DNA of 64,000 nt from Phycisphaerae bacterium (GTDB lineage: Bacteria > Planctomycetota > Phycisphaerae > UBA1845 > Fen-1342). Below are positions 1 to 64,000 of the stretch, in pieces; position 1 is the stretch's first letter, and every line of letters starts with the position of its first letter. Location of the stretch: the NCBI GenBank assembly GCA_022072445.1, contig JAJVHV010000034.1, forward strand, positions 1 to 64,000, written 5' to 3'. The position numbers and the translations under genes are program-made. Under the pieces are notes generated by a model, which saw nothing but the letters and a program-made list of their open reading frames with translations, ran no database searches and was not told the DNA's origin.

Positions 1-1
1 A

Positions 2-280
2 AGCGGTGCGCAGCCGGAGCGGCCGCGCCCGCGGATCACTCGGATCGAGGCGCTGGCCTTGCTGGCGCGGCAGCTCGCGGCGGCCTACGCCGTCGAGTGC
101 GTCGCGCTGGGCGGCGGTGTGATCGACGCCGACCCGTCTATCGTCGCGGGCGTAGCTGCCGCCATGCGGCAGCGCGGCGGGACGTTCGCCGTCGCGCGTC
201 TCTGCCGCGCGCCGCTCGCGAGTGCCGAAGCCGGCGTGATCGGAGCCGCGCTGCTCGCCAGCGAAGCTCAGGCCGCCTGA
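2..280 (+). CDS. C-terminal fragment of a ROK-family sugar kinase or regulator
   Basis: The reading frame is open from the left edge and ends at a TGA at 278-280, so only about 92 C-terminal residues are present. The segment VALGGGVID (residues about 36-44) followed some 40 residues later by GVIGAALLA matches the end of ROK-family proteins, where a Gly-rich strand is followed by a loop and a GAA-LLA helix. ROK proteins are glucokinases, N-acetyl-hexosamine kinases or repressors. The ATP-binding N-terminus and the zinc motif lie outside the window, so substrate and role cannot be told. The next gene, der, starts 213 bases downstream, far enough for its own promoter. Confidence 0.55.
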   Translation, partial: SGAQPERPRPRITRIEALALLARQLAAAYAVECVALGGGVIDADPSIVAGVAAAMRQRGGTFAVARLCRAPLASAEAGVIGAALLASEAQAA

Positions 281-493
281 CGCACGGCGGGCTCGAGCGC
301 CGTTGGCGCCCGAGCCCGCGTGACACGGCATTCCCCATCGTCAGCGGACGCAGCGGCGACGTTCCCCGCGTCGCTCGCCATTCGCCCGATGGCAGAACGT
401 GCGTGCCGCGGGGATATTTCCGAATCGCAACGGCTTCGGCCGCTTCGGCCCGCTTTCATGGCCGATCCGCCGGCGCTGAACTATCATCGCGGC

Positions 494-1828
494 ATGGGTC
501 TTCCCGCAGTCGCGATCGTCGGCCGCCCCAACGTGGGCAAGAGCTCGCTGCTCAACATGCTGGCGCGCATGCACGTCAGTATCGTCGATCCGCGTCCCGG
601 GGTGACGCGCGACCGGGTCGCCGTCGTCATCGAGCACGAGGACCGGTACTTTGAAGCCGTCGACACCGGCGGAATCGGCATCGTCGATCGCGACCACCTC
701 GAAAGGCACGTCGAGGAGCAGATTCACTTCGCGCTGCACGCGGCGGCCGTGGTTGTGTTCGTCGTCGACACGCGCGACGGGATCACGCCGCTGGACGCCT
801 CGGTTGCCGACACGCTGCGGCGGCTGGACAAACCGCTGCTGCTGGTGGCCAATAAGGCCGACACCGACGGCGTGGCGGCCGGCGCCGCCGAATTCTCGCG
901 GCTGGGCCTGGGCGAGCCGCTGGCGGTTTCCGCCAAGCATTATCGGGGCCGCACGGAGCTTCTGGAGCGTGTCGTGGCCCTGCTGCCGCCGGCTTCGGAG
1001 GCGCCCCCGGCCGAGCCGGTCATGCAGCTCGCGATCGTCGGCAAGCGCAACGCGGGCAAGAGCACGCTGGTCAACGCGCTGGCGGGCGAACCGCGCGTGA
1101 TCGTCAGCGAGATTCCGGGGACGACGCGCGACGCGGTCGACGTCCGCTTCGAGAAGGACGGCAAGACGTTCATCGCGATCGACACGGCGGGCGTCCGAAA
1201 GAAAGGGAAGATGGTCGACGTGGACTATTATTCCTATACGCGGGCCACGCGTTCGATCCGGCGGGCGGACGTCGTCATGCTGCTGATCGACGCCACCGTG
1301 CCGGTCAGCGACGTGGACCAGAAACTGGCCCGCTACGTGGCCGACCAGCACAAGCCGGTCGTGCTGACGGTCAACAAGTGGGACCTTGCGGCCGGGCGGG
1401 CCGAGACGGCCGCGTACGACGATTATCTGACGAAGATATTGCCGGAAGTGGACTACGCGCCGATCGTCTTCACCACGGCCCGCGAGGGGCGGAACGTCGA
1501 CGCCGCCGTCGACGCCGCGCTGATGCTCTTCCGGCAGGCTAACGCGCGCGTCAGCACGGGGCAGTTGAACGCGGCCCTGGAGCAGGTGCTGGCGCTGCGC
1601 GGGCCGTCGCCGAAGCGCGGCACCAAGGCCGTGAAGATTTATTACGCGACGCAGGTGAGCGTGGCGCCGCCGACGATCGTGTTCTTCTGCAACGACGCGG
1701 AACGGGTGGGCGCCGATTATCGGCGCTTCATGGAGAACCGGCTGCGCGAGCTGTTGCCGTACGAGGAGGTGCCGATCCGCATGCTGTTCCGGACGCGCGC
1801 TTCGGCCCGGCAGGGCGCACGATCGTAG
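494..1828 (+). CDS. der: Ribosome-biogenesis GTPase Der (EngA)
   Basis: Der is a tandem GTPase needed for late assembly of the 50S subunit in the cytoplasm. The 444-residue product has the family length and order. The first G domain has GRPNVGKS (residues 10-17), DTGG (57-60) and NKAD (120-123). The second has KRNAGKST (184-191), DTAG (230-233) and NKWD (294-297). A KH-like domain fills the last 110 or so residues. The frame stays open upstream to about 320, but the ATG at 494 puts the first P-loop at residue 10, as in other Der proteins, so it is preferred. The AbgT-type transporter begins 32 bases downstream. Confidence 0.95.
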   Translation: MGLPAVAIVGRPNVGKSSLLNMLARMHVSIVDPRPGVTRDRVAVVIEHEDRYFEAVDTGGIGIVDRDHLERHVEEQIHFALHAAAVVVFVVDTRDGITPLDASVADTLRRLDKPLLLVANKADTDGVAAGAAEFSRLGLGEPLAVSAKHYRGRTELLERVVALLPPASEAPPAEPVMQLAIVGKRNAGKSTLVNALAGEPRVIVSEIPGTTRDAVDVRFEKDGKTFIAIDTAGVRKKGKMVDVDYYSYTRATRSIRRADVVMLLIDATVPVSDVDQKLARYVADQHKPVVLTVNKWDLAAGRAETAAYDDYLTKILPEVDYAPIVFTTAREGRNVDAAVDAALMLFRQANARVSTGQLNAALEQVLALRGPSPKRGTKAVKIYYATQVSVAPPTIVFFCNDAERVGADYRRFMENRLRELLPYEEVPIRMLFRTRASARQGARS

Positions 1829-1860
1829 CGAGGGGTTTTCAAACTCAATCGGAGTCGCGC

Positions 1861-3417
1861 ATGTCGAAACCTCAGAGTCGCGAGACGGGCCGGAGCCGCG
1901 GAACCGGATTTCTGGACGCCGTCGAGCGGCTCGGCAACCGCCTGCCCGATCAGATCAGCATCTTCATGACGCTCGGCGCGATCACGCTGGTGGTTTCATA
2001 CGCCGCCTCGGCCGCGGGTGTGGCGATCACGCACCCCGTCACGGGCGCCGCCGTCCGGGCGTACAACTTGCTGAGCCGCGAGGGGTTGCAGTGGATCTTC
2101 TCGTCGCTGGTGACGAATTTCACCGGGTTCGCGCCGCTGGGCGTCGTGCTGGTGGCGATGATCGGCATCGGCGTGGCCGAGCGGAGCGGGCTGTTCGCCT
2201 CGCTGCTGAAGGGGTTGGTGTCGTCGGTGCCGGCGCGGGCCATCACGCCGACGATCGTCTTCGCGGGCGTCATGTCCAACGTCGCGTCCGACGCCGGTTA
2301 CGTTGTGCTTCCGCCACTGGCGGCGATGGCGTACGTCGCGGTGGGCAAGCATCCGCTGGCGGGGATCGCGGCGGCGTTCGCGGGCGTGGCGGGGGGGTTT
2401 TCGGCGAATCTGCTGCTGAGCACGCTCGACCCGATGCTGGCGGGCCTCACGCAGGAAGGGGCGCGGCTGTTCGATCCGAAATACGAAGTCGTCGCTAGCT
2501 GCAACTGGTACTTTCTGGCGGCTTCGACCTTTCTGCTGACCGGCGTGGGATGGTACGTTTCGGCACGGATCGTCGAGCCGCGTCTGGGCGCGTGGACGGG
2601 CCAGGCCGAGAGCGTCGAGCCGCTGCAGCCGATCGAACCGGCCGAGCGGCGCGGGCTGTGGGCGGCGGCACTGGTCTTTCTGGCGGTCGTGGCGGCGATC
2701 GTGCTGTTGACGGCTCCGGCGGGCGGCGTGCTGCGCGACGCGCAGACGGGCGGTCTCAAGCCGTTTTACGCCAGCCTGGTCGGGCTGATCATGCTGGCCT
2801 TCATTCTGCCGGGCCTGGCCTATGCGATCGCGACCGGCAAAGTGCGCAGCGACCGCGACGCGTCGCGCATGATGAGCCACTCGATCAGCGGCATGGCGAA
2901 CTACATCGTGCTGGCCTTCTTCGCCAGCCAGTTCATCCAGTGGTTCAACAAGTCGAATCTGGGCTTCATCCTGGCGGTCGAGGGCGCCGGGCTGCTGCGC
3001 GGAATTCACCTGACGGGCATGCCGCTGATGATTGCGTTCGTGCTCCTCGTCGCGACGTTCAACATCCTCATGTCCAGCGCGTCGGCCAAGTGGACGCTGC
3101 TGGCGCCGGTCTTCGTCCCCATGTTCATGCAGCTCGGACATTCGCCCGAAGTGACGCAGGCGCTTTATCGCGTCGGAGACTCAGTCACGAACTCGATCAC
3201 CCCGCTGAACTTCTACATGCCGATCCTGCTGGCGGCGGCGGCGAAATACGTGCCCGACGCGCGCATGGGTACGCTGATCTCCGTGATGGTGCCCTATGCG
3301 CTGGCGTTTCTGGCCGCCTGGACGCTGCTCCTGCTGATCTGGCTGGCGCTGGACATCGAACTGGGGCCGGGTGCCGTTCAACACTATCGCATTCCGACCG
3401 GTGCACCGGCTCACTGA
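1861..3417 (+). CDS. AbgT-family transporter
   Basis: This 518-residue, strongly hydrophobic protein resembles the AbgT family: p-aminobenzoyl-glutamate importers in E. coli, and antimetabolite exporters in some other species. Family-like features are the DAVERLGNRLPDQ start (residues 20-32), the VMSNVASDAGYVVLPPLAA segment about residues 138-156, and the long stretch around NILMSSASAKWTLLAPVFVP with SVTNSITPLNFYMP after it. These are the two hairpin-containing halves of the substrate site. A GGAG lies seven bases before the ATG. It follows der directly, and a TIM-barrel isomerase starts 23 bases downstream, so the three may be cotranscribed. Substrate and direction cannot be read from sequence. 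Confidence 0.88.
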   Translation: MSKPQSRETGRSRGTGFLDAVERLGNRLPDQISIFMTLGAITLVVSYAASAAGVAITHPVTGAAVRAYNLLSREGLQWIFSSLVTNFTGFAPLGVVLVAMIGIGVAERSGLFASLLKGLVSSVPARAITPTIVFAGVMSNVASDAGYVVLPPLAAMAYVAVGKHPLAGIAAAFAGVAGGFSANLLLSTLDPMLAGLTQEGARLFDPKYEVVASCNWYFLAASTFLLTGVGWYVSARIVEPRLGAWTGQAESVEPLQPIEPAERRGLWAAALVFLAVVAAIVLLTAPAGGVLRDAQTGGLKPFYASLVGLIMLAFILPGLAYAIATGKVRSDRDASRMMSHSISGMANYIVLAFFASQFIQWFNKSNLGFILAVEGAGLLRGIHLTGMPLMIAFVLLVATFNILMSSASAKWTLLAPVFVPMFMQLGHSPEVTQALYRVGDSVTNSITPLNFYMPILLAAAAKYVPDARMGTLISVMVPYALAFLAAWTLLLLIWLALDIELGPGAVQHYRIPTGAPAH

Positions 3418-3440
3418 CGCGCCCAAGTGGAGGACTGCCT

Positions 3441-4205
3441 GTGCCGCCGTCGATCATCGCCTGCCGCGTCGCCAGCTACGGCGACTTCGAGTCGATCGCA
3501 CTGTCGCACCTGGCGTCGCTGGGTGTGCGAAACGTCGAAATCCCCGTGCCGGCGCCGCACGAACTCGAATCCACGGCGGCGCGACTTGCCGAGCACGGCC
3601 TGCGCGCGTCCACGTTGCATGGCGCGTGCGACTTGTCGCGGACCGATGTCGCCGCCCGCGTCGAGGCGCAGATGCCGGCTTTCGCCGCCCTGGGGACGCG
3701 CATCATGTTCACCTCGGCGAAGGCCGGCGACACGCCGCTCGAAACGGCATGGGCTCGATTGCGCGAGGCCGGCGACGTCGCTGGTCGGCACGGCGTGACG
3801 ATCGCACTGGAGACGCATCCCGACCTGATCACGAACGCCGACACGGCGCTGGCGACCATGAAAGCCGTTAATCACCCGCACGTGCGGATCAATTTCGACA
3901 CGGCAAACCTGTACTTCTACAACCACAACGTCAACGGGGTGGATGAGTTGCGGCGCATGCTGCCGTATGTGGCCGCGGTGCACCTGAAGGATACCGACGG
4001 GGGATATCGGAGCTGGTGTTTTCCGGCGCTGGGCCGGGGCGTCGTTCGGTTCCGAGAGACGTTCGATTTGCTGGACCGGGCCGGATTTGCCGGTCCGTGC
4101 ACCATGGAGATCGAAGGCGTGCAGGATGAGACGGCGACCGAACGGCTGGTGTGCGATCGGATCGCCGAGAGCGTTGGCTATCTTCGCGGTCTGGGTCGGT
4201 TGTAG
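3441..4205 (+). CDS. Sugar phosphate isomerase/epimerase-like TIM-barrel protein
   Basis: The 254-residue product matches the xylose-isomerase-like TIM-barrel superfamily, which includes sugar epimerases, inosose dehydratases and endonuclease IV. Putative metal ligands sit at barrel strand ends: Glu in IALETHPD, Asp in INFDTAN, the VHLKD strand, and Glu in TMEIEG near the C-terminus. A GTG start at 3441 is chosen because the protein then begins with the first barrel strand (IIACRVASYGDFESIA) just downstream of the transporter stop. An in-frame extension into the transporter gene has no family match. The substrate is unknown; pairing with a transporter suggests metabolism of an imported compound, which is inference. 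Confidence 0.8.
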   Translation: MPPSIIACRVASYGDFESIALSHLASLGVRNVEIPVPAPHELESTAARLAEHGLRASTLHGACDLSRTDVAARVEAQMPAFAALGTRIMFTSAKAGDTPLETAWARLREAGDVAGRHGVTIALETHPDLITNADTALATMKAVNHPHVRINFDTANLYFYNHNVNGVDELRRMLPYVAAVHLKDTDGGYRSWCFPALGRGVVRFRETFDLLDRAGFAGPCTMEIEGVQDETATERLVCDRIAESVGYLRGLGRL

Positions 4206-4395
4206 TGGCGAGCCGCGGCAGGAGTACCCGCATCGGTGCCCAAGGGGTGTGCGCTCCGGCGGAATCTCGTCAGACTGGCGAGCACTGCGGCGGATGATGG
4301 CGATTTCGACGCCCAGCCGTCACCGCCAACTCCGTCCAAACCGCCCTCAGACGCGTGAAAAACGCCGCGAGTCGAGAATTCCGCGCGGCGGGTGA

Positions 4396-4424
4396 TCGAC
4401 AATTCCGCCGATAGCGAATCTAAT
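4396..4424 (+). promoter_or_regulatory. Sigma-70-type promoter for the exported protein at 4505
   Basis: TCGACA at 4396-4401 and TCTAAT at 4419-4424 each match the consensus at five of six positions and are separated by 17 bases. Transcription would start near 4431 and leave a leader of about 74 bases before the ATG at 4505. The rest of the gap between 4206 and 4504 shows no gene or clear repeat. Confidence 0.55.
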
Positions 4425-4504
4425 AGCATCGTCCGTGCGAGTACCCGCGCACTTGCGCCGGCTCGACCACGGCGGCCTGAATTCCCGCTACGGAGCCTGG
4501 AACC

Positions 4505-6202
4505 ATGAAGTGCAATTGGAGAATTGTCTCATCCTGCGTCACGCTCGCGCTGACGCTCGCCGTCAGCTCGCACGCGCTCGCGGGCGGCGGCGCCGATCTG
4601 ATTCCCGACAAGGCCGGACTGGCCGTCGTGGTCGGCAGCCTTGATCGCCTCGCCGCCGACGTGGCGAAATTCGGCACTGCGATCGGCGTGGATCAGATCG
4701 CAGGCGTCACCGCCAAGGACATCTGTGAAGAGATGCTGGAAGTGTCGGACGGCGTCGACACTGCGGGTTCGTTTGCCATGGCGCTGATTCCGGGCGAGGA
4801 GCCGACGCCGGTGTTGATCGTGCCGGTGAAGGACGTCGAGGCCTGGAAGAAGGCGGCCTCGGCCGAGGCGGTCGAGGGCGGCGCAGGTCTGGTGAAGCTG
4901 CTGCTGCACGGCGAGGACTACTTCGCCGCCGTCAAGGATCAGAACGTGGTGCTGTCAACCAGCAAGGACGTGCTGGGCGACGCGCTGAAGAGCAAGGGCG
5001 AATTCGCCAAGAAGCTCGCCAAGGCTGCGGGCGAATCGGCCAAGAGCGACGATCTCGTCGTGTTCGTCGACGTTCAGGTCTGGAAGGACACGATCGAAGG
5101 CGGCCTGATGCAGGCCGAAGGTCTGATGCAGATGGGTCTGGCGATGCAGCCGAACGGCGCCCAGACCGCCGAGATGTTCAAGGCGATGATGGGCGAGCTG
5201 CGCGGCCTGATCAAGGACTCGTCGGTGCTGTGCGTGGGTGTCAAGGCCGGCGGCGATGGCGTCCACGTCACCAAGACGTTCGGCTTTTTGCCCGAAAGCA
5301 AGACGGCCAGCTACCTCAAGAACGTCAAGAAGGCCAAGGGCGGCGTCCTGCGCGGCCTGCCGGATCAGCCGTTCCTGGCCGCCGGCGGGCTCGACTGGGA
5401 GTCCGACGGCAGCTCGACCATGATGAAGGCCATGTTCGAGATGGCGTTCAAGTCCGGCGACCTGGAGGAGAAACTCGGCGCCGAAAAGATTGCCGACCTC
5501 AAGAAGTGCGCCGAGCAGCTCACCAAAATCGTCAGCGGCTACAACATGGCCATGCTGCCCGGCCCCGATTCGGCCGGCTTCGTCCTCTGCGGCAGCTACC
5601 TGACCAAGGATCCCAAAACCACCATGGATCTGGTCAGCAAAATGACCGAGGCCCAGGGCGCGATGTTTGGCAGCATGGGCGCTGGCGGCGTCGAGGTCGC
5701 CGCAAGCAGCGAGAAGATCGGCGGCGCCGACGCCAAGTCCTTTGCCTTCACATTCAAGATGGATGACCCGCAGCAGGCCGCTGTGATCAAGGCGCTCTAC
5801 GGCGAAAAGCCGACGTTGTTCCTGGCCCCCGCCAAGGACGGCGTGGCTTACGCCCTGGGCGACGCCGCCGCCGCGAAAGAAACGGCCGGCAAACTGGTCG
5901 AGGGCAAGGGCGCGCCGCTGGCGGGTGCGAAGATGACCAAGTCGAGCTTCGGCTCGCTGCCGGCGGATCCGCAATTCGCGCTGATGTTCGACGTGGTCAA
6001 GATCGCCGAGTTCGGTATGAAGATCGCAGCTACCATGGGGGCCGGCGCGCCGCCGGTCAATTTCCCCAAGAATCCGCTGCCCTATGTCACGGTCAGCGCC
6101 TATCTCAACGCTGCCGAGGTTCAGACGCACCTGCTGGTCCCCGCCGAGGCGATCAAGGCGATTGTCGCGGCGGCGAGCGGCACGGCGACCGAACCGCAAT
6201 AG
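4505..6202 (+). CDS. Large exported protein of unknown function
   Basis: The 565-residue product starts with a signal peptide (hydrophobic stretch SSCVTLALTLAVSSHALA, likely cleavage at residue 26) and is probably periplasmic. The mature part is Lys- and Ala-rich, with repeated beta-alpha units of the kind VVVGSLDRLAADV and VVFVDVQVWKDTI. This recalls large DUF3352-like exported proteins of planctomycetes, but I cannot assign a family with confidence. There is no catalytic motif and no membrane anchor. It has its own good promoter and is followed by a strong hairpin at 6247-6289, so it is likely monocistronic. Its codon use is very regular, consistent with good expression. Confidence 0.75.
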   Translation: MKCNWRIVSSCVTLALTLAVSSHALAGGGADLIPDKAGLAVVVGSLDRLAADVAKFGTAIGVDQIAGVTAKDICEEMLEVSDGVDTAGSFAMALIPGEEPTPVLIVPVKDVEAWKKAASAEAVEGGAGLVKLLLHGEDYFAAVKDQNVVLSTSKDVLGDALKSKGEFAKKLAKAAGESAKSDDLVVFVDVQVWKDTIEGGLMQAEGLMQMGLAMQPNGAQTAEMFKAMMGELRGLIKDSSVLCVGVKAGGDGVHVTKTFGFLPESKTASYLKNVKKAKGGVLRGLPDQPFLAAGGLDWESDGSSTMMKAMFEMAFKSGDLEEKLGAEKIADLKKCAEQLTKIVSGYNMAMLPGPDSAGFVLCGSYLTKDPKTTMDLVSKMTEAQGAMFGSMGAGGVEVAASSEKIGGADAKSFAFTFKMDDPQQAAVIKALYGEKPTLFLAPAKDGVAYALGDAAAAKETAGKLVEGKGAPLAGAKMTKSSFGSLPADPQFALMFDVVKIAEFGMKIAATMGAGAPPVNFPKNPLPYVTVSAYLNAAEVQTHLLVPAEAIKAIVAAASGTATEPQ

Positions 6203-6246
6203 CGATTTTTGCCCGGCGCCCGCTGAGAGCGGCGCATCACAATCTG

Positions 6247-6289
6247 GCGGCCGCGCGCAGCCGATCGATCGTCGGCGGCGCGCGGCCGC
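6247..6289 (+). terminator. Strong GC-rich hairpin after the exported protein gene
   Basis: Perfect 12-base arms (6247-6258 and 6278-6289) are continued, after one A/G mismatch, by five more pairs (6260-6264 with 6272-6276), leaving a seven-base loop. There is no T tract after it, so it is either an atypical terminator, an mRNA-stabilising hairpin or a repeat. It starts 45 bases after the upstream stop codon. Confidence 0.4.
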
Positions 6290-6427
6290 AGTGCTTGCCT
6301 GAGAATTCGGGTGTTTTCCGCAGCGCGGCGGACCGATGGAGGCGCGATAACTGCGTGTCGAGATTGGACTCCTCAGACCGCAATCTCAGCTATGCGATCC
6401 CACCGGCCGCTCGGAGCCGAACCGTCG

Positions 6428-6823
6428 ATGAGGACACACGTTGCCATCCTGCGACCCGCGCTGCTGAAGCTGGTCCTGTCGGGCCGCAAACAGCTCGAAT
6501 CTCGACTTTACCGAACGCGGCGCACGCCCGTTGGGCGCGTCCGCGTGGGAGACACGATCTACCTGAAACCGACCGGCGGGGCAGTCGAGGCGGTCTGCCG
6601 CGCGGGCGCCGTGCGCGAGCTGCCGCAACTGCGGGACGCCGATTTGCGCCGTATCCGTGCGCGTTACCAGACGCTGCTCCAAGCTCCGCGAAACTACTGG
6701 CGGCGCACGCGCAAAAGCCGCTGCGGCGTGCTGATATGGCTCGCGGACGTTCGCCGCTGCGGCCCGGTTGTCGAGGTGCCGCGGCAGTTTGGCTCGGGCT
6801 GGGTCGAGCTGCCGGTCCGGTGA
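6428..6823 (+). CDS. ASCH/PUA-like domain protein
   Basis: The 131-residue product begins HVAILRPALLKLVLSGRKQLESRLYRTRR, the typical start of ASCH domains. These are small beta-barrels related to PUA RNA-binding domains, and some act as RNA-modifying or hydrolytic enzymes. The conserved pattern is a strand, then a helix ending in SGRKQLESR, then GDTIYLK near residue 45. Upstream in-frame residues do not fit the family, so the ATG at 6428 is chosen. It lies between the exported protein and rpsL without a clear operon link. An RNA-related role fits the family but is not shown by the sequence. Confidence 0.65.
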   Translation: MRTHVAILRPALLKLVLSGRKQLESRLYRTRRTPVGRVRVGDTIYLKPTGGAVEAVCRAGAVRELPQLRDADLRRIRARYQTLLQAPRNYWRRTRKSRCGVLIWLADVRRCGPVVEVPRQFGSGWVELPVR

Positions 6824-6941
6824 GGTCGCCCGAGCTGCCGTGAGGGTGCCTGACGCGTCCGAACCGTTCGGCCTGAATCGCCCGGTCCAGACCGGCCATC
6901 GGGCCAATGCTCACGAGGCGAAGAAGCGGGCGCGAGGGGGG

Positions 6942-6969
6942 TTGCCAGACGATTCAAAATTGATACACT
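6942..6969 (+). promoter_or_regulatory. Promoter of the rpsL-rpsG operon
   Basis: TTGCCA (6942-6947, five of six) and TACACT (6964-6969, four of six) are spaced by 16 bases. They lie in a locally AT-richer stretch about 65 bases before the rpsL start. The position fits the start of a str-type operon. Confidence 0.5.
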
Positions 6970-7032
6970 ACCGCGTTTCCCGTGGCCGATCGTGAAACCG
7001 GCCCGGAGAAGTCTGCGTCAGAAGAGGTCCGT

Positions 7033-7425
7033 ATGCCGACAATGAACCAGCTCGTCCGGCGGCCGCGCCAGCGGGTGGCGGCGAAATCGAAGGTCCGCGA
7101 TCTGGATCGTTCGCCGCAGCGTCGTGGCGTGTGCCTGCAAGTCAAGACCCAGACGCCCAAGAAGCCGAATTCGGCGCTCCGCAAGGTGGCGCGCGTGCGG
7201 TTGACGAATGGGCGTGAGGTGTCAGCCTATATTCCGGGCGTCGACCACAATCTTCAAGAGCACTCGATCGTGCTGATTCGCGGCGGCCGTGTGCGCGATC
7301 TGCCGGGTGTCCGTTATCACATTGTGCGCGGCAAGCTGGATTGTGCCGGCGTGACCAACGACAAGGATGGCCGGGCGCGCAACCGCGGCCGCAGCAAGTA
7401 CGGCGTGAAGCGCCGCAAGAAGTAG
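7033..7425 (+). CDS. rpsL: 30S ribosomal protein S12
   Basis: S12 sits at the decoding centre of the 30S subunit and influences fidelity and streptomycin response. The 130-residue product carries [17 protein letters not shown] (residues 41-57) and [13 protein letters not shown] (84-96), with Asp89, the usual methylthiolation site. Residue 88 is Arg (codon CGC), where most bacteria have Lys; substitution to Arg here is a classical streptomycin-resistance change. The ATG at 7033 gives the normal N-terminus [11 protein letters not shown]. rpsG follows 15 bases downstream, but fusA and tuf, the usual next genes of the str operon, are absent. Confidence 0.97.
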
Positions 7426-7440
7426 GCAGGGCAGGCGATC

Positions 7441-7917
<477 letters not shown>

Positions 7918-7992
7918 GGGCGGCCGTTGAGTCACCACGGGTCGCGCGGGAGCACCCGGGGAAGTTGGGTTTGTGAGCCAGGCGGAGACGGC

Positions 7993-8058
7993 ATGCGATT
8001 TCAGGTTGACAATCCGACCACCGGCAAGCCGTTTGCCAGCGGGGTGACGCCTCCCTAG
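7993..8058 (+). CDS. Possible 21-residue peptide between rpsG and the terminator
   Basis: An ATG with a GGAG six bases upstream opens a 22-codon frame that ends with TAG at 8056-8058, just before the operon terminator. The product is hydrophilic and begins MRFQVDNPTTGKP. No family is recognised. It could be a chance frame in the 3-prime end of the rpsL-rpsG transcript. Confidence 0.2.
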   Translation: MRFQVDNPTTGKPFASGVTPP

Positions 8059-8087
8059 GTTCTCGATTCGTCGCAGCGAATGATCCG

Positions 8088-8125
8088 AACCCTGGCAGGC
8101 GAGCGTCTGCCGGGGTTCTTTTTTT
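8088..8125 (+). terminator. Rho-independent terminator of the rpsL-rpsG operon
   Basis: AACCCTGGCAG (8088-8098) pairs with CTGCCGGGGTT (8107-8117), 11 pairs with one G-T wobble and an eight-base loop. It is followed by C and seven T residues (8119-8125). This is the clearest intrinsic terminator in the window. Confidence 0.88.
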
Positions 8126-8191
8126 CGATATGCCGGGCGCTGCCGTCGGTTGCGCCCCTTCAGAGGCGCGGCAACGCGCCGAGGTATTCGT

Positions 8192-9673
8192 ATGAACTTC
8201 CAGATCGCCGCCCCACGGGCGGCATGCGAGAGACCGCGGAGTCCCACAACCGAGCTGCTCATTCTGGCGGCGCCGATGGTCGCCATGACCGTCTCGCGCA
8301 TGCTGATGGGCTTCATCGACTTCGTCATGGTGTCGCGGCTTGGAACCGCCGCCCAGGCCGCCATCTCGCCCTCCACGCTGCTGCTCTTCGTGATCGCCTG
8401 CCTGGGCATGGGGATGGCCCAGGGCGTGCAGACGTTCGTCTCGCAGGCCGAGGGCCGTGGCGAACCGGGCCGGGGCGGGGCCTACGTCGGGCAGATCATG
8501 TACGTCGCCATCCTGGCCATGCTGGCCTCCGCGCCGATCGCGTGGCTGACCGCGACCTGGTTTCCGTGGGTCGGCCGCGCCGGCCATCACCCCGCGGACG
8601 TGCAGTCGATGGAGATCCAATTCCTTCAGTGGGGTCTCTGGTCGATCGGGCCGATGACGGCCTGCGCCGGGTTGGAGGCCTTCTATAACGGGGTCAAGCG
8701 GCCGCGTATCCCGCTCCTCGGCGTGCTGGTTTCGCTGGCGACGATCGCGATCGGAAATTTCCTGCTCATCTTCGGGCACTTCGGATTTCCGAAAATGGGA
8801 ATCGCCGGCAGCGGGCTGGCGACGCTGCTGGCCTGGTGCGCTCGCCTGATCGTGCTGCTGATACCGCTCATCTCGCGCGCCATCGACGCGAAGTACGGCA
8901 TTCGCGCGGGGATGCGCTTCGACGCGGCGAAGGTCGCCGAATTGATCCGCGTGGGCGGGCCGATCTCGCTGCAATGGCTGGTGGATGTCGGCGCGTGGTT
9001 CGTGTTCCTCGAGCTGATGATGCCGCCCTTCGGCAAGATCGAGATGGCCGCCGCCGCGCTCTCGATCCAGTTCATGCACCTGTCATTCATGCCGGCGATC
9101 GGCATCGGCATCGCGCTGACCACGCAGGTCGGAAACGCCGTCGGCGCCGACCGGCCGGATGAGGCCGAAATGCGCGTCCGTGTCGCGCGGCGTCTGATCT
9201 GCGGCTACATGACGATCATGTCGCTGGTCTTCGTGCTCGCCGGCCGACCGCTCGCCACGCTGCTCTGCTCCGAGAGTGACGTGGTTCTGCGGGCCGCCGT
9301 GATCGCCTCCGCCGCCCACGTGCTGCTCTGGGTCGCGCTCTTCCAGTTTTCGGACGCGCTGTGCATCGTTTACAGCTTCGCCTCGCGCGGCGCTGGCGAC
9401 ACGCGTGTGCCGGCGATGCTGTTTGCCGTCTGCTGCTGGGGCATCTTCGTCGGCGGCGGATACGCCACCACGCAGCTCCTGCCCGGCTGGGGCGTCAACG
9501 GACCGTGGTCGATGTGCTCGCTGTACATCATCGTGCTCAGCGCCCTGCTCTGGCGGCGATTCCATTCGCGGGCCTGGCAGACGATCCGGCTGTTTCACCC
9601 GGCGGGCTCCGCGCAGGCTGGCGAGCAGGCTTCGACCGTGATCGTCGAGCCGGCACCGGTCGCGAATGTTTAG
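8192..9673 (+). CDS. MATE-family multidrug efflux transporter
   Basis: The 493-residue protein has about 12 hydrophobic segments in two similar halves, as in MATE exporters that expel cationic drugs or metabolites using Na+ or H+ gradients. Family features are AAPMVAMTVSRMLMGFIDFVMVSRLG in the first helices, the GMGMAQGVQTFVSQAEGRG loop, and in the second half GIGIALTTQVGNAVGADRPDEAE, the repeat of the same motif. The ATG at 8192 gives a short cytoplasmic N-terminus of about 25 residues; an in-frame codon at 8150 lies just after the terminator and is less likely. It converges with the membrane protein gene at 9735-11768. Confidence 0.88.
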   Translation: MNFQIAAPRAACERPRSPTTELLILAAPMVAMTVSRMLMGFIDFVMVSRLGTAAQAAISPSTLLLFVIACLGMGMAQGVQTFVSQAEGRGEPGRGGAYVGQIMYVAILAMLASAPIAWLTATWFPWVGRAGHHPADVQSMEIQFLQWGLWSIGPMTACAGLEAFYNGVKRPRIPLLGVLVSLATIAIGNFLLIFGHFGFPKMGIAGSGLATLLAWCARLIVLLIPLISRAIDAKYGIRAGMRFDAAKVAELIRVGGPISLQWLVDVGAWFVFLELMMPPFGKIEMAAAALSIQFMHLSFMPAIGIGIALTTQVGNAVGADRPDEAEMRVRVARRLICGYMTIMSLVFVLAGRPLATLLCSESDVVLRAAVIASAAHVLLWVALFQFSDALCIVYSFASRGAGDTRVPAMLFAVCCWGIFVGGGYATTQLLPGWGVNGPWSMCSLYIIVLSALLWRRFHSRAWQTIRLFHPAGSAQAGEQASTVIVEPAPVANV

Positions 9674-9734
9674 GTTTGAGTGGGGCAGTGCCTGTGCCGG
9701 CCTCGGGGGTCACAGACGCTTGCCGCTACGGCGC

Positions 9735-11768
9735 CTAGCGCGGGCCGGGATACGCTGGACCGGTGACGTAGAGATCGGTTCGGATGATCCCGGCGGCAAT
9801 GCGGCGCGTCGTGTAGAGCGCGTCGCGCCGGGCGCGCTCCGCCGCCAGCGCCTCGGTCGCGCGGACGGCAGCCAGCGCGTCGGTGCTGCCGTGCGACCGC
9901 CACCAGGCGTCGAACGCCGGCGGCGGCGGGCCGCCCAGCGCCGCCGCCAGGCGCTGCGCGTCCGCCGGCGCCAGCGGTGGTGATTCGTCCGTCGCCGGCT
10001 GAGCGCCGGCACCGCCAGCCGCCCCGTCCGTCGCAAGGCCGAGCGCTTCGCCATTGGAAAAACGGATTGGCGCGGCGGCCGCTTCGGCCGATGTCACGAA
10101 AAACGCGAGCTGTGGATCGGCCAGCGGGCGATGAAAGCGGAATCTCAGCCGCCGCACGCCGTCGCTGTCGGCCTCGACGACCGTGGCAACAAACAGTTCG
10201 CCGGCCACGGTCTCCCCTGCCCGAAGCCGTCCGCCGCCGCGCATACCGTCGAGCAGAAAGCGTCCGAGATAGCCGGAGAACCACGGCCGGCCGGCGGTGC
10301 TGATCTCGAAGCTGTGCGCGTCGATCTGTTCGATGCGGAACGGGTCGTTGAAGCGGAGCAGATCGGGCGAATAGGTCAGCACGTGGCAGCGCGTCGACTC
10401 GCCGACGCTGCCCTGCGCGCGGAGGCTCGGCTCGACATAGATGTTGACGAATGGGAGATTGAGGAAGAAGAGATGCCGGGCCTCGGTTGGCGGCGGAACC
10501 GCCGCCAACTGCGCGAGCGTGACGCGCTCGGCGTTCACCAGCGCCAGCCAGAGCTGGCGATAGATCGGAATGTAGATGTGCGTCGCGATCAGAAACCAGA
10601 CCGCCACACCCGGGCTCCAGCGGCCGATGCCGGCCGGAGCGATCTCACGCCGCAGCGCCGGACCGAGGATCATCGCGACGGCAAAGCCGACGCCCGCCAT
10701 GTAGCCCGTGTGCGGCGCCGCCATCAGCGGCACGACCGGCGCGAATGAAAGCAGAATCCAGAGCGGCCAGATCCACCAGCCGCGCGCCCCGCGGCACGAC
10801 AGGTAATATCCGCTGCCCATCACGGCGAGAATCGCGATCATCAGGGCGCAATCGCCAGGAACCTCGACAAACGGGTTGTAGCGGCCGGACGGGCCGATCG
10901 TCATGGGTGAGAGCCAGACGGCCGAGCAGACGTAATGCAGGAGCTTGGCGAGCAGCCACCAGGGGTAGTCGGCGCCATCCGGCCGGCGCAGATAGACATC
11001 GGGCATGCGGGCCTGCAGCAGGGCCATTCGCACCATGACGAAGGCGATCGCCAGCAGCGCGAGAATCACGTAGACGGGCAAACGGGTCCGCAACGCGCGA
11101 CGCCCGGCGAAAGCAAGATCAAGCGACACGAAGATCAGCGGCACGACGATGGCGTTCTCGCGCGTCAGCAGCGCCGCGCACCACAGCGCCGCGCTCGCCA
11201 GCAGCGCGCCGCGCCGCAGGGCGGGAACCGCCGGATCGGCGGCACTTCCGCCAGCCGCGACCACCAGGGCGGGCCGCAGGCCCGAGGCGCGGATGTACGC
11301 CAGCACGGCGCCGACGCACAGCGCCGTCTGCAGCAGCGCATTCTGCGCCGCCAGCCACGGCACGGCGATTGTGGCGTGCGAATAGGCGCCAAAGAGCAGC
11401 CCGCCGACCGTGGACCAGCCGCGGCGCGCGGTCAGCACGAAGCAGAGCGCGTAAACCATGCACGCGGTCGCCAGATGCAGCACGAGGCCGACCGCGTGCT
11501 GCGCGACGACGCTGCCGCCACTCAGCGCGTGCACAGCTTTCATGAGCAGGATGGCGACAGGGCGGAAGTACTCCCAGCGGACGGTGCGGTTCTGCCACCA
11601 CGATTCGATGAATTGCGCGGGCTCGATCGTGGTCGAGGCAAGCAACTCGTCCGGCGTCCAGCCGCGCTGCTCCAACTGGAGCCGATGCCAGTGATCGTCG
11701 AGAAACAGACCGTCCCACAGCACCCACACGTGTGCGCACAGGCCCACCAGCACAATCAGTGCGACCAA
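9735..11768 (-). CDS. Multi-spanning membrane protein, GT-C glycosyltransferase-like
   Basis: The 677-residue product has a hydrophobic N-terminal helix immediately followed by LFLDDHWHRLQLEQRG. An acidic pair in the first periplasmic loop is what GT-C enzymes (PMT and ArnT type, lipid-linked sugar donors) show. About ten further hydrophobic segments run to residue 410. The last 240 residues are soluble and rich in Ala and Arg, with no recognised domain. The longest frame starts at TTG (11768), which directly precedes the first helix, and there is no nearby ATG, so the start is uncertain. No neighbouring polysaccharide genes support the assignment, so the enzyme class is inference. Confidence 0.55.
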   Translation of the reverse strand: MVALIVLVGLCAHVWVLWDGLFLDDHWHRLQLEQRGWTPDELLASTTIEPAQFIESWWQNRTVRWEYFRPVAILLMKAVHALSGGSVVAQHAVGLVLHLATACMVYALCFVLTARRGWSTVGGLLFGAYSHATIAVPWLAAQNALLQTALCVGAVLAYIRASGLRPALVVAAGGSAADPAVPALRRGALLASAALWCAALLTRENAIVVPLIFVSLDLAFAGRRALRTRLPVYVILALLAIAFVMVRMALLQARMPDVYLRRPDGADYPWWLLAKLLHYVCSAVWLSPMTIGPSGRYNPFVEVPGDCALMIAILAVMGSGYYLSCRGARGWWIWPLWILLSFAPVVPLMAAPHTGYMAGVGFAVAMILGPALRREIAPAGIGRWSPGVAVWFLIATHIYIPIYRQLWLALVNAERVTLAQLAAVPPPTEARHLFFLNLPFVNIYVEPSLRAQGSVGESTRCHVLTYSPDLLRFNDPFRIEQIDAHSFEISTAGRPWFSGYLGRFLLDGMRGGGRLRAGETVAGELFVATVVEADSDGVRRLRFRFHRPLADPQLAFFVTSAEAAAAPIRFSNGEALGLATDGAAGGAGAQPATDESPPLAPADAQRLAAALGGPPPPAFDAWWRSHGSTDALAAVRATEALAAERARRDALYTTRRIAAGIIRTDLYVTGPAYPGPR

Positions 11769-12127
11769 TGAGGCGTGAGCAGCCGCCGTCGCGCACGCGC
11801 GTGTTTCGCGCCCGGCCGTTGGCGCAGGCAGCGCGTCGGACCAGCGGTCGTCGGTGGCGATGCGTGTGATTGAGAGAACTCCGCAGCGCGGCCGGCGGGA
11901 CGGATGCCGCTGAGTGCTCCCGTCGAGCCTTCCGTTCCGGCCCCGGCCGCCGCGCGCCAGGAATCGTATCCTACGAGCGAGGAGGGCGGAACGGCGGCCT
12001 GGACAGATCGCGCCGCTGTGGGAGAATCCACTCCGCGTACGGCACGGGCACTCTTCGGTCGTCGGGATTGATGCTCGACGAAACCGCCCTTCTCTTGTTC
12101 GATTTCAACGCATTGTTTTACATAATG
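11769..12127. other. Divergent intergenic region, no gene seen
   Basis: This stretch separates the membrane protein (minus strand) from the AAA ATPase (plus strand). The first 300 bases are GC-rich without a convincing frame or structure. From about 12090 the sequence turns AT-rich, ending in the candidate promoter at 12128-12156. Confidence 0.4.
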
Positions 12128-12156
12128 TTACATCGATTGGCCTAATTGAATATACG
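12128..12156 (+). promoter_or_regulatory. AT-rich promoter region of the DUF4143 ATPase gene
   Basis: TTACAT (12128-12133) and TATACG (12151-12156) are spaced by 17 bases. They lie in the most AT-rich stretch of this half of the window (about 12090-12195). Each hexamer is only a moderate match, but the composition contrast is clear. Confidence 0.35.
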
Positions 12157-12197
12157 ATCTTGAAATAGCCCATCGCCGTTCATATCATTCGCGTTGC

Positions 12198-13373
12198 ATG
12201 ATCGAACGCGACCTGGCCCAGCGATTGACACGGGCGGCGGCGAGCGCGCCGACCATCACACTGACCGGTCCGCGCCAGAGCGGAAAATCCACACTCTGCC
12301 GCGCGGTCTTTCCGTCGCACGCGTACGCCAATCTCGAAACTCCGGACATTCGCGCCTTCGCCACCGAAGACCCACGCGCTTTCCTGGCGCAGTTCTCGGG
12401 CGGCGCGATCCTGGACGAAATCCAGCGCTGCCCGGAGCTTCCGTCCTACCTGCAAGGAACCGTCGACGCCGACCCGGCGCCGGGACGCTGGATCATCACA
12501 GGTTCGCACAACCTGGCGCTCATGGCGTCCGTCAGCCAGTCGCTCGCCGGCCGAACGGACGTGCTGCATCTGCTGCCGCTCACGCGCAACGAAGTCCGCC
12601 GCTTCGCCGACTATCCGCGTTCGCTGGATGACGCGCTCCTGACCGGCGGGTATCCGCGCATTCTCGACCGCAAGCTGTCAGCCGCCGAGTGGATCGCCTC
12701 ATACGTCGCCACCTACGTGGAGCGCGACGTCCGCTCGATCTCCAACATCGGCGATCTGGTCACGTTTCAGCGCTTTCTTGGCCTATGCGCGGGTCGCAGC
12801 GCGCAACTGCTCAATCTGTCGTCGCTGGCGGCGGACGCCGGCATTTCGCAACCGACGGCGCGCGCCTGGCTCTCGCTGCTGGAAGCCAGCTTTCTGATCG
12901 CACGCCTGCCCGCGTATAGCGGGAACGTGCGCAAGCGGCTGGTGAAGATGTCCAAGCTCCACTTCCTCGACTCCGGCGTGCTCTGCTGGCTGCTCGGAAT
13001 CCGCACGGCCGAGCAGCTACGGCTTCATCCGCTACGCGGCGCGATCTTCGAATCGTGGGTCGTGTCCGAGGTGCTCAAGCACCGCGCCAATCGCGGCGAG
13101 ACCGGCGGAATGTCGCACTGGCGCGACCGGCGCGGCGTGGAGGCCGACTTGCTCGTCCATCGCCCTGGCCAGGCCACGCTGATCGTCGAAGCGAAGGCCG
13201 GACAGACTGCGACGCCCGAAGCATTCGCGGCGCTACGCAGCGTCGCCGCCGAACTCGGCGTCCCGGGCGGCGACGTGCGCTGCATGCTTGTTTACGCCGG
13301 CGACGTAGCGCAGGAGCGTAGCGACGTGTCGCTGATTCCCTGGGACGCGCTGGATCGTTGCGCCTGGGTGTAG
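12198..13373 (+). CDS. AAA ATPase with DUF4143 domain
   Basis: The 391-residue protein belongs to a large family of AAA_14 plus DUF4143 ATPases of mostly unknown role, often found as isolated, mobile genes. The P-loop is GPRQSGKSTL (residues 24-33) and Walker B is GGAILDEIQRCPEL (about 68-81). Sensor-like TGSHNLAL follows near residue 100. The C-terminal DUF4143 half includes GAIFESWVVSEVLKHR and a PD-(D/E)XK-like segment GVEADLLVHRPGQATLIVEAKAG (about residues 309-331), which may be a degenerate nuclease fold. The AT-rich upstream region suggests horizontal gain. Some relatives are linked to toxin-antitoxin-like or defence functions, but there is no partner gene here. Confidence 0.82.
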   Translation: MIERDLAQRLTRAAASAPTITLTGPRQSGKSTLCRAVFPSHAYANLETPDIRAFATEDPRAFLAQFSGGAILDEIQRCPELPSYLQGTVDADPAPGRWIITGSHNLALMASVSQSLAGRTDVLHLLPLTRNEVRRFADYPRSLDDALLTGGYPRILDRKLSAAEWIASYVATYVERDVRSISNIGDLVTFQRFLGLCAGRSAQLLNLSSLAADAGISQPTARAWLSLLEASFLIARLPAYSGNVRKRLVKMSKLHFLDSGVLCWLLGIRTAEQLRLHPLRGAIFESWVVSEVLKHRANRGETGGMSHWRDRRGVEADLLVHRPGQATLIVEAKAGQTATPEAFAALRSVAAELGVPGGDVRCMLVYAGDVAQERSDVSLIPWDALDRCAWV

Positions 13374-13465
13374 GCGCTCCGAACTTCGCGGCGGCGGCGG
13401 AGAACGTCGCGAGGCAAAAGCGTCGCGTGCCGCCCCTACGGCTCGGCAGGAGCCTCGCCCGCCCG

Positions 13466-14647
13466 TTACCCGCCGAACAACTTCCCCAGCCGCCGCAGAC
13501 CCTCTTCGATCTGCCCCTCGCTGGTCGCAAAGCTCAGCCGCACGTGCGTGTCCCAGCCGAAGGCGTTGCCCGGCACCAGCGCCACGTGCGCCCGCTCCAG
13601 CACCGCTTCGGCGAAACCGGAGGCGTCGACCACGCCGAGCGAGGCGAACGTCTTGGAAACATCCGGGAAGCAGTAATACGCCCCGTCGGGCTTGGGGCAT
13701 GAGAAGCCGCGCAGCCGCGACAGCCCGCCGTGCATCACGTCGCAGCGCCGCCGATACGCCTGGCGCATCTCTTCGACGCACGACTGGTCGCCGTTCAGAG
13801 CGGCGACGAGCGCCGTCTGGACGAAGCTCGTGGCGCCGCTGGTGGTCTGGCTGGTGATGCGCGACATGCCGCGGATGATCAGCTCCGGCCCGCAGGCCCA
13901 GCCAATCCGCCAGCCGGTCATGGCGTACGTCTTGCTCGCGCTGTTGAACGTCACCGTCCGCTCATACATCCCGGGCAGCGCGGCGAAGCTCGTCACGACC
14001 GGCTCGGCGAACGCCAGCCGGTGATAAATCTCGTCGCTGAACACCAGCACCTGCGTGTCGCGCAGCACGCGGGCGAACTCCAGCATCTCTTCGCGCGAAT
14101 AGGCCGCTCCCGTCGGGTTCGACGGGCTGTTGATCACGAAGACGCGCGTCCGCGGCGTGATCGCCGCCGCGAGCTGCGGGGGGGCGATCTTGCCGCCACG
14201 CTGACGGTCTCCCTGCACGTAGACCGGCGTCGCACCGGCCATCTTGACGTGCTCGGGAAAGCTGACCCAGTAGGGCACCGGCAGGACGACTTCATCGCCC
14301 GGATCGAGCACGGCGGCGAACCCCAGGTGCAGCGCGTCCTTCCCGCCCGCCGCCACGCACACCTGCTCGGGCTTGTAGTCGACGCCGCCGTATTTTCGCG
14401 TGTAGTCGCAGATCGCTTCGCGCAGCGCGGTCTTGCCGGACACCGGGTTCGTATACTTCGTGTCTCCGGCGGCCAGCGCCTTCACGGCCGCGTCTTTGAT
14501 GTGCTGCGGCGTGTCGAAATCGGGCTCGCCGGCGCCAAACGCGACCACGTCGACGCCCGCGGCGCGCAAACGACGGGCCTTCTCAGCGACGGCAAGCGTG
14601 GCCGAGTCATTGAGCCGTTCGACGTACTTGGACAGCCGGATCGCCAT
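13466..14647 (-). CDS. Class I/II pyridoxal-phosphate aminotransferase (aspartate type)
   Basis: The 393-residue product is a fold-type I aminotransferase close to bacterial aspartate aminotransferases (AspC/AspB of subgroup Ib). The PLP lysine lies in NSASKTYAMTGWRIGW, substrate-binding features include AGEPDFDTPQHIKDAA near residue 37, and SPSNPTGAAYSREEM carries the Asn that holds the cofactor. The final substrate arginine is in HVRLSFATS. The start at 14647 gives MAIRLSKYVERL, the family N-terminus, with AAGGGAG about seven bases before it. The frame extends far upstream into apbE's antisense, which is not coding. It converges with the ATPase gene and diverges from apbE. Confidence 0.92.
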   Translation of the reverse strand: MAIRLSKYVERLNDSATLAVAEKARRLRAAGVDVVAFGAGEPDFDTPQHIKDAAVKALAAGDTKYTNPVSGKTALREAICDYTRKYGGVDYKPEQVCVAAGGKDALHLGFAAVLDPGDEVVLPVPYWVSFPEHVKMAGATPVYVQGDRQRGGKIAPPQLAAAITPRTRVFVINSPSNPTGAAYSREEMLEFARVLRDTQVLVFSDEIYHRLAFAEPVVTSFAALPGMYERTVTFNSASKTYAMTGWRIGWACGPELIIRGMSRITSQTTSGATSFVQTALVAALNGDQSCVEEMRQAYRRRCDVMHGGLSRLRGFSCPKPDGAYYCFPDVSKTFASLGVVDASGFAEAVLERAHVALVPGNAFGWDTHVRLSFATSEGQIEEGLRRLGKLFGG

Positions 14648-14842
14648 GCGGGCTCCCTTCAACAGAATCGCTGGATCATAATCGCCTCGGTCTCGTCCGA
14701 GAATGCGCGCGCTTCCGCGGCACCGGCGACTCCGGCGCGTGCTTCGGGCCGCCGGCTGTTCCGGCTCTGGCGGGCGCGACGGGGCAGCCCGACCGCTGCG
14801 ATTCCGGCCGGGGCGCGTCCGCGCGTCCGATTCGAAGATACG

Positions 14843-15904
14843 ATGGTACGCATGATGCAGCGGCCCGAACCGCACGAATTCCGCCGGCGCGATCTCCTGG
14901 ATGCTCTGCGCGCCGCGTCGCAGGAGCTGCGCTTCCCGCCGGATGCGGTCGCGTCGCCCCGCCGCCTGCTCGCGTTCCGCCGCCGCGCGATGGCCTGCGA
15001 CTTCGAGCTGCTCATGCCGCAGGATCATGCCGGCGCGTCCGACGTCGCGCTGGCCGCTCTCGATGAAATCGAATCGGTCGAGGCGTTGCTCTCCATCTAT
15101 CGGCCGACGAGCGAGCTGTCGCACATTAACCGTGCCGCTGCCGATCGCGCGGTCCCGGTTTCCCGAGAGATGGCGGAATTCCTTGTGCTTTGCCGCCGAC
15201 TGTGGGCGTTGACGCAGGGCGCATTCGATCCGGCGGCCGGGGCGCTGGTCGAGTTATGGGGCTTTCGCGATCGCCGGCCCCGACGCCCCGCCGACTCGGA
15301 AATTACCGAGACGCTCGCGCGTGTCGGATTTCAGCACGTCGATCTCAACGCCGACGCAGCCGAAGTCCGCTTCGCGCGGCGGGGCATCATTCTGAACCCC
15401 GGCGCGATCGGAAAGGGCTGGGCGCTCGATCAGGCGGCGGCGGCGCTCCAGTCGCGCGGGGTGGACAATTTTCTCATCCAGGCCGGCGGGAGCAGTGTGC
15501 GGGCGTGCGGGCCGGGGCCCGACGCGCAGTCCGATACCGGCTGGCTGGTCGGATTGCCGGGCGGCGGAATGGTGCGCTTGCGTGACGCCGCCCTGGGCAC
15601 ATCCGGCTCGCAGCAGCTCTATCTGGACGCGGACGGCGTCCGCTATTCTCATATCATCGATCCGCGCAGCGGGCGCGCCGCGGTCCGAGAATCGCACATC
15701 TCCGTGCGGACGCCGAGCGCGGCGGAGGCCGACGCGGTGGCCACGGCGCTGTTTGCGATGAACGCCGCCGAGGCCGCGAAACTGCTCGCCCGCCTGCCAA
15801 CGATCGATGCGTATGAAACCGGCCGAACGGTCGCCGGCGACTCGGGTGACGGCGCCGGCGAGGCCGGTAACGCGGAGAAACAGGGAGGAAAAGCGCGTGG
15901 CTGA
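14843..15904 (+). CDS. apbE: FAD:protein FMN transferase (ApbE family)
   Basis: ApbE proteins attach FMN to a Thr or Ser of target flavoproteins, such as NqrB, NqrC and RnfG subunits, outside the cytoplasmic membrane. Diagnostic segments are MACDFELLMP near residue 52, the LNPGAIGKGWALDQAA motif (about residues 183-198), the GTSGSQQLY segment and YSHIIDPRSGR with metal-binding residues. No clear lipobox or signal peptide is seen, unlike many secreted ApbE proteins. Start candidates are ATGs at 14843, 14852 and 14855. The end overlaps the next gene by eight bases, which implies translational coupling to an ABC ATPase. The last 30 residues are a low-complexity Gly/Glu tail. Confidence 0.85.
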   Translation: MVRMMQRPEPHEFRRRDLLDALRAASQELRFPPDAVASPRRLLAFRRRAMACDFELLMPQDHAGASDVALAALDEIESVEALLSIYRPTSELSHINRAAADRAVPVSREMAEFLVLCRRLWALTQGAFDPAAGALVELWGFRDRRPRRPADSEITETLARVGFQHVDLNADAAEVRFARRGIILNPGAIGKGWALDQAAAALQSRGVDNFLIQAGGSSVRACGPGPDAQSDTGWLVGLPGGGMVRLRDAALGTSGSQQLYLDADGVRYSHIIDPRSGRAAVRESHISVRTPSAAEADAVATALFAMNAAEAAKLLARLPTIDAYETGRTVAGDSGDGAGEAGNAEKQGGKARG

Positions 15905-16790
15905 GCGCGTGGTGCTGTCGGTGCGCGATCTGGTGATGAGCTTCGAGAACGACGAGGGCGAGCGCGTCCCGGTTCTGCAAGGCGTGTCGTTCGACGCTTA
16001 CAGCGGCGAGACGCTCGTCATCATGGGCGGGTCGGGCTGCGGAAAGAGCACGCTGCTGAACTGCCTGATCGGCGAGCTGCGGCCGGATGCGGGCGAGATT
16101 CGCTATCACGTCGACAAGCTGGGCGAGGTGGACATGCTGCGGGCCGGGGCCGAGCAGCGCGAGGAGCTGCGCAAGCGGATCGGCATCCTGTTTCAATCCG
16201 GGGCGCTGTTCAACTCGCTGACCGTCGCCGAGAACGTGGCCCTGCCGCTGCGCGAGCATTCCTACGTCGATCCGGCGATCATCGACATCATCGTGGCGAT
16301 GAAGCTGCAGCAGGTGTACATGCTGCCGCATCGCGACAAGCTGCCGGGGCAGCTCTCGGGCGGGCAGAAGAAACGCGTCGGCCTGGCGCGGGCGACGGCG
16401 CTCGATCCGTCGATCCTGTTCTACGACGAGCCCAGCGCCGGGCTCGACCCGGTCACGTCTGCGTCGATCGACATGCTGATGATGGACCTGTCCGCCAAGC
16501 TGCACGTCACCAGCCTGGTCGTCACGCACGAGATGGATTCGGCCTTCCGCATCGCCGACCGCATGGTCATGCTCGACCAGGGCCGCGTGCTGCGGAACGG
16601 AACCAAGGACGAATTCGCCGCGATCCGCGACGCTCGCCCGCCAGCGCTGGGCAGCGACCTCGAGCGGCTGATCCACCAGTTCCTGAACGGCAATTCGCGC
16701 GGTCCGTTGACTGATTCTGAGGGCATGTGCGAGTACGAGAAGATTCTGAATCACGGGTTCAGCACGACCGTGACGTGGGGATCGAACTGA
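15897..16790 (+). CDS. ABC transporter ATPase, Mla/Ttg2-type
   Basis: This 297-residue ATPase has Walker A GGSGCGKST (about residues 43-51), signature LSGGQKKRVGLARA, Walker B ILFYDEP with SAGLDPVTSASID, and switch His in VVTHEMD. The sequence SAGLDPVTSASID with IGILFQSGALFNSLTVAENVALPLREH is characteristic of MlaF/Ttg2A ATPases of phospholipid or toluene-tolerance transport. The GTG at 15897 is preceded by AGGGAGGA at ideal distance and overlaps the apbE stop. The cognate permease (MlaE) and MCE protein (MlaD) are not adjacent, so the ATPase must pair with partners elsewhere. The final 40 residues extend beyond the usual domain. Confidence 0.88.
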   Translation: MAERVVLSVRDLVMSFENDEGERVPVLQGVSFDAYSGETLVIMGGSGCGKSTLLNCLIGELRPDAGEIRYHVDKLGEVDMLRAGAEQREELRKRIGILFQSGALFNSLTVAENVALPLREHSYVDPAIIDIIVAMKLQQVYMLPHRDKLPGQLSGGQKKRVGLARATALDPSILFYDEPSAGLDPVTSASIDMLMMDLSAKLHVTSLVVTHEMDSAFRIADRMVMLDQGRVLRNGTKDEFAAIRDARPPALGSDLERLIHQFLNGNSRGPLTDSEGMCEYEKILNHGFSTTVTWGSN

Positions 16791-16871
16791 GGCGAGGCGT
16801 TCGGAGTTTGGACTAAGCGGCTCGGCCGGCCGCCATGAGTGGAAGGGTGCGCCTGCGCAGAGGTAAGAGGG

Positions 16872-17804
16872 ATGATAGGCAAAATCGACCGTGTACACCT
16901 TCGTGATGTCTGGAAGCACGAGGCCACCGACTTTACCCGGTGGCTCGAGGAGAATATCGATGTGCTCAATGATATCCTCGACCTACGCCTCACGACGGCG
17001 GAGCGCGAAAAGAATGCCGGAGACTTCAGCGTGGACCTCGTGGCTGAGGACGACAAGGGCAATCCGGTGGTCATCGAAAACCAGCTCGAAAAGAGCAATC
17101 ACGAGCACCTCGGGAAGCTCATAACGTACGTCACCGCGATGGCAGCACGGACCGCTATCTGGATCGTGTCCGACCCACGGCCCGAACATATCAACGCCGT
17201 GTCCTGGCTCAACGAGTCCAGCGCCGCATCGTTCTACCTGCTCAAGATCGAAGCCATTCGAATCGGCGAGTCGGCCCCGGCGCCGTTACTGACCTTGATC
17301 GTCGGACCGAGCAAAGAAGGTCGGGAAGTAGGCGAGACGAAGAAAGAGCTTGCCGAACGGTACGAAATCCGGCACAGGTTTTGGACAGGGCTCCTCGATT
17401 TCGCCAAGACGAAGACGAAACTGCACGCGGGCCTTTCGCCGGGCGAGTACAACTGGATCGGTACGGGGGCTGGTACCAGCGGGCTGTCCTACGTCTACTC
17501 ACTCACAAAACACGCTGCCACGGTCGAGCTTTACATCGACCGCGGGAAGGAAGCGCAGAGCGAGAACAAGGCAATCTTCGACCAGCTTCTCGCCGCGAAG
17601 GAGGAGATCGAGCGCGTCTTTAACGAGCCGTTGGAGTGGCAACGGCTTGAAGATCGCCGGGCGTGCCGAATTCGCAAGCAAATTACAATTGGAGGATGGC
17701 GGGACGCGCCCGACAAATGGCGAGATGTCTACGCCGCGATGGTCGACGCGATGATCCGTCTGGAAAAGACACTGAAGCCGCATGTCCACAAGCTGAAAGC
17801 TTAG
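16872..17804 (+). CDS. DUF4268 protein with PD-(D/E)XK nuclease-like N-terminus
   Basis: The 310-residue product has an N-terminal core GDFSVDLVAEDDKGNPVVIENQLEKSNHEHLGKLITYVTAM (residues about 48-88). The spacing of Asp, Glu and Gln (D-x12-E-x-Q) fits restriction-endonuclease-like folds. The C-terminal part from about residue 160 corresponds to DUF4268, a domain found beside such nuclease folds. Family members are often single genes linked to defence or restriction, but their targets are unknown. The codon use is less GC-biased than in neighbouring genes, which hints at transfer. No methylase or helicase partner is nearby. The ATG at 16872 is chosen because the family begins with KIDRVHLRDVW. 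Confidence 0.78.
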   Translation: MIGKIDRVHLRDVWKHEATDFTRWLEENIDVLNDILDLRLTTAEREKNAGDFSVDLVAEDDKGNPVVIENQLEKSNHEHLGKLITYVTAMAARTAIWIVSDPRPEHINAVSWLNESSAASFYLLKIEAIRIGESAPAPLLTLIVGPSKEGREVGETKKELAERYEIRHRFWTGLLDFAKTKTKLHAGLSPGEYNWIGTGAGTSGLSYVYSLTKHAATVELYIDRGKEAQSENKAIFDQLLAAKEEIERVFNEPLEWQRLEDRRACRIRKQITIGGWRDAPDKWRDVYAAMVDAMIRLEKTLKPHVHKLKA

Positions 17805-17996
17805 GGCCCCTCGCGTTCCACTACTTGCCTTCTACAGCTATCCAGTCGGCCGAAGGGCCTATGTCCGACAACACCGGTCCGGTGTGTTCGCGCGCGTCAG
17901 GGCGGAAGCGCGCGGATCGTGCGGAGCACTTCAGCTCCCGGGAGGGCGAGGCTCCCGCCGAGCCGCGTTCCCCCCCACCGCGCGCCCTCGTGAATT

Positions 17997-18809
17997 TCAC
18001 CGCAGCGCCCGAATCCTGCCGATCAGCTCGGCCGGGTCGGGGCGGTTCTGCACCCGCGTCGCGATGAATCGCCAGACTATTCGCCCGTCGCGATCGATCA
18101 GGAAGTGCGACGGAATGGCGATGTCGCCTCCGTTGGGCGCGCCGCCGGCGTGCAGCACGCCAAATGCGCGGATGACGTGCCGCTCGGTGTCGCTGAGAAT
18201 CGGGAACGGCAGGTCGTGGCGTTGCACGACCTGTGCGGCGCGGTGCGGCGGGTCGGCGGAGACCGCCAGCAGCCTCCCGCCGCGCGACTTCAGCTCCTCA
18301 CTGACGGCTCCGAGACCTCGGAGTTCGGCCTGGCAAACCGGTCACCAGAAGCCACGGTAAAAGACGAGCAGGACGGGGCCGCCGCGACGTGCGTCCTTGA
18401 GCGAGACGATTCGACCCGATTCATCGGGCAGCTCGAATTCCGGCGCGACCTGCAGCGCCGTCGCGGTCTCGGCCGGTAGCGGCAGCGCCCAGACCCAGAA
18501 GAAGCTGAACGTGAAAATGCCCAGCAGTGCAAGATTGCCCAGCGCGAGCAGCCGCGGGAACAACCGCCGATCGCGCCGCACCGCGAGGACGCCTGCGATG
18601 GCGGCCGCGCCCATGATCACAAACGCCGGCAACCCGGTCGAACGCAGCAGCGGCACGCCGAGCAGCGCGACATACACGAATCCGCCGGCCAGCGAGAGCA
18701 ACAGGCAGGCGGCGGCGCGGAGCGGGAAGCCGCGCGGGGCGGCTGCACCGGGCGTGGGTTCGTATCGAGGACGCACGTTTTCGGCTCCGAAGTCGACGGC
18801 ACCTGACAC
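17997..18809 (-). CDS. Membrane-anchored peroxiredoxin-like protein with in-frame TGA at the redox Cys (probable selenoprotein)
   Basis: Read through one TGA, the frame gives 270 residues: about three hydrophobic helices (residues 25-110), then an AhpC/TSA-type redoxin domain. The TGA (18342-18344, codon 156) falls in FYRGFW-U-PVCQAELRG, where relatives have the first Cys of a CPxC redox motif. After the TGA the frame runs 114 more codons of good domain sequence, including VSADPPHRAAQ, FPILSDTERHVIRAFG and SHFLIDRDGRIVWRF. A hairpin 18 bases after the TGA fits a bacterial SECIS element. The natural reading is selenocysteine insertion, giving a U-x-x-C thiol peroxidase or reductase facing the periplasm. 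A nonsense mutation is the alternative. The GTG start is provisional. Confidence 0.75.
18308..18323 (-). promoter_or_regulatory. Candidate bacterial SECIS hairpin
   Basis: On the minus-strand mRNA, CUCCGA (18323-18318) pairs perfectly with UCGGAG (18313-18308) around a GGUC loop. The loop begins 25 bases after the UGA. Bacterial SECIS elements lie inside the coding region with a small apical loop containing G (often GU) about 16-37 bases after the UGA, and the E. coli fdhF loop also holds GGUC. The match is by eye, without a folding calculation. Confidence 0.65.
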
Positions 18810-18876
18810 AGCGTATCATCCGAGGCGCCGCGGCGACAGGCGATCGCCCGTCCCGCGCTGGACGCCGCGAGCGGCC

Positions 18877-18904
18877 CGAACCCTGGACCCCGAACCCTGG
18901 ACCC
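18877..18904. repeat. Two 14-base direct repeats
   Basis: CGAACCCTGGACCC occurs twice in direct succession, followed by degenerate GAACCCC units up to about 18935. It lies upstream of the beta-propeller gene and has no evident function. Confidence 0.5.
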
Positions 18905-19020
18905 CTGAACTTCGAGCCGCGAACCCCGAACCGCTTGCGCCGTTGACGTATCTCCGCCGCGCGGCTAGTTTTGGCTCGCCCGAGCGGGCAGGACAGCCCA
19001 ACACCGCGGAGAACCGAGTG

Positions 19021-20313
19021 ATGCGGCGATATGTGTGTGCGGCGGCAGGTTTGATCCTGGCGAGTTGTGGGATCGGTCTGGCGGGCGACTTCATCGACCC
19101 GACGGCCTTGCGCGAGGCGGGGCTGAGCAAGTTCTGGCAGTTCGCCCTGGCGCTGGAGCAGGGCCAGGCCCTGGCGGACATCTACCTGGTCGACGACGCG
19201 CTGTACTGCGCGACGAACGACGGCTACGTCTACGCGCTGGACGCCCGCACGGGCGTGGTGCGCTGGCTTCGGCAGATCACGACGGCGCGATACCGGCTGA
19301 GCAGCCCGGCGCACGCCGAGGGGCGGGCCGTTTTCGTGACGCCGACGCAGATGACGGTGGTTGACCGGTTGTCGGGCGACGGCATCATGCAGACCGACCT
19401 GTGGTTCCCCGCCGGCACTGGGGCCGTGTCGGACGGGGTCCTGGTCTACATCGGCAGCGTGAATCATCGCTACTACGCGCTCGACCTCGCGACCGGTCTT
19501 GAGGTTTGGAAGGTGCAGACGAACGGGCAGATTGCCTCGCGGCCGGCACTGCTCGACGGCGTGCTCTACGTGGCCAGCGACGACGGCGCGCTCCACGCCG
19601 GCACGGCGCTGCGAAAGGCCCTGCGCTGGGCGGCGACCACCGGCTCGGCCAACAGCGCCGATCTCGTCGCCGACGAGAACGGTCTGTACGTCGCGTGTAC
19701 CGATCATTCGCTTTATTCGTTCGACACGGCGAGCGGGGCGCTGCGCTGGCGGGCGCGGCTGAGCGGCCCGCTTTACGCGCCGCCGGTCCCGACGCCTGAG
19801 ACGGTCTATCAGTTCTGCCAGGACGACGGGGTCGTGGCGATCAACACCAGCGCGCAGGAAGGTGCCGAGCGCTTCCGCTGGAAGCTGGCCGACGGCCGGA
19901 CGCTTCTGACGGTCGATCGTGAATTCGCCTATGTTCTGACGCGCAGCGACGCGATCGCGCAGGTCGCGCTCGCGGATGGGGCGGTGCGGCGGTCGATCCC
20001 CGCGCCCGGCTTTGCGCTGGCGTCGCCGTCGCCGGCCGACGGGACGCTGATGCTGGCCAGCCCGGACGGCCGGCTATTCTGCGCGCGGTCGCGGAGCGTT
20101 CCGTTTCTGAGACGCGAGGATCTGCGGGCCGCGATCACGCCACCCAAGGAACCCAGCGCGACGACGCAGCCGGCGGCAACGGCACCGGCCGTCGCCGAGG
20201 CGGGCGAGGACTTCCTCAAAACGCGGCAGGGCGGCGCGCCGCTGGGCGGGAAATCCAAGGTGACGCGTTCGTTCAATCCGGAGGCACCCCCGGAGGCGGA
20301 GAAGAAGCCGTAG
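19021..20313 (+). CDS. Exported PQQ-like beta-propeller protein
   Basis: The 430-residue product has a signal peptide (YVCAAAGLILASCGIGLA, cleavage near residue 22) and a seven- or eight-bladed beta-propeller of the PQQ/BamB type. Blades show the repeated patterns YCATNDGYVYALDARTGVVRW, YIGSVNHRYYALDLATGLEVW and YVACTDHSLYSFDTASGALRW. This architecture is shared by quinoprotein dehydrogenases and BamB. No PQQ-binding or metal-binding set of residues is seen, so an enzymatic role is not supported. The Cys after the helix does not form a standard lipobox. A Pro/Ala/Lys-rich tail follows residue 370. A GGAG precedes the ATG at good spacing. Confidence 0.75.
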   Translation: MRRYVCAAAGLILASCGIGLAGDFIDPTALREAGLSKFWQFALALEQGQALADIYLVDDALYCATNDGYVYALDARTGVVRWLRQITTARYRLSSPAHAEGRAVFVTPTQMTVVDRLSGDGIMQTDLWFPAGTGAVSDGVLVYIGSVNHRYYALDLATGLEVWKVQTNGQIASRPALLDGVLYVASDDGALHAGTALRKALRWAATTGSANSADLVADENGLYVACTDHSLYSFDTASGALRWRARLSGPLYAPPVPTPETVYQFCQDDGVVAINTSAQEGAERFRWKLADGRTLLTVDREFAYVLTRSDAIAQVALADGAVRRSIPAPGFALASPSPADGTLMLASPDGRLFCARSRSVPFLRREDLRAAITPPKEPSATTQPAATAPAVAEAGEDFLKTRQGGAPLGGKSKVTRSFNPEAPPEAEKKP

Positions 20314-20370
20314 GCGGCGACGGCAATGCAGAATGAAGAATGCAGAATGCAGAACGCAAGCGCGTGAGGC

Positions 20371-20397
20371 GGAGTCCAGCCGGGGCGGCTGCTCTCC
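20371..20397 (+). repeat. REP-like hairpin, dispersed family copy 1
   Basis: GGAGTCCAGCC and GGCTGCTCTCC form imperfect inverted arms around GGGGC. The same element, with the flanking GCGTGAGGC on the left, recurs at 49069-49093. An inverted-orientation version is at 28330-28357. It sits in the gap before purH. Confidence 0.6.
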
Positions 20398-20466
20398 ACA
20401 AGCCTCCGCACGCGTGTCGCCGGGGCGGACTTTCGCCGACGGTCGCTGCGCGGGATAGTGCACGTC

Positions 20467-23265
20467 ATGAACATCCGCCGCGCGCTGCTCAGCGTCTGGG
20501 ACAAAACCGGCATCGTCGACTTCGCCCGCGCGCTGCACCACGAGTTCGGCGTGGAGATCATCTCGACGGGCGGGACGGCCACGGCGCTGCGCGAGGCTGG
20601 CATTCCGGTAACCCTGGTCGAGGAGATCACCGGCTGCGGCGAGATGCTCGGCGGGCGGGTCAAAACGCTGCACCCGAAGATTCACGCGGCGATCCTGGCC
20701 GATCGCGACAACCCCGAGCACATGCGGCAGCTCGCCGAGGCGGGGATCGAACCGATCGACATGGTGGTGGTCAATCTCTACCCGTTTGAGAAGACGGTTG
20801 CCGATTCGAACTGCACGTTCGAGCAGGCGATCGAGATGATCGACATCGGGGGCGTCGCCCTGCTCCGCGCGGCGGCGAAGAACAGCCCACGGGTGCTTGT
20901 CATTTCAGCGTCTACGTACTACAGGCGTACGCTTGAGTACCTAAGGGGCCGGGCTCCCGGCCTGGGACACAATTGGCCGGAGTTCTTGAGGACGAAGGCG
21001 TTTCAGCAGACCTCAGCCTACGACATTGCCATTCAAACCTACTTCGGCCGGCGCTATTGGGACTCGCCATTCCTGCCGGCGTTGATGCTGGACCTATCCC
21101 TCGATACGCCGACTACCGGCAATGAGCTGCGTTACGGCGAGAATCCGCACCAGCGAGCCAGTATCTACGCGATCGCTCGATCGAAGCTCGGGCTCGGCGG
21201 GGTGGTCGGCAACCTGTCCTACAACAACTACCTCGACGCCGACGCGGCGCTGGGCCTGTGCGCCGAACTGACGCGGGCGGATAAGGTGTGGCACAGGCTA
21301 TCAGCCTGTGCGCAAATTTTCGCGAAGGGCACTCCGAAGGTCCAGCACGGACCAACAGCGCGTGCCACACTGCCGGCGTCGGCTCGTCGGCCGGAGTTCA
21401 TCGATGATGAGCGGGCGACGCGACGGACCTTGCCGCATCTTCAGCGTCCCGGGGCGAGCTACTTCGTGACAGCGCGCGTCGAGACCGGACACCTTACGGA
21501 GGCCGAGCGCGACATCGTGATGGGCTGCTGCCTCTATCCGAACGCGCGAACCGCAGCCATTCACGCGGTAGTCGTCATGAAGGATCACGTGCATCTCTTG
21601 CTGACGCCACTGGAAGCGGAACCGGGCGAATTTCACGCCTTGAGCCGGATCATGCAGGGGATCAAGGGCGTTTCGGCGCGCGAAGTCAACAAGAAACGAG
21701 GCCAATCGGGCAAGCTCTGGCAAGACGAATCGTTCGACCACATTCTGAGGGATGTGGCCGAAATGCGGGAGACGTTGGAATACATCTACTGGAATCCAGT
21801 CACGGCCGGCTTGGCGTCAGAGGGGGAATACGCATGGTGCGCGCTCGAAACAGCGCTTGAATGGGACCCGCCATCTCGCGCGGTCGGCGTGGCCGAGCAC
21901 CCGCTGTACTGGATCGGTGGCTCGCCGGACGCGCCGCGCGTTTGGCGCGCCGAATTGGAATCGGTGCAACGGCCGACGCACAGGCTAATAGCCTGTGCCA
22001 CACCAAAAGCCTCTGCCACACCAAAAGCCTCTGCCACACCAAGAGCCTCTGCCACACCAGACGTGCGAGCAGGCGCGGCCGGGGACGCGCGAACCGGTGC
22101 GTCGCGGACCGCTTGCGTCTGTTTCATCAAACATACCAACCCCTGCGGCGTCGGCGTGGCACAGCCGGCGAGCGACGCGGGCGGCGACGTTCACGCGGCG
22201 CGGCTCGACGCCTATCGCCGGGCATACCTGGGCGATCCGAACGCGGCGATGGGCGGCGTGCTGGCGGTGAACTTCGAGGTGGATGCGAGCTTTGCGGTCG
22301 CGGTGATGGAAACATTCGACCGGATCGGCAAGCCGCTGCGCGAGGCCGGCGCCGCGAACGCGCCGGGCGGGTTTTTTGTGGAGGTCTGGATCGCACCGGG
22401 TTTCACCGACGACGCCGTCGCGATCATCCGCGGAACCTACGATTCCGCGGCCGCGACGCCCGCGCACGCCGGCGGCGGGGAGAGCGCGGCCCCACCCGAA
22501 GCGCGAATTGACGCACCGCCCAGAAAAAAGTGGGGCGAGAGTGTGCGGCTGCTCTCAGTTGGGGACATGAGCGTGCCGCCCGACGCCGACGAGCTGCATT
22601 ACCGCACGATCGCCGGCGGGATGCTCGTCCAGACGCCCGACCTGCTCGGTCTGAACGAGCAGGAGTGGAAGGTCGTCACGCGGCGTTCCCTGTCCGAGGC
22701 GGAAATGGCCGATCTGCGGCTGGCGTGGCTGATCTGCAAGCACACGAGAAGCAACGCGATCACGCTGGTGCGCGACGGGATGCTGATCGGAAACGGCGCC
22801 GGGCAGATGAGTCGCGTGATGAGCTGCCGCGTCGCGGCGTGGCTGGCGCGCGAAAACGGGCACCTCGGGGAGCGGAGCGCGGGGAACGCGGCGCGAGACC
22901 TGGGGGACCGATCTCCGATTGGACTTCAGGAGCTTGTGGAGAGAGGTATTCGCAAGAACACGATTGATTCCTCGACAAAAGACCGGTCCGAGACCGGTCC
23001 CCAAGTTGTTGACCCGGCACAGACGGGTCTCCCAGATACCGACCCGGCAGCGACCGGTACACCATTTGGCGAACGTCGCGTGTCCATCGTTGCGGCGAGC
23101 GACGCTTTCTTTCCCTTTTCCGACGGCCCACAGATCCTGATCGACAGCGGCGTCACCGCCATCATTCAGCCCGGCGGCAGCAAACGCGATCAGGAGACGA
23201 TCGACCTGTGCGACGCGCGCGGGGTGGCTATGATCTTCACGGGCACGCGACACTTTCGGCACTAA
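20467..23265 (+). CDS. purH: PurH (IMP cyclohydrolase / AICAR transformylase) with in-frame transposase insertion
   Basis: PurH catalyses the last two steps of IMP synthesis. N-terminal IMPCH features are ALLSVWDKTGI, ISTGGTATALREAG and GGRVKTLHPKIHAAIL. The transformylase domain shows LRYGENPHQ, LSYNNYLDADAAL, the KHTNPCG motif (Lys555-His556), SNAITLV, GNGAGQMSRV and the end DAFFPFSDGPQILIDSGVTAIIQPGGSKRD. The 932-residue length far exceeds the usual 520 or so. About 270 codons between CAELTRAD and RTACVCFIKH are a REP-flanked RAYT transposase read in the same frame. A second foreign-looking segment lies near 22864-23081. All host landmarks remain, so function may persist. The ATG at 20467 (not the GTG at 20458) fits the family start. 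Confidence 0.82.
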   Translation: MNIRRALLSVWDKTGIVDFARALHHEFGVEIISTGGTATALREAGIPVTLVEEITGCGEMLGGRVKTLHPKIHAAILADRDNPEHMRQLAEAGIEPIDMVVVNLYPFEKTVADSNCTFEQAIEMIDIGGVALLRAAAKNSPRVLVISASTYYRRTLEYLRGRAPGLGHNWPEFLRTKAFQQTSAYDIAIQTYFGRRYWDSPFLPALMLDLSLDTPTTGNELRYGENPHQRASIYAIARSKLGLGGVVGNLSYNNYLDADAALGLCAELTRADKVWHRLSACAQIFAKGTPKVQHGPTARATLPASARRPEFIDDERATRRTLPHLQRPGASYFVTARVETGHLTEAERDIVMGCCLYPNARTAAIHAVVVMKDHVHLLLTPLEAEPGEFHALSRIMQGIKGVSAREVNKKRGQSGKLWQDESFDHILRDVAEMRETLEYIYWNPVTAGLASEGEYAWCALETALEWDPPSRAVGVAEHPLYWIGGSPDAPRVWRAELESVQRPTHRLIACATPKASATPKASATPRASATPDVRAGAAGDARTGASRTACVCFIKHTNPCGVGVAQPASDAGGDVHAARLDAYRRAYLGDPNAAMGGVLAVNFEVDASFAVAVMETFDRIGKPLREAGAANAPGGFFVEVWIAPGFTDDAVAIIRGTYDSAAATPAHAGGGESAAPPEARIDAPPRKKWGESVRLLSVGDMSVPPDADELHYRTIAGGMLVQTPDLLGLNEQEWKVVTRRSLSEAEMADLRLAWLICKHTRSNAITLVRDGMLIGNGAGQMSRVMSCRVAAWLARENGHLGERSAGNAARDLGDRSPIGLQELVERGIRKNTIDSSTKDRSETGPQVVDPAQTGLPDTDPAATGTPFGERRVSIVAASDAFFPFSDGPQILIDSGVTAIIQPGGSKRDQETIDLCDARGVAMIFTGTRHFRH
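21286..22061 (+). mobile_element. REP-RAYT unit inserted in frame within purH
   Basis: The unit is bounded by two REP hairpins in inverted orientation: 21286-21311 and 21978-22003. Each is GTGTG plus GCACAGGCT, three bases, AGCCTGTGC, or its reverse complement. Between them lies a Y1-type RAYT transposase domain: SYFVTARVETGHLTEAE, the HUH motif in KDHVHLLLTP (His374 and His376 of the fused protein), GKLWQDESFDHIL and LEYIYWNPVTAGL with the candidate nucleophile Tyr. RAYTs mobilise REP sequences. The domain has no obvious start codon of its own in a good context and reads in the purH frame. Just right of the second REP are tandem 18-base copies of its end. Confidence 0.85.
21990..22061 (+). 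repeat. Four tandem 18-base repeats derived from the REP end
   Basis: The unit AGCCTCTGCCACACCAAA occurs about four times, the first copy being the right arm of the REP (AGCCTGTGCCACACC). Because 18 is a multiple of three, the array keeps the purH frame and encodes repeated KASATP hexapeptides. Confidence 0.8.
22864..23081 (+). repeat. Second in-frame foreign segment in purH
   Basis: Between RVAAWLAREN and VSIVAASDAFFPF about 70 codons have no counterpart in ordinary PurH. The segment is AT-richer than its surroundings and holds related GACCGGTC-type motifs, for example at 22981-23000, and two similar units beginning GACCCGGCA at 23020 and 23042. This suggests another repeat-derived insertion kept in frame. 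Confidence 0.45.
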
Positions 23266-23508
23266 TCACCACCACAACTCCCGCAGTTCTCCCGATGGAT
23301 GGGCGGCGCATGCGAAGCAGACGCGCTCCGCGCTTCGCTTATGGCGCCGATCGCCTATCATCCTCGGTGCGGCGATCCGGGCTGGGGCCCGGCCTGCGCG
23401 GCGACTTCGGCATGGCGTGGACTGCCGGAGAGTCGCGCCTTGACGCACCCGGCCGCTTCGGCCGTGACTGAATCGACACCGACCTGACCCGATGTTTCGG
23501 AGCTTCTG

Positions 23509-24933
23509 ATGCCTACGCACCGTCTGACTCATACGCCGGATCAGCACCGCGTCCGGGCCGCCGGTTTCGGTCGGAATGTAATCGGACTTGTCGCGGCTTT
23601 CGTACTGTTGCTGCCCGCCGGCGATTCGCTTGCCCGGCAGCAGTCCCAAGCGACGACGCGCCCGGCGGCGACGCAGGGTGCCGCAGGCGAGAAGCGGGCA
23701 CAGGCGATTCTGACGTTGTTCACCGGCGGGCGGTATGAGGAATTCCTCGCGCACGCGGACGAGAATCTGAAGGCCAAGCTGCCGCTGTCCGATTTGGGCC
23801 AGTTGGCCGGCAACCTGACGAACCAGATCGGCCGCTTCACGCGCATCCGCAAGCTCACGTCCGCGGCGCTGACGCCGGAGACGCGCGCGTTCGACTTTCA
23901 CGCGCAGTACAACCGCGGCTCGTGCATCGTCCGCATCGTGCTGAATCAGCAGGACCGCATGTCGGCGTTTTTCATCACCTCGATCCGGCCCGAGACGCCT
24001 TACGAACGGCCGGCCTACGTCAACGGCGACGCCTTCAGCGACGAGAAGCTGGAGCTGGTGTGCGGCGAATTCAAGCTCGACGCGGTGCTCTCGCGGCCGG
24101 CGGGCGAGGGTCCGTTTCCGGCCGTCGTGCTGCTGCATGGCAACGGTCCGCACGATCTGGACGAGACGATCGGCGCGAATCGCCCGTTTCGAGACCTCGC
24201 CGGCGGTCTCGCCTCGCGGGGTATCGCCGTGCTGCGCTACGACAAGCGCACCCTGGCGTACGCGACACGCGTGTCGCCCGACGAGCTGACGCTGGAGTGG
24301 GAGGCGCTCGACGACGCGGTGGCGGCCGTCGAACTGCTGCGAAAGAGGCCGGAGATCGATGCCAAGCGCATCGTCCTGCTGGGCCACAACGTCGGCGGCC
24401 AGTTCGCCGTGCTGGCGGCGCGGAGCGGCGGAAACATCGCCGGAATCGTTCTTCTGGCCGCGACCGGCCGCTCGGTGCTCGACCAGATCGAGCAGCAGAT
24501 CGAGCGGCTCAAGACGCTCGGCGGCGAAAACTCGCCCGCGACGCGCACGCAGATCGAGAAGCTGCAGGCCGCAACGAAGGACATTCGCGATGGAAAGCCG
24601 CGTGCGAACGAAACGCTGCTGGGCAGCTCGATGATGTACCTCGAACGCCTGCACCGGGCCGACGCGCTGAAGACCGCCGCGGCGCTCGACCTGCCGTTTC
24701 TCGTGATTCAGGGCCAGCGCGACTACCAGGTGACGACGGCCGATTTCGATCTCTGGAAAAAGGCCCTGGCCGACCGGCCGCGCGTCACGTTCAAGCTCTT
24801 CGAGGGGCTGAACCACGTGTTCATGATGGGCAGCGGCGCGAGCGGGCCGTCCGAGTACTTTCTTCCCGGCCACGTCGATGAACGGATCATCGCCGAGGTC
24901 GCCGAGTGGATCGCGGCGAATTCGCGCAAGTAG
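23509..24933 (+). CDS. Exported alpha/beta hydrolase-fold protein lacking the nucleophile Ser
   Basis: The 474-residue product has a signal peptide (VIGLVAAFVLLLPAGDSLA, cleavage near residue 43). A DUF3887-like domain covers about residues 65-165, and an alpha/beta hydrolase domain follows from about 180. The hydrolase shows the oxyanion segment LLHGNGPHD, RYDKRTLAY, acid Asp in IQGQRDYQV and His in GLNHVFMMG. At the nucleophile elbow, where GHSxGG is expected, the sequence is GHNVGG with Asn294 (codon AAC at 24388-24390). This family (EstD- and dienelactone-hydrolase-like) uses Ser, so catalysis is doubtful. An AGC-to-AAC change of one base would explain it. GGAG lies seven bases before the ATG. 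Confidence 0.8.
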   Translation: MPTHRLTHTPDQHRVRAAGFGRNVIGLVAAFVLLLPAGDSLARQQSQATTRPAATQGAAGEKRAQAILTLFTGGRYEEFLAHADENLKAKLPLSDLGQLAGNLTNQIGRFTRIRKLTSAALTPETRAFDFHAQYNRGSCIVRIVLNQQDRMSAFFITSIRPETPYERPAYVNGDAFSDEKLELVCGEFKLDAVLSRPAGEGPFPAVVLLHGNGPHDLDETIGANRPFRDLAGGLASRGIAVLRYDKRTLAYATRVSPDELTLEWEALDDAVAAVELLRKRPEIDAKRIVLLGHNVGGQFAVLAARSGGNIAGIVLLAATGRSVLDQIEQQIERLKTLGGENSPATRTQIEKLQAATKDIRDGKPRANETLLGSSMMYLERLHRADALKTAAALDLPFLVIQGQRDYQVTTADFDLWKKALADRPRVTFKLFEGLNHVFMMGSGASGPSEYFLPGHVDERIIAEVAEWIAANSRK

Positions 24934-24948
24934 CCGGCGAGGTGGAGC

Positions 24949-26136
24949 GTGGAGCGCGCTGCCAGGCCGCAAATCGTCGAAGCACACGCGGCGCGCTCGC
25001 ACGCCTCCGCCGGGCCCGACGTGACGCACGTCACGGCCGTCGATCTCAGCGCGGCACGCCGCCGCGTGCTCGACGACTTGCGAGCCGATAACGCGCGTGC
25101 GGCGCCGGACCGGCGGCGCCTGGTGCACCTGGGGCGGCTCGACTCTCTCGCGGGCGTACCCGTGGACCAGCACGTGCGGACCTCCTGGTCCGATCCGTGG
25201 TTCGGGGCGGCGCGGCTGCGAAGCGCCGTCGAGACAACCGCCGGCCAGGTCTGCCACGTCTGGACGCGCCGCGCGCTGCGGGCTTGCGCCGCACTGGGCG
25301 ATGCGGCCCCCCCGCTGCTGGTCGAGTTCGATCTCGACGACGACCCGATCGGCCTGGCGCGCCTCTGGCAGACGCTCCCAGCGCGGCAGCGCGAGCGCAG
25401 CGGCGTCGTCTGCCGGACCGGCACGGCGCAGCGCCGCCTGATCGAGCACGGGCTGACGGCCGCGGCCTGCCCGGTCGTGCGCGAGGGCGTCAATTTTGGC
25501 GAGATCAACGCCGCCTCGCGCGAGACTGCCCGGGCGGCGCTCGGTCTGGACGCGTCCCAATGGGTCGTTCTGATGCTGCCGCCGGTGTCGCGCTGCGCCG
25601 GCGCGCTCGACTCGCTCTGGGCGGTGCTGCTGGCGTACGTCGTGAGGATGGAGATTCGCGTCGTCGTACCACCCGGCTCCGACGCGGCCCGCGTCTGGTC
25701 GAAAGCCTGCGCCGTCCGCAAGCAGCAGGCGCTGGTCCGCGCGCCCGCCGCCATGAGCCTGGTCGAGCTGCTGGCGGCCTGCGACGTGGCGATCATCTCG
25801 CCGGCCAGCGACGTCGGGCTGGGCGGGTTACCCTGGGCGATGGCAGCGGGAAAGCCGATCCTCGCGAGTGCCACACACTGCGTCGCCGAGTTTCTGGCGG
25901 ATCGTCACAACGGCTGGCTGGTACGTCCGGGCGACCCGCGCACCGCCGCCCGCAAACTGCTCATGTCGCTCGAATCACCCGCCGCGTCTCGCGAGATCGT
26001 GGCCCGCGCCCGCGGCCAGGCTTATGACGTGTTCGCGCGCAGCCGCATGCTGGCGCAGTATCGCGCGATCTATGGCAGCCTCGCCGCCGGCCGCCCCGCG
26101 GCAACCGGCGTGGAGGATTCAGCGCTGATCCGCTGA
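24949..26136 (+). CDS. Glycosyltransferase family 4-like protein
   Basis: The 395-residue product resembles GT-B glycosyltransferases of family 4. Its C-terminal half has LVELLAACDVAIISPASDVGLGGLPWAMAAGKPILAS, the nucleotide-sugar-binding region with an E-to-V change at the usual EG-GL position. After that comes NGWLVRPGDPRTAARKLL, the typical GLLV-PGD-x-LA segment. The N-terminal acceptor half is poorly conserved. The GTG start at 24949 lies 15 bases after the hydrolase stop, so the two are probably cotranscribed. The 3-prime end overlaps the convergent TPR gene by 18 bases. Acceptor and donor are unknown. Confidence 0.7.
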   Translation: MERAARPQIVEAHAARSHASAGPDVTHVTAVDLSAARRRVLDDLRADNARAAPDRRRLVHLGRLDSLAGVPVDQHVRTSWSDPWFGAARLRSAVETTAGQVCHVWTRRALRACAALGDAAPPLLVEFDLDDDPIGLARLWQTLPARQRERSGVVCRTGTAQRRLIEHGLTAAACPVVREGVNFGEINAASRETARAALGLDASQWVVLMLPPVSRCAGALDSLWAVLLAYVVRMEIRVVVPPGSDAARVWSKACAVRKQQALVRAPAAMSLVELLAACDVAIISPASDVGLGGLPWAMAAGKPILASATHCVAEFLADRHNGWLVRPGDPRTAARKLLMSLESPAASREIVARARGQAYDVFARSRMLAQYRAIYGSLAAGRPAATGVEDSALIR

Positions 26137-27429
26137 GTCCCGCGCGTCGGGCTGCGCCGGCTGAGCCGCCGCCCGGTGCTGCTGGTTGACGAACGACACG
26201 TAGCGGCCGAGCGCATCCCAGAGCAACGTCGCGGTCGTCTCGTCGTCCATCACCGCGCTCCCGTCAATGAGCACGATGTCCTGCTGCTCGTCTGGACAGT
26301 CGAAGTCTCCGATGCGCAGGTCGTCGCCGGTGAACGTGATGAACAACGGTTCGCCAGGCGTCGCCCCGGCGGCCCGCACGTCGTCGTGCACCTGTCCGCA
26401 CGGCTCGATGTCGGCCGCGGGCTCGACGTCCGCCGCGGTCTCGATCGCGGCCATGATGTCGGCAGCTTCGATGCCGCGGAAGTCGTGAATTCCGGCCGGT
26501 TCGTCGAGTTCCTCGACCGTGCTCGGGACGCTTTCGAAGCTCCACGGGTCGGCGTCGGTCGTGCTGTCCGCCGTTTCAGGAGCCGGCGCTGCCGGAGCTG
26601 TGTCGGGTTTGAGCGTGGGCGACGCGACAGGTTCGGCATCGGCGGCGTGATCCGCAATCGTCGCGTCGGCCGTCAGGGTCGCGTCGGCGGCCGCTTCGAC
26701 GATTGGCGGGGCGGCCTGGGCCGCCTCGGCGGCGCGGCGCGCCTCGGCCCGCTCGGCCAACTCGCGGAATTGAACGAGTTGCCGCTGCGCGGCGTCCAGG
26801 TCGGGTTGCAGCGCCAGGGCGGCTTCGAGCGAGCGGGCCGCCTCGACGTAGCGGGCCGCGTCGGCTTCGATCATCGCCAGGTTGTAATGCGCGTCGGCTG
26901 GATTGCAGATGCGCGCGAAGGCTTCATAAGCCTCGTCCATGCGGCCGAGCTTGCCCAGGGCGATGCCCTGGTTCATCCGCGCCCGGTTGAATTTCGGATT
27001 CAGCTCGATGGCTCGACTGAGCGTCTGCAGCGCTTCGTCGTACTTACCTTCCAGCAGCAGGCTGAATCCCAGGTTGTTGTGCAGATAGGCCAGCGACGGA
27101 TGCTGGGCGACGGCCTGCCGAAACGCGGCCGTCGCCTGAGCGTGGCGGCCGAGCTTGTTGTGGCAGATGCCCAGCCGGTTGCGGGCCGAGAGCATGCTCG
27201 GATTCAGGCGCAGGGCCTCGGTGTACTGCGCGACGGCTCCGTCGAAATTTCCCTGGCGCTCCAGCAGGAATCCATGCGCAAAATAGGTATTCGCGTTGAT
27301 CTGGGCCGGGCGGCGCGCCAGTTCCCCCGGCGACGCTTTCGGTCCGGATTGAGAGGATGAGCACGCCGTCATCGCCAGCGCGCCGCAACCCCCGAGCACA
27401 CACATCCAAGCGCGATCGAACCGCATCAT
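26119..27429 (-). CDS. TPR-repeat lipoprotein
   Basis: The 436-residue product begins with a lipoprotein signal (GGCGALAMTAC, lipobox Cys at about residue 23). Five to six tetratricopeptide repeats follow over residues 45-225, e.g. YFAHGFLLERQGNFDGAVAQYTEALRLNP and YLHNNLGFSLLLEGKYDEALQTLSRAIELNP. The C-terminal half is an acidic, Ala/Pro/Asp-rich region of low complexity with a short ordered piece EPLFITFTGDDLRIGDFD. TPRs bind partner proteins, and in planctomycetes such lipoproteins are common and mostly unassigned. Two adjacent ATGs occur (27429 and 27426), and the CAGGAG upstream suits the second better. A smaller lipoprotein gene lies just upstream on the same strand. Confidence 0.8.
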   Translation of the reverse strand: MMRFDRAWMCVLGGCGALAMTACSSSQSGPKASPGELARRPAQINANTYFAHGFLLERQGNFDGAVAQYTEALRLNPSMLSARNRLGICHNKLGRHAQATAAFRQAVAQHPSLAYLHNNLGFSLLLEGKYDEALQTLSRAIELNPKFNRARMNQGIALGKLGRMDEAYEAFARICNPADAHYNLAMIEADAARYVEAARSLEAALALQPDLDAAQRQLVQFRELAERAEARRAAEAAQAAPPIVEAAADATLTADATIADHAADAEPVASPTLKPDTAPAAPAPETADSTTDADPWSFESVPSTVEELDEPAGIHDFRGIEAADIMAAIETAADVEPAADIEPCGQVHDDVRAAGATPGEPLFITFTGDDLRIGDFDCPDEQQDIVLIDGSAVMDDETTATLLWDALGRYVSFVNQQHRAAAQPAQPDARDSADQR

Positions 27430-27488
27430 CAGACTCCTGGCGTCAAGGTCTTCACTCAGCCCGGTCTTCGAATCCTGCCGACGTTGCG

Positions 27489-28013
27489 CTACGGCGCGCC
27501 CGCCGCCGCAGCGGCCTGATCGTCGCTCTTCTTCGGCTTGTACGTCCCTTCGTGCTTCTTGATGAGAATCGCCTCGACGGCGCCACGGCCGCGGCCGCCC
27601 GCAAGATCGGGACGCAGCACTTCGGTCGTGGTGTCGACGCCCAGTTCGGTCAACATCGTGACCACCGCCTTGGCACGTTGCTCGATCAGCGCGCCGTCAG
27701 TCTCGTCGCTGTTCAGCCGGATCGTCCCGCCATACGCGCCCATCAGCTCGGCCAACCGCCGGACGCGCTGCTCTCCGGTAACGCTGAGCCGCGCGCGGTG
27801 CGGCAAAAAGTGCATGTCCGTAACCGTCATGTCCGCCAGCAGGGCGTTGTCGGCCATGTAGGCGAACGTGCCGGACAGCTCATGCGCCGGAACCTCCGCT
27901 TGCGTCGCGCCGGCGGTGTTGGGGGCATCAGCGCCTGGCTCGGCGGATTGCTGCGCTTCGCACGCCGTCAGCCACAGCACGAGGATCGGAGCCACGAGCG
28001 TCAGTCGGTGCAT
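27489..28013 (-). CDS. Small lipoprotein with OmpA-like C-terminal features
   Basis: The 174-residue product starts with a lipoprotein signal LTLVAPILVLWLTAC (lipobox Cys near residue 18). The mature part has FLPHRARLSVTGEQRVRRLAELMGAYGGTIRLNSDETDGALIEQRAKAVVTMLTELG. The order of a strand, a helix with LAELM, and then ERxxxV resembles a shortened OmpA/Pal peptidoglycan-binding fold, but the key NGHTD segment is not clear. The end is Lys/Ala-rich. It lies 59 bases upstream of the TPR lipoprotein on the same strand, so the two may form an operon. The ATG at 28013 is chosen because it begins the signal peptide. Confidence 0.65.
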   Translation of the reverse strand: MHRLTLVAPILVLWLTACEAQQSAEPGADAPNTAGATQAEVPAHELSGTFAYMADNALLADMTVTDMHFLPHRARLSVTGEQRVRRLAELMGAYGGTIRLNSDETDGALIEQRAKAVVTMLTELGVDTTTEVLRPDLAGGRGRGAVEAILIKKHEGTYKPKKSDDQAAAAAGAP

Positions 28014-28436
28014 GCGCCACTCCCGAGGAATTCTGTCTCTCCGTAATGGATCGCGCGGACGCGCTGTCCGGCGACGGTGCCGCTGCACAGGCGACTCTGG
28101 ATGTCGTCCTTGCGCTGCCGTGGTTCCCGAACCGCGCGGTCCGACCCCGGTCTGAAGCGGCGCCCATAAAATCGGAAGTTCCCCGCCCGAACTAAAGCGC
28201 GCCACGCTCCATCACCCGCGCTTGCCTGTCCCGGACCGCGCCCTCGCGCAAGATCGGAACGCGACCCGCAACGTCGGCATCTCCGGTGGTTGTTGACGCC
28301 CAACCACCATCCTTCGCGCGATGCGATCTGGAGAGCAGCCACCCTCGGCTGCACTCCCATCCGAGCCGGCGTGTCCTCACGCCGGTTGGCTGAGAACGTC
28401 TGTTCCCGCGGTGCATCGCCGTGGGATGCGTGACCG
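28014..28436. other. Intergenic region with one REP-like hairpin
   Basis: No coding frame with family-like sequence is visible in this 423-base gap. It holds one dispersed palindrome (28330-28357). A shorter inverted pair near 28375-28395 (CCGGCGTG with CACGCCGG) may form a further hairpin. Confidence 0.4.
28330..28357 (-). repeat. REP-like hairpin, dispersed family copy 2 (inverted)
   Basis: GGAGAGCAGCC and GGCTGCACTCC are near-perfect inverted arms around ACCCTC. It is the reverse-orientation version of the elements at 20371 and 49069. Confidence 0.6.
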
Positions 28437-28967
28437 TCAATCGCGTTCCGCGAAATGCTCAAACAGCCGCTGATATGAATGAACCACATCCCGCGAGAGA
28501 TGCTCGATCTGCTCGCGCAACGCCTGGTGGGCGGCATCACTGAGCTTCACCGCCCGCCGCAGCCGGCGGCGCTCGCGGCGCCGTCGCATCTCGCGCCCGC
28601 GGACTTCGATCTGCCGGCAGATGGCCGGCCAGAGCTCGTCGTGCCCCGCCGCGCCGATCAGATAATCCGCCGCGCCGTCCCGAATCGCCTCGGCCACCTC
28701 GCGGCCCGTCGCTTCGTCGCCGCTGAGAATCACGCGCGGCTTGCCGAGCAGCGCGACCCGCCGCACGAACTCCAGCGGTTTGATGTCGGGCAGCGGCAGG
28801 AGCGCCAGGATGACGTCGACGGGACAGGACAGGTGCATGTGCAGGGCGGCGCCGCCCTCCGCGGCCGTGAACACCGCGATGCCCGACTGCTCGATGAGAA
28901 AGGTCCGCAAGGATTGTCGTGCGCCTTCATCGGCGCTGACCAGCAGCACGCGCGGTACGAAATCCAC
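28437..28967 (-). CDS. Degenerate response-regulator receiver protein
   Basis: The 176-residue product has a receiver fold: VLLVSADEGARQSLRTFL, a strand VDVILALLPLPDIKPLEFVRRV, RVILSGDEATGREVAEAIRDGAADYLIGAA. The phosphoacceptor position is Ala (VILAL where VLLDL is usual) and the acidic pair reads ADE, so phosphotransfer is unlikely. A basic, coiled-coil-like tail rich in Arg and Glu follows residue 125. The GTG start at 28967 is preceded by AAGGAGA. It lies 60 bases downstream of the HDOD-histidine kinase on the same strand and probably belongs to that operon as a phosphorylation-independent output or scaffold. Confidence 0.75.
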   Translation of the reverse strand: MDFVPRVLLVSADEGARQSLRTFLIEQSGIAVFTAAEGGAALHMHLSCPVDVILALLPLPDIKPLEFVRRVALLGKPRVILSGDEATGREVAEAIRDGAADYLIGAAGHDELWPAICRQIEVRGREMRRRRERRRLRRAVKLSDAAHQALREQIEHLSRDVVHSYQRLFEHFAERD

Positions 28968-29027
28968 CGGCCGTTCTCCTTCCAGCGCGACTGACCGGGC
29001 ACGGCGCGCCGCCGGCGCGCTCGGCGC

Positions 29028-31319
29028 TCAGCCGCGCGGCTCGCGTGCTGGCGGCTCGCGAACGCTCTCGATCGGCAGGACGACGTGCGCCGTCGTGCCC
29101 TCGCCCGCGCAGCTCTGCAGCCACAGCCGGCCGCCGTGCTGCTCGACGATCCGATAGGCACGCGCCAGGCCGAATCCGCGTCCTCGTCCGGCCCGCCGAT
29201 GCGAGAAAAACGGATCGAACGCGCGCTCCAGCACCGCGGGCGGCATCCCAATGCCGTTGTCCCGCACGGTGACTTCGACGACATCATCGGCTGGCCGCGC
29301 CACGCAGTTGACCGCGATGAAGCCGCCGCTCTCGAACAGCGCGTCGAATGCATTGGCCAGCAGCTCGCGGAAAACGGTCTGAAGCTGCGCGGCGTCGGCA
29401 TGGATGGACGGGATGACACCGCTCACGTCTACCCGAAAGCTCGACGCGGGCATCGATCTCTCCGATAAGAGCGATTCGCGCAGCTCGGTCAGCAGCGCGG
29501 GCAGATCGACGGCGGCGCGGTCGGGTGGGCGCGGCTGCGCGAACTCCAGCAACTCCGACACGATTCGGCTGCACTCGTGCGCCCGGGCGTGGATGATCTC
29601 CAGCGCCCGGCGGGTCTCGGGGTCCGGCGAGCGGTCGCGGAGCATCTGCGCCCGGCCCGAAATCACCGCCAGCGGGCTGTTCAGCTCGTGCGCGGCGCCG
29701 GAGGCCATCTCGGCGATCATCGAGAGCGTCCGCTGCCGCAGCAGCCGGGCTTGCGCCTGCTGCAAGCGGCGGTTGGTTTCGGCGAGGTCTTCGGAAAGCT
29801 GGCGCGCCGCGGCTTGTGCCCGCGCCGTCTCGAGCGTCAACCCGAGACTGGCGACAAATGCGTTCAGCTCGGCCTGCTCGGCGGCGATCCGCTCGGCGGC
29901 GTCTTCGTCCGAAAAGAGGATGATTCCCCCCAGAAGCTCCCCGCCGCGGGCCACCGGCGCCAACCACGGCTCCCCACACGCGACTGCCGCGGGTATGCAC
30001 GCGAGGACCTGACGCAACTCCGCCGGCGCCCGGCGAATCAGGGCTTCGCCCTTCTGTCGTGCGTTCAGCCAGTCGCGCAGCGCCGCGTCGGGCGTGACCG
30101 TCGCGGCACTGGCGCCGGTACCGTCCATCCAGGCCACGTCCACCATCGAAGCCGCGCTGCGCACGCCGAACGCCGCCGCCGTCGGCCTCTGGAGGGCGGC
30201 GGGGCCGGCCGCGGCAATGGCGGCAACGACGTCGGCAACGTCCGACTGCCCGTCAAGCCGCGAAGCGACCAGCGCCGTGGCGCGGAAGAATCGCGCTCCG
30301 GCGGCGAGGCGCTGGTTCGTCGTCAGCAGCTCGTTGTGCAGGCGGCTGAGCTGCGCGTTGGCGTCGGTCACGGCGCGCAGGTAGAGCGCCTCGGTGGTCG
30401 TGCCGTCCAGACCGAGCAACGCAGCCTGTTCGGCCACTTCGCCGACGAGTTGCGACGTGACGCGCTCCAGCGCGTCGGCCGGGGCGCCGAGTCGCCGCGC
30501 GATGTCCGCCGAGGACTCGTAAATCTGGTGATTGCCGGAACGGCCGATGTGCTGCTCGCGTGCCAGCGTGTCGGCGAGCTGGATTAGCGCGACCAGCTCG
30601 CGCGACTGCGCCGAGCCGGACACCTGATCCAGGCTGAGATGATGCAGCCAGATCGCTTCCTGATAGCTGCGCGGCAGCTTCCACAGACGCGCCACGCGAT
30701 GGCCCGTCACCGTGTGGTCGACGCCGAGTACCTCGCGCTCGCAGTCGACAATGTCGCCGCGGCCCTCGTACGCCGTCGCCACCGCCCGCTGATACGCTTT
30801 GGGAAACAGCGCGTGCAACGCCACTTTTCCCAGATCGTGGATCAGACCGGCGATCCAGGCCTCGTCCGGCCGGACACCCAGCCCCGGACACGCGCTGGCC
30901 AGCCCCCGCGCGGCACAGGCGACCGCCAGCGAATGTCGCCAGAACTCCGACGGGCTGAACGTCGACGCGTCGTCCTGCGCCGGTTGCGAACCGCCGAAAT
31001 ATTCGAAGAACTTGACGGCCAGAACGATACTGCGGACGGTCGCAAACCCGAGCAGAACGACGGCGCGGTCGAGCGTCTTCACGCCGCCGGGCGCCGTGCG
31101 GGCGCAGTTATTGGCGACCGAGAGGATGCGGGCGGTCAGGCTCTGGTCGCGCGCCAGAAGCGCGACCACGTCGGCGGCGGCGGTGCCCGAGCTGCTCGTC
31201 AGCGCCAGCAGTTTGACCGCGATCGGCGCCAGCGTTGGCAGCGACTCGAGGCGACTCAGAATCTGCTCGGCCGCCGCGGTACGCTCGGCCGGCGGAAGTG
31301 CGCTGCCCAAGCTAGTCAC
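29028..31319 (-). CDS. HDOD domain / histidine kinase hybrid sensor
   Basis: This 763-residue cytoplasmic protein joins three parts. The HDOD domain spans about residues 20-215 (ESLPTLAPIAVKLL, DQSLTARILSVANN, AGLIHDLGKVALH). A GAF-like region lies at about 340-500. The histidine kinase begins near 535, with the phosphoacceptor in ASGAAHELNSPLAVISGRAQ, N box LLANAFDALF, G1 DNGIGMP, and G2 GRGFGLARAYRIVEQHGGRL. No membrane helix is present. HDOD proteins often bind cyclic nucleotides or other second messengers. The GTG start overlaps the upstream HTH-receiver gene by eight bases, showing translational coupling. The combination suggests a signalling module converting an intracellular cue into phosphorylation. 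Confidence 0.88.
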   Translation of the reverse strand: MTSLGSALPPAERTAAAEQILSRLESLPTLAPIAVKLLALTSSSGTAAADVVALLARDQSLTARILSVANNCARTAPGGVKTLDRAVVLLGFATVRSIVLAVKFFEYFGGSQPAQDDASTFSPSEFWRHSLAVACAARGLASACPGLGVRPDEAWIAGLIHDLGKVALHALFPKAYQRAVATAYEGRGDIVDCEREVLGVDHTVTGHRVARLWKLPRSYQEAIWLHHLSLDQVSGSAQSRELVALIQLADTLAREQHIGRSGNHQIYESSADIARRLGAPADALERVTSQLVGEVAEQAALLGLDGTTTEALYLRAVTDANAQLSRLHNELLTTNQRLAAGARFFRATALVASRLDGQSDVADVVAAIAAAGPAALQRPTAAAFGVRSAASMVDVAWMDGTGASAATVTPDAALRDWLNARQKGEALIRRAPAELRQVLACIPAAVACGEPWLAPVARGGELLGGIILFSDEDAAERIAAEQAELNAFVASLGLTLETARAQAAARQLSEDLAETNRRLQQAQARLLRQRTLSMIAEMASGAAHELNSPLAVISGRAQMLRDRSPDPETRRALEIIHARAHECSRIVSELLEFAQPRPPDRAAVDLPALLTELRESLLSERSMPASSFRVDVSGVIPSIHADAAQLQTVFRELLANAFDALFESGGFIAVNCVARPADDVVEVTVRDNGIGMPPAVLERAFDPFFSHRRAGRGRGFGLARAYRIVEQHGGRLWLQSCAGEGTTAHVVLPIESVREPPAREPRG

Positions 31320-31905
31320 TGACCAGTTCCGATACCTTGTTCACCATCTCGTCGATGTTGAACGGCTTCTTGATAAATGCATTGGCGCCCGACGCCATGA
31401 GCTTCTCAACGACCCCGGGTTCGGCCACGCCCGACACGATGATGATCTTCACGTGGTGCAGCGTCGGATCGGCGCGGACGGTCTGGCAGACGGCGTTGCC
31501 GTTGATGTCCGGCAGCATGTAGTCGAGGATGATCGCGTCGGGGCGAAACTCCTTGGTTTTGATGCCGGCCTCGAAGCCGCGCGTCGCGGTCTGCGTTTCG
31601 AAGCGGCCGTCGCGCTCCAGCAGTTCCACCAGCATTTCGACGATCATCTCGTCGTCATCGACGACGAGCACGCGGCGCTTGCCCGTGTCGAGCTGGTCGA
31701 GCGGGATGCCGTGTTCCTTCATGAACTGGATGAGGGCGTCGCGTGGGATGCGGCGGAAACGCGACCCTGGGACTCTGAAACCGCGGAGCTTTCCGGCGTC
31801 GAAGCAACGAATGACGGTCTGCTGGCTGACTTTGCAGATTTCGGCGACTTCCCCGGTTGTAAACACCTCTTGTCGTCGACGTTTGTTCTGTGGCTCAGCG
31901 GCCAT
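31312..31905 (-). CDS. Helix-turn-helix / receiver response regulator
   Basis: The 197-residue protein has an N-terminal excisionase or MerR-like helix-turn-helix (FTTGEVAEICKVSQQTVIRCFDAGKLRGFRVPGSRFRRIPRDAL, residues 15-58). A complete receiver domain follows from residue 75: VLVVDDDEMIVEML, phosphoacceptor Asp in AIILDYMLPDINGN, Thr/Ser switch in IIVSG and Lys in FIKKPF. The DNA-binding domain lies before the receiver, the reverse of most response regulators. The ATG at 31905 has AAGAGGT at proper spacing, whereas the longer frame lacks a site. The stop overlaps the kinase start. A good promoter precedes it. Confidence 0.88.
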   Translation of the reverse strand: MAAEPQNKRRRQEVFTTGEVAEICKVSQQTVIRCFDAGKLRGFRVPGSRFRRIPRDALIQFMKEHGIPLDQLDTGKRRVLVVDDDEMIVEMLVELLERDGRFETQTATRGFEAGIKTKEFRPDAIILDYMLPDINGNAVCQTVRADPTLHHVKIIIVSGVAEPGVVEKLMASGANAFIKKPFNIDEMVNKVSELVSD

Positions 31906-31939
31906 GTCAGACCTCTTATCCAAAATGCCTACATTGACA

Positions 31940-31968
31940 AGTTTATCACAAATGGAGGGTTTTGGCAA
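31940..31968 (-). promoter_or_regulatory. Promoter of the HTH-receiver / HDOD-kinase operon
   Basis: On the minus strand, TTGCCA (31968-31963, five of six) and TAAACT (31945-31940, four of six) are separated by 17 bases. The -10 lies 35 bases before the ATG at 31905. The region is markedly AT-richer than its surroundings. Confidence 0.6.
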
Positions 31969-31992
31969 GGCTGGTAAAATATTTCCGGCGGG

Positions 31993-33906
31993 TTATCGGT
32001 CGTCAAGCGACGCAAGGTGGACCATCAGAATCGTGATATCGGCGGGGCTGACGCCACTGACGCGACCGGCCTGACCGAGCGTTGCGGGCCGAATCGCGTC
32101 GAGGCGTTCGACGGTCTCGCGACGGAGGTGGGGGATTGCGCTGTAATCCAGATGGATCGGGATGGGGCGGGACTCGAGTTCGCGGACGCGCTCGATCATG
32201 CGGCGTTCGCGCAGGAGATAGCCCTCGTACTTCAGTTCGGTGACGACGCGCGTCCAGATGTGACCATGGTCTGAGAACTCGCCCAGCTCGGGAAATCGGT
32301 TGACGAGCGTCGCGGCGTCGGCGTCGGGCTGCTTGAGCCACTCGGCGGCCGATTTGCCGTTCACGCGCAGCACCGCGAGGCGAGAGGCAAGCTGCTCCTG
32401 AATGTGGCGCTGCTGTGTGAACTTCGACCAGCGCCGGTCATCGACGAGTCCGATCACGCGTCCCAGCGGTGTGAGGCGATCGTCGGCGTTGTCATAGCGC
32501 AGCAGCGTGCGGTGTTCGGCGCGCGAGGTGAACATGCGATACGGTTCGGTCACGCCACGGGTCACGAGGTCGTCGATCATGACGCCGACGTAGGCCTGGT
32601 CGCGACGGAGCGTGACGCACGGTTGGCCGGCGAGCCAGCGTGCGGCGTTGATTCCCGCCAGGAGTCCCTGGGCGGCGGCCTCCTCATATCCGCTGGTGCC
32701 GTTGATCTGTCCGGCGAGAAAGAGGCCGGCGACGCGCTTGGTCATGAGCGAGGCGTCGATCTGTTCGGGCGGGACGAAGTCGTACTCGACGGCGTAACCC
32801 CATTGCAGAATGCGGGCGTTGGACAGGCCGTCGATGAGCGTCACAATCTGCTGCTGCACGTCCTGGGGCAGCGACGTGCTGATGCCGTTGACGTAGATGC
32901 GGTCGCTCGCGCGGCCCTCGGGCTCGAGAAAGAGCTGGTGGCGGTCCTTGTCGGCGAAACGCACCACCTTGTCTTCGATGCTCGGGCAATAACGCGGACC
33001 GCGCGACGCGATCTGACCAGAGTACATCGGAGCGCGGTCCAGGTTCGCGCGGATGACGTCGTGAACGGCGGGAGAGGTGAATGCGATCCAGCAGGGAATC
33101 TGCGGCTGCCCGATTTTCTCCGTGAGAAACGAGAATGGCACGGGCGGATCGTCGCCGGGCTGGATCTCCAGCCGGGCGTAATCGACGCTGTCGCGATGGA
33201 CGCGCGGGGGCGTGCCGGTCTTGAGGCGGCCGAGGGTCAGGCCGAGGGCAGCCAGCGAACGGCTGAGGCCGTCGGCGGCGGCTTCGCCAATGCGACCGCC
33301 AGGGGTTTTCTGCTCGCCGCAGTGCATCAGGGCGCGCAGAAAGGTGCCGGACGTGACAACGACGGCGCGGCCGGCGAGTGTCGTGCCGCTGGTCAAACGG
33401 ACGCCGGCGATGCGGTGGTGGACGGATGACGGCGCCGCGGCCGCGTGCGCGTGGGAGTGCAGCCGGGGCGGCGGTTCTACATGGTCACTTCCGTCGCCGC
33501 CGTGCCCCAGCGGAATCGCGTCGGCGACGAGCGACTCGACGCCCGCTTCGATGATCGTGAGATTGGGGCACTCCGAGAGCAAGCGCTGCACGACCGCGGC
33601 ATAGTGCTCACGGTCACACTGGGCACGCGGGGCCCAGACGGCGGGACCTTTGCTCCGATTGAGCATGCGGAACTGGATGCCGGCTTCGTCGGTCGCGAGA
33701 CCCATCAGCCCGCCAAGGGCGTCGATCTCGCGGACCATCTGCCCCTTGCCGATGCCGCCGATGGCGGGATTGCACGACATGCGGCCGATGGCGGCGCGCT
33801 GGAACGTGACGAGGGCGGTGCGCGCGCCGAGCCGCGCCGCGGCCCAGGCGGCCTCTGCGCCGGCGTGGCCGCCGCCGATGACGATGATGTCGTAGTCGTC
33901 GCGCAT
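31993..33906 (-). CDS. mnmG: tRNA uridine-5-carboxymethylaminomethyl modification enzyme MnmG (GidA)
   Basis: MnmG, with MnmE, installs the carboxymethylaminomethyl group on wobble U34 of several tRNAs using FAD. The 637-residue product shows the FAD motif VIGGGHAGAEAAWAAARLG (residues 8-26), SCNPAIGGIGKGQMVREIDALGG, and catalytic or folate-site segments GRLKTGTPPRV, CPSIEDKVVRF and GTSGYEEAAAQGL. A His/Pro-rich insertion (about residues 140-170, PPPRLHSHAHAAAAPSSVHH) is not usual and lies over a REP-like sequence. ATG at 33906 gives the family N-terminus; the longer frame upstream does not match. MnmE is not in the window. Confidence 0.93.
   Translation of the reverse strand: MRDDYDIIVIGGGHAGAEAAWAAARLGARTALVTFQRAAIGRMSCNPAIGGIGKGQMVREIDALGGLMGLATDEAGIQFRMLNRSKGPAVWAPRAQCDREHYAAVVQRLLSECPNLTIIEAGVESLVADAIPLGHGGDGSDHVEPPPRLHSHAHAAAAPSSVHHRIAGVRLTSGTTLAGRAVVVTSGTFLRALMHCGEQKTPGGRIGEAAADGLSRSLAALGLTLGRLKTGTPPRVHRDSVDYARLEIQPGDDPPVPFSFLTEKIGQPQIPCWIAFTSPAVHDVIRANLDRAPMYSGQIASRGPRYCPSIEDKVVRFADKDRHQLFLEPEGRASDRIYVNGISTSLPQDVQQQIVTLIDGLSNARILQWGYAVEYDFVPPEQIDASLMTKRVAGLFLAGQINGTSGYEEAAAQGLLAGINAARWLAGQPCVTLRRDQAYVGVMIDDLVTRGVTEPYRMFTSRAEHRTLLRYDNADDRLTPLGRVIGLVDDRRWSKFTQQRHIQEQLASRLAVLRVNGKSAAEWLKQPDADAATLVNRFPELGEFSDHGHIWTRVVTELKYEGYLLRERRMIERVRELESRPIPIHLDYSAIPHLRRETVERLDAIRPATLGQAGRVSGVSPADITILMVHLASLDDR
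33454..33480 (+). repeat. REP-like sequence inside mnmG
   Basis: GGAGTGCAGCCGGGGCGGC at 33454-33472 matches the left arm, loop and start of the right arm of the dispersed elements at 20371 and 49069. The rest of the right arm has decayed. It encodes part of the unusual His/Pro-rich insertion on the opposite strand. Confidence 0.45.
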
Positions 33907-34010
33907 GACGCGTTGATTGTATTGCGAGTTGGCGAGCTTCGTACCGTCGTGACGCGTACCGTGGCTGCCGCGCCGGCGCGATACCGACATCCGGCGCGCG
34001 GCACGGCGCG

Positions 34011-34138
34011 CCCAGCCGAGCCCCGACCGTCAGGGAGGGGTTCCACGTAGGGTTGCGCACGGACTCGGAGCTGACCTTCGCCGAGTCCGTCGGCGAGCGG
34101 CGTTCGAACCCCTCCCTGACGGTCGGGGCTCGGCTGGG
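34011..34138. repeat. Perfect 33-base inverted repeat pair
   Basis: The arm 34011-34043 (CCCAGCCGAGCCCCGACCGT, then CAGGGAGGGGTTC) is the exact reverse complement of 34106-34138, with 62 bases between. Such long perfect arms indicate either recent mobility or gene conversion. Confidence 0.85.
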
Positions 34139-34265
34139 GGTACCGTTCGAGCTCGGCTTGGGGGCACCGCTCGGGCTCGGCTGGGGGCACCGTTCGAGCT
34201 CGGCTGGGGGTACCGTTCGAGCTCGGCTGGGGGCACCGCTCGGGCTCGGCTGGGGGGGCGCTCGG
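34128..34265 (+). repeat. Tandem array of 22-24-base units
   Basis: Six units of the form GCTCGGCTGGGGGCACCG plus YTCGR run without a break. Variants alternate TACCGTTCGA and CACCGCTCGG. The first unit coincides with the outer end of the 33-base inverted repeat, so the array seems to have grown from it. The spacing is too regular and gapless for CRISPR. Confidence 0.85.
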
Positions 34266-34304
34266 GGACAGGGATGCAGGCGCGACGCGCGGCGACCCGA
34301 AGCA

Positions 34305-35282
34305 CTACTCGGTCCGCTGGATAACCATCATCGTGAGGTCGTCGTCGCGCGGGCTCCCGGCCCGAAAAGCCGACAATTCGCTGAGGCAGGCGGCGAGCAA
34401 CCGCGCCGGAACCAGGCCGTGAGCCGCGGAGAGCGCATCGCGCAAGCGGGCGATGCCAAAAAGTTCGCCGGCGGCGTCGCGGGCTTCGGTGACGCCGTCA
34501 CTGTACAGCACGAGGCTGTCGCCGGGCGCGAGGTGCGTGTGATTCGTGTCGTAGTCGGCGGCATCGGTGACGCCGACCGGCAGGCCACCGGAGTCGATTT
34601 CGGAGACTCCGCTGCGGCGCAGCACGAGCGGCGGGCAGTGGCCGGCGTTGCCGAACTCGACGGTGCCGTCGCTGGAGAGTCGCGCGCAGACCAGCGTGGC
34701 GAAATGCGAGCCTTCGGACGACTGTGCGAAAAAGCGGTTGGCGCGGGCCAGCAGCTCGCTGAGAGGCGGATTCTGCGAGACCAGGCTGCGGAGCATGCCG
34801 TTGAGCTGCGCCATGAGGAAGGCAGCGGCGACGCCTTTGCCCGACACGTCGCCAAGGGCGGCAAAGAGGGCGCCGTCGCAGCGGATGAGATCGCAATAGT
34901 CGCCGCTGACCATTCCCGCCGGAACATAGCGGTGATGGACTTCCCAGCCGTTGGCGGCGAAGGGCTGCTCCGGGAGGAGTGCCAACTGCAGCCGTCGGGC
35001 CATGCCGAGGTCGCGCTCCAGCTCGCGCTGCTGCCGCTCGGTGAGTTGGCAGAGACAGTATTCGAGGGCGGGGTGGGCACAGAGGTCGTGCTCGTCGATC
35101 GACAGGCCGCAGACGCGGCACCGGCCGGGAGATTCGCCGTTGATGCGTTCGAGGGCGGCGTCGACGACGTGGAGGAGGTCGACGAGGTCGTCGGCACGGC
35201 CGACCTGCCGGATGACGCCGTCGAGTCGCTCGCGACGGGCGCGAAGCTGTTGGAGAAGCGAGGATTTCAGTGCGGCATCCAT
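34305..35282 (-). CDS. SpoIIE/RsbU-type PP2C phosphatase with zinc-finger-like segment
   Basis: The 325-residue protein has a C-terminal PP2C domain of the SpoIIE/RsbU class (about residues 110-325). Landmarks are SGDYCDLIRCDGALFAALGDVSGKGVAAAFLMAQ with metal-binding Asp residues, FATLVCARLSSDGTVEFGNAGHCPPLVL, LYSDGVTEARD and the end SPRDDDLTMMVIQ. The N-terminal part has CRVCGLSIDEHDLCAHP near residue 56, similar to a small Cys cluster of the DksA type, then a coiled-coil segment typical of RsbU linkers. Such enzymes dephosphorylate STAS antagonists to release RsbW-like kinases. A STAS/RsbW pair lies at 61-62 kb. Confidence 0.85.
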   Translation of the reverse strand: MDAALKSSLLQQLRARRERLDGVIRQVGRADDLVDLLHVVDAALERINGESPGRCRVCGLSIDEHDLCAHPALEYCLCQLTERQQRELERDLGMARRLQLALLPEQPFAANGWEVHHRYVPAGMVSGDYCDLIRCDGALFAALGDVSGKGVAAAFLMAQLNGMLRSLVSQNPPLSELLARANRFFAQSSEGSHFATLVCARLSSDGTVEFGNAGHCPPLVLRRSGVSEIDSGGLPVGVTDAADYDTNHTHLAPGDSLVLYSDGVTEARDAAGELFGIARLRDALSAAHGLVPARLLAACLSELSAFRAGSPRDDDLTMMVIQRTE

Positions 35283-35394
35283 AGTCGGCCCCGGCGAGCC
35301 CGCCCGCGTGGCTGCGTGATTGTATTTCGCGGCTCGGGAGAGTGCCAAGGTCGCGGTCGGCGCGCCGCGCAAGGGGACTGCGGAAAGGGGGCTG

Positions 35395-35422
35395 TTGCGA
35401 GCCGCGGCCTGGGTGGTAGAAT
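35395..35422 (+). promoter_or_regulatory. Promoter of the WD40-dockerin gene
   Basis: TTGCGA (35395-35400) and TAGAAT (35417-35422, five of six) are spaced by 16 bases. The leader to the ATG at 35540 is about 110 bases. Confidence 0.45.
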
Positions 35423-35539
35423 CTTTCCCGTTCGCCGAACGGGCTGTCGGCGCGCCATATCCCAACGACGCGCCCATGCTATGTACATGCCACGCCGGGA
35501 CCGGCTCTTCGACGAGCAGCCCGAGGAGAGGAGGGGCTC

Positions 35540-37669
35540 ATGTGCCCAGTTCGAACCTGTGCGTGCGAACATGGTATTCGCCCGGAGCGACGAACGGCGG
35601 CGCGGCCGTGCGCTGCGCGCGTGGCGACGACGGCGGCAGCGATCTTAGCGCCGGGGCTGGTCCTGTTGCTTGCATCGCCGGCGAGCGGCGATGCGCCCAA
35701 CGTCGTGTGGATTCGTGGTGGGCACAATGACGAGGTGCGCGCCCTCCAGTTTCTGCCGGATGGGACGGGCGTGATTTCCAGCGATCTCTACAGCGAATCG
35801 GGCAAATCGTGGAACGTGGCGGATGGACTTCTGCGGCGGCAGTACTTTGGCAGTGCGTCGGCTGATCTGGCCGTGTCGCCGGACGGCAGACTGCTCGTGG
35901 CGGCGGCGGCCGTCAACAAAGTGCGCGTGTTCGCCGTGGCGACGGGTGCGGAGGCGGCGCTGCTCGACCTGCCAGAGGAGACCGAGGAGATTACGGCCGT
36001 CGCCTTTGCCTCGGACAATCGGACGGCGGCGGCGGGCGGATGGGAAGGGGTGATCCGGGTCTGGGACGTGGTGAACCGGAACCTGATCGTCAAGATCACG
36101 CAACAGAACATCGTCGCGGCGCTGACATTCTCGCCGGATGGAAAAACGCTGGCCTCGGGGTCCGGAAACGACATCAAGCTGTGGGACGCCGCGAACGGGA
36201 TGCAGAAGCTCTCGATCGCGGGCCACACCGAGCGCGTAACGAGCCTGTCCTTCTCGCCGGACGGCAAGCTGATCGCGTCGGGCAGTGACGACAAGCTGGT
36301 GCGGATCTGGGACGCGGGCACGGGAGCGGAGAAGCTGAAGTTCAAGAACCACGAGGAGCCGGTGAACGCCGTCGCCTTTTCGCCGGACGGCAAGGCGGTG
36401 GCGTCGGGCGGCAGCGACTACCTGGTCCGACTGTGGGACCCGACCAACGGGCAGGAGAGCGCGGTGCTGAAAGGGCACACGCTGAGTGTCCGGCGCGTGG
36501 CATGGTCGCCGGACGGCAAGCACGTCGCGTCGTGCGGAAACGACGGGAGCGTGCGACTCTGGGAGGTGGCGACGGCGAAGGAAGTGCGTCGCATGGGCGA
36601 CCACAGTGATGAGGTGCGGGCCGTGGCGTTTTCGCCGAATAGTGCGCTGTTGGCCAGCGGGAGTTTTGACCGCACGGCGCGGCTGTGGGACGCGGCGGAC
36701 GGCAAGCCGCGGCTGGCGGACGTCAACCCCAAGCACAAGGAACGGGTCATTGCGATCGCATTTGCTCCGGACGGCAAGAGTTTTGCGACGTCGTCGAATG
36801 ACGAGAACGCCAAGGGGATTGTGCAGTTGTTCGAAACGGCCACGGGGAATCGAATCCGTTCGCTTGCCGGGCATGACACGGAGGTGCCGGCGATCGCGTA
36901 TTCGCAGGATGGAAAGATGCTGGCGTCGTGCGACGACTTGGGCGGAGATTTTTCGCCGACGATCATCCTGTGGGATCCGGCCAATGGCGAGAAGATCCGG
37001 ACGATCAACACGGGCCGGCGGTTGGGCCTGACCTCGCTGGCGTTCAGCCCCGACGGGAAGAAGCTGGTCTCGGGCTGCGCCGACAGGACCGCACAGGTCT
37101 GGAACACGGCGAACGGGGACAAGCTCGCCACACTGAGCGAACACACCGATGTCGTGACATGCGTCGCGGTCAGTCCAGACGGCAAGTCGCTCGTCACCGG
37201 GGGGCGCGATTCGAGAGTCGTTTTCTGGGACAGCGCGACATACGAGCGAAAGTTCTCGATCTTCAACGAAATTGCGGTTGTGCAGGTCGCCTTCAGTCCG
37301 ACCGGGATACACCTCATGGTCGCCGCGGAGAGTCTAAGACAGACAACAATTCGCGTGTTTTCGTCGAAGGACGGGAAGGTCCTGAAGGAGTACGACCCGA
37401 ATACGAAATACGTGAGGACCATCGCGTATTCGCCGGACAACCGTCTGTTCGCCTATGGCCGCGCGGACGGGACGATCGTGGCCGCTCGGCCGCCGTGCGA
37501 CCCGTGCGACGTAAACTGCGACGGCAAGGTGGACGGATTCGACATCGACGCGCTGCTCGGGTTGCTCTTCAACCAGGCCACGCCTTGCTCGCACTGCGCC
37601 GGTGACTGCAACGGCGACGGCGTGGTGAATGGGTTTGACATTGACAAATTTGTGGAGTGCCTGAAGTAG
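35540..37669 (+). CDS. Exported WD40-repeat protein with dockerin-like tail
   Basis: The 709-residue product has a long signal peptide (hydrophobic TTAAAILAPGLVLLLASPASG, cleavage near residue 50). About 13 WD40 units follow, for example VTSLSFSPDGKLIASGSDDKLVRIWDAGTGAEKL and VRRVAWSPDGKHVASCGNDGSVRLWE, enough for two propellers. The last 60 residues are a Cys-rich tail CDPCDVNCDGKVDGFDID ... CSHCAGDCNGDGVVNGFDID, two calcium-loop-like dockerin repeats also found in two other proteins of this window. The tail may anchor or target exported proteins. GGAGAGGAGG precedes the ATG. The ankyrin protein gene starts eight bases after the stop, indicating an operon. Confidence 0.85.
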   Translation: MCPVRTCACEHGIRPERRTAARPCAARVATTAAAILAPGLVLLLASPASGDAPNVVWIRGGHNDEVRALQFLPDGTGVISSDLYSESGKSWNVADGLLRRQYFGSASADLAVSPDGRLLVAAAAVNKVRVFAVATGAEAALLDLPEETEEITAVAFASDNRTAAAGGWEGVIRVWDVVNRNLIVKITQQNIVAALTFSPDGKTLASGSGNDIKLWDAANGMQKLSIAGHTERVTSLSFSPDGKLIASGSDDKLVRIWDAGTGAEKLKFKNHEEPVNAVAFSPDGKAVASGGSDYLVRLWDPTNGQESAVLKGHTLSVRRVAWSPDGKHVASCGNDGSVRLWEVATAKEVRRMGDHSDEVRAVAFSPNSALLASGSFDRTARLWDAADGKPRLADVNPKHKERVIAIAFAPDGKSFATSSNDENAKGIVQLFETATGNRIRSLAGHDTEVPAIAYSQDGKMLASCDDLGGDFSPTIILWDPANGEKIRTINTGRRLGLTSLAFSPDGKKLVSGCADRTAQVWNTANGDKLATLSEHTDVVTCVAVSPDGKSLVTGGRDSRVVFWDSATYERKFSIFNEIAVVQVAFSPTGIHLMVAAESLRQTTIRVFSSKDGKVLKEYDPNTKYVRTIAYSPDNRLFAYGRADGTIVAARPPCDPCDVNCDGKVDGFDIDALLGLLFNQATPCSHCAGDCNGDGVVNGFDIDKFVECLK

Positions 37670-37677
37670 GAGAGCGC

Positions 37678-38823
37678 ATGAGCGCGGCGGCGCCGACAGC
37701 GGATGAAACCCGGGCTTTCTTCGACGCGCTCGACGCGGGCGTTCACGGGCGCGTCAGCGCGATGCTGCACCAGATGCCTGCACTGGCGCGGGCCACCGAC
37801 GAGCGCTGCTTCGGCTCGACGCCGCTGGTGCGGGCGGCGGGCGCCGGCGACCGGGCGATGATCGACCTGCTGCTGGACGCCGGAGCCGATCCGAATCAGC
37901 GGAGCGACTGGTGGGCGGGCGGCTTCGGCGTGCTGGACGATTGCACGGACGAGACCGCCGAGTATCTGCTGAAGCGCGGCGCGACCCTGACGCCGCACGC
38001 GGCGGCCCGCCTGGGCAAGTTGGAAGAGCTGCGGGCACTGCTGGCGCGCGATCCGGACGTTGTCCGGCAGCGCGGCGGCGATGGTCAGCTTCCGCTGCAC
38101 TTTTCGCGCAATGTGGAAATTGCGGAGCTGTTGCTCGAAAGCGGGGCGGAGATTGACGCGCGCGACGTGGATCACGAGAGCACGGCGGCACAATGGCTGG
38201 CGACAGCGCGGCCCGAGGTCGCCGCGTATCTGGTGCGGCGCGGTGCGACGCCGGACGTGTTCATGGCCGCGGTGATCGGCGAAGTGATGCCGCTTGAGAA
38301 GCTCATCGCCGCCGACGCCGAGGGTACGCGCGCGCGGGTCACGCGCGAGCGTTTCGCGACGTCGCCCCAGGCCGCGGGGCACATTTATCTGTACACCATT
38401 GGCGAGCGCTGCACACTGCTGCATGCGGCGGCGGGCGCGGACCAGAGCGGCGCCGCCGCGGTCATTCGCTGTCTGGCGGCCGCGGGAGCGAGCGTCAACG
38501 CGCGTGGCGGCTATGACAACGCGACGCCGCTGCACACTGCGGCCTGGCGCGATCGGCCGGAGGCGGCCGCGGCGTTGCTGGACTCGGGCGCCGAGATCGA
38601 CGCGCGAAGCGGCGTTCTGCACAACAACGAACCAGTGGGCTGGGCGATCGTCAGCGGCGCGGCGGCCGTCGTGCGGCTGCTGCTGGAGCGCGGTTGCCGC
38701 CTTCGCGACGTGCACATATCGGACGCCAGGGATGGCGTGGCCGGGCGATTTCGTCAGCTCAACCGAACAAGGCCGCCGGAGGCGTGGGTCGAGATTGAGC
38801 GGCTGGTCGCCGGACGGGGATAG
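37678..38823 (+). CDS. Ankyrin-repeat protein
   Basis: The 381-residue product contains several ankyrin repeats, clearest in TPLVRAAGAGDRAMIDLLLDAGADPNQRSD, LPLHFSRNVEIAELLLESGAEIDARD and ATPLHTAAWRDRPEAAAALLDSGAEIDARS. Such repeats mediate protein binding. There is no signal peptide, so the protein is probably cytoplasmic, in contrast to its exported upstream neighbour. TAGGAGAG precedes the ATG at 37678 and overlaps the WD40 gene stop. Long spacer segments between repeats suggest divergence. The role is unknown. Confidence 0.8.
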   Translation: MSAAAPTADETRAFFDALDAGVHGRVSAMLHQMPALARATDERCFGSTPLVRAAGAGDRAMIDLLLDAGADPNQRSDWWAGGFGVLDDCTDETAEYLLKRGATLTPHAAARLGKLEELRALLARDPDVVRQRGGDGQLPLHFSRNVEIAELLLESGAEIDARDVDHESTAAQWLATARPEVAAYLVRRGATPDVFMAAVIGEVMPLEKLIAADAEGTRARVTRERFATSPQAAGHIYLYTIGERCTLLHAAAGADQSGAAAVIRCLAAAGASVNARGGYDNATPLHTAAWRDRPEAAAALLDSGAEIDARSGVLHNNEPVGWAIVSGAAAVVRLLLERGCRLRDVHISDARDGVAGRFRQLNRTRPPEAWVEIERLVAGRG

Positions 38824-38886
38824 CCGCTGTGCGGCCGGCTGGGACGTACGGTGTCGGGTGGCGACGATCCGATAGAATCAGTCTGA

Positions 38887-41800
38887 ATGAATGACTTCTC
38901 GGTCATTCGACACGATGCGCGCCTGCGGCGCGTCACCGAGTTGCTCGGAGAGGTGAAAGGCCCGGTTTTCGTCGACGGGCTGTGGGGATCGTGCGCGCCG
39001 CTCCTGGCGGCGTTCGTCGCCCACGCGTCGCACCGGCCACTTCTGCTGATCACGGCGCACGGCGACGAGGCCGACGACTTCCGCGACGACATCCAAACCG
39101 CGCTCGGCACACCGCCCGAATTACTCCCCGCGCTCGAAACGCTGCCCGGAGAGCGACACGCGGATGACGAGCTGGCGGCCGAGCGGCTGCGACTCTGCGT
39201 CGCGATGCTGTCGGCCGCGCCGCCAGGCATGATCGTCGCGCCCGTGCAGGCCCTGATGCAGCCGGTACCGACGCGTGCCGCGATCGAAGCGCGGGCCAAG
39301 TCGCTGTCGGTCGGCATGGGGCTGTCGCCGGATGAGCTGGCCGAATGGCTGCACGCACACGGTTTCGAGCGCTGCGACCAGGTCGACGTGCCGGGTGACT
39401 ACGCCCATCGCGGCGGTATCGTCGACGTGTATTCGTACGGGCACGCGCAGCCCGTCCGCGTCGAGTTCTTCGGCGATCAGGTCGAATCGATCCGCCTGTT
39501 CGATCTGTCGACGCAGCGGTCGGCTGAGACGCTGCAACACGTGCAGATTCCCGCCCCGCCCGGCGCGGGCGAGCCGGGCGCGCGGTCTGTGGAGAGCCCG
39601 GGTGCGGCGGCCGTCGGGGCAGCCGGGCGAGTCGCAAACGCGGAGACGACCACGTTTCTGAACTACCTGCCGCGCGACGCGCTGGTCGCCTTTCACGAGC
39701 CGCTCGAGGTGCAGGAATTCGGCCGCACCTACTGGCAACGGCTGGGCGAGCCGGCCGGCATGTACCCCGTCGACGCCGTGCTGCGGAAGTCGGCCCAGTT
39801 CGCCGCTCTGCACTTGGCGCGCTTCGCGGGCGCCGCGGGCGAACGCTGCGTCACGCTCGACGTCGGCAGCCTGCCGCAATTCGAGGCCGGCGCCAACGCC
39901 CTGGCCGCCCTGCGTGAGCTGGCCGAGACCAACGACGTGCGCATCCTGTGCGACAGCGAGCCGGAGCGCGTGCGCTTCGCCGAATTGCTCGCGCAGTCCG
40001 GCGTGGCCGGCGGGCGAATCTCGTCGGCCGTCGGCGTGCTGCACCGCGGGTTTCGCTGGGGCACGACGGCGTTTGTCCCACACCACGAGCTTTTCGGCCG
40101 CTATCGCCAGCGACGCACGCTTCGCCGCGTGCAGCCCGCCCGCCCGATCGACACGTTCTTCGACCTCAACGTCGGCGACCACGTCGTGCACGTCGCGCAC
40201 GGCATCGGCAAGTTTCTAGGGCTGCGGGCCCTGGAACGCGGCGCGGCACGTCCGGCGGACGAGCCGGCAGCGCCGCGCGACGACGACGAATACCTTGCGA
40301 TCGAATTCGCCAACCAGGCCGTCATCCACGTCCCGGTCAGCCAGATCGACCTGGTGCAGAAATACGTCGGTGCAGCCGGGGTACGGCCCAAGCTCAGCCG
40401 CGTCGGCGGAAGCGCCTGGAAGCGGGCGAAAGAGCGCGTCAGCGAGGCCGTCACCGACCTGGCCGCCGAGCTGCTCGCCGTTCAGGCGCAGCGCGAGACG
40501 TCCGAGGGCGTGGCCTATCCGCAGGACACGAACTGGCAGCGCGAGTTCGAAGGTTCGTTCATCTACACCGAGACGCCCGACCAGCTCCGCGCCCTCGACG
40601 AGATCAAACGCGACCTGACGCGCCAGCGGCCGATGGACCGCCTGCTGTGCGGCGACGTGGGCTACGGCAAGACCGAGCTGGCGATGCGGGCCGCGTTCAA
40701 GGTGGTGGAGTACGGCAAGCAGGTCGCCGTGCTCGTGCCGACGACCGTACTGGCCGAGCAGCACTACATGACGCTGCGCGAGCGTCTGGCGGACTACCCG
40801 TTCAGCGTCGAGGTGCTGTCGCGCTTCCGCACGCGGGCCGAGCAAGTGCGGATCGTCGAGGCCGCCCGCAAGGGGCAGGTCGACATCCTGATCGGCACGC
40901 ACCGCCTGCTGTCGAAGGACGTGCGTTTCGCCGACCTCGGCCTGCTGATCATCGACGAGGAGCAGCGCTTCGGCGTGGAAGCCAAGGAAAGCCTCAAGCG
41001 GCTGCGGGCGACGGTCGACGTGCTGACCATGACGGCGACGCCCATTCCGCGCACGCTGCACATGGCGATGCTGGGGATCAAGGACATCTCGTCGCTGGCC
41101 ACCGCGCCGATGGACCGCCGGGCGATTCTGACGCAGGTGCGGATGTGGGACGATCAGCTCGTGCGCGAGGCGATCATCCGCGAGCTGAATCGCGACGGGC
41201 AGGTGTTTTTTGTGCACAACTTCGTGCGCGACATCCACAGCATGGCCGACCGCATCCGCCAGCTCGTGCCCGACGCGCGCGTCGTGGTCGGTCACGGGCA
41301 GATGAACGAGCACGAGCTGGAGGACGTGATGCTGCGCTTCGTGCGGCGCGAGGCGGACGTGCTGGTCTCGACCACGATCATCGAATCGGGCATCGACATT
41401 CCGACCGCCAACACGATGTTCATCCATCGCGCCGAGCGCTTCGGCCTGGCCGAGTTGCACCAGTTGCGCGGCCGCGTGGGGCGTTCGCGGCACCGCGCGT
41501 ACGCCTACCTGCTGCTCTCGCCCAAGCACCCCGTGCTGCCCAACGCGGCCAAACGGCTCAAGGCGATCGAGCACTACAGCCAGGTCGGGGCCGGCTTTCA
41601 GATCGCGATGCGCGACCTGGAAATCCGCGGCGCCGGAAACATCCTGGGCGCCGAGCAGTCCGGCCACATCGAGGCGGTCGGCTACGAGATGTACTGCCAA
41701 TTGCTGAACCAGGCCGTCCGCCGCCAGAACAAGGAGGCGCCGCCCGAGCCGCCGCGCGTCAACCTCGACCTGGGAATCCGGGCCGCGATCCCGCGCTCTT

Positions 41801-42237
41801 ACATCCGCGCCGACCGGCAGCGCATGGAGGTCTACAAGCGCCTGACAAGCTGCGCCGCGCCGGCGGAGATCGACGCGCTGGGACAGGAGTTGCGCGACGT
41901 TTTCGGCCCCCCACCGGCGAGTATTCTGACCTTGCTGGCGCTGGGTGAGATTCGCGCGTTGGCGGCCCGCTGGCGGATCCGCTCGATCGTGCTGACCCGC
42001 CCGGACGTCGTCTTCACCGTCGAGGACCTCCCGCTGGTCGAGCCGCTCTTCTCGCAGGGTCCCGGCTCGCCGCGCGTCCCCGACCCGCACACGATCCACT
42101 GGCGGCTTCCCGACCGCTACTTGGAGAGATCGACGCTGCTGGCCGTCCTGCGAAAGCAGCTTTCCGCGACACCTGCCGCGGCCGCCGTTCCGCGCGCGGC
42201 CGGCGCTCAGTCCGCCGACTCGCCGGCGCGATATTGA
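38887..42237 (+). CDS. mfd: Transcription-repair coupling factor Mfd
   Basis: Mfd removes RNA polymerase stalled at DNA damage and recruits UvrA. The 1116-residue protein has the UvrB-like N-terminal module (residues 1-330), and an RNA polymerase-binding CarD-like domain (DLNVGDHVVHVAHGIGKFLGL, near residue 430). The translocase core has Walker A LLCGDVGYGKTELAMRAAFK (near 580), DEEQRFGVEAKESLK, TMTATPIPRTLHMAMLGIKD, and RHRAYAYLL. A TRCF domain closes it (ARWRIRSIVLTRPDVVFTVED). The end overlaps the convergent DUF190 gene by 31 bases. Its length and domain order are normal. Confidence 0.95.
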   Translation: MNDFSVIRHDARLRRVTELLGEVKGPVFVDGLWGSCAPLLAAFVAHASHRPLLLITAHGDEADDFRDDIQTALGTPPELLPALETLPGERHADDELAAERLRLCVAMLSAAPPGMIVAPVQALMQPVPTRAAIEARAKSLSVGMGLSPDELAEWLHAHGFERCDQVDVPGDYAHRGGIVDVYSYGHAQPVRVEFFGDQVESIRLFDLSTQRSAETLQHVQIPAPPGAGEPGARSVESPGAAAVGAAGRVANAETTTFLNYLPRDALVAFHEPLEVQEFGRTYWQRLGEPAGMYPVDAVLRKSAQFAALHLARFAGAAGERCVTLDVGSLPQFEAGANALAALRELAETNDVRILCDSEPERVRFAELLAQSGVAGGRISSAVGVLHRGFRWGTTAFVPHHELFGRYRQRRTLRRVQPARPIDTFFDLNVGDHVVHVAHGIGKFLGLRALERGAARPADEPAAPRDDDEYLAIEFANQAVIHVPVSQIDLVQKYVGAAGVRPKLSRVGGSAWKRAKERVSEAVTDLAAELLAVQAQRETSEGVAYPQDTNWQREFEGSFIYTETPDQLRALDEIKRDLTRQRPMDRLLCGDVGYGKTELAMRAAFKVVEYGKQVAVLVPTTVLAEQHYMTLRERLADYPFSVEVLSRFRTRAEQVRIVEAARKGQVDILIGTHRLLSKDVRFADLGLLIIDEEQRFGVEAKESLKRLRATVDVLTMTATPIPRTLHMAMLGIKDISSLATAPMDRRAILTQVRMWDDQLVREAIIRELNRDGQVFFVHNFVRDIHSMADRIRQLVPDARVVVGHGQMNEHELEDVMLRFVRREADVLVSTTIIESGIDIPTANTMFIHRAERFGLAELHQLRGRVGRSRHRAYAYLLLSPKHPVLPNAAKRLKAIEHYSQVGAGFQIAMRDLEIRGAGNILGAEQSGHIEAVGYEMYCQLLNQAVRRQNKEAPPEPPRVNLDLGIRAAIPRSYIRADRQRMEVYKRLTSCAAPAEIDALGQELRDVFGPPPASILTLLALGEIRALAARWRIRSIVLTRPDVVFTVEDLPLVEPLFSQGPGSPRVPDPHTIHWRLPDRYLERSTLLAVLRKQLSATPAAAAVPRAAGAQSADSPARY

Positions 42238-42551
42238 ATCACCTGCACGCGCTCCAGCGTCACCAGTCCCTCGCGCACCATCGCGTCGACGTGCACGAGG
42301 AACGCGTCGATCTTCTCCTGCGAGTCGACGATCTCGATCACCATCGGCAGGTCTTCCGACAGCCGCAGGATCTTCGCCGTGTGCAGCCGGCTGTTGGCGC
42401 CGAAACCCATCGGCCCGCGCAGCACCGTCGCACCCGCCAGGTGCAGCTCGCGGGCTTTCAGCACGATCGCCTCGTAGAGCGGCTTGCCCTGCCAGCGGTC
42501 GCTCTCGCCGACGAAGATTCGCAGCAAGTATCCATCGCGCGGGATTTTCAT
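42207..42551 (-). CDS. DUF190 protein (CrcB-associated)
   Basis: The 114-residue product matches DUF190, small PII-like proteins (ESDRWQGKPLYEAIVLKARELHLAGATVLRGPMGFGANS, then LSEDLPMVIEIVDSQEKIDAFL). They are often encoded beside crcB and may regulate fluoride export. The ATG at 42551 gives the family start LRIFVGESDRW at residue 11; longer frames do not fit. Its gene follows crcB on the same strand after 102 bases, and its 3-prime end overlaps mfd. A PII-like signalling role is inferred from the fold. Confidence 0.8.
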   Translation of the reverse strand: MKIPRDGYLLRIFVGESDRWQGKPLYEAIVLKARELHLAGATVLRGPMGFGANSRLHTAKILRLSEDLPMVIEIVDSQEKIDAFLVHVDAMVREGLVTLERVQVIQYRAGESAD

Positions 42552-42653
42552 GTTCTCACTCTCCCGTTGCAGAGCACCGCCGCTATGGGCCCTTCGTGCA
42601 TGCTCGCACACGCTTCGCGTCGCCGCGCTTCGGCCGGCCGTGGCTCGCCGCAG

Positions 42654-43079
42654 TCACACGCCCAGCCAGCTCTCCGCCAGTCGGTAACCGCCCCAGACGC
42701 CGATCAGCCCAAGTCCGACGCTCAATGCGATGTTCAGCCACGCCCGCGCGTACTGACCATCGTTGAGAAACGCAAACGTCTCCATCCCAAACGCCGAAAA
42801 GGTCGTGAACCCGCCCAGCACTCCCACTACCGCCGCCACGCGCAGCTCCTCGCGCACCAGCCATCGGCCGGCGAAGGCCGCGGTCAGAAAGCCGATCAGC
42901 ACGCAGCCCAGCAGGTTCACCACGAGCGTGCCCAGCGGAAACGTGCCGTTGGCCCAGCGCTGCGCCCAGCCGCTCAGCAGGTAGCGGCCGACACCACCCA
43001 CGCCTGAGCCGACGAAGACCAGCGCGAGCTTCAACACCAGCAATGCGTCCTGACCCGGCATGGGCTGGCCCGGCGGCAT
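42654..43079 (-). CDS. crcB: Fluoride exporter CrcB/Fluc
   Basis: CrcB forms a dimeric fluoride channel in the inner membrane. The 141-residue product has four hydrophobic helices and the family motifs GSGVGGVGRYLL (near residue 24), GTFPLGTLVVNLLGCVLIGFL with the Asn that lines the pore, and GVLGGFTTFSAFGMETF, containing the Na+-site Thr-Thr-Phe. The ATG at 43079 is preferred; an ATG at 43061 would also give a complete protein. The DUF190 gene follows. I did not see a fluoride riboswitch upstream. Confidence 0.9.
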   Translation of the reverse strand: MPPGQPMPGQDALLVLKLALVFVGSGVGGVGRYLLSGWAQRWANGTFPLGTLVVNLLGCVLIGFLTAAFAGRWLVREELRVAAVVGVLGGFTTFSAFGMETFAFLNDGQYARAWLNIALSVGLGLIGVWGGYRLAESWLGV

Positions 43080-43286
43080 TCGGAGTCCTACTCGTTCGCG
43101 TCCGATGCGGCAATGTACCATAGCCGCGGCCGGCTGTGTTGGCTGACGTGCTGTGGCGGCGCGCGGCGCGCGCCATTGCTCGCCTGCACTGCGTGCTCGG
43201 ATACCATTCCGCGCCTGTCGTGCGCGGAGGCTTTACAAGCTGGCGCCAGCGTGGTTTACTGCGCGCTGTCCATCCGGAGAACCACC

Positions 43287-43766
43287 ATGACTCGAACCGT
43301 CGTCGGCCTTCTGGCGATTCTGGCGCTGTCGCTGGCGGGTTGCGAGAAGAACGCCGAGCCCACCATGGCCAGCAATCCCGACCCGGGCGCCTCGCTCGAT
43401 AATCTCGATCGTCGCAACGGCGGACTGGCGGCCAACGACGCGACGCTGCCCGTCACCACCATGCCGCCCGCCGAGTCCAAGCCGCCCACGGAAACGGTCA
43501 CCCGCGGCCGGACGGCCGATGACACGACAGCCGGCGGCGACGAGGTGCTGACGCCGACGCGGAGCAAATCCGGCCGCGCGGCTCGCGGCGAGCGCCAGCC
43601 CCCCCGTACCAGGACCTACGTCGTCAAGAAGGGCGACTCGCTCAGCAAGATCGCCAAGAAAGTGTACGGCGACGCCGACCGCTGGACGGAAATCTGGAAC
43701 GCCAACAAGGGCCGGATCAAGGATAAGAACAAGCTGACGGTCGGTCAGAAGCTGACAATTCCGTAG
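43287..43766 (+). CDS. LysM-domain lipoprotein
   Basis: The 159-residue product has a lipoprotein signal (VVGLLAILALSLAGC, lipobox Cys at residue 19) and a disordered middle rich in Pro, Thr and Asp. The C-terminal LysM domain reads RTYVVKKGDSLSKIAKKVYGDADRWTEIWNANKGRIKDKNKLTVGQKLTIP. LysM binds peptidoglycan or similar glycans, so this is a lipid-anchored, wall-binding protein. The extended linker would let the domain reach through the periplasm. It is transcribed toward recG, 139 bases away. Confidence 0.88.
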   Translation: MTRTVVGLLAILALSLAGCEKNAEPTMASNPDPGASLDNLDRRNGGLAANDATLPVTTMPPAESKPPTETVTRGRTADDTTAGGDEVLTPTRSKSGRAARGERQPPRTRTYVVKKGDSLSKIAKKVYGDADRWTEIWNANKGRIKDKNKLTVGQKLTIP

Positions 43767-43905
43767 CCTCAACGGACTCCCGACGCATTGAATCCGCGAC
43801 GAACCCGGCCCACGCCAACCGCAGCCTGGCCGCCGACCACGACGGCCAGCGTCGGGGCGTCGCCGGCCGATCATCGACATCCCTGCCGCACGCGGTATCC
43901 TCGCC

Positions 43906-46017
43906 GTGCTTGACGGTGATTCCAGCGTCCAGTTCGTCCGCGGCATCGGCCCGGCGCGGGCCGAGCTGCTCCGCAAGCTCGGGTTGAGCACCGTCGACGA
44001 CCTGCTGCACCACTTTCCATTCCGTTACGAACAGGACATCGGCCAGGTCGCCATCGAAGACCTCGTGCTGGGCGAGACCGCGACCATCTGCGGCGAAGTA
44101 GTCCGGCAGCGCACCAGCTCGCGCGGCGCTCGAAGCTGCCAGGTGAACGACGGCACGGGCATCTGCACGCTGCGCTGGTTCCGGCCGGAGTTCGCCGATC
44201 GGCGGCTGGCCGTCGGCGCGATCGTGCGGGCGACGGGAAAGGTGGAAGAGCGCGACGGTCTGGCGGAGATCGTGCATCCGCGCGTCGACGTCTATCCGCC
44301 CGACTCGCCGGTGCTGGCCGCCGACAGCGGCGCCCGCCTGATCGGGACGTATCGCACGACGCAAGGTCTGCCCTCGCAGGTCATCGCCCGTGCCGTGGCC
44401 ATCGTGTTGGCGCAGCCAAGCTTGCCCGTCACCGACGCGGTCCCCGCCAATCTTCGCGCCGCCCGCCGCCTCCTGCCGCGCGACCAGGCCATCCGAGCGA
44501 TGCATGCGCCGCGCGCCCTCGCCGACGTCGACGCCGCTCGCCGCACGCTCGCCTACGAGGAATTTCTGCTGCTCGAGCTGGCCATGGCGCTGCGCCGCCG
44601 TAAACGCCTCGCGCTGCAGGTCGGACGGCGGCTGCACGTGACGGCGGAGATCGACGCCCGCATCCGCCGGCGGTTTCCTTTCACGCTGACCGCCTCGCAG
44701 GACGCCGTCATCGGCGAGATCGCGCGTGACGTGTCGAGCAGCCGCCCGATGACGCGCCTGCTTCAGGGCGACGTCGGCAGCGGGAAGACGGTCGTGGCGG
44801 TCTACGCGGCGTTGCTGGCGATCGCGAACGGCTGCCAGGCCGCGCTCATGGCACCCACCGAGATTCTCGCGCAGCAGCACTTCCGCAATCTGACGCGCTA
44901 TCTCGACGGCAGCCGGGTGCGCTGTGAGCTGCTTGTCGGCCGCCAGAGCCAGGCCAAGCGCCGCGCGCTGCTCGATGAGATCGCCGCCGGCGAGGTCGGC
45001 TTCGTCGTCGGCACGCAGGCCCTGCTCGAGGAAAAGGTCGCCTTCGCCGACCTGGCCATGGTGATCGTCGACGAGCAGCACAAGTTCGGCGTGCTGCAGC
45101 GGGCCGCGATCCGCACCAAGGGCCCGACGCCGCACTACCTGGTCATGACCGCGACGCCCATCCCGCGAACGCTGTCGATGACCGTCTTCGGCGACCTGGA
45201 CGTGTCGGTGCTGCGCGAGCCGCCGCCCGGCCGCGGCCGTGTGATCACGAAATGCGTCCCGTTCGCGACGATGAACACCGTGCTGACCTACGTCCGCGGC
45301 CGCATCGAGTCGGGCGAACAGGCCTTCGTCGTCTGCCCGCTGATCGGTCGGGGCGACGAATCTTTGTCCGCCGACGACACTCCCGACGCCCAGGCGCCGC
45401 CGCGCGCCGCCCTGAGTTCGGCCACCGAAACCTATCAACGGCTCGTGAGCGGGCCGTGGCGCGACCTGCCCGTCGGGCTGCTTCACGGCGGGCTCCCGGC
45501 CGTGGAAAAGTCGGCGACGATGCGCGCGTTCGCCGAAGGGCGCTTGCGGGCGCTGGTCGCGACGACCGTCGTCGAGGTCGGCGTCGACGTTCCCGCCGCT
45601 ACGATCATCATTGTCGAGCATGCCGAGCGCTTCGGCCTTTCGCAGCTTCATCAGCTTCGCGGCCGAATCGCGCGCGGCGCGCGCGATGGATTGTGCGTCC
45701 TCGTCCACCACGGCCGCGGGGAGAAAGCGCGCCAGCGGCTGGACGTGCTGGTTCAGACGACCGACGGATTCCGCATCGCCGAGGCCGATCTCAGACTGCG
45801 CGGGCCGGGCGAGTTGTTCGGCACGCGCCAGCACGGGCTGCCCGAGCTGCGGGTCGGAAATCTCGTCGCCGATTTCGAGCTGCTGGAACGCGCCCGCGCC
45901 GACGCGTTTGACATCGTCGCCCACGACCCCGAGCTCGCCCGGCCCGAGCATCGACCGCTGCTGCCGGCCCTGCGCCGCATGCTCGGCGACAAGCTCGCGC
46001 TCATCGACGCGGCGTGA
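43906..46017 (+). CDS. recG: ATP-dependent DNA helicase RecG
   Basis: RecG remodels stalled replication forks and branched recombination intermediates. The 703-residue product begins with a wedge domain (VQFVRGIGPARAELLRKLGLSTVDDLLHHFPFRYE). The helicase motifs are LLQGDVGSGKTVVA (motif I, near residue 290), DEQHKFGVLQRAA (motif II), VMTATPIPRTLSMTVFGDLD (III), then VVEVGVDVPAATIIIVEHAERFGLSQLHQLRGRIARG (V-VI). The usual VGRG in motif VI reads IARG. The GTG at 43906 is the probable start. The end overlaps the convergent DUF1643 gene by 17 bases. Confidence 0.94.
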   Translation: MLDGDSSVQFVRGIGPARAELLRKLGLSTVDDLLHHFPFRYEQDIGQVAIEDLVLGETATICGEVVRQRTSSRGARSCQVNDGTGICTLRWFRPEFADRRLAVGAIVRATGKVEERDGLAEIVHPRVDVYPPDSPVLAADSGARLIGTYRTTQGLPSQVIARAVAIVLAQPSLPVTDAVPANLRAARRLLPRDQAIRAMHAPRALADVDAARRTLAYEEFLLLELAMALRRRKRLALQVGRRLHVTAEIDARIRRRFPFTLTASQDAVIGEIARDVSSSRPMTRLLQGDVGSGKTVVAVYAALLAIANGCQAALMAPTEILAQQHFRNLTRYLDGSRVRCELLVGRQSQAKRRALLDEIAAGEVGFVVGTQALLEEKVAFADLAMVIVDEQHKFGVLQRAAIRTKGPTPHYLVMTATPIPRTLSMTVFGDLDVSVLREPPPGRGRVITKCVPFATMNTVLTYVRGRIESGEQAFVVCPLIGRGDESLSADDTPDAQAPPRAALSSATETYQRLVSGPWRDLPVGLLHGGLPAVEKSATMRAFAEGRLRALVATTVVEVGVDVPAATIIIVEHAERFGLSQLHQLRGRIARGARDGLCVLVHHGRGEKARQRLDVLVQTTDGFRIAEADLRLRGPGELFGTRQHGLPELRVGNLVADFELLERARADAFDIVAHDPELARPEHRPLLPALRRMLGDKLALIDAA

Positions 46018-46549
46018 AAGGCCGCAGCGGCGCCCCGGCGGCGACATAGAGCGGATGCCGCGGCTGACCGCCCTTCGTTTCCCCCACGCACAGCACCACG
46101 CGACCCGCCAGATGCCGACGCGCGACCTCGCGATCCCGATCGAGCCACGCTCCGTGCCGGCCCCATGCCGCGATAATAATTTCGACCCGCTGCAACACAC
46201 TCTGAATATTCCGATCATTCAGCCGGCCGACCGGATCCGGCACGGCGCGCAGCTCGGCCGGATTCCGACAGCGCCAGGCAAAGAGATTCACGACCTCCAG
46301 CCGCGCAAAGCCGTTACGCCGGGCGATGCTCCAGCAAGACCGGATCGTCGCGTCGTCGCGCGACGCGTCCGCCGTGCTGGGATTCAGCATGATGAATGCG
46401 ACGCTCGGACCGTCGGCGGCGATCGCGCGCCAGAGTTGATAGCGATAACCGCGGCGCGCGTCGAACACCGCGCCCGCCGCAGTCCACGGCGCGAATCTGA
46501 CATGCGCTAGCGCGAACTTTTCCGCCGCGCCGCGATGATTCTTTCCCAT
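46001..46549 (-). CDS. DUF1643 protein
   Basis: The 182-residue product matches DUF1643 in YRYQLWRAIAADGPSVAFIMLNPSTADASRDDATIRSCWSIARRNGFARLEVVNLFAWR (residues about 35-92) and in AAWGRHGAWLDRD. The LNPSTAD segment is the hallmark. The fold is unassigned, and members appear in diverse bacteria and phages, sometimes in defence-related contexts. Here it follows a structured short element on the same strand and converges with recG, with a 17-base overlap. No ribosome-binding site is clear before its ATG. Confidence 0.8.
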   Translation of the reverse strand: MGKNHRGAAEKFALAHVRFAPWTAAGAVFDARRGYRYQLWRAIAADGPSVAFIMLNPSTADASRDDATIRSCWSIARRNGFARLEVVNLFAWRCRNPAELRAVPDPVGRLNDRNIQSVLQRVEIIIAAWGRHGAWLDRDREVARRHLAGRVVLCVGETKGGQPRHPLYVAAGAPLRPFTPRR

Positions 46550-46629
46550 AATTACTGTCGTGACGGGAGGTGATTGCAGGTCTGGAGAAAACGCGAAAAA
46601 ACGGGTCGACGACCGGCACCGCCGGCCTA

Positions 46630-46698
46630 TTATTCAGTGTGCACGGGTTTGCGACCCACCATCAAGGCCCGAACACCCCTCAGCAGACCCGTGCACAT
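46630..46698 (-). CDS. Possible 22-residue peptide framed by a hairpin
   Basis: A minus-strand ATG (46698-46696) follows the strong site GGGGGAGGTG at a six-base spacing. It opens 22 codons ending in tandem stops TAA-TAG. The product is basic (MCTGLLRGVRALMV, then a Lys/His-rich end). Perfect 10-base arms, ACCCGTGCAC (46687-46696) and GTGCACGGGT (46639-46648), enclose most of the frame, so the start region can pair with the end. It may be a leader peptide for DUF1643 or part of a structured RNA. No family is recognised. Confidence 0.35.
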   Translation of the reverse strand: MCTGLLRGVRALMVGRKPVHTE

Positions 46699-46742
46699 TT
46701 TAACACCTCCCCCTGCTGCTTCCTAGGCGCGTCCGATCATTT

Positions 46743-47231
46743 TTAGTCCGACAGTCCCGCCGCGCGCACGATTCGTTCCAAGCCCACAACGTCCGCGTCC
46801 GAAAACGACTCAACGTCATGACTGTCCAGATCGAGCACGCCCCAGCAACGACCGTCCGATTCGAACAGCGGGATGACGACCTCGGACCGATCGCGCGGGT
46901 CGCAGGCGATGTAGCCGCCGCCCAGTTCCCGGACGTCGCGGACGACGAGCGGGCGGCGCGAGAGCAGCGTCTGGCCGCAGGCGCCGTGCAGCCCGATCGG
47001 CGAGCAGGCGGGCTTGTCGCGGAGCGGTCCGAGAACCAATTCGTCGCCGCCCTCATGAACGTAAAAGCCGAGCCACGAAACGCCGGTGTCGCGGAGCGCG
47101 TCCCAGAGCAGGTCGACGACGAGCTGCATGCGCTGGCGGCGGTCACCGGCGGGTCGCAGGCGCTGGAGAATCTGCTCGTAGGGTCGGTCGGGCACGGCGG
47201 ATGACCAGACAGTGCGGGAAGCCGGCGTCAC
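46743..47231 (-). CDS. msrC: Free methionine-R-sulfoxide reductase-like GAF protein
   Basis: The 162-residue product is a single GAF domain with three Cys at positions 76, 85 and 110, in KPACSPI, GACGQ and YIACD. That spacing matches the catalytic set of free methionine-R-sulfoxide reductase (Cys84, 94 and 118 in the E. coli enzyme). Family segments include WLGFYVHEGGDELVLGPLRDKPAC and SEVVIPLFESDGRCWGVLDLDSHDVESFSDADV. It repairs oxidised free methionine in the cytoplasm. The GTG start overlaps the FHA gene stop by four bases, so the two are translationally coupled. Confidence 0.85.
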   Translation of the reverse strand: MTPASRTVWSSAVPDRPYEQILQRLRPAGDRRQRMQLVVDLLWDALRDTGVSWLGFYVHEGGDELVLGPLRDKPACSPIGLHGACGQTLLSRRPLVVRDVRELGGGYIACDPRDRSEVVIPLFESDGRCWGVLDLDSHDVESFSDADVVGLERIVRAAGLSD

Positions 47232-47719
47232 TTCCGGGGGCGCGTCTTCTCGTCGTCGTCGTCGATGTCGATGGTGCTCAGCTCGTCGAGGTCGCTGTCG
47301 TCCATCGTGAACAGGTCGTCCTCGTTCAGCTCGATCTCGCCTTCGTCGGCGGGTCCGGGCTTGGCCGGGGCCGCGGGTGTGGCGGCGGCGACTGTCGGGC
47401 GGTCGGTGGGCGGATGGACGTCGGCGGGCTTGCCGTCGACCTGAACCACGAAGTGGACTGGGCCGACCGCGAGATGGTCGCCGGCTTCGAGCTCGGACTC
47501 GGCGATGCGCTTGCCGTTCACATAGGTGCCGTTGGCGCTGCCCAGGTCACGAACGACGATCTCGTCGCCGATGACGTCGACCTCGCAATGCCGGCGGGAG
47601 ACGTCGCCCGTGGGGACGCGGAGCGAGCAGTCGGAACGTCGTCCGATGACGGTGCGGGCGTCGGTGAGGGGGAAGTCCCGCCGTTCGCCGTCCTTGAACA
47701 TGACCAGCACGACTTTCAT
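47228..47719 (-). CDS. FHA-domain protein
   Basis: The 163-residue product has an N-terminal FHA domain (TVIGRRSDCSLRVPTGDVSRRHCEV, then IVVRDLGSANGTYVNGKRI, residues 23-75), which binds phosphothreonine peptides. The conserved GRR, SRRH and NGT residues are all present. The C-terminal half is a disordered, acidic tail (DEGEIELNEDDLFTMDDSDLDELSTIDIDDDDE). No Ser/Thr kinase gene is in the window, so its partner is elsewhere. It is coupled to the methionine-sulfoxide reductase downstream and divergent from hemW. Confidence 0.88.
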   Translation of the reverse strand: MKVVLVMFKDGERRDFPLTDARTVIGRRSDCSLRVPTGDVSRRHCEVDVIGDEIVVRDLGSANGTYVNGKRIAESELEAGDHLAVGPVHFVVQVDGKPADVHPPTDRPTVAAATPAAPAKPGPADEGEIELNEDDLFTMDDSDLDELSTIDIDDDDEKTRPRK

Positions 47720-47816
47720 GTCCGCGCTCCAGATTCGCGACGTCGCCGCCCGCGACGCGTCGCCTCGGGGGGCGATTCGTCGCGCGCTGGTGAACAAAGT
47801 ATGCTATGCGAAGGTC

Positions 47817-48959
47817 ATGCGCAAGACAACGCCCGGGCGCGCGCGCTCGCTCTACGTTCACGTGCCGTATTGCCACACGATCTGCGGCTACTGCGACTTC
47901 TACTCGCAGGTGCTGGATCGCGACGCGGTCGGCGCGCTGGTCGACGCGCTGCTATCCGACCTCGCCCGGCAGCGCGAACGACTCGCCGCGCCGCTCGACA
48001 CGGTCTTCTTCGGCGGCGGGACGCCGACCGTCCTGCCGGTGGCGCACCTGGCGCGGCTGCTGGCGGCGGTGGCGGAGCTGGTGGATGAGCGAACGGAGTG
48101 GACGATCGAGGCGAATCCGGCGACCGTGACCGCCGAGAACGCGGCGCTGCTGGCCGCGCGCGGCGTGAACCGCGTGTCGGTCGGGGCGCAGTCGTTCGAT
48201 GCGTCGGAGCTGCGCGTGCTGGAGCGCATCCACCGCGTCGAGCAGGTGACCGAGACGCTCGAGGTGCTCCGCCGGGCCGGGCTGGCGCGGCTGAATCTCG
48301 ACCTGATCTTCGGCGTGCCGGGGCAGACGTTGCGCGGGTGGGAGGCGAATCTCGAGCGTGCGGTCGGGTTGGGCGTCGAGCACCTGTCGTGTTATGGCCT
48401 GACGTTCGAGCGCGGCACGCCACTGCACGAGCAGCTCACGTCCGGCCAAGTCCGCCGCGTTGATCCGGAGGTCGAGGCGCGGATGTACGAGCGGACGATC
48501 GAGCTGCTCGACGCGTGTGGGCTGGGACAATACGAGATCAGCAATTTCGCGCGGCCAGGCGGCGCGTGCCGGCATAATCTGGCGTACTGGCGAAACGAGC
48601 CCGTCGCGGCGCTCGGGCCGTCGGCGGCCGGCTTCGACGGTGTGACGCGCTATCGGAACATTCCGGACACGGCGGAGTATGTGCGAGCGGTGCGCGCGGG
48701 GCGGTCCGCACACGTCGAATGCGAGACACTACCGCCCGATCGGCGGGCGCGCGAGACGGCGATGCTGAATCTGCGGCTGCGCGAGGGAATTCAACGACAT
48801 GACTTCGCGGCACGGTTCGGCGTAGATCCGGCAGTGCTGTTTGCCGAGGCGATCGACAGGCACGCGCCGGCGGGGCTGCTGGAGGTGGATTCGGAGCGTA
48901 TTCGCCTGACGCGCCGTGGGCAGTTGGTGGCGGATGGGGTGATGGGGGATTTTGTGTGA
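47817..48959 (+). CDS. hemW: HemW-like radical SAM heme chaperone
   Basis: The 380-residue product belongs to the HemN/HemW group of radical SAM proteins. The cluster motif is CHTICGYC, with YVHVPY just before it (residues 13-26), followed by FFGGGTPTVLP and the C-terminal HemN-like domain (GLGQYEISNFARPGGACRHNLAYWRN). HemW, unlike HemN, lacks the extra N-terminal Cys and serves in heme handling rather than oxidation of coproporphyrinogen III. The start at 47817 gives the family N-terminus; the longer frame overlaps the FHA gene and is rejected. Confidence 0.85.
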   Translation: MRKTTPGRARSLYVHVPYCHTICGYCDFYSQVLDRDAVGALVDALLSDLARQRERLAAPLDTVFFGGGTPTVLPVAHLARLLAAVAELVDERTEWTIEANPATVTAENAALLAARGVNRVSVGAQSFDASELRVLERIHRVEQVTETLEVLRRAGLARLNLDLIFGVPGQTLRGWEANLERAVGLGVEHLSCYGLTFERGTPLHEQLTSGQVRRVDPEVEARMYERTIELLDACGLGQYEISNFARPGGACRHNLAYWRNEPVAALGPSAAGFDGVTRYRNIPDTAEYVRAVRAGRSAHVECETLPPDRRARETAMLNLRLREGIQRHDFAARFGVDPAVLFAEAIDRHAPAGLLEVDSERIRLTRRGQLVADGVMGDFV

Positions 48960-49068
48960 GGGGGATGAAGCAACGAAGCGACGAATCGACGTAGGGACGA
49001 GGCAACTTCGGTGTCTCGCCGGCGCGTGGAGCGCCACCGATCGCCGGCGAAGCGCCAGCGCGTGAGGC

Positions 49069-49093
49069 GGAGTGCAGCCGGGGGCTGCTCTCC
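49069..49093 (+). repeat. REP-like hairpin, dispersed family copy 3
   Basis: GGAGTGCAGCC (49069-49079) and GGCTGCTCTCC (49083-49093) are inverted arms with one mismatch. The left flank GCGTGAGGC is identical to that at 20362, showing that more than the hairpin was copied. Confidence 0.65.
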
Positions 49094-49156
49094 ATAAGAC
49101 CAACACAGCCGAGGGCGGCGGTGCTACACAAACGCGCGCGGTGGAGCCATGCAGGA

Positions 49157-51823
49157 TTATCGCGTCAGCAGCCGCGCGTCGGCCCAGTCGGCGTGATCGT
49201 AGTTGATGCCGTCGCCGGCGTCGTGAACCAGCAACTCCAGCTGCGTGCGGCGGGTGACGTCGACGTCGATCTCTCGGGCCGCCTCGCGCGAGCGAACCAC
49301 GCCGCTGTCGAAGAGCAGCTCGCCATCGGAAAGCACCTGAAACACGACCGAGCCGGCGTTGGGCGCCTGCACGTCGTCATCGACGCCGACGCGGGCCACA
49401 AAACGCCGATAACCTCGGCCGAGATGAAACACGAAGCGCGCCCGGGCGTGCGTGCCGATGCCGCGGGTGTACGAAACGCCCGCGATCGTCAGCGCGGCGC
49501 CGCTCACGCTGGCGCCGCGGCGGGGCGTGCCCCACTGCTGCTCCTCTTCGAGCGGCGTCAGCTCGTCGAGCGCCACGTCGGCGGCGGGCGCCGTCCGCAG
49601 CTCCAGCGGCGCCGACTTTCGCTCCGAGCCGGCCCACGAGAGCGCCGCAACCTCGTACTGATATCGGCGGCCGAAATCGGCCGAAACATCGACCCAGGCG
49701 CGCTCGGGCGTCGTGCCCAGCGGCACGCCGTCGCGATAGACGCGATAGCCCGCGGCAGCGGCCGACGCGTCCCACTCGATCGCGGCGGCCCGGCCCGCGC
49801 CGCCGGCCGGGCGAACGCGCTGTGGCGCGGCCACGGACGTCGAGCCGGCGCGAGCGCTTGTGGCGCTCCAACGCACCGTGCGGCTCTCCGCCGATTCGAG
49901 CGTGACGACCCCGACGCATCCCTCGACGCGGCAGCTCGCGGCGGCGCCAGCGGCTTGGGCGGCGCTCAGCGTCAGCACGTCGTCACCGGATGCGAGCAGG
50001 ACGCGGATTTCATAGCGATCGCCGCCGACGACGCGGCTGACGCCGCTGATCGGCCCGTCGGCAACCGAGATTGACTCGACGTCCACGCCGCCCTGCGTCA
50101 GATGCCGTGACGTGCCCAGCAGCGTCGGTCCGTTTGCGTTCAGCGGGCGGATGCAGATCAGCCGGCAGGCGGTTGGTTCGAGCGTCACGCGCAGCGACGC
50201 GTCGATCCGCCCGAGCACCTCCCGCCGCCACACGTCGTACGCCACGTACGCGCCGGGCTCCAGCCCCAGCGCGTCGAGCGACAGATCGGCGCTGCGCGTC
50301 GATTCACACCAGTTGAAGACGCCGACGAGATCGCGCCGGCCGGCGGCGTCGGCGATTTTCAGGCAGATCACGTCGGGCCGGCGCAGCGGGCAGAGATCGG
50401 CCGGACGGATGTCGGCCGGCGGAAAGACGCGCCGCAGCAGCTCGACGCGCTCGTCGGCCAGCTCGTGCATCTTGTCGCTGGCCAGCAGCGATTGCCCGGT
50501 CAGCGCCATGACCGTCGCCCACACGCGGGCTTGTTCGAGCGTCAGCGGCGGGCGCACGCAGAGCACGTCGGGATCGGCGTACCAGACGATGGTGTGCGTC
50601 CAGTAGTTCTGCCAGGTGCATTCGAGCGCCGGGGTCATGCCCGACCAGCCGGCGTTGGCGTCGATGTCGCCACCGGTGCGCGTTCCGTCCAGAATGCCGG
50701 CCCCCCACCAGGGCGTGCCCCAGCAGCCGAGCAGGAAGCGCTGGGGGCCGATCGTCTCGCGCATGACGCGCAAGCCGGCGCGATATGCCTCCTCGGGCGT
50801 GAGCCGCGGATCCGCGAAGCGATCGCGATGCTTGGCGTACAGGTCCTGAACCAGCGGCTGCCCGTCGATCTTGAAGTATTCGTAGCCCCACTCGTCGGCC
50901 AGCCGGCGGAAGAGGCGACGCAGGTAGTCCTGGCCGGCCTTGCCGCTCGCGTCGACGATGAAGCGCCCTTCCCAGTTGTACTTCTGCACGCTGCCAGGTT
51001 CGGTCTCTTCTCCCACGCTCGAACCGTCGGCGCGCCACAGAAACGCGGCGCGATTGGCGGCGACGAAATCGAAATTGCTCTGCCCGTGCGGCGCCAGCCA
51101 GATGCCCGGCTTCATGCCGTGGGCGCGAATCTGATCGGCCAGCCACTTCATGCCGTGCGGAAAACGCCGGTCGATCGTCTCCCAGTCGCGGTTCTCGCCG
51201 AGGCCGTGTCCGACGCCCTGCCAGGCGTCGTCGATCTGCACATACTCGGCACCGAACGGGAGCAGGTTTCGCGCCATCCACTCGGCGTTGCGGACCACGT
51301 CGTCTTCGCTCAATTCCTGGTAGTACTGATACCACGAGCACCAACCCGACGGCGGCCGCGGGAAGTTCGTGCGGTCCAGGGCACGCTCGTGATGGGCGAT
51401 GCCGCGCACGTCGCGCACGAAATGTTCGAAGCGAGCCACGCGGACGTTTGTCTCGTCGGGCCCGTCGAGCACCAGCCGCTCGCCGTCGAAGCACAGCGGC
51501 GCCGGCAGCGGCTGCTCAAAGCGAAACAGGCGATCTGTCTCCGGATCGTAGACGCTGTCCCAGGCCGGCGAAGTCACCGGCCCCAGCGCGGTGAACATAA
51601 CGCGCGACCCGGCCGGCGGCTCCATTCGGCAGGCGAACGCCGACGGGCTCCAGTTCAATTCGCCGCGCACGTCGCCCAGGCGCCCCTCGACGCGGTCGAT
51701 CCGCGGCGGCTTCATGATCGGGACGATCTGCTGCATGGCGGCTTCTCCGAAAAGAGGCGCCGTGGTCAGGACGGCCAACACGCTGGCCCACGCGGTTCTG
51801 CGCATGACGGATGCGGTCGTCAT
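49157..51823 (-). CDS. Exported GH36-type alpha-galactosidase-like glycosidase with FN3 and NPCBM domains
   Basis: The 888-residue product has a signal peptide (TAWASVLAVLTTAPLFGEA). A GH36/GH27-like catalytic barrel covers about residues 100-560: GWCSWYQYYQELSEDDVV, EYVQIDDAWQ, HGMKPGIWLAPHG, nucleophile Asp in YFKIDGQ, and acid/base Asp in RTGGDIDAN. A fibronectin-III-like unit (GYRVYRDGVPLGTTPERAWVDV) and a C-terminal NPCBM carbohydrate-binding domain (SYTRGIGTHARARFVFHL ... LLFDSGVVRSREAAREIDVDV) follow. It probably removes alpha-linked galactose or related sugars outside the cytoplasm. The ATG overlaps the DinB stop by four bases, a surprising coupling to a cytoplasmic protein. Confidence 0.85.
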   Translation of the reverse strand: MTTASVMRRTAWASVLAVLTTAPLFGEAAMQQIVPIMKPPRIDRVEGRLGDVRGELNWSPSAFACRMEPPAGSRVMFTALGPVTSPAWDSVYDPETDRLFRFEQPLPAPLCFDGERLVLDGPDETNVRVARFEHFVRDVRGIAHHERALDRTNFPRPPSGWCSWYQYYQELSEDDVVRNAEWMARNLLPFGAEYVQIDDAWQGVGHGLGENRDWETIDRRFPHGMKWLADQIRAHGMKPGIWLAPHGQSNFDFVAANRAAFLWRADGSSVGEETEPGSVQKYNWEGRFIVDASGKAGQDYLRRLFRRLADEWGYEYFKIDGQPLVQDLYAKHRDRFADPRLTPEEAYRAGLRVMRETIGPQRFLLGCWGTPWWGAGILDGTRTGGDIDANAGWSGMTPALECTWQNYWTHTIVWYADPDVLCVRPPLTLEQARVWATVMALTGQSLLASDKMHELADERVELLRRVFPPADIRPADLCPLRRPDVICLKIADAAGRRDLVGVFNWCESTRSADLSLDALGLEPGAYVAYDVWRREVLGRIDASLRVTLEPTACRLICIRPLNANGPTLLGTSRHLTQGGVDVESISVADGPISGVSRVVGGDRYEIRVLLASGDDVLTLSAAQAAGAAASCRVEGCVGVVTLESAESRTVRWSATSARAGSTSVAAPQRVRPAGGAGRAAAIEWDASAAAAGYRVYRDGVPLGTTPERAWVDVSADFGRRYQYEVAALSWAGSERKSAPLELRTAPAADVALDELTPLEEEQQWGTPRRGASVSGAALTIAGVSYTRGIGTHARARFVFHLGRGYRRFVARVGVDDDVQAPNAGSVVFQVLSDGELLFDSGVVRSREAAREIDVDVTRRTQLELLVHDAGDGINYDHADWADARLLTR

Positions 51824-52317
51824 CGTCGCGCCTCGCGCATCAGCGCCTTGATGGTTTGCACCTGGCCGGTGTGGTACACGTCGTGAAGGGCGATTCCGTG
51901 CAGAAGCTTGAGATTGCTGACTTTGCTGCCGGCGGGCGCGACGTGCCATTCCGCCGGCCGCACTTCCGCCGCCACTTGCAGCAGCAGCGCGTGCTGGGCA
52001 TCGAGCAGCGCGCGGATCTCGCACCAGACCGGCTCGTCGAACGGCTCCGGCAGGCGGAACCAGTTGCTGCCCTTCAGCGGAAACGAGCCGCGCTTGTCGC
52101 CGCGAAAGCGTCTCACGACCGTGTATTTCCAGTACGCGCAGTGTGCCGCGATTTCGGCGATGCAGTGGCGGCGGGCCGCGGGGCGCCAGGCGGCTTCGCG
52201 CGCGGTCAGGCCGCGTAGCGACCCTTTGAGCGTGGTGCCGTGCCAGGCCTTGCCGCGGTAGCCTTCGTCAATCAGCGCGACAATCGGATTGTGGTCCTGG
52301 CGTGTCGATTGAGCCAT
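51820..52317 (-). CDS. DinB-family metal-binding four-helix protein
   Basis: The 165-residue product matches the DinB/YfiT superfamily. Likely metal ligands are His in EIAAHCAYWKY and the His pair in HDVYHTGQ. Family members include thiol transferases and stress-induced proteins of unknown substrate. The stop overlaps the glycosidase start by four bases, so it is the first gene of a two-gene operon. Start ATG at 52317. Confidence 0.8.
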   Translation of the reverse strand: MAQSTRQDHNPIVALIDEGYRGKAWHGTTLKGSLRGLTAREAAWRPAARRHCIAEIAAHCAYWKYTVVRRFRGDKRGSFPLKGSNWFRLPEPFDEPVWCEIRALLDAQHALLLQVAAEVRPAEWHVAPAGSKVSNLKLLHGIALHDVYHTGQVQTIKALMREARR

Positions 52318-52755
52318 CGTCGAGATTCCCTGCGGATTGCGATCCAGCGCTGCACAAAGTCCGATCTCCGCCGAAGCGCGCCCCTCCCCGACATTGCCGC
52401 GGCGCTGGGCATGATACCGGCGATGGAAGGCGGTGGGTCCGTATGCGGCGGATCGAAAGTCCGAATAATCGTCTCATTTGGAACGCCGCTTGCTGGACAG
52501 TGGCAGAGCCGGCAGGTATGCTCTGCGGAACAATTCGCGTGGTTTCCGGACCACGCACGACTGCGCGTGTCGCGGCCGGTCGATGGGGGGACTCGAGTCC
52601 GGCGAATCTGCTGGCGTCTCGATGCGGGCGGTGGGACGCGGCGTGACGCTGCTTGGGGAGCGGGCCGCGAAAGTGCCGATAGGAGTGATTATTTCGCCCG
52701 TGACGATGGGTCTCGTCGCGGATTGAATGGACACACGAGATTCTCTGGAGGTTGA
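52318..52755. other. Divergent gap holding the infA promoter and long leader
   Basis: This separates the DinB operon from infA. No gene is apparent. A good promoter lies at 52494-52522, leaving a leader of roughly 225 bases before infA. Confidence 0.5.
52494..52522 (+). promoter_or_regulatory. Sigma-70-type promoter upstream of infA
   Basis: TGGACA (52494-52499, five of six) and TATGCT (52517-52522, four of six) are spaced by 17 bases. It is the best promoter match in this gap, but its distance from infA is large. Confidence 0.5.
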
Positions 52756-52983
52756 TTGACCAAGCAGGAAAGCATCACGATCGAAGCCACCGTGACCAAG
52801 GCGCTACCGAACGCCATGTTTCTGGTCAGCGCGTCGGTGGGCACTGAAACGCACGAAGTTCTGGCGCACGTTTCGGGCAAGATGCGCAAGCACTTCATTC
52901 GTATTCTTCCGGGCGATCAGGTCACCGTGGAAATCTCGCCCTACGACCTGAAACGCGGCCGGATCATCTACCGCCAGAAATAG
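52756..52983 (+). CDS. infA: Translation initiation factor IF-1
   Basis: IF-1 occupies the A site during initiation. The 75-residue product matches throughout, with [52 protein letters not shown]. The start is TTG at 52756, preceded by GGAGG at only four bases; there is no in-frame ATG, and the family N-terminus is complete from this codon. It is convergent with sppA and separated from it by a hairpin. Confidence 0.95.
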
Positions 52984-53047
52984 TCGCCGCTCCACAGTCC
53001 CGGGGGAAGTCCAGGGTTGCTGTGCGCGCGCGGGCCGCACAAGCGAA

Positions 53048-53077
53048 CAGCCGCGGGGCGCGTGGCCACCGCGGCTG
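53048..53077. terminator. Bidirectional hairpin between infA and sppA
   Basis: CAGCCGCGG (53048-53056) and CCGCGGCTG (53069-53077) pair perfectly over nine bases with a 12-base loop. It lies between two convergent genes. A short T-rich tail (TCGTCTTT) follows on the plus strand. Confidence 0.5.
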
Positions 53078-53105
53078 CCCGATTCGTCTTTGCATCCGCT
53101 CGATT

Positions 53106-54944
53106 TCAGCGGATGTCGATGTCGATCGGCATGAACATGCCGACGCGCTCGCGGTCGAGGATGATCGCGTTGCGCAGCCCGCGCATCATCTGAACGGCCT
53201 GGCGCGGCGCCAGCTCGCTCAGCAGCGGTGCCACGCGGCGGATGAGCGGGTCGGTCAGCAGCGCGTCGCCCAGGTTGACGTCGATCTTCCACTCATCATC
53301 ACGCTCATCGGATTCGAAAATCTCGGCGAAGATGTCGCCGATGTCCTTCGGCTTGGGCAGCACGCGCACGTCGTAGTCGTTGCCAAGTCCCGACTTCTCC
53401 GCGGCCAGCTTGATCGCGTCGCGGAGGCCGCCGATCTGGTCGATCAACCCGAGCTCAAGCGCCTGCTTGCCGGTGTAGACCCGTCCGCCGGCCATTTTCT
53501 CGAGGTCGCCCTTGAGGCGTTTGCCGCGCGACGCCATGACGCGGCCCTTGAACTGGTCATAGACCGAGTCGAGGTAGCCGCGTATCTTGGCGCGCTCCGC
53601 GTCGGTCCAGACGCGGTTCGTGCTCGTCAGCCCGGCGTTCTTGCCGCGATTGAACTCCGTCACGCTCAGGCCGGCCCAGTCCATCAGACCCTTCAGCACC
53701 AGCTTGCCGCCCACCACGCCGATCGAACCGGTGATCGTCGTCTCCTCGGCGAAAATGACGTCGCCGGGGATCGCCACGTAGTAGCCGCCGCTGCCGGCCA
53801 CGCTGCCCATGCTCACGATGAGCGGTTTTTCGCGGGCGCAGCGCGTGGCGGCGTCCCACATGATGTCGCTGCCCAAAGCCGAGCCGCCCGGCGAATCGAC
53901 GCGAACCACCACGGCCTTGATGTTGGTGTCTTCGCGGGCCTTCTCGAAAGCGGCCCGGATGGTTGTGCTGCCGGCGTTGCCCGACGAGAACGGACCCTGG
54001 TCGCTCTTGCCGGTCGTGATGCCGCCATCGATGTACACAATCGCAATGGCCGGCTTCCCGGAAACCTCGCCCTTCTTCATCAGGTCGCCGAACATCTGAA
54101 AGAGCGCGAAGGGGTTGTTCAGGTCCAGCTTGAGCTTGTCGTCGTCCGCGCCGTAATGCTTCACGACGACCACGTCCTTGCCGTACTCCTTCTGAATCCG
54201 CTGGCGAAAGGCGGGGAACGTCTCGATCGCGTCGACCAGCTTCAGCTCGGCGGCGCGCTTGCCTTCCAGCGGCGCCTCGTCGACCGCGGCCTTGACGTCC
54301 GTCGGCGAAAGCTTGCGGCCCTCGGCGATCAGGCGAATCCAGCGGTCGTAGATGCCGTCGAGCAGCCAGTTGATCTGCTCGGCGTTCTCCTTGCTCGGCT
54401 CGGTCCGAGTGAACGGCTCGAGCGCGCTCTTGTAGTCGCCGCAGTGCATCATGTCGGCGGTGACGCCGATCTTGTCGAACATGCCCTTGTAGAACATCAT
54501 CTCGCCGTGCAGGCCGAGAATGTCGAGCGTGCTGTACTCGGTCAGCGAGATGTGGTCGGCTGTGGAGGCCAGCGCGTACGACGCGTTGGCGGCGTGGTCG
54601 AGATAGCAATAGACCTTCTTGCCGGCGCCCTTGAAGCGGTTGATCGCGCGGGTCAGTTCCTCGACCTGCGCCATGGCGACGCCCGGACCGTCGATCAGCA
54701 GCACGGCGCCGTTGATCTCCGGATCCTTCGCGGCCTTGTCGATCACGTCGATCCACTCGCGCAGCGTGCGACTCTTGGAGCCTCCGAAGATGCTCATGTC
54801 CATCGGAGCCGGCGATTCGGAGACCGGGCTGTCGAACGTCAGCCGCACGAGCCGCTTCTGCGCGAGGGCCCAGCCCGGCAGAAACGCAGAGACGGCGAAC
54901 AGCGCCGCCAGGGCGAGCCCGCCCCGTCGATGTAGACCTGTCAT
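53106..54944 (-). CDS. sppA: Signal peptide peptidase SppA
   Basis: SppA degrades remnant signal peptides at the membrane. The 612-residue product has an N-terminal signal or anchor (LALAALFAVSAFLPGWALA) and two related protease halves, like the long (67K) form. The general-base Lys lies in HCGDYKSALEPFTR of the first half and the nucleophile Ser in SMGSVAGSGGYYVA of the second. VDSPGGSALGSDIMWDAA and ITGSIGVVGGKLVLKGLMD are further family segments. The C-terminus extends some 70 residues. A probable promoter lies at 55028-55055 on the minus strand. Confidence 0.92.
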   Translation of the reverse strand: MTGLHRRGGLALAALFAVSAFLPGWALAQKRLVRLTFDSPVSESPAPMDMSIFGGSKSRTLREWIDVIDKAAKDPEINGAVLLIDGPGVAMAQVEELTRAINRFKGAGKKVYCYLDHAANASYALASTADHISLTEYSTLDILGLHGEMMFYKGMFDKIGVTADMMHCGDYKSALEPFTRTEPSKENAEQINWLLDGIYDRWIRLIAEGRKLSPTDVKAAVDEAPLEGKRAAELKLVDAIETFPAFRQRIQKEYGKDVVVVKHYGADDDKLKLDLNNPFALFQMFGDLMKKGEVSGKPAIAIVYIDGGITTGKSDQGPFSSGNAGSTTIRAAFEKAREDTNIKAVVVRVDSPGGSALGSDIMWDAATRCAREKPLIVSMGSVAGSGGYYVAIPGDVIFAEETTITGSIGVVGGKLVLKGLMDWAGLSVTEFNRGKNAGLTSTNRVWTDAERAKIRGYLDSVYDQFKGRVMASRGKRLKGDLEKMAGGRVYTGKQALELGLIDQIGGLRDAIKLAAEKSGLGNDYDVRVLPKPKDIGDIFAEIFESDERDDEWKIDVNLGDALLTDPLIRRVAPLLSELAPRQAVQMMRGLRNAIILDRERVGMFMPIDIDIR

Positions 54945-55286
54945 ACGCTCACTCCTTTCGGAATATTCCGCGCCCGTGCCGCCGTTCCGCGGGGCCGGGT
55001 CGCTGCGTGGGGAGACCTCTCACTCAAAATATACACGCGCTTTGGCGCGATGCAATTATTCAATGGCGCGGAATTTGTAAACATGGTTGACTTTCCGCGC
55101 CGCGGCGCCGCAAAGGCCCGGACACATCGCTTGCGCCGCCGCTCCGCAACCACGACTCGTCATCCGCTCGCCGCTGGTTCGGCCTTGCGGCGGACCTTGC
55201 CTAACGGCTGCGCGCGACGAACCACCGTCTTTCAGCGGCATCCCACCACCCGGCTCGCCCGATCGACGAACCGTCGTCACCAACGC
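54945..55286. other. Gap between sppA and the O-methyltransferase
   Basis: Both flanking genes read leftward. The part near sppA is AT-rich and contains its promoter and a 12-base perfect palindrome (CGGAATATTCCG at 54959-54970). The remainder is GC-rich with no gene seen. Confidence 0.45.
55028..55055 (-). promoter_or_regulatory. Probable sppA promoter
   Basis: On the minus strand, TTGCAT (55055-55050) and TATATT (55033-55028, five of six) are spaced by 16 bases. The -35 is weak, but the surroundings are AT-rich and the distance to the ATG is suitable. Confidence 0.4.
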
Positions 55287-55952
55287 TCACCGCTTCCGCG
55301 CCAGCAGCAGCCCGTCGCCGATCGGCACGAGACACGCGCTGACCCGCGCGTCGTGCGCCACTTTGCGGTTCATTGCCCGCATCGCCACCGTGTCGCGGTC
55401 GACGGCCGCCGGATCGGCGACGCGCCCGTCGCGCAGCGCGTTATCGAGCGCCACGACCCCGCCCGGCCGCAGCAGGCGCAGCATCCGCTCGTAGTACGCG
55501 TCGCTGCCGGTCTTGTCCGCGTCGATGAACGCGAAATCGAACGTCTCCAGCATCGCGGCATCGGCGCACAGCGCGTCGAGCGACTCCAATCCCGGGCCGA
55601 GCCGCAGCTCGATTTTCCCGGCGACGCCGGCACGGTCCCAATAACGCCGCGCGATATCGGTCCATTCGCGGCTGACGTCGCAGCAGATCATCCGGCCGTC
55701 GGCCGGCAGCGCCAACGCCACGCAGATCGAGCTGTAGCCGGTGAACGTGCCGACTTCGACCGCTCGGCGGGCGCCGATCAGCTCGCAGAGCAGCCGCATG
55801 AACTGCCCCTGCTCGGGTGCGATCTGCATCTCGCCGCGCTCCAGTTGTGCGGTCTCGGCCCGCAACTCGCGCAGCGCGGGGTGCTCGTCGATCGTCTCGC
55901 GCAGCAGGTATTCGTGCAGCGCGTCGGACAATTGCAGTGTGCGTGTGGACAT
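55287..55952 (-). CDS. SAM-dependent O-methyltransferase (caffeoyl-CoA/catechol type)
   Basis: The 221-residue product is a class I methyltransferase of the Methyltransf_3 group. Landmarks are the SAM-binding VEVGTFTGYSSICVALAL (residues about 65-82), metal-binding Asp in FIDADKTGSDAYYERML, and GGVVALDNALRDGRVADP. Members methylate catechol-like hydroxyls with Mg2+ and occur widely in bacteria with unassigned substrates. ATG at 55952 gives the family N-terminal helix; longer frames are not supported. No biosynthetic cluster accompanies it. Confidence 0.88.
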   Translation of the reverse strand: MSTRTLQLSDALHEYLLRETIDEHPALRELRAETAQLERGEMQIAPEQGQFMRLLCELIGARRAVEVGTFTGYSSICVALALPADGRMICCDVSREWTDIARRYWDRAGVAGKIELRLGPGLESLDALCADAAMLETFDFAFIDADKTGSDAYYERMLRLLRPGGVVALDNALRDGRVADPAAVDRDTVAMRAMNRKVAHDARVSACLVPIGDGLLLARKR

Positions 55953-56346
55953 CGGTCGCTCCGTGAGTGGGGGATAGCATACTCGATCGTGCCGCGGGTT
56001 CTGCGCGGGCAAGTACGTCGCCACGTCTCGCCTGGGTAGCGTCAGGCCTCCGTGCCTGACGAATCCGAGGCCGTCGCCAAGGTTTCTGGCCGCGACTTCG
56101 TGGCTGCGTGCATTCGTAGCTTTGTGGCGGGGCGAACCCTGGCGACTGGCCCTTGACGCGACGAATGCCGCGACGCGGCATTGGTCGCTACGCGATCGCA
56201 GCGAAGCTGGCCGTCGTGTCAAGGGTCGGCTGACGGTGATGGTGAAGGCCGCCGACACCAAGGCGTGGGTCTACAAGCGCGTGAACGACGGCATCTTGCA
56301 AAGCCCGCTCTCGTGGCCGGCGCCCGCTCTGGTCGAGCGGCGGCGT
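55953..56346. other. Intergenic region with short hairpins
   Basis: A hairpin of eight-base arms CGTCAGGC (56040-56047) and GCCTGACG (56054-56061) stands out, typical of dispersed palindromes. An imperfect inverted pair, CCCTTGACGCGACG near 56150 and CGTCGTGTCAAGGG near 56213, may form a longer structure. No convincing gene is present. Confidence 0.45.
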
Positions 56347-56375
56347 TTTTCAGACGTGGAGCGGTCGGGTAGAAT
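56347..56375 (+). promoter_or_regulatory. Promoter of rsfS
   Basis: TTTTCA (56347-56352, four of six) and TAGAAT (56370-56375, five of six) are separated by 17 bases. The leader to the ATG at 56442 is about 60 bases. Confidence 0.5.
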
Positions 56376-56441
56376 AGTGCTGCGCGACCGGCGGGCAGTT
56401 CGACGGCGCCCGGCAGCACGACCCGCAAGCAGGATCACTCG

Positions 56442-56876
56442 ATGCAGAAACCCCGTGGCGTGGAAATCTCCGCAGACGACGCGGATCAGATCGACGAGGC
56501 TCTCGACTTCGCCGTCGAGGCGGCACGCGTCGCCGCGGAGAGTCGCACCGAACAGGTTCTTGTGCTTGATCTGCGCGGGTTGAGCGGCATTGCCGACTTC
56601 TTCGTCATCGGAACCGGCTCGTCCGACCGGCAGATGCGGGCCGTCGCGGACCTGATCGAAAAGCACGCCCGCAGCGTCGGCCGCAGGCCCTACCGAGTGG
56701 CCGATTCGGCAGCGGCGAGCTGGATTCTGGCCGACTACGTCGACGTCGTCGTGCATTTGTTCGACCAGAAACACCGCCGCTACTACGACCTGGACAGCCT
56801 CTGGGGCGACGCCCCGCGGATCGACTGGACGAAGAGCGACGACGAGCCCGGTGAACCGCCCGCGCCGGCGGATTGA
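56442..56876 (+). CDS. rsfS: Ribosomal silencing factor RsfS
   Basis: RsfS (YbeB/Iojap) binds L14 and blocks subunit joining under starvation. The 144-residue product shows the full domain: VLVLDLRGLSGIADFFVIGTGSSDRQMRAVAD (residues about 38-70) and WILADYVDVVVHLFDQKHRRYYDLDSLWGDAPRI. A Pro/Glu-rich tail ends it. The large repeat array begins about 65 bases after the stop. Confidence 0.93.
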   Translation: MQKPRGVEISADDADQIDEALDFAVEAARVAAESRTEQVLVLDLRGLSGIADFFVIGTGSSDRQMRAVADLIEKHARSVGRRPYRVADSAAASWILADYVDVVVHLFDQKHRRYYDLDSLWGDAPRIDWTKSDDEPGEPPAPAD

Positions 56877-56939
56877 CCAGCCGCGCGGGCGATTTCCAGG
56901 CGTTGAAACGCATGGCTGTCCTTTTTCGATGAGGGTGCG

Positions 56940-57480
56940 GCGAGTCGGGAAATCCGAACCCCCGACGCAAGTCGGGGGCCGTGCCCGCGAGCACGCCGCT
57001 GCGCCCTGGCGACGTTCCCCGTCGCGGTGCGACTGCCTTGCCTCCCACCCCTCACTCGCGTGAGGGGTTCGGATGGGTCGACGCCCGCCCGGCGACCAAA
57101 TCCGATCCCCCGACGCAAGTCGGGAAATCCGAACCCCCGACGCAAGTCGGGGAATCCGAACCCCAGACGCAAGTCGGGGGCCGTGCCCGCGAGCACGCCG
57201 CTGCGCCCTGGCGACGTTCCCTGTCGCGGCGCGACTGCCTTGCCTCCCACCCCTCACTCGCGTGAGGGGTTCGGATGGGTCGACGCCCGCCCGGCGACCA
57301 AATCCGAACCCCCGACGCAAGTCGGGAAATCCGAACCACCCCCGACGCAAGTCGGGGGCCGTGCCCGCGAGCACGCCGCTGCGCCCTGGCGACGTTCCTC
57401 GTCGCGGCGCGACTGCCTTGCCTCCCACCCCTCACTCGCGTGAGGGGTTCGGATGGGTCGACGCCCGCCCGGCGGCGGCT
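56940..57480. repeat. Large palindromic repeat array (three long copies)
   Basis: Three long copies follow one another with periods of about 202 and 178 bases. Each holds the hairpin CCCCTCACTCGCGTGAGGGG (at 57048-57067, 57250-57269 and 57428-57447), with a GGGTCGACGCCCGCCCGGCG sequence downstream. Each also carries one to three copies of a smaller hairpin, CCCCGACGCAAGTCGGGG or close variants (six in all, first at 56961). The 24-base difference between periods equals one small-hairpin unit. Frames run open through the array on both strands only because of the repeats. Confidence 0.9.
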
Positions 57481-57628
57481 CTCCATCTCCAGCGGCTCTC
57501 CAGCGGCTGCGCTCCGCATCTGCGTGCGGCCGGGGCGATGTTTGCCCGACGGGTCGCTGCGTGGGTACACTTCAAGCGTGGTGGGAACGTGAGAACGTGA
57601 AAACCCGATGAAGTGAGAAGGACGTGCA

Positions 57629-59032
57629 ATGACTCGACTGCGGTTGGGACTTGCGATCGATCGACGGGGGCTTCGCGCCGCATCGGCGACAAGGCCGTGG
57701 CGCGGGCGTGGGGCGCTGTGTCTGCGCTGGTGCGGGCGCCGGGCGATCTGTGTGCTGATGTGGGCGGCGCTCGGGCTGCACCTGGCGATCTGCCCGCCGG
57801 CGCTGGCTCAGAAGTCGGGTCCGCATCGCATCACGAAGGTCGACAACACGCGCGTGGAGGGCGAGCTGCGCGAGGTGGCGGGAGGTTATGAGATCACGAC
57901 GCGCCAGGGCGTGGTGGTGACGATCAAGTCGAAGGACGTGCGGAAGATCGAGAAACTGGACGCATCCGCGGGCGGGGCCGGCAAGCCGGCCCCGGTCGAT
58001 GCGGCGCAGATCAGCGACGAGGAGATTGAAGAGCTGATCGGCGAGGACGGCATCAGCGACGAGGAGGCGGATGACAGCGAGATCAACAGCCTGGCGCCGC
58101 TGCCGCTCAATGCGGAGAACGTGGACGGCATGAAGAAGCTGGCCGGCGAGAAGGCCGCCGTGCTGGAAACGCCGCACGTCGTGCTGGTGTACACCTCGAC
58201 GAAGGAAACGGCCCGGCGGCTGGCGACGCGTCTGGAGAGCGTGTATTCGTGGACGCACAAGTTCATGGAAATGTGCGGGATTCCCAATGTTCGCCCGGAG
58301 CACAAGATCGAGATTTTCTTCTTTGCCACGCATGACGAGTACATGGCGTTCGGCAACAGCGTGGGGGGCATTCCGCCCTGGGCGTCGGGGTTCTATCTGC
58401 CCTCGCTGAACCGCTCGGCGTTCTACGACCTGGCGGACGAGCCGGGGATGCGGCAGCGGCGCGAGGCGGTGAACCAGCCGGGAGTGAGCTACCGCATCAA
58501 GCAGCGCTACAACGGCCGGTTGAAGCGCTACAGCGACTATCTCAACCGCACGGTCATCCAGCACGAGGCGGCGCACCACATGCAGTTCAACACGGGCGTG
58601 CTCGACCGGCGGGGAGATTTTCCGCGCTGGCTGAGCGAGGGGCTGGCGCAGATGTTCGAGATGCCGCCGGGGAAGAAAGGCGGCAGCCTGGGCGTGACGA
58701 ATCACTATCGGCTGGTGCAGTTCAACATGATGTTCCGGGGCGGGACGGCGAAGGTCATTCCGACGCGGCAGTTCATCGTGCAGGATCAGGAGGGCTGGCC
58801 GGACGCCTACCCGCAGGCCTGGGCGCTGACGCACTACCTGTGGAAGAAGCATCGGGACAAGTTCGCGGACTACATGCGGAAGGTGGCGGCGCGGGGCGAG
58901 AGGAAGCAGACGCCGGCGGACCGGCTGATCGAGTTTGAGTCGATCTTCGGCAAGCTGGACGAGAAGTGGGATCAGGCGTTCGTCAAGTTCATCTTCGACA
59001 TTCCGCCCAGCCGCGAGGCGCTGGACTTCTGA
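57629..59032 (+). CDS. Exported DUF1570 metallopeptidase-like protein
   Basis: The 467-residue product has a long Arg-rich N-terminus ending in a hydrophobic signal (CVLMWAALGLHLAICPPALA, cleavage near residue 60). The C-terminal DUF1570 domain holds a zinc-peptidase motif HEAAHHMQFN (HExxH, about residue 312) and downstream WLSEGLAQMFE, whose Glu could be the third ligand. DUF1570 is common in planctomycetes; substrates are unknown. An acidic linker (ISDEEIEELIGEDGISDEEADD) joins the halves. The iscX gene follows 10 bases later, possibly cotranscribed. Confidence 0.85.
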   Translation: MTRLRLGLAIDRRGLRAASATRPWRGRGALCLRWCGRRAICVLMWAALGLHLAICPPALAQKSGPHRITKVDNTRVEGELREVAGGYEITTRQGVVVTIKSKDVRKIEKLDASAGGAGKPAPVDAAQISDEEIEELIGEDGISDEEADDSEINSLAPLPLNAENVDGMKKLAGEKAAVLETPHVVLVYTSTKETARRLATRLESVYSWTHKFMEMCGIPNVRPEHKIEIFFFATHDEYMAFGNSVGGIPPWASGFYLPSLNRSAFYDLADEPGMRQRREAVNQPGVSYRIKQRYNGRLKRYSDYLNRTVIQHEAAHHMQFNTGVLDRRGDFPRWLSEGLAQMFEMPPGKKGGSLGVTNHYRLVQFNMMFRGGTAKVIPTRQFIVQDQEGWPDAYPQAWALTHYLWKKHRDKFADYMRKVAARGERKQTPADRLIEFESIFGKLDEKWDQAFVKFIFDIPPSREALDF

Positions 59033-59042
59033 GGGGCGCCGG

Positions 59043-59267
59043 ATGGCCGCGAAGCTACGCTGGACCGACAGCGAGGACATCGCGATTCTTCTGCATGAGC
59101 GGTTTCCGGAGCTTGATCCGCTGTCCGTCCGGTTCACAGACCTGCATCAATGGGTCTGCGAGCTGCCGGATTTCGGCGACGACCCGAAAGCCAGCAACGA
59201 AGCGAAGCTCGAAGCGATTCAGATGGCGTGGTGGGAGGAGTACAAGGACGCGCACGAGGAGGGGTAG
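59043..59267 (+). CDS. iscX: Fe-S cluster assembly regulator IscX
   Basis: IscX (YfhJ) is a small acidic protein that binds IscS and iron and tunes Fe-S assembly. The 74-residue product matches the family over its length: LRWTDSEDIAILLHERFPELDPLSVRFTDLHQWVCELPDFGDDPKASNEAKLEAIQMAWW. The start at 59043 gives the family N-terminus. In proteobacteria it ends the isc operon, but here no iscS, iscU, hscA or fdx gene is nearby; the upstream neighbour is the DUF1570 gene, 10 bases away. Confidence 0.92.
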   Translation: MAAKLRWTDSEDIAILLHERFPELDPLSVRFTDLHQWVCELPDFGDDPKASNEAKLEAIQMAWWEEYKDAHEEG

Positions 59268-59438
59268 CGACGCGGCGCGCGAGGACGCGTCGCGCGCGAC
59301 GAAGACGGGAGCGCAGTTTGGGCTTGGTTGGAAGCGCGTGTGGGGGATGGAACGGGGACAGTTTCCGAGAGCCGGCACGAAACGTGCGGTACAATGGGGC
59401 CGTCTCGGCCTCGCACCCACACCGCCAAGGAGATGAAC

Positions 59439-60311
59439 ATGAAAACATCGATCGCCGCGCAGAAGTCGATCGCCGCGCTGAAATCACTTGCCGCGTTCAT
59501 CAGCTTCGTGCTCACGCCGTTGCTTGCCAGCGCCCAGAACTATTCCTGGACAAACGTCCGGATTGTGCCCGACGATCTCATTCAAACCGAAGACGCCTGG
59601 AGCGCGGTGCGGATTGAAGACCCGCAGTTCACGTCATATCGCATCGCCGCCGACGACTTCACGCTGACCGAGACCACGCAGATCACCACCATCGGCTTCT
59701 GGGGGGTCGAGGTGGGCACGCCGCCGATTTTCTCGGGCGACTGGTACATCTATGAGAATGCGGGCGGCTCGCCGGGGAGCCTGATTGCGGCGGGGCCGGA
59801 CGAGCCGATGGCCCACGCGCTGACGGGGTGGACGAGTCCGACGTTCGGCGACATCTACTCGAACGTGATGCATCCGAGCGGGCTGGTGCTGCCGGCGGGC
59901 AATTACTTTCTGGCGTTCCGCACGTATCAGGGCTACATCCCGATCGGCAAGCACACGAACGCGGCCTTCACGACGCGCTGGGCGAACGGGGCGGCGACGG
60001 CGCACTGGAGTTTCGACGTGCTGCCCGACGGCAGCGTCACGGGAGCATGGGTGCCGATGTCGGTCTTCAATCTGGTCGCCGAGCAGGAGTGGGCGTTCTG
60101 GCTCGAGGGCCAGACGGTCTCCAACTGTGTTCCGTGCGATACGAACTGCGACGGCAGCGTCAACGGATTCGACATTGACCCGCTCGTCGATCTGCTGACG
60201 GGCGGCGGAACGCCGTGCTCGCCATGCGCGGGGGACGTGAACGGCGATGGGAGCATCAACGGGTTTGACGTCGATGGGTTTGTGGCGGCACTGAGCGGGG
60301 GCGGATGCTGA
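59439..60311 (+). CDS. Exported protein with dockerin-like tail
   Basis: The 290-residue product has a signal peptide (ALKSLAAFISFVLTPLLASA, cleavage near residue 32). A beta-rich domain with Trp- and Tyr-rich strands (YRIAADDFTLTETTQITTIGFWG, PAGNYFLAFRTYQGYIPIG) resembles planctomycete exported proteins seen before a PEP-type or dockerin tail. The last 60 residues are NCVPCDTNCDGSVNGFDID ... CSPCAGDVNGDGSINGFDVD, the same Cys-rich repeat tail as in the WD40 and trypsin-like proteins. AAGGAG fits the ATG at 59439 better than the ATG at 59433. The enzymatic role is unknown. Confidence 0.8.
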   Translation: MKTSIAAQKSIAALKSLAAFISFVLTPLLASAQNYSWTNVRIVPDDLIQTEDAWSAVRIEDPQFTSYRIAADDFTLTETTQITTIGFWGVEVGTPPIFSGDWYIYENAGGSPGSLIAAGPDEPMAHALTGWTSPTFGDIYSNVMHPSGLVLPAGNYFLAFRTYQGYIPIGKHTNAAFTTRWANGAATAHWSFDVLPDGSVTGAWVPMSVFNLVAEQEWAFWLEGQTVSNCVPCDTNCDGSVNGFDIDPLVDLLTGGGTPCSPCAGDVNGDGSINGFDVDGFVAALSGGGC

Positions 60312-60313
60312 GC

Positions 60314-60412
60314 GGCGGGTGGCGTGTTGAGCGACCCGTGGCATGCTCTCGCCGTCAGGCGCGAGCATGACTTCGGCTCGCTCATAGATGCCACGGGGCA
60401 AGCGCCCGCCAC
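60314..60412. repeat. Nested palindromes between the dockerin-tailed gene and RidA
   Basis: CCCGTGGCAT (60335-60344) pairs with ATGCCACGGG (60388-60397). Inside, ATGCTCTCGCC (60343-60353) pairs with GGCGCGAGCAT (60358-60368), with one mismatch. Outside, GGCGGGTGGCG (60314-60324) is complementary to a CGCCCGCC segment near 60403. The structure could act as a terminator for both converging genes, or be a REP-type element. Confidence 0.6.
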
Positions 60413-60440
60413 CGCGCGAGAGCACGGCACGCTGGCCGGT

Positions 60441-60944
60441 CTACGGCATGACGGTGACGCAGTCCACTTCGAGCAGCGCGCCGGGGACGACCAGCTCCTT
60501 GACGACGATGCTCGAGCGGGCGGGCGGGTCCTTGGGGAAATACTCGACGTAGAGCTTGTTGAACGTCGCGAAGTCGGAGGCGGCGGCGATGTAGACCGTG
60601 CACTTGAGCACCAGGTCCAGGCGCGATCCCGCGGCTTCGACCGAGGCTTTGAGGTTGTCGAGCGTTTGCCGGCACTGCGGCTCGAACTCGGGCGCGACGA
60701 GATCGCGGGTGCCGGGTTTCTGCCCGACGACGCCGGCGACAAAGACGAGCTTGCCATAGCGTACGGCGCGGGAAAAGGTCGGGTAGGGACTGCCGGGGAC
60801 GATGGAGCGGACGGGTTCCTCGCCGGGCAGCGGTTCGCTGGCTGAGGCCAGCGGTGCGGCACGGGCGGCTCGGGCCGGGACGCCGCCGAGGAGCGCGGTG
60901 ATTCCGAGCTGAGTGCAGAACGAACGGCGCGAGTCGGCGGACAT
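60441..60944 (-). CDS. RidA-family protein with Tat signal
   Basis: The 167-residue product has an N-terminal twin-arginine signal (DSRRSFCTQLGITALLGG, cleavage after ARA near residue 29) and a RidA/YjgF domain: YGKLVFVAGVVGQKP, CRQTLDNLKASVEAAGSRLDLVLKCTVYIAAASDFATFNKLYVEYFPKDPPARSSIVVKELVVPGALLEVDCV. The catalytic Arg in PPARS is present. RidA normally deaminates reactive enamines in the cytoplasm, so export by Tat is unusual and suggests a different substrate. ATG at 60944 lies in the same position relative to the signal as expected. Confidence 0.85.
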   Translation of the reverse strand: MSADSRRSFCTQLGITALLGGVPARAARAAPLASASEPLPGEEPVRSIVPGSPYPTFSRAVRYGKLVFVAGVVGQKPGTRDLVAPEFEPQCRQTLDNLKASVEAAGSRLDLVLKCTVYIAAASDFATFNKLYVEYFPKDPPARSSIVVKELVVPGALLEVDCVTVMP

Positions 60945-61037
60945 GGTTGAGTTCTCCTGGGCGTTGCGTTCGGGGAATTCGGGCGGAGCGGGGGTGCGGC
61001 GGCGCGGCGCTGCGAGCGCCGTAGCGTCGCCGGCGGT

Positions 61038-61490
61038 TCAGTTGCGCGGCTCGTCGCGGAGCTTGAGCATCCAGACCTCGTTGCCCGAGGGGCTGTAGTA
61101 GACCTTGGTCATGTAAGAGTGAATCAGCATGATTCCGCGGCCGTTGGGGCGTTCGATGTTCTCGGCGGCGGTGGGGTCAGGGACGGTGTCGGGGTGAAAG
61201 CCGCAGCCCTCGTCGCGCACCATGATGATGACGCGCTGCGGGGCGATGTGATAGCGGACGGTGATCCGCTTGGTCGGATCGCACTTGTTGCCGTGCTTGA
61301 CGGCGTTGGTCATGGCCTCTTCGAGCGCCAACTTGACGGCGAAGACGGTGTCCTCGCTGTAGCCGTGGCGGTTGAGCTCGGCCAGGATGGTGTCTTCCGG
61401 CAGCTTGGCGGAGCGGAGGTCGTTGCGGACGACCATCTCGCACAGGCCGTTCAGATCGAGGTCGAAGCCGTCCGGAATCTGACTGGACAT
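61038..61490 (-). CDS. RsbW-like anti-sigma factor ATPase (GHKL)
   Basis: The 150-residue product has the HATPase fold of anti-sigma serine kinases: N box LALEEAMTNAVKHGN (residues about 54-68), G1 VRDEGCGFHPDTVPDP, and RPNGRGIMLIHSYMTKV. Such kinases bind a sigma factor and phosphorylate STAS antagonists. The STAS gene lies upstream with a 23-base gap on the same strand, forming a partner-switching pair. A matching phosphatase is at 34305-35282, and no sigma gene is adjacent. Confidence 0.9.
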   Translation of the reverse strand: MSSQIPDGFDLDLNGLCEMVVRNDLRSAKLPEDTILAELNRHGYSEDTVFAVKLALEEAMTNAVKHGNKCDPTKRITVRYHIAPQRVIIMVRDEGCGFHPDTVPDPTAAENIERPNGRGIMLIHSYMTKVYYSPSGNEVWMLKLRDEPRN

Positions 61491-61513
61491 TCTGTCGCCG
61501 CCGCGGAACGCGC

Positions 61514-61870
61514 CTAGAACCCGGCGAGCGCCTGCTCAGCGCTGTCGTGAATCTCGAAGACCTTGTTCAGCTTGGTGATCTTGAAGACTTCGAAAATCTG
61601 GCGGTTGATGTCGGAGAGTTTCAGCGAGCCCTTGCGCTCCTTGATCTTCTTGTTGAGCGTGATGAGCATGCCGAGGGCCGCGGAGGAAAGGTGATCGACG
61701 TTCTTGAAATTCAGCAGCAGCTTGATGCCGGCTTCGGTCTCCACCAGCCGGTCGAGCTCTTCGCCGATCTCCTGGATCGAGAGCTCCTCAAGGATTTTGC
61801 GATCGGCGAACTCGACCACCGACACGCCATCCGCCCGACGGACCTTCAGATGCGATGACGGCTGCTCCAT
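61514..61870 (-). CDS. STAS-domain anti-anti-sigma factor
   Basis: The 118-residue product is a single STAS domain: VSVVEFADRKILEELSIQEIGEELDRLVE, then LLLNFKNVDHLSSAALGMLITLNKKIKERKGSLKLSDINRQIFEVFKITKLNKVFEI. The phosphoacceptor Ser lies in VDHLSSAALG. When dephosphorylated it would capture the RsbW-like kinase encoded downstream. ATG at 61870 is the family-consistent start; the frame upstream is not. Confidence 0.9.
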   Translation of the reverse strand: MEQPSSHLKVRRADGVSVVEFADRKILEELSIQEIGEELDRLVETEAGIKLLLNFKNVDHLSSAALGMLITLNKKIKERKGSLKLSDINRQIFEVFKITKLNKVFEIHDSAEQALAGF

Positions 61871-62142
61871 GAGGCATGATTCCTTAGAGGCGCACTCTCT
61901 CGGTGCCGGTGTAGTTTGCGCTACCGGACGCGTGACATCGTTAACGCGCGCGATTGTCGGCCGTTGCGCCAAACGTGTCAAGTCAGCTTGTCGCACCGGC
62001 GTCTCTCCATGGCAGGCCGCGGCCGGTCCGCGCCGCGCTTGTATTGAAATCGGCGATTGGATAACGTTGGGTGAGGAACGTCCGGATGCGGCGGGCCGGC
62101 CGGCACGCGGACGCGGCACACCACTGTTATCAGGAGCATGAC

Positions 62143-63384
62143 ATGCACCGCAACGGACGAACGGCGCTCGTCGCCGCGCTCATCTCGCAGGTTTCTTTCG
62201 GACTGGCGCAATCGACCCTGGAGTCTCCGGTCGGCGAATGGGTCCCCTACGATCTCGATACCGGGACGCTCGTGAACACCGACACGCAGCCCCGGCTGCT
62301 CTTCGCCAGCGATGTCATGCTGGAAGGGTCGGCGTGGATCCGCCTGTATTTCTCGGACGTCACGCTCGGACCCGGCAGCTTCCTGCGGGCAACCTCGCTG
62401 CTGGACGGCTCGTCGCAGGAGCTGGACGCCGACGGCGTGGCGATGTGGAGCGATTCGACGGCGTACTTCAACGGCGCATGCGTGCGGCTGGAGGTGGTGG
62501 CCGGTCCGGAAACGAGCAACCGGCTACTGATCACACAGGTCGCGGCGGAAGCGGCGCGTGGCGAAGTCGCCGATCCGTGCGGGATCTGCGGCGCCGACGA
62601 CCGTGTCGCCGCGAATCAGGACTGGGCGGGACGTCTGCTGCCGATCGGCTGCACCGGGTCGATCTACACGCCCGATAGCTGCATCGTCACGGCGGGGCAT
62701 TGCAGCACCTCGGGGCTGGTGCTGCAATTCCGCGTGCCGGCGTCGCTGAGCAACTGCAACACGGTCAACCCGCCGGTGGAAGATCAGTTCCCGATCGTGG
62801 CGCGGCAGGGTGTGAATGGCGGCGTGGGGAACGACTGGGCGGTGATGACGACCGGGACCAATAACCTGGGGCAGAAGGCGTTCCAGCGGTATGGTCAGTT
62901 ACGTCCGATCACGAACATTCCGGCGAGCGTGGGCAACACGGCGACGGTGACGGGCTTCGGCGTCGACAGCGAGTGCACGAAGTCGCAAACGCAGCAGACC
63001 AACAGCGGTCCGATCACGCTGCGGTCGGCTTCGCACTACGAGTACACGATCGACGTGCGGGGCGGCAACTCGGGCTCGGCGCTGATCTTCAACAATCAGA
63101 TCGTCGGCATCGTGACGCACTGCTCGACGAATTGTCCCAACTACGCAACGCGCGCCGACCTGGCGGCGTTCGTCGCCGGCCGGGCAAACACCTGTCCGAC
63201 GCCGTGCAACCCGTGCGACGTGAACTGCGACGGCGAAGTGAACGGGTTTGACATTGGGCCGATGGTGACGCTGCTCGACAGCGGCGGGACGCGCTGCTCG
63301 ACGTGCGCCGGCGACGCGAACGGGGACGGGTTCGTGAACGGTTTCGACGTTGACGACTTCGTCGCGTGCCTGACGGGCGGATGA
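62143..63384 (+). CDS. Trypsin-like serine protease with dockerin-like tail
   Basis: The 413-residue product has a signal peptide (TALVAALISQVSFGLA) and a beta-rich N-terminal region (about residues 25-145, with RLYFSDVTLGPGSFLRATSLLDG). A trypsin-fold domain follows: catalytic His in VTAGHCST, Asp in GNDWAVMTTG, Ser in GGNSGSALIF. It ends in the Cys-rich tail CNPCDVNCDGEVNGFDI ... CAGDANGDGFVNGFDVDDF. It is probably exported. CAGGAG precedes the ATG. The next gene is a close paralogue, 47 bases downstream. Confidence 0.88.
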   Translation: MHRNGRTALVAALISQVSFGLAQSTLESPVGEWVPYDLDTGTLVNTDTQPRLLFASDVMLEGSAWIRLYFSDVTLGPGSFLRATSLLDGSSQELDADGVAMWSDSTAYFNGACVRLEVVAGPETSNRLLITQVAAEAARGEVADPCGICGADDRVAANQDWAGRLLPIGCTGSIYTPDSCIVTAGHCSTSGLVLQFRVPASLSNCNTVNPPVEDQFPIVARQGVNGGVGNDWAVMTTGTNNLGQKAFQRYGQLRPITNIPASVGNTATVTGFGVDSECTKSQTQQTNSGPITLRSASHYEYTIDVRGGNSGSALIFNNQIVGIVTHCSTNCPNYATRADLAAFVAGRANTCPTPCNPCDVNCDGEVNGFDIGPMVTLLDSGGTRCSTCAGDANGDGFVNGFDVDDFVACLTGG

Positions 63385-63431
63385 CGCGCGGGCGTTTGCG
63401 TCGGCGTGAGGCGCGAGGAAAGGAGCCATCG

Positions 63432-64000
63432 ATGAGCACGATGCGATCGCTAACCGGCCTGGCGGCCGGACTGCTGGCGCTTTCGACCGGAGCGCGGGCG
63501 ACGGCGCAGGCGCAACTCGATGCGCCCGTCGGACAGTACGTGTCATGGGAGCTGGACAGCGGCGCGCTCGACAATGCGTCGGGCGAGCCGCTGCTGCTTT
63601 TCTCGACTCAGGTGCAGGTGGAGGAAGCGGCGTGGATGCGGCTCTATTTTGCCGAGGTGACGCTGCGCGGCGCCAGTTTCGTGCGCGTCACGTCGCTGCT
63701 GGATGGGGCGACGCAGGAGCTTGACGCCGCCGCAATCGGGGCCTGGGGCAACACGACCGCGTATTTCAACGGCGCCGCCGTCACGCTCGAACTGATCGCC
63801 GGGCCGCGTACCGCTGGCAACCGCGTCGCGCTCGATCGCGTCGCGGTCGAGTTTTCGCTCGCCGGTTCGATCGCCGAGGCCTGCGGCATCTGCGGCGGCG
63901 ACGATCGCGTGTCGTCGAATGAGGACTGGTCGGGGCGCTTGATGCCGGTGGGCTGCACGGCGAGCGTCTACACGGTCGACAGTTGCATCGTGACGGCCGG
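63432..64000 (+). CDS. Paralogous trypsin-like protease (cut by window edge)
   Basis: The first 189 codons are present and end in the catalytic-His region (CIVTAG, with GHC expected just beyond the edge). The signal peptide (LTGLAAGLLALSTGARATAQA) and the N-terminal beta-rich domain align with the preceding gene: RLYFAEVTLRGASFVRVTSLLDGATQELDA against RLYFSDVTLGPGSFLRATSLLDGSSQELDA. The shared CGICGGDDRVSSNEDWSGRLMPVGCTASVYT follows. It is a tandem duplicate. AGGAGCC lies before the ATG at 63432. Confidence 0.88.
   Translation, partial: MSTMRSLTGLAAGLLALSTGARATAQAQLDAPVGQYVSWELDSGALDNASGEPLLLFSTQVQVEEAAWMRLYFAEVTLRGASFVRVTSLLDGATQELDAAAIGAWGNTTAYFNGAAVTLELIAGPRTAGNRVALDRVAVEFSLAGSIAEACGICGGDDRVSSNEDWSGRLMPVGCTASVYTVDSCIVTA

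Follow-up and report, generated by a model that had tools for sequence, protein, structure and literature searches.

The window, by which we mean the whole 64,000-nucleotide stretch analysed here, carries on its minus strand a frame that is open along its entire length except for a single internal TGA (Table 1). This codon falls within the motif FYRGFW-U-PVC, where U marks the TGA; the motif is flanked on one side by three transmembrane helices and on the other by an intact AhpC/TSA fold. In an alignment of 27 relatives, F150, R152, G153, W155, U156, P157 and C159 are all invariant columns. The initial annotation had placed one TGA at the first Cys of a CPxC-type motif and had counted 114 codons of intact redoxin domain beyond it, and both statements are borne out by the uninterrupted downstream frame and by the Pfam match. 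The apparently broken gene is very probably intact, with its internal stop read as selenocysteine (Sec).

Table 1. Positions of the selenoprotein gene and its parts in the window.
Feature	Positions	Strand	Details and basis
Selenoprotein gene	17997..18809	-	270 residues with TGA as Sec; GTG start 18809, alternative GTG 18776; terminal TGA 17999-17997
In-frame TGA, Sec156 (of 270), first position of the U-P-V-C motif	18342..18344	-	Sequence
UxxC redox motif, Sec156 to Cys159	18333..18344	-	Sequence and invariant alignment columns
AhpC/TSA redoxin domain, residues 120-246	18072..18452	-	PF00578, 112 bits (Pfam)
Pro233, at the peroxiredoxin catalytic-Arg position	18111..18113	-	Alignment
SECIS-like hairpin CUCCGA-GGUC-UCGGAG	18308..18323	-	18 nt past the TGA; apical loop starts 25 nt past the TGA; six perfect pairs
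Transmembrane helix 1, residues 30-49	18663..18722	-	AlphaFold2 model; hydropathy
Transmembrane helix 2, residues 60-79	18573..18632	-	AlphaFold2 model; hydropathy
Transmembrane helix 3, residues 83-106	18492..18563	-	AlphaFold2 model; hydropathy

A single base change suffices to turn TGC into TGA, and UGA is by default a stop, so the codon could in principle have arisen from TGC by nonsense mutation, or be a sequencing error. Against this, full-length orthologues that are only 38-51% identical occur in 34 of 150 relatives, and each of these diverged genes contains exactly one stop, a TGA, with Cys in none of the 34. In all 19 orthologues that were read out, the TGA occupies the same codon as Sec156, and more tethered homologues with TGA at the motif were found in a phylum-wide sample of 392 genomes. 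The initial annotation had proposed aligning homologues at this codon, and had reasoned that close relatives with Cys, together with other inactivating changes in this copy, would speak against recoding; the nearest homologues instead have TGA, and the reading frame is undamaged before and after it.

The same annotation had named selA, selB, selD and selC (tRNA-Sec) as genes to look for, with the absence of selB and selC as an argument against a selenoprotein. All four are present in the source genome (G000, 97% complete), which encodes a tRNA-Sec with anticodon TCA, a SelB of 693 residues that scores above the curated cut-off, a SelA at 548 bits for both matching pieces together, and a selD (L170, G000:C37:1133-2059) that has its own in-frame TGA at the active site, SCAG-U-AGKLP. 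What is expected of a bacterial selenoprotein is accordingly found both in the gene, where UGA stands at a redox Cys position whose homologues carry UGA or Cys, and in its host, which encodes SelA, SelB, tRNA-Sec and SelD. Among the orthologue-bearing relatives, selA was found in 32 of 34; with the source genome counted, it is present in 33 of 35 gene carriers versus 75 of 115 non-carriers (Fisher p 0.0005, a value that ignores shared ancestry). The two TGA-gene genomes without a selA match are incomplete, fragmented MAGs (75% and 81%). As a side observation, the SelA model matches the selA of the source genome (G000:C2:212248-213711) as two segments, 1-264 and 267-453, that share a single open frame; about 110 bases separate the segments here and in several members of the same family, which points to a family-specific SelA insertion.

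Homologues with Cys at the motif offer a further line of evidence. Two of them, L028 (genome G302) and L038 (genome G141), have TGC and are nested in a supported Sec clade of the redoxin tree; both genomes are without selA, and both genes are without the hairpin. On the sequence evidence these two are Sec-to-Cys reversions. Genome G110, a sister of G141 in the same genus, has TGA, hairpin and selA together, so that this one genus presents a natural experiment: UGA, hairpin and selA on one side, and TGC with neither hairpin nor selA on the other. Because a third Cys homologue, L037, sits in a genome that does have selA (G052), Cys forms are not limited to selA-less genomes. The TGA shared among orthologues, the complete Sec machinery and the reversions in selA-less genomes indicate a real selenoprotein gene, and leave the probability of a pseudogene or sequencing error next to nil. 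UGA readthrough does occur in bacteria, and suppression or reassignment of the codon to some other residue (e.g. Trp or Cys, by near-cognate readthrough) would require no selenium; however, the gene's own terminal stop is TGA, the genome encodes selABCD and tRNA-Sec, Cys is the sole alternative seen at this position in the homologues read here, and the hairpin is lost in the Cys forms, all of which makes this reading very improbable. Given the orthologues and the Sec machinery, we reject both the pseudogene and the reassigned code.

The hairpin itself requires more careful treatment. A SECIS-like structure with a GGUC loop, as initially proposed, is present with its six pairs 18 nt past the TGA, but taken in one sequence it lies within chance. 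Its fold energy is average in the window sequence alone (z = +0.3), and about 30% of synonymous recodings of the window sequence contain a stem at least as long in any suitable place (p about 0.3); the exact six-pair stem at its exact place has p about 0.02. Because the single-sequence fold test is not significant, we do not use the hairpin as stand-alone evidence, and rely on its conservation in relatives. In a set of 12 divergent ELxGLG-type sequences, one of them the window's own, stem pairs are kept beyond the synonymous-codon null, with a combined p of 3e-7 that assumes independence. In an alignment of 23 sequences, 94% of cells pair, versus 33-61% when one side is slid; the stem shows one double-sided change, G-C to A-U, and its innermost pair is lost in 7 of the 23. 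ELVGL-type relatives do not form a stem of the window type, and, as judged by eye, may form an alternative GGAGC...GCTCC stem. An Rfam scan of the window at the gathering threshold matched none of the curated RNA families. The bacterial SECIS feature that we used, taken from PMC1088965, is a hairpin closely following the UGA with a G in a small apical loop, and the window has such a hairpin.

The three N-terminal transmembrane helices that had been claimed for this protein appear both in hydropathy and in the AlphaFold2 model (mean pLDDT 86), in which three predicted helices are followed by a confident redoxin fold, all within the same reading frame; no Pfam family covers the transmembrane part. 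The loop between helices 2 and 3 is basic (RRDRR) and predicted to be cytoplasmic. Summed over 52 sequences, K/R number 290 in the N-terminus plus loop 2-3, versus 121 in loop 1-2 plus the segment following helix 3, and in 46 of the 52 the charge favours an arrangement with the N-terminus in and the redoxin domain out. This charge bias suggests that the N-terminus is probably inside and that the redoxin domain probably faces the periplasm.

The closest folds are those of AhpE and PrxQ/BCP (PDB 4x0x, 1xxu, 3hjp, 2cx3; Z about 21-23, rmsd 1.6-2.0, about 150 residues). This likeness, the PF00578 match at 112 bits, and the fact that selenols generally react fast with peroxides would all favour a membrane-tethered peroxidase, in which, as in Sec peroxiredoxins, Sec156 or Cys159 would itself reduce H2O2 or organic hydroperoxides. 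However, while the canonical peroxiredoxin fold is there, the catalytic residues are not. Peroxiredoxins have a PxxxT/SxxC motif in which the roles of Thr, and of a separate Arg, have been described (PMC5022050). In alignments to AhpE and PrxQ, the catalytic Pro is replaced by Arg152, the active-site Thr/Ser by Sec156 and the catalytic Arg by Pro233, while Cys159 aligns with the peroxidatic Cys. In the 27 relatives, Arg152, Sec156 and Cys159 never vary, and Pro233 hardly does. Moreover, the motif of known Sec peroxiredoxins is TxxU rather than UxxC (PMC1088965, PMC13188914). With Sec at the place of Thr, Cys159 at the peroxidatic place, and the catalytic Pro and Arg replaced, a UxxC thiol-disulfide oxidoreductase is more likely than a peroxidase, which we regard as rather unlikely. 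Of the selenium-based thiol peroxidase or reductase initially suggested, it is the peroxidase half that is weakened by these replacements.

Taken together, the comparative evidence makes it nearly certain that the gene encodes a real selenoprotein, and likely that the product is a membrane-anchored and probably periplasm-facing UxxC thiol-disulfide oxidoreductase. UGA codon 156 would be decoded as Sec by the endogenous SelB and tRNA-Sec, helped by the downstream hairpin, and the three helices would anchor the product in the cytoplasmic membrane, probably N-inside, with the redoxin domain toward the periplasm. Sec156 and Cys159 would then form a thiol-disulfide redox pair, in which the selenol may attack a disulfide or oxidised substrate and Cys159 may resolve the intermediate through a selenenylsulfide. 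The gene neighbourhood does not reveal the substrate or the reductant: in 20 relatives, the only neighbour families common to most come from fragments of this very gene or from frames that overlap it, and no operon partner emerged.

None of the curated NCBIfam models claims the protein. Its best curated relative is SelL/SelL-related (NF040769), aligned over residues 121-221 at 69 bits versus a cut-off of 120, which places it outside that family; SelL has a UxxU motif, whereas the window protein has one Sec, in UxxC. ResA/TlpA proteins share a WCxxC-type motif, a Pro before the FLID strand, a membrane tether and a periplasmic domain (periplasmic by predicted topology in our case), but the match to NF002854 (ResA) is 56 bits versus a cut-off of 170, and the window protein differs in having three helices instead of one and in carrying Sec where they have the first Cys. 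A closer likeness is to the UxxC Prx-like selenoproteins, known since 2005. The Sargasso Sea selenoproteome (PMC1088965) includes Prx-like selenoproteins with a thioredoxin-like UXXC, and PMC13188914 a class named "Prx-like thiol:disulfide oxidoreductase", PF00578 with UxxC/UxxU. The window protein likewise matches PF00578 with UxxC replacing TxxC/TxxU, and resembles these selenoproteins (PMC1088965, PMC2398784, PMC13188914) also in its in-frame bacterial hairpin with a G in a small apical loop. It differs from them in its three N-terminal transmembrane helices and probable extracytoplasmic redoxin domain; the passages of these three papers that were searched mention no membrane form. Judged from its sequence, the window gene is a membrane-tethered variant of this known family.

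Membrane fusion had been thought unusual for the group, which it is not. A motif scan of GTDB genomes for Sec redoxins returned at least 119 loci, and in about 20 of the 119 listed the redoxin domain is preceded by several predicted N-terminal helices; membrane fusion is likewise seen in the orthologues that were read out from the source lineage's order. These tethered loci come from at least six phyla: Planctomycetota, Verrucomicrobiota, Acidobacteriota, Rokuibacteriota, Myxococcota and Pseudomonadota. One tethered Sec redoxin (L140), from a record labelled Betaproteobacteria, groups with Acidobacteriota and Verrucomicrobiota in the redoxin tree, and may represent either a mislabelled bin or a transfer. 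A single origin of the tether is unsupported, as the redoxin tree needs 8 label changes and its starred branches force at least 3.

To judge from a search of openly readable main texts, which turned up no such description, the tethered Sec form has apparently not been treated as a group before. Because standard gene callers stop at UGA, many genomes probably list members of this family as truncated or split genes. We regard it as an evenly balanced question whether the loci in those six phyla represent a widespread and so far unrecognised class of selenol redox enzymes, tethered to the membrane and facing the periplasm, that engage in extracytoplasmic disulfide or peroxide chemistry and were missed through such splitting. 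To selenoprotein specialists the family would be plausible, not shocking; what is new is the membrane placement and the wide, patchy spread, which add a tethered branch to the UxxC Prx-like selenoproteins.

Elsewhere in the window, a 935-residue frame on the plus strand (20458-23265) reads as PurH (MGS, AICARFT/IMPCHase) that is split, without loss of frame, by an IS200-like Y1 transposase domain (residues 365-442) together with a short repeat tract. Within this tract, ARAGORN calls a tRNA-Asn on the minus strand (21940-22024) that is probably false.
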